Virus record (IMG/VR): IMGVR_UViG_3300037285_000205
Location: 1 to 24,204 of that record
DNA: 24,204 nucleotides
Origin: a virus
Reading direction: 5' to 3' (one strand)
How positions within the stretch are numbered: the first letter of the stretch is position 1; every line of letters begins with the position of its first letter. Made by a program: the position numbers and the translations under genes. The notes beneath the pieces are model-generated. The model did no database searches. It was not told the origin of the DNA and saw nothing but the letters and a program-made list of their open reading frames with translations. This document shows positions 1-24,204 of the stretch, piece after piece.

Positions 1-816
1 CACACATTCATGCTCACGACGGAAACGTTCGTCACCAATCTTTGCACGTTCTTCAGCAGCCCATGCATCATCACGATCAGGATGCTTGTCCCATTTTGTA
101 AGGTATGGACGGAATCCGTTGACACCTATTTCTGTTTCATTACCATATGCATCCACGCGCTTATTAGCTTGTTTCCAAATTCTGGCAAATTGGTCGTCGT
201 CTTGGTTTGGTGTGCTAGTGATAATACATTTGCCACCAGTTGACAATGTAGGTGAAATACTTGTCCAAAATTCTTCTGCAATTCTAGGCTGCACAAATGC
301 AAATTCGTCCAAGTATACTAATGACAGTGACATGCCTCGACCAGTGTTCTCAGTGGTGGCCTGAGCAATGATCTTGCTGCCATTGTCAAACTCCAGCGAA
401 CCTTTGTTGTACGTTGTCACGCCCGCTCTGATGCTGTCAGGGCAACTTTCGTACATATATCTCAGTCGTGCCATAATCTCGTTTGCACCGTCACGCTTGT
501 GTGCTGCTACTAAGATTGTGCTGTCTGGTTTGAACATTGCAAACCAAAGTAGATATGCGGCTGCACAAGTTGATTTACCTGTTTGGCGTGATAACAAACT
601 GATGGAAAAACGATAATCGTTGTATGAATTAATCAACCCCTCTTGGAAGTCATATAAGTCAAATGGCAACCGGCCCTTGGTGGGGTGTTGAATATAGCAA
701 TAATTACGAATAAAATACAAGGGATTAACCGAGCAAAGGGCTAATTCCCTAAGCTCGTTCTGTGTTAACCGTTCTGTCTGATATGGTCGTTTTGTTAGAT
801 CAGTGTTTTGTGTCAT
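1..816 (-). CDS. 17: Terminase large subunit, gp17-like, N-terminal ATPase part (cut by window start)
   Basis: Packaging motor ATPase that drives DNA into the prohead and, through a C-terminal nuclease domain, cuts the concatemer. Reading the reverse strand from the ATG at 816 gives 272 codons with no stop to the window edge. The product shows a Walker A motif SRQTGKST at about residues 76-83, a Walker B VYLDEF at about 167-172 and a coupling motif TSTP at about 200-203, the order seen in T4 gp17. An N-terminal stretch (residues 30-60, with YDFQEG) matches the adenine-binding region of these proteins. The nuclease domain lies outside the window. It starts 6 bases after the preceding gene, with no clear Shine-Dalgarno, so translation is probably coupled. 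gp16 lies upstream in the same operon, separated by two other genes. Confidence 0.93.
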   Translation of the reverse strand, partial: MTQNTDLTKRPYQTERLTQNELRELALCSVNPLYFIRNYCYIQHPTKGRLPFDLYDFQEGLINSYNDYRFSISLLSRQTGKSTCAAAYLLWFAMFKPDSTILVAAHKRDGANEIMARLRYMYESCPDSIRAGVTTYNKGSLEFDNGSKIIAQATTENTGRGMSLSLVYLDEFAFVQPRIAEEFWTSISPTLSTGGKCIITSTPNQDDDQFARIWKQANKRVDAYGNETEIGVNGFRPYLTKWDKHPDRDDAWAAEERAKIGDERFRREHECV

Positions 817-822
817 CAGTGT

Positions 823-1512
823 TTACTTTGTGTTCTTGAACTTCTTATAGCTCTCACTCAGTGTCTTGGGTGTATGAGTTTCAGAAACTGTAACCTTTGA
901 TGGCTTGGCGTTTAAGTAACGACGCAGGCTGTTGTCAACAGTTTCGCCTTCTGGCTGATCCATGACGTGACCTTTGTCTTCATAGTTTTTATAAACTGAG
1001 TTGGACCATTCACGCATTTGCTCTTGCTCACTGACTGGCTTGTCTTTGGCAGCTTTTTTAAATGATTCTTCTTTGTCACCATCTTTGTCAACATCAAGGA
1101 AGTCTGGCTTATCAGCTTCATCCAATTCTTCATCGTCATCCACAGCTTCGTAAACTGAGGCTGCCCATTCGCGCATCATCTGACTTTCAGTTTTCATTTC
1201 AGCGTCTTTAGCAGCTTTTTTGGCTGTTTCGTCTTTGTCGCCATCGTCATCAATATCAGCAAAATCTGGCTTTGCTGCTTCTTCTAAGTCAGCGTCATGT
1301 GGGGAATCAGAACCTGGGTGACCTGATTTGTCACATTTGCATTCACCATCACAATCGCCATCGCATTCACCATGTGAATCTTCATTAACAACGCGGAGGC
1401 TTTCGTTAATCTGATACATGTTGTTACGTGATTGGTCTGCTGTGGGGTCTGCAGCCACAACTGGTGTAACACCTGCTAATTCGCGCATTCTGTCTAAATT
1501 ATTTTTATCCAT
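823..1512 (-). CDS. Acidic protein with two calcium-loop-like repeats; probable virion protein
   Basis: 229-residue, very acidic, repetitive protein of no assigned function. It contains two copies of a module: KPDF-x-DIDDDGDKDE followed by a KKAAKD helix and MREWAASVYE (about residues 81-122), then KPDFLDVDKDGDKEE, KKAAKD and MREWSNSVYK (about 134-176). The DxDxDGDxxE spacing resembles EF-hand or dockerin calcium loops. Before them, residues 46-62 hold four closely spaced Cys in an Asp/Gly-rich run (CDGDCDGECKC), a possible metal site. Similar KPDF-DxDxDGD modules occur in virion-associated proteins of marine T4-like phages. It overlaps the upstream gene as TAATG, so translation is coupled, and it sits directly before gp17, which suggests a head or packaging role. 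Function is not established. Confidence 0.85.
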   Translation of the reverse strand: MDKNNLDRMRELAGVTPVVAADPTADQSRNNMYQINESLRVVNEDSHGECDGDCDGECKCDKSGHPGSDSPHDADLEEAAKPDFADIDDDGDKDETAKKAAKDAEMKTESQMMREWAASVYEAVDDDEELDEADKPDFLDVDKDGDKEESFKKAAKDKPVSEQEQMREWSNSVYKNYEDKGHVMDQPEGETVDNSLRRYLNAKPSKVTVSETHTPKTLSESYKKFKNTK

Positions 1513-2027
1513 TATTTCTTCACTTTCACTTTTGTTGTGTGTTCTTTACGGCCTTTTGCAAGGGACTTAATGAACGACGCATTGTACTTGTCACCATAAT
1601 AATCAGTGCCTTTTACTTTGTCAGCTTCTGAGTATTTTTCGTCTGTTAGACGTGGCTTGTACTTGGTCTCTGCCGTTTCTTCAGTTTCGTCTTCGATATG
1701 AAGCGGTTCATCTTTGTTGCGCACAATAATAAAGCGTTCGTGGATGCCCATCTTTTGTGTTAGTTCAGCCAGCAATTGCAATGGCGATGCTGGTTGTCGT
1801 GTCTTAAAATCAATCATGTAAACTTCTGCTGCATCAATACTGCGGAAATCACGTGGATTCTTTTGCATAATGGTTTTGGTGGGGGTAGTGATATCATAAC
1901 CATCGTATTTGCGTAGGTGCAACTCCATTGCGTCGAGTTGCTCGTCTGTTGGCTCTTTGGCGATCTTTACACGGAATTCATGTACTGATTCGTTTTCTGC
2001 CAAATATTGCCCTAAATTCTTAACCAT
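1512..2027 (-). CDS. Conserved marine T4-like phage protein, probable virion component
   Basis: 171 residues, not matching a named family that I can recognise with certainty, though proteins of this shape sit between gp16 and gp17 in other marine T4-like phages. The N-terminus MVKNLGQYLAE resembles the T4 capsid-targeting peptide (MKTYQEFIAE in the internal proteins) and ends in an LxE protease-type site. A mixed alpha/beta core follows (residues 14-110) and then a charged, Lys-rich tail. The start has a good ribosome site (AGGAG, 7 bases upstream), and a late-promoter octamer lies 27 bases upstream. It overlaps the downstream gene by TAATG. Expression is therefore late, consistent with a structural or packaged protein. 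Confidence 0.85.
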   Translation of the reverse strand: MVKNLGQYLAENESVHEFRVKIAKEPTDEQLDAMELHLRKYDGYDITTPTKTIMQKNPRDFRSIDAAEVYMIDFKTRQPASPLQLLAELTQKMGIHERFIIVRNKDEPLHIEDETEETAETKYKPRLTDEKYSEADKVKGTDYYGDKYNASFIKSLAKGRKEHTTKVKVKK

Positions 2028-2053
2028 AGGAGTTCTCCTGTATTCTATGCTGG

Positions 2054-2061
2054 TATTTATG
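2054..2061 (-). promoter_or_regulatory. T4-type late promoter octamer (CATAAATA)
   Basis: The minus strand reads CATAAATACC, 7/8 to the T4 late consensus TATAAATA. It overlaps the gp16 stop codon and lies 27 bases before the 2027 start. A late promoter here would uncouple the last three genes, including gp17, from the homing-endonuclease insertion upstream. Confidence 0.65.
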
Positions 2062-2590
2062 TGTCTTCGCCGTCTTTCAAGCCGGCAATGATGTCGTTAA
2101 GCATGTCGTTGCGTGATGACACGATATAGCCCTCAGTCTCTTGAACGTCTTCACCGTCAATCTTTTTCAAATGGCGTTCTTTGAGATATGCCAGCTTTTC
2201 ATCTTCATGTGATAACTTGGCTTTGGCAAGTTGTAGTTTGATCATTTCCAACTTCTTTTGTGCTTTATTAGTCTTGGCTGTTAGTGCATTACCCAACATA
2301 CTGCTGGCTGCATTGAATATATCAGCTGCAAATCTATCTTCTACATTTTTGCCCAGATCAATTAAATCATCGAAAGCGTCAACTGCTTTTTTTGCATAAC
2401 CATCAAAGTCTTCATCCATGGTATCCAAACCAGACACTTGTGGTAGGGCAGAGTCAATTTTATCAGCCTGTGCCATTATTTGATGCATTTCATCTACTGA
2501 GAATTCATTTTCATCATCATCCTCTACCTCAATTACTTCTGGAAGGTCCATTGGCGGTAGATTAAATGTTTCTTCTAATTTTCGTGTCAT
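2057..2590 (-). CDS. 16: Terminase small subunit, gp16-like
   Basis: DNA-recognition and regulatory subunit of the packaging terminase, partner of gp17. The 177-residue product has an acidic N-terminal region (residues 10-40), a helical central domain (about 60-140) ending in a long coiled-coil-like helix (TAKTNKAQKKLEMIKLQLAKAK), and a short acidic tail. That is the layout of T4 gp16, which is of similar length. The ATG at 2590 (MTRKLEETF) is preferred over an upstream in-frame start at 2629, because AAGGAA lies 8 bases upstream and the longer form would run into the preceding gene. The gap to the endonuclease gene upstream is 1 base. Identification is by architecture and context rather than catalytic motifs. 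Confidence 0.8.
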   Translation of the reverse strand: MTRKLEETFNLPPMDLPEVIEVEDDDENEFSVDEMHQIMAQADKIDSALPQVSGLDTMDEDFDGYAKKAVDAFDDLIDLGKNVEDRFAADIFNAASSMLGNALTAKTNKAQKKLEMIKLQLAKAKLSHEDEKLAYLKERHLKKIDGEDVQETEGYIVSSRNDMLNDIIAGLKDGEDT

Positions 2591-2591
2591 A

Positions 2592-3509
2592 TTATATTTC
2601 CTTATTAGACCACACACGTTTACCGTCAACTACGCGCCAGGTTTTTCCTGCTAACTTTCCGAAACGTTCTTTCCGTTCTTCATGTGTCAATTTTGCAATT
2701 GATTCTTTTTTAGACAACGACAATTTTTCTCGTTCTTCAGAGGATAAAGTTCTGCCGAATTTTGCTTTTCTTTCATCAGATGTCATCAGTGACATAGCTT
2801 CTTTTTTAGATTTTGAAATATTGTCTTTATGTTCTTTAGATTTATGTTTGCCTTTCAATGCATCACTTATTTTCTGTGAACGGTCAACTGTATATGATTC
2901 TGGTGAGCAGCATGAATTTAGCATTCGTTCTTTCTTTTGATCAGGAGATAATCCTGAAAGTGTGGTTGTCATTCCCAAACTAATATTATTTTTGTGTTGA
3001 TCAGATATTGGGCCTGAATGTTTGCCCGTGTTACCTTGCGTTATTTTGATTATAGTTTCCGTTGAATGATGCCACCCGATGCCCCTCAACTGTCTGCCTT
3101 TATTGGCGGCACTTATTTGCTGTCGCTGGTAAATAGGCATGGAACCATATGATGAGAATTTCCCATCACCATTATGCCGATTAATCCACAATGGATTATT
3201 CTTAGCGTCTATTTTATGTAATAATTTTGTTTCCCATAATATAGCATCATATGGATCGTCGAATATTTTTCGAATTCTTGGTATAAATGAGCTGATACCA
3301 TATTCATTTATAAGTGCACCAATTTCATTTGACGATGAAAAATAACTGACCCAAAGGTCAGACGGATGCGAATTCTTTGCATATCTGACCCCATAATAAT
3401 TTCGATTTGTAGGTATGTGATAAAGATGATATGTATAAGCCATACTATTATTTATAACTTCTAGGCTAGTGCTGTGTGTCATCTCTTCTAATTTTGATCG
3501 ATTTGTCAT
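2592..3509 (-). CDS. GIY-YIG-type homing endonuclease with NUMOD-like DNA-binding repeats
   Basis: Free-standing homing endonuclease, expected to cut phage DNA lacking the gene and so spread itself. The nuclease core begins at residue 24 (YTYHLYHIPTN), with YYGVRY at about 38-43 as the second GIY-YIG strand and a candidate catalytic Glu at about 93 in LWETKLL. The rest is Lys/Ser-rich with repeated NUMOD3-like motifs (HKNNISLGM near 172; KISDALKGKHKSKEHKDNISKS near 213) and a C-terminal TWRVVDGKRVW. There are two possible starts. The ATG at 3509 has AGGAA just upstream. The ATG at 3443 (MAYTYHLYH) begins exactly at the domain and lies 5 bases after a perfect TATAAATA. The gene interrupts the head operon between the KTSC gene and gp16. 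Confidence 0.85.
   Translation of the reverse strand: MTNRSKLEEMTHSTSLEVINNSMAYTYHLYHIPTNRNYYGVRYAKNSHPSDLWVSYFSSSNEIGALINEYGISSFIPRIRKIFDDPYDAILWETKLLHKIDAKNNPLWINRHNGDGKFSSYGSMPIYQRQQISAANKGRQLRGIGWHHSTETIIKITQGNTGKHSGPISDQHKNNISLGMTTTLSGLSPDQKKERMLNSCCSPESYTVDRSQKISDALKGKHKSKEHKDNISKSKKEAMSLMTSDERKAKFGRTLSSEEREKLSLSKKESIAKLTHEERKERFGKLAGKTWRVVDGKRVWSNKEI
3449..3456 (-). promoter_or_regulatory. Perfect T4 late promoter octamer inside the 5' end of the GIY-YIG gene
   Basis: The minus strand reads TATAAATA, then ATAGT, then the ATG at 3443 that opens the GIY-YIG domain. By T4 late numbering (octamer about -13 to -6) the transcript would begin at or beside this ATG. The same 5-base geometry is present at the second endonuclease gene. 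Confidence 0.6.
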
Positions 3510-3516
3510 ATTGTTC

Positions 3517-3741
3517 CTATATTCTAGTTGTGCTGTAATGGTCGCGAATATCGCTGTGCCAAAAACGGCCCTTGCTGTCAGCTAATACCCATTCTTCAAA
3601 CATTCCTTCAGGAACGCCTGCCACTTGATATGTTCTGCCACTGTTGAGTGTCATAATAACATCACCAAAGTCGCCATCGTATTCCAAGTCTTCAATCCAG
3701 CTTGAGTCTACTGCTACTTCGTTTAATTGATATAATCTCAT
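3517..3741 (-). CDS. KTSC-domain small protein with capsid-targeting-like N-terminus
   Basis: 74 residues. From residue 14 on it matches the KTSC domain: SSWIEDLEYDGDFGDVIMTL, then YQVAGVPEGMFEEWVLADSKGRFWHSDIRDHY, with the characteristic S-x-I...Y, V-P, A-x-S-K-G and N/D-I-R-x-Y pattern. KTSC domains occur alone or fused to RNA-processing proteins; their role in phages is unknown. The first eight residues, MRLYQLNE, precede the domain and match the LxE-ending peptide of the neighbouring gene. The start overlaps the upstream stop as ATGA, with GGAGAAG as ribosome site, so it is co-translated with the ADP-ribosyltransferase-like gene. Confidence 0.8.
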   Translation of the reverse strand: MRLYQLNEVAVDSSWIEDLEYDGDFGDVIMTLNSGRTYQVAGVPEGMFEEWVLADSKGRFWHSDIRDHYSTTRI

Positions 3742-4301
3742 GTTGCTTCTCCGTTTGATACTGGTGTGGCCACTATATCTGTGTTTATGATTGCATAAAA
3801 CATTGACTCAGATTCAAGCAATCCATCTATTGGGATCGTCTCGTTCCATCCAGTTACAAACGTAATAACATCTGACGCCTGTGTTAATTCAATTTGCCAA
3901 TCACGTACCATTTGTGGTGCCATTTTACTATACAACTCTCTAAAATGGTATTCTTCCACATCTTCTGGTTCTGCTACTTCCATACCATAGTCTGAAAATA
4001 TATACCAAAAGTCTTCATTATTGTTGCTCAAATACGCTATCAATGCAATTGCGTTATTTTGATCAATCACACTGTCGACTGAGCTTCTGCTGTCAACAAT
4101 CTGTAATCCACGCAGATCAATAGCTGATACTTTGGGACCATAATTAGTAGCAACCTTGATGTCAGGAGTGAAATAAATTCCCACGCCCTCTTGGTTGTTG
4201 CTGGTATCATGCATCATCCACTTGGCTTGCAAATCAGTTGTGCCAATGTTGTCGCCATGGTAAACAATGTTATTGCTTTCAAATAATTCTCTAAATCTCA
4301 T
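3738..4301 (-). CDS. Putative ADP-ribosyltransferase-fold protein with capsid-targeting-like N-terminus
   Basis: 187 residues. Residues 12-65 read NIVYHGDN...EGVGIYFTPDIKVATNYG...VSAIDLRG. This is the arrangement of an ART/PARP-like fold: a Y-H-G strand for NAD binding, then a G-x-GIYFT strand-loop and helix with a conserved Tyr, then a further strand. The third catalytic acidic residue cannot be assigned by eye, so activity is uncertain. The N-terminus MRFRELFE ends in an LxE site and resembles T4 capsid-targeting peptides; T4 itself packages and injects an ADP-ribosyltransferase, Alt. It has a good ribosome site (AGGAAG). It overlaps the gp4 stop by ATGA upstream and the KTSC gene by ATGA downstream, so it belongs to the head operon. 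Confidence 0.75.
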   Translation of the reverse strand: MRFRELFESNNIVYHGDNIGTTDLQAKWMMHDTSNNQEGVGIYFTPDIKVATNYGPKVSAIDLRGLQIVDSRSSVDSVIDQNNAIALIAYLSNNNEDFWYIFSDYGMEVAEPEDVEEYHFRELYSKMAPQMVRDWQIELTQASDVITFVTGWNETIPIDGLLESESMFYAIINTDIVATPVSNGEAT

Positions 4302-4780
4302 CGTTTCTTCCTACTGGCCACTTTGGCTACTTTGGGTTTGCGCTGTGCTCGTGCCTTTTGCGGCTTGTTGAATATATCTTTTTCGGTGACAATACGGAAT
4401 CCGATGCCCTGCTGCTTACACCATTGTCTGGCATATGCCCATTTTGCTTCGTTGATTACAGCTTGCGCTTGATCATACTGCCCTTTGGCCTGACCCATGA
4501 CTTGGCCACTGGGCTTGATTTCCACAATCTCTGCATGCTTTTTGCCATCATTATCCACATACACCACAAAGAAATCTGGAATGTAATTTGAACGTTTGCC
4601 AGTAATGGGATTGATGTATGGAATTTTGTGACTTTCACTGGCCCATGCTAAAATGTTGGGATGGTCATCGCACATACGACAGAATTTCAGTTCCCAGCCT
4701 GATCTATACTTGGGAATATGTTTGCCTATGTACTTTTCAGTATTTCTAGGTTGATAGTTGCCTTGTTGAAAGTTTACCAT
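4298..4780 (-). CDS. 4: Head completion protein, gp4-like (nuclease fold)
   Basis: Caps the filled head before tail joining in T4-type phages; mutants lacking it give heads that cannot join tails. The 160-residue product begins GNYQPRNTEKYIGKHIPKYRSGWE. It continues with IPYINPITGKRSNYIPDFFV at about residues 59-78 and an EIVEIKPSGQ strand at about 90-99, matching the gp4 family, with PDF and ExK as the endonuclease-like residues, and ends in a basic tail. Length agrees with T4 gp4 (about 150). The ATG at 4780 is chosen because family members begin shortly before the YxPxNxEKYxG motif; an in-frame ATG at 4807 also exists. Neither has a clear ribosome site. It starts the minus-strand head operon, divergent from the early island. 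Confidence 0.85.
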   Translation of the reverse strand: MVNFQQGNYQPRNTEKYIGKHIPKYRSGWELKFCRMCDDHPNILAWASESHKIPYINPITGKRSNYIPDFFVVYVDNDGKKHAEIVEIKPSGQVMGQAKGQYDQAQAVINEAKWAYARQWCKQQGIGFRIVTEKDIFNKPQKARAQRKPKVAKVASRKKR

Positions 4781-4795
4781 ACTGATATTTAGCTG

Positions 4796-4824
4796 TTGAC
4801 AAAGCATAGTGTCTCACTTATATT
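4796..4824 (+). promoter_or_regulatory. Strong sigma70-like early promoter
   Basis: TTGACA at 4796-4801, 17-base spacer, TATATT at 4819-4824: consensus -35 and 5/6 -10. It faces the 4845 gene and sits in the gap divergent from gp4, so host RNA polymerase can drive this island early. Confidence 0.8.
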
Positions 4825-4844
4825 GGACAAGAAGGAGTTATACT

Positions 4845-5129
4845 ATGAGTGGAATGGAAGTATTTTATGGTGTGTATGAAAAATCAGACCTCATCCTAAC
4901 TGATGAAGACGATGCCCGGTATGTACTGGAACAAAAACACGGTTGCTATTTTGTCGATGTTGACGGGCAGCTTTATTCATTCTATGCTTTGGATAAGGTC
5001 AACCCACGCGAGTTTGGGCTTGTTATTGAACCGTCAGACCAACATCGTTTTATCTGTTATTTTCATAATGGTGGGGGTGAAATTCATGCAGTTGTGGCAG
5101 ACCTAATCAGGACGCAGGTCACAAAATGA
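4845..5129 (+). CDS. Unknown early protein, 94 residues
   Basis: No family recognised. The protein is acidic and soluble-looking, beginning MSGMEVFYGVYEKSDLILTD, with several alternating hydrophobic strands (YFVDVDGQLYSFYAL, FGLVIEP, FICYFHNGGGEIHAVVADL) that suggest a small alpha/beta or beta domain. The ATG at 4845 has a strong ribosome site (GAAGGAG, 7 bases upstream). A more upstream in-frame ATG at 4809 overlaps the promoter's -10 region and is rejected. It is followed with an ATGA overlap by a second small gene. The sigma70-like promoter and its orientation opposite to the structural genes suggest early expression. Confidence 0.8.
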   Translation: MSGMEVFYGVYEKSDLILTDEDDARYVLEQKHGCYFVDVDGQLYSFYALDKVNPREFGLVIEPSDQHRFICYFHNGGGEIHAVVADLIRTQVTK

Positions 5130-5374
5130 ACCGATATGCAAATATGTGCGTGAGTGAAAAGATGCGGTCAGAGAATTTTGTAAAAACTGTTTCAGTTGGT
5201 GATAAAATGTGGCCACGTGGTCAGTTTCATGAATTAACTGTGAATCTTACCATTACAGAAGGACATTCCATTATATACTATGAGGGATCAGCACGGGGAC
5301 ATATTTTTCCATTTCCTGAGGATTTTTACACAGGGTTGGCCTTGTGGTGGAAGCGATTTAAGGCAAAGCGTTAG
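5126..5374 (+). CDS. Unknown early protein, 82 residues
   Basis: No family recognised. Begins MNRYANMCVSEKMRSENFVK; the middle is strand-like (FHELTVNLTITEGHSIIYYEG) and the C-terminus is basic and aromatic (LALWWKRFKAKR). It overlaps the previous gene's stop by ATGA, indicating translational coupling and a two-gene transcript. It ends 5 bases from the convergent tail-tube-like gene with no visible terminator between them, so transcripts from the two strands may run into each other. Confidence 0.75.
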   Translation: MNRYANMCVSEKMRSENFVKTVSVGDKMWPRGQFHELTVNLTITEGHSIIYYEGSARGHIFPFPEDFYTGLALWWKRFKAKR

Positions 5375-5379
5375 CTGTT

Positions 5380-5976
5380 TTAATCGATTGGGAGGATATT
5401 TGCAATCTGTACACTTTCAGGTTGGAAAGTTACATTATACTTAACAGGTTGGCTGTCGCTATAATCAAGTGTATCACCTTGCATTGTGGTTATGTGTGGA
5501 TTTATTAGTATGGTTTCTCTGGATTGATTTTGGAAGCCGTTTTGGATAATTCTTATCTGGGGGAAAAAGTATCGATCAGCGTTGGGAGTGTATCCCTGGT
5601 CTGTAGTGAATAAAGGATTGACAGTGCTGGGGGCTTCTAGCCCCACTCGCTGATCGATACCGTTTCCGCCATTGAAGTAATGCTTGAGATAGGTTTGCAT
5701 TAGGTTGTGCCATTCATTATCGAATGTGTCGTAAAATGACACAGTGATCGGGTCGTAATTTAAACGAGTTTGAACCACTCGTTTTTTGTTGTATTGGTTC
5801 ATAACTGTACTGTCAATACCGTAGCTGGCTGCGCTGGCGCTGCTCACACGGGTAAACTCTATTGATGGTAGATTATAAATATCTACCATCAATGTAAAGT
5901 TAAATTTTTGACGCGGCACGAGCTGTTGATCGCTGTCGCTGCGAAAAGCATCCTGTGCAAAGTTACGAATAGCCAT
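5380..5976 (-). CDS. Tail-tube-fold virion protein (second gp19-like or baseplate tube protein)
   Basis: 198 residues. The N-terminal part (PRQKFNFTLMVDIYNLP) is followed by helix and strands with RLNYDPITVSFYDTFDNEWHNLMQTYLKHYF at about residues 69-99 and a C-terminal strand set (YSDSQPVKYNVTFQPESVQI). This is the arrangement of contractile-tail tube proteins, in which a beta-barrel ring subunit carries the 'Pi-T-V-x-F-x-D' strand. It follows the clearer gp19 homologue by 13 bases with its own AGGA site. It may be a second tube subunit or a baseplate tube-initiator protein of the gp54/gp48 type; sequence alone does not decide. Structural role is likely, exact position uncertain. Confidence 0.8.
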   Translation of the reverse strand: MAIRNFAQDAFRSDSDQQLVPRQKFNFTLMVDIYNLPSIEFTRVSSASAASYGIDSTVMNQYNKKRVVQTRLNYDPITVSFYDTFDNEWHNLMQTYLKHYFNGGNGIDQRVGLEAPSTVNPLFTTDQGYTPNADRYFFPQIRIIQNGFQNQSRETILINPHITTMQGDTLDYSDSQPVKYNVTFQPESVQIANILPID

Positions 5977-5989
5977 TAGTTAATCCTGT

Positions 5990-6595
5990 TTAAGTTGCTG
6001 TTGACAGGTCAGGTCCAGCAACACCATCGCTAAGTGAGTCAGCATCACCGCCATCAACTGTGTGCGCTGCATTGTCAAACTTAATGGTTACTGAAATTGT
6101 TTGGAATTCACCACCAGATGCATAGTTGGATTCATTATATGTCAAGTTTGAAATATAACAACCACTTAATACCCATGTGTCAAGAATTTGCGGATCAGGA
6201 TTGCCACCATTGAGGTTTTGAATCTCCACTTGAAACTTATAGCTGATTCCGGCTTTTGGTGAACTTTGTGTAGCCATGTCTATCTGCTTGGCCACTTGTG
6301 AGTCTAACTTACGGCTGGTTTGTGAATCAATATCATCACGCAACTCAATGGTAATAGGTTCCCATGTGTGCTTACCAGCAAGATAAATCTTACTGTTGTA
6401 TGTGTCCACTACCACTTCATCGTGTGACATGTTTGGACGTTGTACGCTAATCACGTTGTGTGTTACTTGGTCCAAGTCAGCACCATCGCCCATATTTGTG
6501 AAGTTTACACGGAAACGATAGCTTAGTTTGGGCATCAATGTGCCTCGGCTCTCCCCTGTGTTTAACGGTACGCTTAATTTATCTAGAACTGCCAT
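5990..6595 (-). CDS. 19: Tail tube protein, gp19-like
   Basis: Forms the inner tube of the contractile tail. The 201-residue product starts MAVLDKLSVPLNTGESRGTL. It has SYRFRVNFTNMG at about residues 24-35, a strand HNVISVQRPNMSHDEVVV, the conserved HTWEPITIELRDDI at about 75-88, and a C-terminal WVLSGCYISNLTYNESNYASGGEFQTISVTIKFDNA, as in T4-like gp19. It is somewhat longer than T4 gp19 (163 residues). The ATG at 6595 is chosen over an upstream in-frame ATG at 6661 because GGAG lies 8 bases before it and because a late promoter octamer at 6628-6635 would truncate the longer form. Next to the sheath gene it is separated by an early island and an endonuclease gene. Confidence 0.88.
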   Translation of the reverse strand: MAVLDKLSVPLNTGESRGTLMPKLSYRFRVNFTNMGDGADLDQVTHNVISVQRPNMSHDEVVVDTYNSKIYLAGKHTWEPITIELRDDIDSQTSRKLDSQVAKQIDMATQSSPKAGISYKFQVEIQNLNGGNPDPQILDTWVLSGCYISNLTYNESNYASGGEFQTISVTIKFDNAAHTVDGGDADSLSDGVAGPDLSTAT

Positions 6596-6627
6596 TATAT
6601 TCTCCTCATAGTATGCTCTGCTGTAAG

Positions 6628-6635
6628 TATTTATT
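6628..6635 (-). promoter_or_regulatory. T4-type late promoter octamer for gp19 (AATAAATA)
   Basis: The minus strand reads AATAAATACTT, 7/8 to TATAAATA, 32 bases before the gp19 ATG and upstream of its GGAG site. The identical AATAAATACT string precedes the sheath gene gp18, which supports a genuine shared late signal. Confidence 0.7.
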
Positions 6636-6654
6636 AGATTTGGACATTTTTTTA

Positions 6655-6681
6655 TTGACATTATTTAGCCCATAGTATACA
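6655..6681 (+). promoter_or_regulatory. Sigma70-like early promoter of the 6712 island
   Basis: TTGACA at 6655-6660 followed by TATACA at 6676-6681 (15-base spacer) or TACAGT at 6678-6683 (17-base spacer). The downstream leader contains GCAAAAAAGGAATA, shared with the early genes starting at 13441 and 13899. Confidence 0.65.
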
Positions 6682-6711
6682 GTCTAAGAGTAGGCAAAAA
6701 AGGAATACATG

Positions 6712-6918
6712 ATGAGCCGTCCATTGCCAGAACACACAGTAGCAAATTTGTTTTATGCTTGGCGCACCCATTTTGGGGTTGAATGTCATCGTGAAGACAA
6801 CGACTCAACAGAAACTGAATTGTCGTTGGCTACACAGTTTGTTGCGCAGCATGAATATTTGGATTTATTTCCAGAAGAAGTTGCTGGCAGATATTACCAA
6901 TACAACCAACACAACTAA
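6712..6918 (+). CDS. Unknown small early protein, 68 residues
   Basis: No family recognised. The product MSRPLPEHTVANLFYAWRTH... is acidic and helical-looking, with LFYAWRTHFG near the N-terminus and EYLDLFPEEVAGRYYQY near the end. Two adjacent ATGs exist (6709, 6712). The second is taken because its distance from the AAGGAATA leader matches that in the two other genes with the same leader. It is the first gene of a short plus-strand island lying between gp19 and the endonuclease and opposite in direction to the structural genes, so it is probably transcribed early by host polymerase. Confidence 0.75.
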   Translation: MSRPLPEHTVANLFYAWRTHFGVECHREDNDSTETELSLATQFVAQHEYLDLFPEEVAGRYYQYNQHN

Positions 6919-6946
6919 ATAAAACAACTCCTTGAAAGGACACACT

Positions 6947-7090
6947 ATGTTTAACCCAATTATGTTCACCCTGAATGTTGTCTTTGTATGCGCGATGATG
7001 ACATTTTTGCCATCAATTGCATTTGCACTAGCAAATTCATTCTCAGGGTCCCGACACTTGTTCCATTACCCTTTTCAGAGCATTTCCTAA
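6947..7090 (+). CDS. Very small hydrophobic peptide gene, 47 residues (possible membrane or secreted peptide)
   Basis: The ORF begins MFNPIMFTLN and runs through an uncharged hydrophobic stretch (residues 5-29, ending SIAFALA) before a polar, slightly basic C-terminus. That looks like either a single transmembrane helix or a signal peptide with an AFALA-type cleavage site at about residue 29. A good ribosome site (AAAGGA, 6 bases upstream) and position 28 bases after the preceding early gene support translation. No homologue is recognised. Small early phage membrane peptides often act on host envelope or superinfection, but nothing here shows that for this one. Confidence 0.6.
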   Translation: MFNPIMFTLNVVFVCAMMTFLPSIAFALANSFSGSRHLFHYPFQSIS

Positions 7091-7106
7091 TGCATTTTGC
7101 AATTAG

Positions 7107-7268
7107 ATGAGAGTTCATAAAATACGATTCAGAACCCATAATTTGTGGTACGGGAATGTACGAGTGATGAAACGATTTATGAAACAAGAGCACAATGCCG
7201 TCATGAAATTAATATCACGGGATGACGGATATCGAACATACAAGGTCATTTGGCCAACATCTATCTAA
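7107..7268 (+). CDS. Possible very small basic protein, 53 residues
   Basis: Open frame MRVHKIRFRTHNLWYGNVRV..., strongly basic in the first half, ending DDGYRTYKVIWPTSI. It starts 16 bases after the hydrophobic peptide gene and is on the same strand and presumed transcript. No clear Shine-Dalgarno precedes the ATG at 7107; a second in-frame ATG at 7167 would give 33 residues. The amino-acid composition (balanced, with aromatic residues and few rare codons) looks protein-like, but the frame is short enough to be chance. Function unknown. Confidence 0.35.
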   Translation: MRVHKIRFRTHNLWYGNVRVMKRFMKQEHNAVMKLISRDDGYRTYKVIWPTSI

Positions 7269-7479
7269 CTACTGTGAAACCCGATAGACTATCATGAACA
7301 AGCCGAATAATAATATTTGATAGAGTCCGGGCTTTCCTAATAGCGATGTAAACGACACTGATTAGACCGTTAGGGAAAGTATTTAGATTGGTTGTGGATA
7401 CTGCGTTGACACAGATGTATTTTTGAGTCGTAGCAATACCTGTGGTGTGGATTAAACGCATTCTAGCAGTACAGACTAG
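7269..7479 (+). other. About 210 bases without a convincing gene before the terminator
   Basis: Plus-strand frames are rich in stops. The minus strand has one 75-codon open frame that begins at a GTG inside the terminator hairpin and looks spurious. I see no tRNA cloverleaf or T-arm motif. Since it lies between small genes and a strong terminator, it would be the 3' part of the plus transcript, so an untranslated or small-RNA role is possible, as is decayed sequence. Confidence 0.4.
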
Positions 7480-7501
7480 AAAAGGCACCTAGGTGCCTTT
7501 T
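7480..7501. terminator. Bidirectional intrinsic terminator
   Basis: Perfect inverted repeat with 9-base arms AAAAGGCAC / GTGCCTTTT around a CTAG loop. The A run on one side and T run on the other let it work on both strands. It lies between the ends of the convergent plus-strand early island and the minus-strand EDxHD endonuclease gene (6 bases past that gene's stop). Confidence 0.85.
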
Positions 7502-7507
7502 CATTTC

Positions 7508-9145
7508 TTATGCATTCCATACATATTTCATATTTCCACAATCCCATATTCTATTCCATCCTTCTTGTCGACGTAACTGAGATTCTGATATATTAGGGTC
7601 ATCGTTAGCTGTTTTGCGTAAATTGAAGCGATGCAATCGTTTTGTCCCGTTCACATACCAATAATTCAATCCTGTGAATTTTTCATCAGCGAATCCAATT
7701 TGTGTGTATACATTACCTGTATTCCAACGTAGATCACTATATGTCACAACTTGCTCTGGATTGTATAATTTCACAAAATATGAAAACAACTTACTGGCTG
7801 CACCAGGAATTTGATGATCTGCTGCCAAACAAAATCTTGACAATTCCCAATTTTTATGTCGCTTTGTGATATTCCCTTTGGTGAATGTCATAACTGCGAC
7901 AAGTATACCATTATGTGTTAGGCCTAGCTGTACACTGGCATTCATGTAACCTTGAATATGATGTGTCTCGACAAATTCTTTTGCATTAGCAGGGGCCAAC
8001 TCAACAAGCTGACATTTTCTTGCCCCTATTCTGTTACTATTTTTATTCAAGTGCAATTTAGTCATTAACCGATCTTTAACAATCTGTGACTTATGAATCC
8101 ATTCATCTTCAAAGATTGTTATCAATTTTATATTTTGTTCTTGACATCGCTTCATTTTATTAAAGTGGTATTTCTTGTCTAGTCGAGTATCGTTGTGCCA
8201 ATATAATCCACAATACTCAATAGCGATACCAAGCTCAGGTAACACTATGTCCAACTCATAAGGGGCAATAATAGTCCTGTCATTTTCTATTATTTTACCA
8301 TTGTATTGGTATGTTAACCAACGGTGGATTTCTTTTTCTGCTGCTGACCCTTTGCCATTTGTTCCTGCACACGACCCACACGGCGTTTGAAAATTTCGTA
8401 GTCTGTATTTAAACGTCTCTGATGGGATTGATTCATCTTTTTGACATTGCCTACAATGTATTTCTATTCTATTGTTTGGATTATCATATGAAGACAGTAA
8501 TGAAATATCGGGCGGAGAAATATTGATAATGTCAATTGCTGGCCCACATACTGAATTTAACTTACCAAGTTGATTAATTTTTGACTTTACTGCCCACGCA
8601 TCACTTCGATAATAGTTATCAACACCGTATGTTTGCAGCATTGTAGCTTTGATTTTGTCACTATGGCCTTCAAGTTGGCCTGCGTTTTCAACCCCATATC
8701 GCTCACGTAATGTTTTTCTACCTTTTGAATTAAATTCAGATGATCTAGATCTGGCGGCATCTTTAGTTTTCATGCTGACTTTGCTGCCATATTTTTCAAT
8801 GTTGGTGTTGATTCTCTTCTCTTGCATACTGTCTACATGTGCTGGGTTTGAAACGCCATATCTTGCCGTAAGTGACTCGCGCATTTTTTGAAAACTGTCA
8901 ATACCATTGTCTTTCTTTAACTGTTCTCTGCATTTACGACTGCAAGTCACCTTATTTCGTGCTGGCATGTTGTCACACACTTTACATTTTGGCGTAGGTG
9001 AGTCATTTAATAATAAATGACATTGATAGGCGAAATCTAATGTAGGATACAACATATCAAGGAAGTCGCGGTGGGCTTCCGTTAAATTGCGTTTTCTTGA
9101 GTTTTTTGGAACTGTTTCCAGTATTTCTTTAATAATATGTTTCAT
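7508..9145 (-). CDS. EDxHD (VSR-like) homing endonuclease with zinc-binding Cys pairs
   Basis: 545-residue free-standing homing endonuclease. N-terminal Cys pairs (C54/C57 and C68/C72) look like a zinc ribbon. Several YGV-type repeats (RYGVSNPAH at about 95, RYGVENAGQ at about 149, TYGVDNYYR at about 172) are typical of DNA-binding modules in this family. A second Cys set lies at C231/C234 and C256/C259. The nuclease core at about 268-350 reads AAEKEIHRWL, YELDIVLPELGIAIEYCGLYWHN, H327, and KLITIFEDEW, matching the PD-(D/E)xK-derived VSR/EDxHD fold. A C-terminal domain (about 365-545) follows. No Shine-Dalgarno precedes the ATG at 9145; instead GATAAATA ends 5 bases before it. It sits between the sheath and tube genes, a common type of site for such elements. 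Confidence 0.9.
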   Translation of the reverse strand: MKHIIKEILETVPKNSRKRNLTEAHRDFLDMLYPTLDFAYQCHLLLNDSPTPKCKVCDNMPARNKVTCSRKCREQLKKDNGIDSFQKMRESLTARYGVSNPAHVDSMQEKRINTNIEKYGSKVSMKTKDAARSRSSEFNSKGRKTLRERYGVENAGQLEGHSDKIKATMLQTYGVDNYYRSDAWAVKSKINQLGKLNSVCGPAIDIINISPPDISLLSSYDNPNNRIEIHCRQCQKDESIPSETFKYRLRNFQTPCGSCAGTNGKGSAAEKEIHRWLTYQYNGKIIENDRTIIAPYELDIVLPELGIAIEYCGLYWHNDTRLDKKYHFNKMKRCQEQNIKLITIFEDEWIHKSQIVKDRLMTKLHLNKNSNRIGARKCQLVELAPANAKEFVETHHIQGYMNASVQLGLTHNGILVAVMTFTKGNITKRHKNWELSRFCLAADHQIPGAASKLFSYFVKLYNPEQVVTYSDLRWNTGNVYTQIGFADEKFTGLNYWYVNGTKRLHRFNLRKTANDDPNISESQLRRQEGWNRIWDCGNMKYVWNA

Positions 9146-9150
9146 GCGTA

Positions 9151-9158
9151 TATTTATC
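9151..9158 (-). promoter_or_regulatory. T4-type late promoter octamer abutting the endonuclease start (GATAAATA)
   Basis: The minus strand reads GATAAATA, then TACGC, then the ATG at 9145. With the usual T4 late spacing the start point would fall on or next to the A of the ATG, giving a leaderless mRNA. GATAAATATAC is also the sequence of the late promoter before the 14702 gene. Confidence 0.65.
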
Positions 9159-9185
9159 GCTTACGACTGCAAAGTTGTTATAGGG

Positions 9186-9220
9186 GTAAACAAAGGCGGC
9201 GGTCCGCCGCCTTTGTTTAC
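9186..9220 (-). terminator. Strong GC-rich hairpin terminator after gp18
   Basis: Inverted repeat with perfect 17-base arms (GTAAACAAAGGCGGCGG and its complement) around one central base, with the T-rich side of the stem (TTTGTTT) at the 3' end. It begins 4 bases after the sheath stop codon. Being symmetrical it could act on either strand. Confidence 0.85.
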
Positions 9221-9228
9221 TATTTATA
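9221..9228 (-). promoter_or_regulatory. Perfect late promoter octamer overlapping the gp18 stop
   Basis: The minus strand reads TATAAATAGTA. It overlaps the gp18 stop codon and leads straight into the terminator hairpin at 9186-9220, so a transcript starting here would begin inside that hairpin. It may be a real promoter for the endonuclease or a chance match. Confidence 0.4.
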
Positions 9229-11692
9229 GTGCGCCTGTGTTGACGATACGAATCGGAATGTAGATAAATTCCACACTCTTTGTTGGAGCAATAGCAATGT
9301 CAATGTACAATTCATTACGGTCAATCCTGATTGGCGTGTTATTGCTTGCATCACAAACAACAGCAAAGTCAGTCAAGGCGCGCTTGGCTAATAAATCACT
9401 TAGGAAGTTGTTGAACAACAATACAGCACGATCACGTGTGGGCTTGTCATTTTGTTCAAACAACAATGGACGTGCAATTTCGTCAAAACGTTCACGCAAA
9501 AATGCAACCAAACGAGCTACGTTAACACGATCCAATGCACTCGATGTTGCATGCAGCGTCTTCTGACCAAAGATAACCACACCTTCTGTCGGGAAGTTGG
9601 CAATTGGATTCAGCTTGTTCAAGTATGCGGCATCACGTTGGCCTTGGCTAAGTGAAACAGCTTTAAACTCTTCTTCTGCTGTAATGTAACCAACTGCGGA
9701 TCCGTTTTGGACCACACCACGTGTTAGACCTGCTGGTGCAAACCATGGGTAGCTGATGTTATCACTGTACGCATATGAGTAAAGTACCATATGACTTGCT
9801 GGGACGGTAACTGTTGCGCCTGCTGGTGTTGTTGAGCGACCACTTGGGTAATAAACTGCTGAGTACGTATTCTTTGTAACCAATCCGTCATCACCATTTT
9901 CAGTTGCGCCTACACCAAGAACCCAGTTTGTAGCTTCAGTAGGTGTTTTGCGCATTGGTGTGTCAATGATAATAAACCCAGTTTCGCCACGGTCACTGTT
10001 GAGTGTAACTAATTCGTCTGTTAGCTCTGGGAAGTTAGGAGCACACAACAAAGTAAAGTTACGGTTTGGATCACGTAGATCATCGTTGCCTGCCACTGCG
10101 GCCTGCATTTTTGTAGCAACATAACGACGCTGAGCCAAACGACCAAACGCTCCGCTACCATCAGCATTGTTGACTACTGCGTTGACCCATGCATCAACTG
10201 TGCCTGCACCGCTGTTGATCAAGATATCTTCAGTCCATATACGCAATGTGCCTTGGCTGAATGCCATGTTTACTGCCAGCATATCACTAGGGTAAAGCAA
10301 TGCGTCTGGGCGACCATCAAAAGCTGTTGAGTTTGTGTCAACATCGCCGCTAACCAAAGTTGCACGGTCATCTGCTAGGAAGTCACCAAATAAAACACCA
10401 CGATCAGTTGTTTGATCAGTGTTATCATGTAACAACCATGCGGTGCCATTCCAACGGTAAATTGCTGGGTAAGCTGCTTCAACTGCGTCAGTTTTGACCC
10501 AAATGTCACTAGTTGTTAGTGCGTTGCCTGCTTTGTCAAGTGTTGGTGTTTTAACACTGTACTGGATGTCTGCGTCTGCAACACGTTCCCATACTGCACC
10601 AATTTTACGTAGAACATCAAGCTCAGTCTTTGTACCATCAAACCATAGTTGGCCAACAGTGGTTGGACCAGTTGGTGCTGCATCTTGTGCAGCAACCACA
10701 ACTTCGATTGATGCAACTGCACCTGCAGCGATAGTTGTAATTTCTACACCTGCGGTTGTTACTGCCAATACGTTGAGTGCTATGTTGGTGTTTGTCATTG
10801 TAGTTGTGATTGTAGCGGCTGAACTACCATCTTGTGCAACGTAGTTTCCAGCTGAGTTCTTAACACCTTCAACTGTAATCAGATCAAATACGCCATTTGC
10901 ATCAGCACGGTAAGCAACAATGTTGATACCTGCGCCTGGCTGTGTTGTTTTGATCCATACGTCGCCTGTAGCCGGTGATGCTGGTTGATTATAGTGTGGT
11001 GCAAAGGTATACGATTGTGTCTGTGCTGTTTCAGTTGCATCATCAAGTGCTGCCCATGCGCCGCCGACGCCGACAAAATACCCTAATGCCACACCAGTTG
11101 GGGATGCATTGTCATTTAATACTGCTACCAAATAGCTACCATTAACCACTGTGGCTGATGGTGCATATGTGCTGGGATCAGCAACTTCGCTTGCGTCCGC
11201 GTCAAGTTTAACTTCAACAGTTACAGACTGTGATACCCAAGCTGAACCGCTCCATTGGTGTAAACCATATGCACTGCCATCAGTGTCTAACCAGATTGTG
11301 TTGGCTGCAACTGGACCAGTTGGTGCAACGTCAGTTGCAATAAGTTCTGCCAAATCAACGTCAGCACGAACAACGTATGCCTGTGCGCCTTGACCCAAAT
11401 AACTATATGCAGCAAGTAAACCATATTCGCTAGTTTCTGCACCTTGTGCAACTGCAAATTTTGGATCACCAAAGAACTGTGTCAATTCACGCTGTGATGT
11501 TACTGGAATTACTTGACCTGATGTTGCAGATTTTGTAAATTTTGCGATGCCATCAGACTCAGTGCCTGTGGGATCAGTTTTGTCTTGTGCGGTTGCAACA
11601 ATGATAAGTGGGATGGTGCCAGCGCCTGGGCTGGCATAAGCGCTTTCATCTGTGATTGATACGTCAACGCCTGGTGATACTAGTATAGCCAT
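9224..11692 (-). CDS. 18: Tail sheath protein, gp18-like, with a large repeat insertion
   Basis: Contractile sheath subunit. The 822-residue product begins with the canonical MAILVSPGVDVSITD. It has the first sheath domain up to about residue 115 (SYLGQGAQAYVVRADVDLAEL) and, from about 430, the second half, including VLLFNNFLSDLLAKRALTDF and the diagnostic C-terminal VVCDASNNTPIRIDRNELYIDIAIAPTKSVEFIYIPI. Between them lie about 300 extra residues containing roughly five short modules of the type P-x-GD-x-W-[IFL]-x-T...Y-x-W-N-GTAW (near 124-153, 182-213, 237-269, 340-369 and 385-419). T4 gp18 is 659 residues, so this is a longer sheath with surface decoration domains. AGGAG lies 8 bases before the ATG and AATAAATACT lies further upstream. 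Confidence 0.95.
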   Translation of the reverse strand: MAILVSPGVDVSITDESAYASPGAGTIPLIIVATAQDKTDPTGTESDGIAKFTKSATSGQVIPVTSQRELTQFFGDPKFAVAQGAETSEYGLLAAYSYLGQGAQAYVVRADVDLAELIATDVAPTGPVAANTIWLDTDGSAYGLHQWSGSAWVSQSVTVEVKLDADASEVADPSTYAPSATVVNGSYLVAVLNDNASPTGVALGYFVGVGGAWAALDDATETAQTQSYTFAPHYNQPASPATGDVWIKTTQPGAGINIVAYRADANGVFDLITVEGVKNSAGNYVAQDGSSAATITTTMTNTNIALNVLAVTTAGVEITTIAAGAVASIEVVVAAQDAAPTGPTTVGQLWFDGTKTELDVLRKIGAVWERVADADIQYSVKTPTLDKAGNALTTSDIWVKTDAVEAAYPAIYRWNGTAWLLHDNTDQTTDRGVLFGDFLADDRATLVSGDVDTNSTAFDGRPDALLYPSDMLAVNMAFSQGTLRIWTEDILINSGAGTVDAWVNAVVNNADGSGAFGRLAQRRYVATKMQAAVAGNDDLRDPNRNFTLLCAPNFPELTDELVTLNSDRGETGFIIIDTPMRKTPTEATNWVLGVGATENGDDGLVTKNTYSAVYYPSGRSTTPAGATVTVPASHMVLYSYAYSDNISYPWFAPAGLTRGVVQNGSAVGYITAEEEFKAVSLSQGQRDAAYLNKLNPIANFPTEGVVIFGQKTLHATSSALDRVNVARLVAFLRERFDEIARPLLFEQNDKPTRDRAVLLFNNFLSDLLAKRALTDFAVVCDASNNTPIRIDRNELYIDIAIAPTKSVEFIYIPIRIVNTGAL

Positions 11693-11733
11693 TAAATATT
11701 CTCCTATTAAAACATATGGTCTTGCTCTAATAG

Positions 11734-11741
11734 TATTTATT
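11734..11741 (-). promoter_or_regulatory. T4-type late promoter octamer for gp18 (AATAAATA)
   Basis: The minus strand reads AATAAATACTA, 41 bases before the sheath ATG. It is the same string as before gp19 and separates the late sheath gene from the early dNMP kinase gene upstream. Confidence 0.7.
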
Positions 11742-11784
11742 CGCTAACTAGTTATCAGGGGCGGTTACGGACCTAACTACGTAC

Positions 11785-12411
11785 TTAACCAGTAATCGCT
11801 GAATGAATAGCCGTTGTAAGTGATTTCAAATCACTGTCATTGTGGATAGTTTTTTCATATTCAGTGGGATAATCCAACCAACGCCATTCACTTTGATGTA
11901 TTTCAGGATATTCATCCATCCATGATGTATCGTAGCGATTATCATTGATTGCTTTGTTTATCCATTCAGGCTCGGGTCCACGCTTTACACGCCACACTTC
12001 TCCGCCTAATCCACGAAGCATAGTGCCTTCATTGTAGAATCTTACATCAGGAATTACAAAATTTGTATCTGGATTCTCCACTAGCTTTCGCTTTACTGAC
12101 AATACCCATACTTCTTGATCAAAACCGGTGCGCATGCAATCCGTTCCAAATAACTGTAATACACTGCGCGGTGTAATATCACGGCCCAATTCAGTTGTCC
12201 AAAACTCGTCAGGAGTTTCACGCCACTCACGACTGATTTTTGTGTCACCTTCCAGCATTGGTCGATCCCATCCGAAAACAGCAGACACACCATCTTTTAG
12301 ATTGTCTGCAAAGCTCATTTTCATATAACCATAGTCTTCAACAAGAGTGTCGCTGACTGTGCCTTTTCCACAACCAATAAAGCCGCAGATGCCAATAATT
12401 TTTCTCTTCAT
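11785..12411 (-). CDS. 1: Deoxynucleoside monophosphate kinase, gp1-like
   Basis: Phosphorylates dNMPs to dNDPs to supply phage DNA synthesis. The 208-residue protein opens with a P-loop (IIGICGFIGCGKGTVSD, residues 4-20). It has an acceptor-site region MSFADNLKDGVSAVFGWDR, then RSVLQLFGTDCMRTGFDQEVWV and a Walker-B-like FVIPDVRFYNE strand, ending in a helical tail. These features fit the T4 gp1 family of P-loop dNMP kinases. The start at 12411 (MKRKIIG) is preferred because GGAGA lies just upstream; the in-frame ATG at 12423 overlaps that ribosome site. A sigma70-like promoter directly precedes the gene, and it is the last gene of an early minus-strand island next to the sheath gene. Confidence 0.88.
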   Translation of the reverse strand: MKRKIIGICGFIGCGKGTVSDTLVEDYGYMKMSFADNLKDGVSAVFGWDRPMLEGDTKISREWRETPDEFWTTELGRDITPRSVLQLFGTDCMRTGFDQEVWVLSVKRKLVENPDTNFVIPDVRFYNEGTMLRGLGGEVWRVKRGPEPEWINKAINDNRYDTSWMDEYPEIHQSEWRWLDYPTEYEKTIHNDSDLKSLTTAIHSAITG

Positions 12412-12434
12412 TATATTCTCCATGTATAACTGTT

Positions 12435-12463
12435 AGTATAACACAAAAAGTTAATAAAATCAA
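12435..12463 (-). promoter_or_regulatory. Sigma70-like promoter of the dNMP kinase gene
   Basis: Minus-strand TTGATT (12463-12458), 17-base spacer, TATACT (12440-12435), 23 bases before the kinase ATG. The -10 is 5/6 and the -35 is 4/6 to consensus. Confidence 0.65.
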
Positions 12464-12467
12464 GAAG

Positions 12468-12710
12468 TTATGTGAGGTCAGATTCTAGCTTTTGCAGGGC
12501 AGCTTGGTTGATTTGTGTTGTGATGTCCACAATCATTTGATCCAGTGCTGCTTCTGTGTGCTCCAGAATATTTTCAGTGAGGGCACAATATACCAGCTTA
12601 CCAGTTTCGCTCAATTGCCCGTATTGATCAAGCAAATACCACTTGGTATAATCTTGTAATAATAAAATGGCTTCGACGCGCTTGTCTGCTAACTTTCGGC
12701 TATCACTCAT
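12468..12710 (-). CDS. Unknown small early protein, 80 residues
   Basis: No family recognised. MSDSRKLADKRVEAILLLQD... is predicted mostly helical (VEAILLLQDYTKWYLLDQYG, LVYCALTENILEHTEAALDQMIVDIT, a Gln/Leu-rich tail), so a small helical bundle is likely. A GTG six bases earlier could also initiate, but the ATG at 12710 has AAAGG 8 bases upstream. The start is interlocked with the end of the upstream 51-residue gene (ATGAGTGA), indicating coupled translation. It sits just before the kinase promoter. Confidence 0.75.
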   Translation of the reverse strand: MSDSRKLADKRVEAILLLQDYTKWYLLDQYGQLSETGKLVYCALTENILEHTEAALDQMIVDITTQINQAALQKLESDLT

Positions 12711-12858
12711 TGTCACGGCCTTTGTGCTTACGCTTACGAGGGATGACTACCTCACGCTTGTTGGGGATGGTCTTGGGGCGGAATGGTCCATTGGGGTCAC
12801 GGATAATCATCGCCGCATAGTTGCGTGGCTTGGGCAGTTGGGGGCGATTTTTAGCCAT
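12703..12858 (-). CDS. Small basic protein, 51 residues, unknown
   Basis: The reading frame begins MAKNRPQLPKPRNYAAMIIR and ends in a Lys/Arg-rich tail (VIPRKRKHKGRDNE). The high proline and basic content suggests nucleic-acid binding or a ribosome- or polymerase-associated peptide, but no family is recognised. Support comes from the ribosome site (AAGGA, 9 bases before the ATG), from filling a 140-base gap between two co-directional genes, and from an 8-base overlap with the next gene. Confidence 0.7.
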   Translation of the reverse strand: MAKNRPQLPKPRNYAAMIIRDPNGPFRPKTIPNKREVVIPRKRKHKGRDNE

Positions 12859-12860
12859 TG

Positions 12861-13094
12861 TTACAGTCCTTCAGAGAGTTTTTTCATCATAGCATTATCA
12901 AGCTTGGATGTCAACGAATCATGTATGTATTGCAACCGCTTGTGGTTGTATGAAAATTTGATAGTTTTGATCAATGTGTTGCGGTCGCGGCGGAATGCCC
13001 TGATGTCCCACTTTTCCAATTCCACCAGCAACGCCAGCGATTCTTTACGCTGGGCTGCTACAGTAATGGAGTCTGTCCATTTATTATCAGGCAT
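12861..13094 (-). CDS. Unknown small early protein, 77 residues
   Basis: No family recognised. MPDNKWTDSITVAAQRKESL... is helical and basic (LELEKWD-like LLVELEKWDIRAFRRDRNTLIKTIKF, then NHKRLQYIHDSLTSKLDNAMMKKL). The ATG overlaps the preceding stop as TAATG, so translation is likely coupled; an alternative TTG start 15 bases upstream is less attractive. Part of the early minus-strand island that ends in dNMP kinase. Confidence 0.75.
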   Translation of the reverse strand: MPDNKWTDSITVAAQRKESLALLVELEKWDIRAFRRDRNTLIKTIKFSYNHKRLQYIHDSLTSKLDNAMMKKLSEGL

Positions 13095-13441
13095 TATGCA
13101 CCCGTCCAATCTGTGTTGTATACACCAGTGATTATGTTGCCGCGGGCAAAGTTGCGCGCTGGGGCGCTCCAGCCGGCAGCTTTTAGGATTGTTCCTTTTG
13201 GGAATTTTGCATCGGTGTCAACGTTGACAACAAAGCCCCAAACCCCACCCTGAGCACCTGTAATTTTGATGTACTTTTTACCCACAGTGTATGCAATGCC
13301 CTCAATAAATTCTTCAATCATTGTTTGGCGGTGGGCGGCGCGTTGCTCTGTAGCTGCTGGGCGGGCAGTGCTGTAACCTACATAGTTGTTACAAATGTTT
13401 GCTACCAGCATGTCGATTTCGTTTTGCATTGTGTGTGTCAT
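13094..13441 (-). CDS. Conserved small phage protein, 115 residues, unknown function
   Basis: No named function. After an N-terminal helix the protein reads YTVGKKYIKITGAQGGVWGFVVNVDTDAKFPKGTILKAAGWSAPARNFARGNI (about residues 51-103). The pattern 'GKKYIKI...VWGFV...G-x-I-x-KAA-x-W-x-APA-x-ARGNI' recurs in small early proteins of many T4-like and marine phages, suggesting a compact beta domain. It has its own sigma70-like promoter and the GCAAAAAAGGAATA leader with AAGGA as ribosome site, so early expression is likely. Confidence 0.8.
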   Translation of the reverse strand: MTHTMQNEIDMLVANICNNYVGYSTARPAATEQRAAHRQTMIEEFIEGIAYTVGKKYIKITGAQGGVWGFVVNVDTDAKFPKGTILKAAGWSAPARNFARGNIITGVYNTDWTGA

Positions 13442-13469
13442 GTTGTATTCCTTTTTTGCTTACTTGTTA

Positions 13470-13498
13470 TGTATAGCATCTAGACCAGGTACTGTCAA
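13470..13498 (-). promoter_or_regulatory. Consensus sigma70-like early promoter of the 13441 gene
   Basis: Minus-strand TTGACA (13498-13493), 17-base spacer, TATACA (13475-13470). The -10 region (GATGCTATACATAA) and the leader GCAAAAAAGGAATA are nearly identical to the promoter at 13928-13956. Confidence 0.85.
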
Positions 13499-13512
13499 CA
13501 AATGATTACCAA

Positions 13513-13899
13513 TTATTCTGCACAATAAATCCGGACCAAAAGCGCGTTTGCCGCGGTGGGCAAAATTTCGAGACCCAGTTCGGCCAACGGTGTTTTGAGA
13601 CGGCGATCTTTTTCTGCGAAGCTGACCTTGGGCCAAACATGGTTGGAGATTTTGATCACAGTGAATGGCTTGCCACGGTTGCCGCGGCTGTTTTCATATA
13701 CGTCTGCAATTTTAAAGTACCCGTCGATAATGGCGCGGGCCGCATCAACTTTTGTATTGTGGGCCGGTGCTTCAAATTGGTCGCTGTATTGTTCGGCGGC
13801 GGCTGCACTACGGATTGTCACATCAATTGCTGCGAAGCGGGCGTTTGCGCCCATTTTACGGGAATTTACAAGCTTGTCATCTTTTACTACAGGTGTCAT
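13513..13899 (-). CDS. Unknown early protein, 128 residues
   Basis: No family recognised. MTPVVKDDKLVNSRKMGANA... is basic and alpha/beta, with an Ala-rich helix (FAAIDVTIRSAAAAEQYSDQF), a KPFTVIKISNHVWPKVSFAEKDRRLKTPLAELGLEIL segment and a short C-terminal strand. The ATG at 13899 has AAGGA in the shared early leader. An upstream in-frame ATG at 13956 would overlap the promoter and is rejected. It is the first gene of the early island leading to dNMP kinase and carries its own promoter, distinct from that of the following 13441 gene. Confidence 0.78.
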   Translation of the reverse strand: MTPVVKDDKLVNSRKMGANARFAAIDVTIRSAAAAEQYSDQFEAPAHNTKVDAARAIIDGYFKIADVYENSRGNRGKPFTVIKISNHVWPKVSFAEKDRRLKTPLAELGLEILPTAANALLVRIYCAE

Positions 13900-13927
13900 T
13901 TTATATTCCTTTTTTGCTTTCATATTA

Positions 13928-13956
13928 TGTATAGCATCAAGGAGTGAGGATGTCAA
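13928..13956 (-). promoter_or_regulatory. Consensus sigma70-like early promoter of the 13899 gene
   Basis: Minus-strand TTGACA (13956-13951), 17-base spacer, TATACA (13933-13928). The -35 overlaps the stop codon of the late neck-type gene upstream, so the promoter begins as that gene ends. It shares GATGCTATACATAA with the 13441 promoter. Confidence 0.85.
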
Positions 13957-14702
13957 CCAATAATAATACCCAAGCCTGCAGAACCGTCACGGTACATTTT
14001 GAGATCTTCTTCCAATTGAATAAGTTCATTGAGTGCATCTGCTTTAAGCTGTTCACCATTCAATGTTGTGCCGCCCTGAGGCCCTGCGATTTGCTGGAAT
14101 TTTCCACGGGCTTCGCCCAGCATCAACTTACTTTGTGCCAGTGCATAATCTTTGAGCCAAGGTAACACATATGTATCTGAGAATAAATCAGCTTCTTCAC
14201 GGTAAGCATAAGTGTGAACATACACCGTCATATCAAAACGTGGGCGACGTTGTAGCATTAATTCTTGTTTGGTGCGCTTGTAAGTAAACTGTAATTCATA
14301 GCCAAACATCAGTCCAGCTAATTCCAAACGTTGTGATAGCAGGTCATATGTGGCCAAGCTGCCGCTCTTACCACCACCCAATCCGCCCAAATATGTGTTG
14401 ATATTTCGTGCACCAAATGGTTCAAATTCCACACCCTGGTTTAATACACCACCAGTTGCACGTTGATAAATGTCTTTGACGTCGATAATATTATCAGGTA
14501 GAGTATATGTGTTGACGTCAATTTTAATGTCAAGATCAAGGAAAGTTTCTTCAACTGCATTTTCACTGCGCTGGCGGTACTTTTCCAGTGCTTTGTCAAT
14601 TGCCAGCTCAAGGTGTTCAGGATCTAATTCTACAGACACCATTTGTCCGCCTAAACGTAATTCAATTTCTTTTGTGATTGTTGCACGGGTGGTTGTCTTC
14701 AT
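13953..14702 (-). CDS. Virion structural protein, neck or head-tail connector type
   Basis: 249 residues. An N-terminal connector-like helical part (ELRLGGQMVSVELDPEHLELAIDKALEKYRQRSENAVEE, about residues 14-52) is followed by a strand segment (YTLPDNIIDVKDIYQRATGG), a central aromatic region, and a conserved C-terminus ALAQSKLMLGEARGKFQQIAGPQGGTTLNG...DALNELIQLEEDLK (about 189-236). Proteins with this layout are conserved structural components of marine T4-like phages; the helix-rich start resembles head-tail connector proteins. A gp13-like neck role is plausible because gp14 and gp15 are divergent neighbours, but it is not proven. AGGAG precedes the ATG and a GATAAATA late promoter lies 21 bases upstream. 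Confidence 0.85.
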   Translation of the reverse strand: MKTTTRATITKEIELRLGGQMVSVELDPEHLELAIDKALEKYRQRSENAVEETFLDLDIKIDVNTYTLPDNIIDVKDIYQRATGGVLNQGVEFEPFGARNINTYLGGLGGGKSGSLATYDLLSQRLELAGLMFGYELQFTYKRTKQELMLQRRPRFDMTVYVHTYAYREEADLFSDTYVLPWLKDYALAQSKLMLGEARGKFQQIAGPQGGTTLNGEQLKADALNELIQLEEDLKMYRDGSAGLGIIIG

Positions 14703-14723
14703 CAGTCATACTCCTACTGTGTA

Positions 14724-14731
14724 TATTTATC
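14724..14731 (-). promoter_or_regulatory. Late promoter octamer, minus arm of a bidirectional pair (GATAAATA)
   Basis: The minus strand reads GATAAATATAC, 21 bases before the 14702 ATG. It forms an inverted pair with the plus-strand octamer at 14740-14747, only 8 bases away. Confidence 0.7.
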
Positions 14732-14739
14732 TCGGTGGT

Positions 14740-14747
14740 GATAAATA
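14740..14747 (+). promoter_or_regulatory. Late promoter octamer, plus arm of a bidirectional pair (GATAAATA)
   Basis: The plus strand reads GATAAATACTGG, 16 bases before the 14764 ATG. It would drive the operon 14764 - gp14 - gp15 - Nudix. With the minus octamer it makes a 24-base divergent late-promoter element. Confidence 0.7.
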
Positions 14748-14763
14748 CTGGAAAGGAAGTTAC

Positions 14764-15390
14764 ATGAGATATCAGCAATTATTAGAAGGTCGCAATGCTA
14801 AATGTATCGTGGTGGATGTACAGCCCACATACACTGGTGTAGACAACATTTTTGGTTCTACACTGTTACCAATTGTCCCTCCAATGATGGAATTTTTAAA
14901 TAAGCAAGGACCAATACTTGCATTTGTTAATGCAGATGGCACTGGAACGACTAATGACCGTGAGATTGATATTCGGGAAAATTGGGAAAGTGCTGGATTC
15001 AATGCATCACGCTGGAATCAAACTACAATGGTAGACAAAGGGTATGGATATTTTCGTGCTTGGATGGATCAAGGTGTGAGTGGTGCTGCTATTATTAAAA
15101 CTATTCGTCAGCTATATGCACAGAAGAAAAATGAAACACGTGATTTGTTTGACGGTGATGAAAGTGAAAATTACGAAGAACAAATGCAGCAATTTCTTGG
15201 TGATGAATGGCAGGACTGGATGACTGACGATGCATTGTCAGTGGAATGGACCAGTGTTGGTCAGCTAAAAAAATTCAATGGTGCTTATATAATGGGTGGC
15301 GCCCGTGATGAATGCCTCCGAGAAGTTGAACTGTTGATGAATGCATTTAACATCAGATACAAACGAATTGAAGAGTTTGTTTATGGATAA
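14764..15390 (+). CDS. Conserved phage protein with capsid-targeting-like N-terminus, 208 residues
   Basis: The function is not known. MRYQQLLEGRNAKCIVVDVQ starts with an LxE-ending peptide like those of the 3741 and 4301 genes, then enters a Rossmann-like or hydrolase-like core: CIVVDVQPTYTGVDN, PILAFVNADGTGTT, a WESAGF segment, and VDKGYGYFRAWMDQGVSGAAIIKTIRQLY, followed by an acidic region and a C-terminal YIMGGARDECLREVELLMNAFNIRYKRIEEFVYG. The strand-helix pattern with a final 'GG-x-x-x-ECL' helix suggests an isochorismatase-like or similar alpha/beta domain, but no catalytic triad is assignable. Start chosen for AAGGAAG and the late promoter; a longer frame from 14470 would be antisense to the neck-type gene. 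Confidence 0.82.
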   Translation: MRYQQLLEGRNAKCIVVDVQPTYTGVDNIFGSTLLPIVPPMMEFLNKQGPILAFVNADGTGTTNDREIDIRENWESAGFNASRWNQTTMVDKGYGYFRAWMDQGVSGAAIIKTIRQLYAQKKNETRDLFDGDESENYEEQMQQFLGDEWQDWMTDDALSVEWTSVGQLKKFNGAYIMGGARDECLREVELLMNAFNIRYKRIEEFVYG

Positions 15391-15401
15391 GGAAGTATAA
15401 T

Positions 15402-16541
15402 ATGCCAAGAATTTCAATGTGGCAATCAGCCAAAGGAAACGATTATAAGTTTTTCGACCGCACCATCCGTGAGCAATTTTGGATTGGGGGCGTGGGCGCA
15501 ATTGTACACAAATATATTGGTCCAGAAGATGGACACCAGTCTGATGATCCCAGTCGTCCTGATTACCAAAATGATGGGCTGATCAATGAAACGTCAATAC
15601 AAGACTTGCTGTTGCTGGAAAACCGTGACCGCAAATATGACCAAGACCTGTATGAGTTGCGTGGTGTTTATAATGTCAGTGATAATGACTTTGACCTCAC
15701 ACAATTTGGATTGTTCCTAACCAACGATACACTTTATATGACATTCCACTTGAACGAAATGGTGGAAATGTTGGGGCGCAAGCTTATGAATGGTGACGTA
15801 ATTGAGTTGCCACACCTTGCAGAAGAATATGCGTTAGACGCTAACTCCCCACCAATTCCCAAATTTTACTCAGTGACAGATGGCAATCGTGGTGGCGAAG
15901 GTTTCAGCAGCACATGGCGCTCACATATTTGGCGTATTAAACTGGAACCAGTTACTGACAGTCAGGAATTTGATGGTGTACTTGGGCAAGCAGAAGATGA
16001 GGGCAGCATGGCCAATATCTTCAGTACGTTTTCCAAGGAAATGGATATCCGTGATGCAGTTGTGGAAAGTGCAGCAATTGCAGATCCTGTGGGCGGCGCT
16101 GGTAATAAGTTAACACAGCATTTGTTTAATTATCAAGATGACACTGATCCAGAATATGATCCTGGTGAAACTATTACAACTGGTGATGTGTTTCCCACTG
16201 CACCCAATCAGGGTGACTATTTTATTCGTGCAGATTTTAAGCCAAGGCGATTATTTGAATATCACGGTACAAAATGGGTTAGAAAATATGATAATATAAC
16301 TGAAAAAACTTGGAGTGATAATACATTTAATGCTTCAACATTTATTAATAACTTGGATACAAATAATGATCCAGTATCAGAATACGACAGCCGACAGAGC
16401 ATAAGTGATGCTATTTTGCCGCAAGCAGACTTTGCTAGCCTTATAACAGACGTTGCTAGCCTTATAACAGCTGAACACATTGCGTTGTTGGCAGGGTCAA
16501 CAGAATTTATAGAAGTGTGGGCCGCAAACTTTGGAGAATAA
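15402..16541 (+). CDS. 14: Neck protein, gp14-like, with C-terminal extension
   Basis: Forms part of the neck joining head and tail. The 379-residue product begins MPRISMWQSAKGNDYKFFDR and continues QFWIGGVGAIVHKYIG, SIQDLLLLENRDRKYDQDLYELRGVYNVSDNDFDLTQFGLFLTNDTLYMTFHLNEMVEMLGRK (about residues 65-127) and a FSSTWRSHIWRIKLEPVTDSQEF segment at about 168-190. All of this is typical of T4-like gp14. The C-terminal extension (about 260-379) carries one PTAPNQGDYFIRAD...RLFEYHGTKWV module like those in the sheath and gp15, then a short duplicated SLIT segment. AAGGAAG lies upstream, and the preceding gene ends 11 bases before the start. Confidence 0.9.
   Translation: MPRISMWQSAKGNDYKFFDRTIREQFWIGGVGAIVHKYIGPEDGHQSDDPSRPDYQNDGLINETSIQDLLLLENRDRKYDQDLYELRGVYNVSDNDFDLTQFGLFLTNDTLYMTFHLNEMVEMLGRKLMNGDVIELPHLAEEYALDANSPPIPKFYSVTDGNRGGEGFSSTWRSHIWRIKLEPVTDSQEFDGVLGQAEDEGSMANIFSTFSKEMDIRDAVVESAAIADPVGGAGNKLTQHLFNYQDDTDPEYDPGETITTGDVFPTAPNQGDYFIRADFKPRRLFEYHGTKWVRKYDNITEKTWSDNTFNASTFINNLDTNNDPVSEYDSRQSISDAILPQADFASLITDVASLITAEHIALLAGSTEFIEVWAANFGE
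16434..16470 (+). repeat. Short tandem duplication inside gp14
   Basis: The 16-base string GCTAGCCTTATAACAG occurs at 16434-16449 and again at 16455-16470, a 21-base period. It encodes two copies of ASLIT (ASLITDVASLITAE) in frame, so it looks like a recent 7-codon duplication. Confidence 0.9.
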
Positions 16542-16547
16542 AATAAA

Positions 16548-17885
16548 ATGATTTATTATTACGACGAACAAATACGCAAATACTTACAGCAATTCATTAG
16601 AGTGTTCAGCGGCTTCACAGTGCAAAAAGGATTTGATGCACAGGGCAACCCCATCTTTAGTCAGGTTCCGTCACGGTATGGTGATATGAGCCGACAAGTG
16701 GGCCACATCCTCAAAGACAACAGTGAAAACACGTTGAATACAATTCCGTTTATCAGCTGCTACGTAAACAATTTAGATATGAATCCCAACTTGCGTCGTT
16801 ACCCACAATTTCAAGAAACACTGAACGTGATTGAAAAGAAATTTGATGAAGATACACATGAGTATGTGGATGAGCCAGGCGAAGCGTACAACGTAACCAG
16901 ACATACACCGGTGCCATATTTGTTGACTATGACTGTGGATATTTGGACCAGCAACACTGACCAAAAATTACAACTGTTGGAGCAGATTCTTGTGCTGTTT
17001 AATCCTGGAATTAACCTTCATACCAACAAAAATCCATTGGATTGGTCATCATTAACATATTGTGAAATGACCAGCACTAATTGGAGCAGCCGCAGCTTAC
17101 CCAGTGGTGCTGATAATTCCATCGATGTGGCTACACTGACATTTGAAATGCCTATCTTTATCAATCCTCCAGTAAGGGTATCACGTATGAATATTATCCA
17201 AACTATTTTAACACAGGTGCATACTCTAGACAAGGTGGATTTTGATACATGGTCTATAGATGATTTGGTTGCTGACAGTGAATATGTAGTAACCACATTG
17301 GGAGATTATTGGATTAGATTTGAAGACGGTGCAGCCACATTACTGGGCAGTGGGGGCGTTGCTGATGCAACCCTCAATTGGAAAACCGATGTATTTGCTG
17401 CATATGGTGAGATACGCCCAGGCATCAGTCAAATTCGATTGCGACAGGGTGATGACGTCAGTGATCCCAGCAACGATGTAATTGGCACAATTGAATATGA
17501 TCCAGTAAATGTCAATCGTATTATAGTAAATGTGGATACTGATACACTGGCGGCCGATACACAGGCAGATGTCACTGCCATTATTAATCCACAAGTTAAT
17601 GGTCCCGGTGATGGGACGTTGGCTACCGCCACAACAGGACAGCGCTATCTGGTGCTGGATGACGTGCCAGACGGCGGGTCTTGGGGCAGTATTACAGCAA
17701 ATGCAAATGACATTATTCACTACAACGGTACTACATGGTCAGTGAATTTTGATGCCAGTGCTAACACCGGTCCAGATTACACAACAAATATCACAACTGG
17801 TGCACAATTTGAATGGACTGGTACCCATTGGCAGAACAGTCACGAAGGAACCTATCGTGAGGGTTGGTTTAGGTTATACATATAA
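16548..17885 (+). CDS. 15: Tail sheath stabiliser / tail completion protein, gp15-like
   Basis: Terminates and stabilises the contractile tail at the head-proximal end. The 445-residue product begins MIYYYDEQIRKYLQQFIRVF, with SRYGDMSRQ, a TIPFISCYVNNLDMNPNLRRYP segment and MTMTVDIWTSNTDQKLQLLEQILVLFNPGINL at about residues 127-158, matching T4 gp15. The region from about 245 on (ILxPG..., RPGISQIRLRQGDDVSDPSNDVIGTIEYDP, then NANDIIHYNGTTWSVNFDASANTGPDY and FEWTGTHWQNSHEGTYREGWFRL) is an extension absent from T4 (272 residues) but of the type seen in marine relatives. GGAG lies 11 bases upstream, and the stop overlaps the next start as TAATG. Confidence 0.9.
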   Translation: MIYYYDEQIRKYLQQFIRVFSGFTVQKGFDAQGNPIFSQVPSRYGDMSRQVGHILKDNSENTLNTIPFISCYVNNLDMNPNLRRYPQFQETLNVIEKKFDEDTHEYVDEPGEAYNVTRHTPVPYLLTMTVDIWTSNTDQKLQLLEQILVLFNPGINLHTNKNPLDWSSLTYCEMTSTNWSSRSLPSGADNSIDVATLTFEMPIFINPPVRVSRMNIIQTILTQVHTLDKVDFDTWSIDDLVADSEYVVTTLGDYWIRFEDGAATLLGSGGVADATLNWKTDVFAAYGEIRPGISQIRLRQGDDVSDPSNDVIGTIEYDPVNVNRIIVNVDTDTLAADTQADVTAIINPQVNGPGDGTLATATTGQRYLVLDDVPDGGSWGSITANANDIIHYNGTTWSVNFDASANTGPDYTTNITTGAQFEWTGTHWQNSHEGTYREGWFRLYI

Positions 17886-18316
17886 TGCCTGTTCAAGCCA
17901 GCGGATGTATTATCTTATGCGAATCAACACAGCGAATTTTATTGCAACTGAGATCACCTGACCGCAGAAATAAAAATTATTGGGGATTTTGGGGTGGTGG
18001 ATGTGAAGGATCAGAAACACCAGTGCAGACTATTCAACGTGAATTAGTGGAGGAGATTGGATTTTTACCTAAAATCAAAAAGTTTTACCCGCTGCACAAA
18101 ATGGTGAGTAACGATGAAACATTTGAGTATGATACGTTTTTAGCTACTGTGGCTGAGGAATTTATACCTGTGTTGAATTCAGAAAGTGAAGGATACGCGT
18201 GGGTACAATACGACCGGCATCCTATCCCACTTCATCCTGGTGCAAAGCTGGTGTTGCAAAATCCTAGGATTTTAAGCAAAGTCCGAACTATTGTTTGCCA
18301 ATTTCCTGATCAGTAA
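17885..18316 (+). CDS. Nudix hydrolase
   Basis: Hydrolyses a nucleoside diphosphate linked to another moiety; the substrate cannot be inferred. The 143-residue protein contains a complete Nudix box (GGCEGSETPVQTIQRELVEEIGF, fitting Gx5Ex7REUxEExGU, at about residues 38-60), preceded by NYWGFWGGG and followed by strands of the Nudix sandwich. Its start overlaps the gp15 stop (TAATG), so it is made with late neck and tail proteins from the 14740 promoter, an unusual partner set. Phage Nudix proteins have been implicated in nucleotide-pool or RNA-cap processing. The 3' end overlaps the convergent glycosyltransferase-like gene by 29 bases. Confidence 0.9.
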   Translation: MPVQASGCIILCESTQRILLQLRSPDRRNKNYWGFWGGGCEGSETPVQTIQRELVEEIGFLPKIKKFYPLHKMVSNDETFEYDTFLATVAEEFIPVLNSESEGYAWVQYDRHPIPLHPGAKLVLQNPRILSKVRTIVCQFPDQ

Positions 18317-18992
18317 TATTAACTATAGATGTGACATTGCGGTTAGAGACATAGTTGTGCGTGAATAGAGACACTCCATATGGCATTACTTCGTTACCAG
18401 TTGCGGTTTGGCTCCATACATAGGAATTATTAGTGCCATTGGCTGGTTGAAAATGTAAATTCACTGTGGGCGGTAAGTCAACGTCCAAATCAATTATCCA
18501 TGCATAACCACTATATAATCCACGTGCTGCACTCCTGAGCATATCGACATGGGTAGCGGGCTCACGGATTAATGTTGCATTGGGAAATCTCCGGCGATGT
18601 GCTTGGTATTTTTCAACAACATCTGCTTGTCCAGTGCTTACAAAAAATACAGAATAACGATTCTTATCATATGCTGCAATTTCTCGTTGCCGTATTTCAT
18701 ATTGTCTGTGTGCTGGATCAGTGGATACTAACCTAACAGCGTCCCAGCGCACCACAGATTTTCCACGTTCTTTACAGACAGGAAAAGCTTGTACATTGAA
18801 TTGTTGCGTATCATCTGGTATCCATGATAATGGAAAGTCATCACGTAATTCTATACTAGGACATATTAACCAAACATATTGGGCGTGTGGCATGTAGGCA
18901 TCAGCTTGTGTGAGATCATCAGTATCTGCAGTATAGCACACAGGCCAAGGTGACCGGAGGTTTTGTGCCATGTTAGTTAGTGAGTTAAACAT
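18288..18992 (-). CDS. Glycosyltransferase-like protein (GT-A-type fold, putative)
   Basis: 234 residues. The central part reads YSVFFVSTGQADVVEKYQAHRRRFPNATLIREPATHVDMLRSAARGLYSGYAWIIDLDVDLPP (about residues 112-174) and then NSYVWSQTATGNEVMPYGVSLFTHNYV. The I-I-D-L-D-V-D motif has the spacing of a GT-A metal-binding DxD site, and the whole layout matches uncharacterised phage proteins next to glycosyltransferases. No acceptor or donor can be named. The start overlaps the upstream glycosyltransferase stop as TAATG. The gene may act with its neighbour on a virion or host-surface glycan, or on DNA, but this is inference. Confidence 0.65.
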   Translation of the reverse strand: MFNSLTNMAQNLRSPWPVCYTADTDDLTQADAYMPHAQYVWLICPSIELRDDFPLSWIPDDTQQFNVQAFPVCKERGKSVVRWDAVRLVSTDPAHRQYEIRQREIAAYDKNRYSVFFVSTGQADVVEKYQAHRRRFPNATLIREPATHVDMLRSAARGLYSGYAWIIDLDVDLPPTVNLHFQPANGTNNSYVWSQTATGNEVMPYGVSLFTHNYVSNRNVTSIVNITDQEIGKQ

Positions 18993-19591
18993 TATACGAA
19001 TCCATATGCTTTGGCGCCAATGTGGTGAACTTGCTTGCTTACAACAGGATCAATATAAGTTACAATATCTATATCAGCAGCCTTTTGACAGAAATATATA
19101 TCCTCACCATTATAATACCCATAATCTGGGTCCCATGTGAAATTAAACCAAGGCTGTGGTAGCTGTGCAAATACCTGTGTCTTTGTTAACATCATTCCCA
19201 TACCGCAGCCGTCCACGTCCATTAACTCTGTGCCCACAGGGAATATGCGTTCTCCATATTCGCCGTTGGCTCTAAAAGCTGTTGGGAGTTCTCGTCCGTC
19301 GCGTGTCATATATGCCGCAGCCACAATGTCAACATCATGTACAAGCAGGGTACGACAAACATTACTGGGAAATTTCATATCTGAATCCAACCACATAATA
19401 TGACTTGCGTTGGCCTGTTGTGCCTGCAATACTAAATCATGACGCAAGGCTGGTAGTATACTACCTTTGCAAACATGCAAGCTGTGGGCGATATTGTGCG
19501 AAGTTAAATCCACTCGTAGTTCACTTAACGAAACTGCAAAATCTATGCTGACTTCATCACCAGCAGGTACGCAAATCGCGACTGATATCAT
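18992..19591 (-). CDS. GT2-like glycosyltransferase
   Basis: 199 residues. The N-terminal strand MISVAICVPAGDEVSIDFAVSL is followed by ALRHDLVLQAQQANASHIMWLDSDMKFP, where DSD is a GT-A DxD motif (about residues 68-70), then IVAAAYMTRDG and a C-terminal WDPDYGYYNGEDIYFCQKAADIDIVTYIDP with an ED typical of the catalytic-base region of GT2-type enzymes. Small glycosyltransferases of this type are common beside tail-fibre genes in marine phages. It overlaps both neighbours (ATGA upstream, TAATG downstream), so the three minus-strand genes 19992-18288 form one translational unit. Confidence 0.75.
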   Translation of the reverse strand: MISVAICVPAGDEVSIDFAVSLSELRVDLTSHNIAHSLHVCKGSILPALRHDLVLQAQQANASHIMWLDSDMKFPSNVCRTLLVHDVDIVAAAYMTRDGRELPTAFRANGEYGERIFPVGTELMDVDGCGMGMMLTKTQVFAQLPQPWFNFTWDPDYGYYNGEDIYFCQKAADIDIVTYIDPVVSKQVHHIGAKAYGFV

Positions 19592-19992
19592 AGTTTGCCA
19601 GTGAATGTATGACCTGCTGGTGATTGTGCGCTTGCAACACGGACACGAGTATCAAGTGCCTGCGCCATTGTATTGGTCATCCTAATAGTTTCATCAATTC
19701 TATCGTCTGGCAATAATAACATTTCCTCTAAAGTATTCACACTGGATTTTCCAGTTGCAACCATCTCTATTGCCATAGTTCTGGCGATCCTTCGGATGTG
19801 ATGTTCAATAACTGTATCATTATTTACTGCCAATTCTGCAGCGGTGTATTTGCTTTTATACTCAGCAATTAGTGTCTTCATCCACGGAAATTTTGCATCA
19901 GCATAATCCGCTACTAACCTCTCAAGACGCATACCAGGATGCTGCCACGTGCCTAATACAAATAGCTCGTAAGTTGTTTGTTCTTCGTTCAT
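19588..19992 (-). CDS. Unknown protein, 134 residues
   Basis: No family recognised. It is a predominantly helical, charged protein (ERLVADYADAKFPWMKTLIAEYKSKYTAAELAV, IRRIARTMAIEMVATGKSSVNTLEEMLLL, DETIRMTNTMAQALDTRVRV) without signal or membrane segments. It has a good ribosome site (AAGGAAAA) and overlaps the glycosyltransferase start by ATGA. Its position between a tail-fibre-like gene and glycosyltransferases suggests a late or host-interaction context, but nothing more is visible. Confidence 0.75.
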   Translation of the reverse strand: MNEEQTTYELFVLGTWQHPGMRLERLVADYADAKFPWMKTLIAEYKSKYTAAELAVNNDTVIEHHIRRIARTMAIEMVATGKSSVNTLEEMLLLPDDRIDETIRMTNTMAQALDTRVRVASAQSPAGHTFTGKL

Positions 19993-20004
19993 AAATTTTC
20001 CTTA

Positions 20005-20169
20005 TTAAGATTTTCCACCAAATGTGGCTGATAAACTCACTGTGTTGCCTACTGTGATGCCTGCTTCAGTACCAAGTTGGCTGAGACTACGTTGGCTCTC
20101 ATCAGTAAATCCATAGAAAACTTGGACTTGGTTAATACTGATTTGCGATCCAGTTGGTGGTAATCCCAT
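20005..20169 (-). CDS. Small tail-tip or virion-associated protein, 54 residues
   Basis: The product MGLPPTGSQISINQVQVFYG... resembles the short 'LPxxGxIS-x-x-x-I' N-terminal block found in many marine phage tail-fibre and receptor-binding proteins, here as a stand-alone peptide with a Ser/Gly-rich end (LSATFGGKS). A strong ribosome site (AAGGGAG, 6 bases upstream) and a sigma70-like promoter support expression. It sits between the glycine-rich adhesin and the glycosyltransferase operon. Role in the virion is inferred only from sequence resemblance. Confidence 0.65.
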   Translation of the reverse strand: MGLPPTGSQISINQVQVFYGFTDESQRSLSQLGTEAGITVGNTVSLSATFGGKS

Positions 20170-20183
20170 GAGCTTCTCCCTTA

Positions 20184-20212
20184 ATATTACAGTATTTTCT
20201 TATAACTGTCAA
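20184..20212 (-). promoter_or_regulatory. Sigma70-like promoter of the 20169 gene
   Basis: Minus-strand TTGACA (20212-20207), 17-base spacer, TAATAT (20189-20184), 14 bases before the 20169 start and next to its AAGGGAG. The -10 match is only 4/6. It could also drive the 19992-18288 genes. Confidence 0.55.
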
Positions 20213-20241
20213 CATATTTAGCTGTATAATTTATTACAACT

Positions 20242-21078
20242 CTATACATCTGCCGTATTGGTCGCCGGGAAGGCCCTGCCCTCGCCCCATATAATCCTAA
20301 CGGCTCCGCCGCCGCCCGTGCTGCCTGTTCGTCTAGTATCATCCTCTTCTGCGCCGCCGCCACCGCCAAAGTCGCCACCATCGCCACCTGCAGCATCAGA
20401 TGATCCGTCAGAACCACCTGAACCTGCTGTGCCGCCTTGTGCGGCTGCACCGCCAACGCCGTCAGCACCAATTCCTTGTAAGCCAACTCCTCCGCCGCCG
20501 CCGCAGCCGCCGCTGCTAACGCCACCTGCACCACCAGCGCCACCTACACCATCACCACCACTGCCACCAGCGTTGCTAAAGACTCCTTCGCCGCCGTTGC
20601 CTGTGTATCCAGCCGCGCCTCCGCCGCTGCCACCTGCACTGTTATTATCCGCGTCGCCACCGCTGCCGCCATCACCACCATTACCAGTATGTGTGCCACC
20701 AGCGCCACCAGCGCCAGAATTGCCGCCTGGGCCACCAGCGCCACCATTAGCGCTATAAAGGATAGTGCTACCACGTTGAAGTCTGCTGCCCCCACCGGCG
20801 CCGCCCGCTTGATTGTTCGATGCACCGCCTAATCCGCTTGATCCTACTACCACAGTTATGGTTTCGCCAGGGGTAACACTGACGTTGTTTGCCCAAACAA
20901 GTGCGCCACCACCACCGCCACCGCCTGCTGAACCACCGCCTGATGCCCCGCTGCCGCCGCCACCACCGATTAATACAGCACAAATAGAAACCACCCCTTG
21001 TGGTACTGTAAATGATGATGTACCACCGTTGGTAAATTGTGCCTGTCCAGAAGGAGGTGATGAATTAATCGCTGCCAT
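20242..21078 (-). CDS. Glycine-rich tail-fibre adhesin-like protein
   Basis: 278 residues, likely exposed at the tail-fibre tip. After MAAINSSPPSGQAQFTNGGT comes SSFTVPQGVVSICAVLIGGGGG, then about 200 residues of Gly, Ser, Ala and Asn with many GG and GGxGG runs. It ends in the conserved GGGGAVRIIWGEGRAFPATNTADV that closes many marine phage glycine-rich proteins. The long poly-glycine character recalls T-even gp38-type adhesins, whose loops on stacked polyglycine helices bind receptors. The ATG at 21078 is preferred; the longer frame from 21225 would overlap the upstream fibre gene. The ribosome site is weak, so coupling to the upstream gene, which ends 23 bases before, is likely. Low-complexity repeats make length variation probable. 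Confidence 0.82.
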   Translation of the reverse strand: MAAINSSPPSGQAQFTNGGTSSFTVPQGVVSICAVLIGGGGGSGASGGGSAGGGGGGGALVWANNVSVTPGETITVVVGSSGLGGASNNQAGGAGGGSRLQRGSTILYSANGGAGGPGGNSGAGGAGGTHTGNGGDGGSGGDADNNSAGGSGGGAAGYTGNGGEGVFSNAGGSGGDGVGGAGGAGGVSSGGCGGGGGVGLQGIGADGVGGAAAQGGTAGSGGSDGSSDAAGGDGGDFGGGGGAEEDDTRRTGSTGGGGAVRIIWGEGRAFPATNTADV

Positions 21079-21101
21079 TAATAATCTATTAGCAAGTAAA
21101 A

Positions 21102-21515
21102 TCAAGATAGTTGTCCTACGCCTGCGCCGTAATATCCTGCACCCACTCTCCATACAATTACAACTGTATATCCACTTGTGGCTAATGGTGGTGGAGTACC
21201 GCCAATCCATTGCATTGTGGGCCATGTGATTGATCTACCAGACCCATCATCAATCATAAGTGTGATACTTTGTCCTGCTAAAAATCCAAATGTTGGTGAT
21301 GAATCGCCTGATAGTGTCCAAGTTTGTATTGTACCATCTGTGGCCACAATAGAAGGTGTGATGCCTGTGATTACGCCCACTGTTTCTGTAACGTCAACTA
21401 CGCCTAGCCCACCTGACATATCGCCGCCAGTTTGGGGCAATGCATTATCAGCTTTGGTGCCTTGTAGTGCAGTTGCGACACCACTGTTTGATATTTTATC
21501 TGTTAAATTTGCCAT
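21102..21515 (-). CDS. Tail-fibre protein with C-terminal domain shared with the 24018 gene
   Basis: 137 residues: MANLTDKISNSGVATALQGTKADNALPQTGGDMSGGLGVVDV..., then a TETVGVITGITPSI strand and the domain TWTLSGDSSPTFGFLAGQSITLMIDDGSGRSITWPTMQWIGGTPPPLATSGYTVVIVWRVGAGYYG. The last part aligns residue by residue with the C-terminus of the 481-residue fibre protein at 22573-24018 (TWTLSGNSSPTF...ITWPTMEWAGG...GYTIVSVFKV...YG). It looks like a short fibre subunit or a partial duplicate. Ribosome site weak; a TATAAGTA late-promoter-like octamer lies 21 bases upstream. Confidence 0.8.
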   Translation of the reverse strand: MANLTDKISNSGVATALQGTKADNALPQTGGDMSGGLGVVDVTETVGVITGITPSIVATDGTIQTWTLSGDSSPTFGFLAGQSITLMIDDGSGRSITWPTMQWIGGTPPPLATSGYTVVIVWRVGAGYYGAGVGQLS

Positions 21516-21536
21516 TATATACTCGTTTCTTTACAC

Positions 21537-21544
21537 TACTTATA
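21537..21544 (-). promoter_or_regulatory. Possible late promoter variant (TATAAGTA)
   Basis: Minus-strand TATAAGTAG, 7/8 to TATAAATA, 21 bases before the 21515 ATG. It is weaker than the other octamers because the mismatch is in the core heptamer. Confidence 0.35.
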
Positions 21545-21545
21545 G

Positions 21546-21983
21546 TTATGATATGGTAGGCCATTCTACATTAAATGGATAACCTGATTGCTCAGTAATA
21601 TTACGCAACTCTTGTCGATACACAGTCTGTGCATCCGTCATTGGGGGTGCGTCCCTTAACGCTTGCCAGTCTGTGTCTGCCAACAATTGATTTCGTTTGG
21701 CACGTATATTTTTTATAGCAGTCTTTTCAGCCAAGTCTGATATTGTAACATGAATTTTCCAAATACCTTCAGAAGTTTTTATAGGCAAAGTATCAATAAT
21801 GGGCTGTTGTGTGAGCAAGTTATAATCAGGTATGGGCATTTCACTTACTTCATAAACTGAATAATCCTCCAACATAGCAGTGGGTATGATCTTTGGTAAA
21901 CTGACGTTGGGATTGTCCCTGCGAAATTTTTCTATTGTATAAGGATATTGATCAATGTGATCCCCTACTATTTTTACGTACAT
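21546..21983 (-). CDS. Tail assembly chaperone-like protein (Phage_tail_APC type)
   Basis: 145 residues. The C-terminal part IRAKRNQLLADTDWQALRDAPPMTDAQTVYRQELRNITEQSGYPFNVEWPTIS (about residues 93-145) carries the 'RxQLLxDTDWxxL-DAPxM-xxxxxYRQxLRxIxxQ-GYPxxVxWP' signature of phage tail-fibre assembly chaperones. The N-terminal part (MYVKIVGDHIDQYPYTIEKF) is variable in this family. Such proteins help fold or attach fibres and are not usually in the virion. AAAGGA lies 9 bases before the ATG. Its place between fibre genes fits that job. Confidence 0.85.
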   Translation of the reverse strand: MYVKIVGDHIDQYPYTIEKFRRDNPNVSLPKIIPTAMLEDYSVYEVSEMPIPDYNLLTQQPIIDTLPIKTSEGIWKIHVTISDLAEKTAIKNIRAKRNQLLADTDWQALRDAPPMTDAQTVYRQELRNITEQSGYPFNVEWPTIS

Positions 21984-22000
21984 TTGGTATTCCTTTTATA

Positions 22001-22576
22001 TTACGCTACAACATCAAGCCGTACATTCAACAGTCCTATATTAGAGCCGTCTCTAGCCTCACTGTATTGAAGTAATGGTGATGCCCCTATTGTAAATTTT
22101 GCTGATCTCATCCAGAATTTCCAACCAGCGGCGCGGCCCCGGAATGAGGTCTCGGCATATACATAAAAACTACCACTTGCTGCATCAGTTCTGCCTGTAC
22201 CACTGGACCCCGTTCCGCCACTGTCGCGTTGCCAGCTACCACTATTTGCGTTAATCACACTGTTCCACGAAACTTGGCTATAATTAGTTTCATTACTGCC
22301 GCTAGTCTCAAAATTATCACCACCAGTTTCAAAATCAAAGGTTGATCCGCCAAATCTGATAAGATCAAGTTGTAAGTCTCCCCTAAAGCCGCCGTTCGTG
22401 TTTATATATTCAAATACCAGATATGCCTCAGCACCTGCATATGTTGATATATCTACTGTTCTTTCAGTCCAAGCATCATTTTGACCGTTCACAGTGTCTA
22501 GAACATCAGTTAAACCAAGGTCATATGCTATGGTCGGTGTTGAGCTTATTATTATTTTGTTGGTGAGGCCCATCAT
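22001..22576 (-). CDS. Tail-fibre-associated protein with jelly-roll/MAM-like domains
   Basis: 191 residues in a repetitive beta-rich adhesin pattern: WTERTVDISTYAGAEAYLVFEYINTNGGFRGDLQLDLIRFGG (about residues 36-77) and ETGGDNFETSG...SWNSVINANSGSWQRDSGGTGSSGTGRTDAASGSFYVYAETSFRGRAAGWKFWMRSAKF (about 83-168). Proteins of this layout are common fibre or surface-exposed components in marine phages and resemble carbohydrate-binding sandwich domains. The start overlaps the upstream fibre stop. The ribosome site (GGTGA) is moderate. Confidence 0.8.
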   Translation of the reverse strand: MMGLTNKIIISSTPTIAYDLGLTDVLDTVNGQNDAWTERTVDISTYAGAEAYLVFEYINTNGGFRGDLQLDLIRFGGSTFDFETGGDNFETSGSNETNYSQVSWNSVINANSGSWQRDSGGTGSSGTGRTDAASGSFYVYAETSFRGRAAGWKFWMRSAKFTIGASPLLQYSEARDGSNIGLLNVRLDVVA

Positions 22577-24018
22577 GATAATTCACCTGCTGTAACCCCA
22601 TAAAAATTACCAGCCACTTTGAATACTGAAACAATAGTATAACCATTGGTTCCCAGTATAGGTGCTAGTCCGCCAGCCCATTCCATCGTGGGCCATGTGA
22701 TAGAATGTGACGCTCCATCTTTTATTAAGAATGTGATACTTTCACCAGCAGACCAACCGCCGCCAAATGTTGGAGAGGAGTTACCTGAAAGTGTCCATGT
22801 TTGAACGCCGCCGTTGGTGGGGTCTAATGACGGGGTTGTTCCGCTTAAAGTCACCACAGTCTCAGTTATTCCTTTGACTGTAAGATCATTTGTCATTACA
22901 CCACCAGCCCTTGGCAGTGCAGCATCAGCAATAGAGCCTTGAGCTGTGGTTGCGAATGCAGTGGAATCTAGTCCATCCAATGTGGCCGCATCAATCGTGC
23001 CGCCCCCAACTGTGACAACAGTTGTATATATTTGCCATGTTGAACCGTCATAAACAAAGTCAACAGATACGCCCCCAATGTTCATTATTAAATCGGCAGC
23101 GTCGCCTTCAATTGTACTGCTATTTCTATTTACAGTCAGGTTATTGGTTACCCAATTTGCACCGTCTGCAATAGTAATAAAATCATTTACGGACGGGGAA
23201 GCAGGTAAGGTAAGCGTCCAACTACCACCTGATGTATCTGCAATAATTGCATCATTTGTCGAGGCAGTATAATTGGCAGTTTTTCTTGCCCAGCTAAGTC
23301 CGCCACCACTTGAGCTGATGCCTGTTAGCTGTGATCCATCACCAGCAAAACTTGTGGCAGTGACTACACCAGACACGTCCAGTGCAGTAGACGGATCGTC
23401 TGTGCCGATACCCACATACCCTGACGCAGGTAGAATGGTTAACGCCTCAAGGGTGGCATTATCAGATGCATATCCATTTGTCCCGTCACCGCTGACAAAA
23501 ACGCCCATCCGGGCTGAGCTGCCATAAAATCCTTGGCCTGCGTCAACGGATAACATTGCAATACGGCCAGTTACACCTGTACCACCTGAACTGCTTTCAG
23601 ATTGATGAAACTCCATCTGCCCAGTAATTTGATTAACTACTAGTCCTGTGTCTGTATTGGATAGTCGAAGTGTTGCTGCGGTTGAAGAAGAAATGTCTAC
23701 TTGGGCGGCTGGAGACACAGTGCCAAAGCCCACACGGTTATTTGAACCATCAACCCATAATGTATTGGTATCAACAGCAAAGTCGCCAGTTATATCAACT
23801 TCACCTGCCAGCAATGTGGTACCTGCAACGTGTAATAAACTTGAAGGTGTGGCTGTACCTATACCTACATTATAGCTGCCAGTATAAAATACATGACTAC
23901 CATCATTTACAAATGTGGTACCTAAATTTTGCCAGCCTGAGCCGTCCCACCTGTATGTTCTGTCACCAACCGCATGGGTGTCATTAACAGATGGACTATT
24001 AGGAAAGTTGATTGACAT
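22573..24018 (-). CDS. Long tail-fibre protein
   Basis: 481 residues. The N-terminus FPNSPSVNDTHAVGDRTYRWDGSGWQN is the fibre version of the GD-x-Y-x-W-x-G-x-W module. Three repeats of 'VG-[IF]-GT-x-x-P' follow (near 52, 95, 201), typical of beta-helical fibre shafts, then a central spacer and the C-terminal TWTLSGNSSPTFGGGWSAGESITFLIKDGASHSITWPTMEWAGGLAPILGTNGYTIVSVFKVAGNFYG domain shared with the 21515 gene. The late promoter octamer GATAAATA lies 25 bases before the start; the ribosome site is weak. It forms one unit with the overlapping 22576 gene. Confidence 0.88.
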   Translation of the reverse strand: MSINFPNSPSVNDTHAVGDRTYRWDGSGWQNLGTTFVNDGSHVFYTGSYNVGIGTATPSSLLHVAGTTLLAGEVDITGDFAVDTNTLWVDGSNNRVGFGTVSPAAQVDISSSTAATLRLSNTDTGLVVNQITGQMEFHQSESSSGGTGVTGRIAMLSVDAGQGFYGSSARMGVFVSGDGTNGYASDNATLEALTILPASGYVGIGTDDPSTALDVSGVVTATSFAGDGSQLTGISSSGGGLSWARKTANYTASTNDAIIADTSGGSWTLTLPASPSVNDFITIADGANWVTNNLTVNRNSSTIEGDAADLIMNIGGVSVDFVYDGSTWQIYTTVVTVGGGTIDAATLDGLDSTAFATTAQGSIADAALPRAGGVMTNDLTVKGITETVVTLSGTTPSLDPTNGGVQTWTLSGNSSPTFGGGWSAGESITFLIKDGASHSITWPTMEWAGGLAPILGTNGYTIVSVFKVAGNFYGVTAGELS

Positions 24019-24043
24019 TAAACTATTACTCGCTTGTTATAGA

Positions 24044-24051
24044 TATTTATC
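24044..24051 (-). promoter_or_regulatory. T4-type late promoter octamer for the fibre gene (GATAAATA)
   Basis: The minus strand reads GATAAATATCT, placed directly after the stop of the upstream fibre gene and 25 bases before the 24018 ATG. Confidence 0.65.
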
Positions 24052-24204
24052 CTACTTATTTTCTAGTTTCTCTATTCTGTTGAGCAATGATTCCATGGTG
24101 GTATGGATGGATGATATATAAGCATCTTGTTCTTTCATGGCTTCAATCAACACACCTACAATATTAGCATATGCAACACTCATATATCCAGTTTCAGGAT
24201 TAAC
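24052..24204 (-). CDS. C-terminal end of a further tail-fibre-type gene (runs off the window)
   Basis: Fifty residues before the stop at 24052: VNPETGYMSVAYANIVGVLI, then EAMKEQDAYISS, then an amphipathic helix TTMESLLNRIEKLENK. This is the usual end of fibres carrying an intramolecular chaperone (Peptidase_S74-type) domain, in which 'Y-x-x-V-AYANIVGVLIEAIKE' is followed by a short coiled coil. The bulk of the gene is outside the window, so type and length are not known. Confidence 0.8.
   Translation of the reverse strand, partial: VNPETGYMSVAYANIVGVLIEAMKEQDAYISSIHTTMESLLNRIEKLENK

Follow-up and report, generated by a model that had tools for sequence, protein, structure and literature searches.

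Three small genes in this viral DNA, set between structural genes, start behind what appears to be one and the same promoter and leader, which raises the question of whether they were delivered by a mobile or repeatedly copied expression cassette, as a first-pass annotation had supposed, or use a promoter module that belongs to the phage's own group. The window analysed here is the entire record, a fragment of 24,204 bases, and copy counts given for the source virus cover this fragment only.

Promoter copies and genes in the window

The window has just three exact copies of the 14-mer GCAAAAAAGGAATA, at 6694-6707 (plus strand), 13446-13459 (minus) and 13904-13917 (minus), in each case behind a sigma70-type promoter (P1, P2 and P3, respectively). 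P2 (13470..13498, minus; PWM 36.4 bits) combines a -35 TTGACA at 13493-13498 with TGC-TATACA, the -10 hexamer lying at 13470-13475, and is followed by the leader GTAAGCAAAAAAGGAATA (13446..13463, minus). P3 (13928..13956, minus; PWM 34.0 bits) has its -35 TTGACA at 13951-13956, where it overlaps the TGA stop of the neck gene (13953-13955), its -10 TATACA at 13928-13933, again as TGC-TATACA, and the leader GAAAGCAAAAAAGGAATA (13904..13921, minus). Both are exact matches to TTGACA-N17-TATACA, and the further sequence said to be common to these two promoters was recovered as GATGCTATACATAA, exact there and nowhere else. P1 (6655..6683, plus; PWM 25.6 bits; model R1 E 2e-7) fits the original description only in part: its TTGACA (6655-6660) and its leader GTAGGCAAAAAAGGAATA with ribosome site (6690..6707, plus), at the expected transcript start, are as described, but the TATACA at 6676-6681 leaves a spacer of 15 nt, and the best -10 is TACAGT (6678-6683), which lacks a TGn and is spaced as in the other copies, with a 17-nt spacer ahead of it and 6 nt between it and G[TA]ARGC. 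Over 57 positions, identity is 43/57 for P2 and P3, 37/57 for P1 and P2, and 32/57 for P1 and P3. A fourth sigma70-type promoter, TTGACA-N17-TATATT at 4796..4824 (plus), absent from the first-pass annotation, has no leader, carries the spacer block described below (7.7 bits) and showed no obvious conservation by eye in 12 relatives.

The genes behind the three copies are mutually unrelated, as had been claimed (blastp, E<=0.01), and the P2 and P3 proteins, compared directly, were rejected as paralogues. P1 is followed by a small ORF of 68-69 aa (6709..6918, plus; start ATG at 6709 or 6712) with no family match and no homologue in the loci searched, and by a second ORF for a small hydrophobic protein (6947..7090, plus), whose family is also represented in the P1 islands of L008, L009, L011, L018, L019 and L022; a terminator-like hairpin at 7479..7502 (plus) would end this unit. 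The P2 gene (13094..13441, minus; 115 aa) is kept at the same place in relatives and weakly matches phrog_5014. The P3 gene (13513..13899, minus; 128 aa) has homologues in L008 and L063/L064 (same island) and at G026:52499 (elsewhere); its protein as a viral_contigs query returned no relative, though other searches found these homologues, and short queries can fail there. For the P2 and P3 units the window terminator scan gave no convincing minus-strand terminator. Rfam and tRNA searches of the window returned no matches, nor did megablast against named phages.

An ATAAATA late-type motif accompanies 11 of 13 sheath, 12 of 13 tube and 8 of 9 neck genes, and none of 47 cassette genes. In the window it takes the form AATAAATA for the tube gene (5990-6595), at 6628..6635 (minus) and back to back with P1, and again upstream of the tail sheath gene (9224-11692), at 11734..11741 (minus); GATAAATACT, read from the sequence, lies upstream of a plus-strand ORF at about 14764 (14740..14749, plus). 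The proposal that a repeated promoter-leader unit heads small genes placed between structural genes is supported, and these structural genes have late-type motifs.

The promoter family in related phages

Other members had been expected to be easy to find, and relatives indeed carry a genome-wide family, TTGACA-N17-TATAnn-N6-GTAAGCAA-AGGAG-ATG, with 2 to 14 matches per record of 90-170 kb (model R1: 10 in G018 and 8 in G005 at E<=1; 14 in G025, 13 in G026, 10 in G034 and 8 in G029 at E<=0.01). PWM matches of >=12 bits numbered 0 in three Markov copies of 645 kb. The whole module spans about 55 bp, in which the -35 TTGACA is followed by 17 nt, the -10, 6 nt and then GTAAGCAA, which leads on to the ribosome site and the start codon. 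Across the 10 records examined, the pattern GTAAGCA-N0-8-AGGA/GGAG was counted 26 times: in 20 cases it begins exactly 35 nt past the first nucleotide of a TTGACA-like hexamer, and the other six read as coding sequence. The exact window variant of the leader is taken to be lineage-specific, because the two viral_contigs matches to it with an upstream TATACA both lie within unrelated coding sequence; the exact GCAAAAAAGGAATA 14-mer was found in one relative, L010 (7688). In six named jumbo phages the motif was taken as absent (best E 0.017 over 2.3 Mb), and of the 36 matches from a pattern search of genome_contigs, 20 were in Streptococcus. The analysis found no host for the clade. No published description of the motif was recognised in the literature, as judged mostly from search entries, a query with the motif letters giving unrelated papers.

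Most of the relatives' copies also contain, between -35 and -10, a sliding, near-palindromic block of 16 bp, ACCAARRCRYNTTGCT (14.8 bits against 3.9-4.1 in five shuffled controls; 110 sites), which is absent from P1, P2 and P3, the window copies having lost or replaced it. Its offset varies inside a single genome (0, 1 and 2 in G018). The dyad centre of the block is the best of 16 tried, and the palindrome is imperfect, with block pair 1/14 mostly C-C, inner pairs without covariation and a total arm test of 58/5000. From its sequence, the block is probably an operator. Regulator searches found HTH_3 over cut-off in 0 of 14 records and RHH_1 in 0 of 11. A single-dyad model, TTGCT/AGCAA, was rejected because the distance between its arms is not constant.

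Shared positions, exchanged genes and their explanation

The positions of the window copies are common to many relatives. At the P2 position the same gene lies behind the promoter in 12 of 12 non-redundant loci compared; in 12 loci a distance of 60-64 bp separates the P1-position promoter from the tube gene, and in L006, L010, L011, L015 and L020 no promoter was found there; and at least five relatives have a P3-position promoter after the neck gene. The genes behind the cassette had been predicted to be the most variable, which holds for those of P1 and P3 but not for the conserved gene of P2. Four gene families, that of the window P3 gene included, sit behind the cassette elsewhere in other phages. 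The G026:52499 homologue of the P3 gene (40%) lies behind a cassette in a record without a neck match, the G018:8660 gene is 78% identical to the G005:141042 gene with the cassette before both, and L008 has an additional cassette and gene ahead of its homologue of the P3 gene. In the interval between neck and dNMP kinase genes, PA5oct has no gene (gap 4 nt), CBB one ORF and K64-1 a homing endonuclease, the small island genes of the window being absent there in all three. Genes have relocated; the idea of a mobile or copied cassette survives insofar as genes are often swapped and some families sit behind cassettes elsewhere, but a recent landing of the window copies is not supported, given their shared positions and the constant P2 gene.

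The copies are also kept alike within a genome. Identity is 0.735 within genomes (82 pairs) against 0.684 at the same position in other genomes (137 pairs; 0/2000 permutations) and 0.673 at other positions in other genomes (859 pairs); it is 0.722 for within-genome pairs from different islands only (57 pairs; 0/2000), 0.683 against 0.601 between genomes at the same position for the spacer alone, and 0.794 against 0.772 in a separate four-record set (0/3000), with the qualification that the permutation tests leave some relatedness among sites, which were picked by the motif itself with the geometry fixed. Some copies within one record are near-identical (L063 7324/7781; L008 2723/3341), and leaders are genome-specific, with GCAAAAAAGGAATA three times in the window and GTTGGAAAAGGA three times in L008.

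We consider it likely that this block serves a clade of large uncultured T4-like myoviruses as their standard early promoter-plus-start module, with the copies homogenised and the genes behind them exchanged. Host sigma70 polymerase would read the module on phage entry, several copies per genome driving small genes in islands between ATAAATA-bearing structural operons. The cassette genes would be expressed early, and transcripts probably start near GTAAGCAA, so that the 5' end and ribosome site would be nearly the same from one of these mRNAs to the next. Recombination between copies would most simply account for their likeness within a genome, and the shared repeats would allow promoter-proximal genes to be gained, lost or exchanged with their expression signals kept, a putative route for the relocation; in relatives, a phage factor at the spacer block would control the whole promoter set, e.g. 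in early shut-off. More tentatively, and with some doubt, the small early genes of the clade may form one regulon with a fixed leader, a position-tolerant palindromic operator and a phage regulator, in which the homogenised copies act as recombination docks and the window lineage escaped operator control and made its copies uniform around a new version; if so, the swapped small genes are possibly host-directed. The standard module would offer, as TTGACA-N17-TATATT-N6-GTAAGCAA, a simple handle for early, fast-changing genes in a large uncultured phage group, behind which counter-defence genes may be sought, and a many-copy case for testing promoter uniformity alongside exchange of downstream genes, whilst the spacer block points to an early regulator.

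True mobile units, with cassette and gene travelling together between islands and genomes, are a somewhat unlikely explanation: the G018 and G005 pair, the G026 homologue and the extra cassette and gene in L008 speak for them, but the window positions are common to relatives, no integrase was seen among the window genes, and recombination between resident cassettes gives the same outcome. We regard as unlikely, too, plain vertical inheritance of strong sigma70 phage promoters under selection, in which likeness reflects functional constraint and no exchange takes place. Conservation of the positions and of the P2 gene speaks for it, as does the constraint that -35, -10 and ribosome sites are under in any case; against it, copies in one genome resemble each other more than copies at the same position in different genomes do, in the spacer alone and across islands as well, and the leaders differ from genome to genome.

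It is quite improbable that the leader is one half-site of an operator, with spacer TTGCTTA and post-start TAAGCAA forming an inverted pair for a MotA-like or other factor. L028 has a perfect CTTTGCTTA-N11-TAAGCAAAG arrangement and other copies a shorter one, and TTTGCTTA is similar to the MotA box of T4 middle promoters, given as (a/t)(a/t)(a/t)TGCTTtA in the passages of PMC2988021 that describe it. In those passages, however, the box takes the place of the -35, at a distance of 12+/-1 bp from the -10, whereas here the -35 is kept and TTGCT adjoins or overlaps the -10, which is the wrong position; the left arm moreover varies (TTACT) and slides whilst GTAAGCAA is fixed, and, unlike the T4 case, a MotA homologue (MotCF, PF09158) was found in 0 of 11 records, which may be fragments. 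Chance resemblance between A-rich ribosome sites has next to no probability: GCAAAAAAGGAATA with up to three mismatches is not unusual (7 in the window against 4.4 expected, with 7 reached in 15 of 100 shuffles), but its three exact copies compare with a mean of 0.00 and a maximum of 0 in 100 dinucleotide shuffles, and conservation in relatives refutes this reading.

Relation to known systems

Phage morons are small genes that lie between structural genes and have transcription of their own. The small genes of the window resemble them in their placement and in being missing from PA5oct, CBB and K64-1, and differ in that many genes here use one promoter module and several are old and conserved. 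T4-type phages reportedly carry PeSL (promoter early stem-loop) cassettes (Arbiol 2010, Comeau 2014). Going by the relevant passages of PMC4503421 and general background, these are repeated early promoters in plastic regions, tied to small-gene shuffling, and form the closest known system, repeated early promoters beside variable small genes being common to both (the P2 gene is an exception). Copies in the window and in relatives likewise appear, by sequence, to have an early sigma70-type promoter; an adjoining stem-loop terminator is mostly missing here, a stem-loop within 100 nt upstream being found at 7 of 60 sites against 48 of 4000 in the control and at 0 of 3 window copies (a terminator scan with criteria judged too strict gave 2 of 60). 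Unlike PeSL, the module has a leader in which GTAAGCAA and the ribosome site are fixed, joined in relatives by the spacer block.

T4 early promoters likewise have strong sigma70-type -35 and -10 elements and a TGn as in P2 and P3, and the passages of PMC2988021 on them make no mention of a constant start-site leader or a sliding spacer block. For the leader, a likeness by description is offered by the first transcribed bases of T5 N25-type promoters, whose initial transcribed sequence is influential and, according to PMC12464699, can affect promoter escape.

Promoter-leader copies in the window and its relatives

The window is a fragment of 24,204 bases, the whole IMG/VR record, whose genes include those for terminase, head-tail adaptor (neck), dNMP kinase and tail sheath. 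This sheath shares 36-43% identity with those of jumbo phages such as PA5oct, CBB, K64-1 and Atu_ph07 (among the best matches listed) and 45-83% with those of IMG/VR contigs L006-L039; megablast against named phages found no close relative. Our analysis confirms the three promoter-leader copies described in the first-pass annotation: GCAAAAAAGGAATA is present in three exact copies, beyond chance, and P2 (13498, minus) and P3 (13956, minus) both contain exact TTGACA-N17-TATACA and have GATGCTATACATAA in common. P1 (6655, plus) contains TTGACA and TATACA, although at a spacing of 15 nt, unlike the other copies, whose geometry it matches if the -10 is taken as TACAGT at 17 nt. A fourth promoter, at 4796 (plus), had been overlooked.

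Leader and promoter go together. The ten records examined contain 26 instances of GTAAGCA with AGGA or GGAG no more than 8 nt beyond it, 20 of them beginning exactly 35 nt past the first base of TTGACA, TTGACT, TTGACG or TAGACA, whilst the remaining six look like coding sequence. GTAAGC would start at the expected transcription start, because the spacer is of 17 nt and a further 6 nt separate it from the -10.

The same design stands upstream of orthologues of the 13441 gene (behind P2), and an alignment of 17 sites shows invariance over most of TTGAC, TA.A and the G.A.G of the GTAAGC block. Searching relatives for the promoter and leader pattern yielded further copies in many records. A model built from 16 sites, searched over 25 records, matched 22 at E<=1, several weakly (G018, 10 matches; G005, 8; G011, 6; G007, 5; G004, 4; G015, 2; the window, 3), and all ten further records, picked from a pattern scan, had a match at E<=0.01 (G025, 14; G026, 13; G034, 10; G029, 8; G028, 5; G027, 4; G030 and G031, 3 each; G033, 2; G032, 1). 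A fixed-geometry PWM gave zero matches of >=12 bits in three Markov copies of 645 kb. The core pattern occurs in 36 stretches of genome_contigs and at least 120 of viral_contigs, of which 80 were retained; some of the latter, without a ribosome site, are chance or something else. The motif is absent at a convincing score from six named jumbo phages. Repeats like TATATT-N6-GTAAGCAAGAAAAGCT in L192, L221, L240 and L256, from which the ribosome site is absent, would represent another kind of repeated promoter or an RNA leader.

Positions of the copies and the genes behind them

The first-pass annotation proposed a mobile or repeatedly copied early cassette. Exchange of some genes behind the module agrees with this, whereas the module itself is old, lineage-wide and found at shared positions. 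That proposal is thus partly supported, the picture obtained here being of a promoter-leader module, presumably early in timing, that is old, lineage-wide and homogenised within genomes, with some of the genes behind it exchanged.

In 12 loci the P1 position holds a promoter, opposite in strand to the tube gene and 60-64 bp away from it (60 in the window); the promoters of L014, L016 and L027 are the same as those of L023, L017 and L012, so that about nine loci are independent. None was found at this distance in L006, L010, L011, L015 or L020. P3-like promoters closely follow the neck stop codon in L007, L008, L010, L011 and L012, and G020, to which L064 belongs, has a degenerate version. P2 was found in 12/12 non-redundant loci compared, all chosen for having the 13441 gene, which is homologous throughout. 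Among named phages, the 13441 protein has a homologue (38%) only in Pelagibacter phage Mosig (MT647606.1:91007-91369), where no GTAAGC leader is present upstream.

Among the 12 first ORFs at P1, blastp paired only L011-L019, L012-L019 and L023-L028. A small hydrophobic protein recurs in this island (window, L008, L009, L011, L018, L019, L022), either first or behind another gene. Relocation is seen for the neck-island gene at G018:8660, 78% identical to that at G005:141042, which is preceded by a TTGACT promoter in the same layout; for the G005:161730 gene, 49% identical to the gene that opens the L008 neck island; and for the L018 P1 gene and that at G005:92041 (39%). The 13899 gene (behind P3) shares 40% identity with the gene behind the cassette at G026:52499, in a comparison that took in cassette genes only and so does not bear on the frequency of such genes without a cassette; G026 has no neck match.

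Copies within one genome resemble each other. Mean identity is 0.735 for different-position copies in one genome (82 pairs), 0.684 for same-position copies in other genomes (137 pairs) and 0.673 for all other pairs (859), the within-genome value being reached by 0/2000 permutations; for different-island pairs only it is 0.722 (57 pairs; 0/2000). This test used 47 sites, pooling L007 and L010 as one group and excluding near-duplicate viruses and several weak sites; in a previous version the three means were 0.738, 0.683 and 0.672. Four other records (40 sites, their weaker matches left out) gave a small effect, 0.794 within versus 0.772 between (0/3000 permutations). In L063 (7324/7781) and L008 (2723/3341) copies are near-identical across about 40 to 50 bp, and the genes behind them are unrelated.

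In G034 (18594-20268 and 33551-34830) there are arrays of successive small genes, each headed by a separate cassette, at intervals of about 335 to 725 bases, and cassettes at G018:89554 and G018:92218 (L118) directly follow apparent tRNA 3' ends, as judged by eye.

Presumed early and late-type signals and the spacer block

Within 90 nt upstream of genes in relatives, the late-type motif ATAAATA precedes the sheath (11/13), tube (12/13) and neck (8/9) genes and none of 47 cassette genes; counts for other genes were g5380 0/13, the P2 gene 0/10, dNMP kinase 0/12, terminase 0/6 and g15402 4/8. The tube gene's late-type motif and P1 stand back to back. In G018 a cassette lies ahead of a P-loop protein of phrog_1250, a family of unknown function; a single-strand DNA binding protein there is preceded, at 116 nt, by a weaker promoter match with no leader.

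Between the -35 and -10, most relatives' cassettes contain a 16-bp block, ACCAARRCRYNTTGCT, carrying 14.8 bits if allowed to slide (110 non-redundant sites), against 9.1 bits for the best fixed placement and 3.9-4.1 bits in five within-spacer shuffles. Offsets of -1, 0, 1, 2 and 3 occur at 11, 37, 47, 14 and 1 sites, and several occur within one genome (0, 1 and 2 in G018), so polymerase contacts do not fix its position. The block forms a near-palindrome about its middle, which scored best among 16 centres, and a perfect 18-bp palindrome is present at G005:92041. Arm matching is moderate: the total was reached by 58/5000 shuffles and single outer pairs by 0, 7, 34 and 96 of 5000, with no signal from inner pairs. 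Block scores are -14.1, -7.8 and -0.4 for P1, P2 and P3 (random 99th percentile, 3.1) and 7.7 for the promoter at 4796; leader and block are therefore separable. From its sequence the block is probably an operator, carried by most relatives and lost or replaced in the window's three copies. No phage regulator for it was found (HTH_3 over the cut-off in 0/14 records, MotCF in 0/11, RHH_1 in 0/11).

The nearest known idea is the PeSL cassette of T4-type phages (PMC4503421). The PeSL stem-loop adjoins only 7/60 sites here (control 48/4000) and 0/3 window copies; with it mostly missing, the module is PeSL-like in part and is not classed as PeSL. T4 middle promoters (PMC2988021) share with the cassettes only letters resembling TTTGCTTA.

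Elsewhere in the window, the stretch of ~370 bases that separates the P1 genes from the 7479 hairpin (7107-7478, plus) yielded neither a convincing gene nor an Rfam match. Between the sheath and tube genes, 7508-9145 (minus) encodes a protein of 545 aa that contains DUF7487 and matches CapR weakly; its relatives (27-61% identity) occupy various places in other records, as with a homing endonuclease. A GC-rich, 37-base hairpin between this gene and the sheath (9185-9221) could serve as a two-way terminator.
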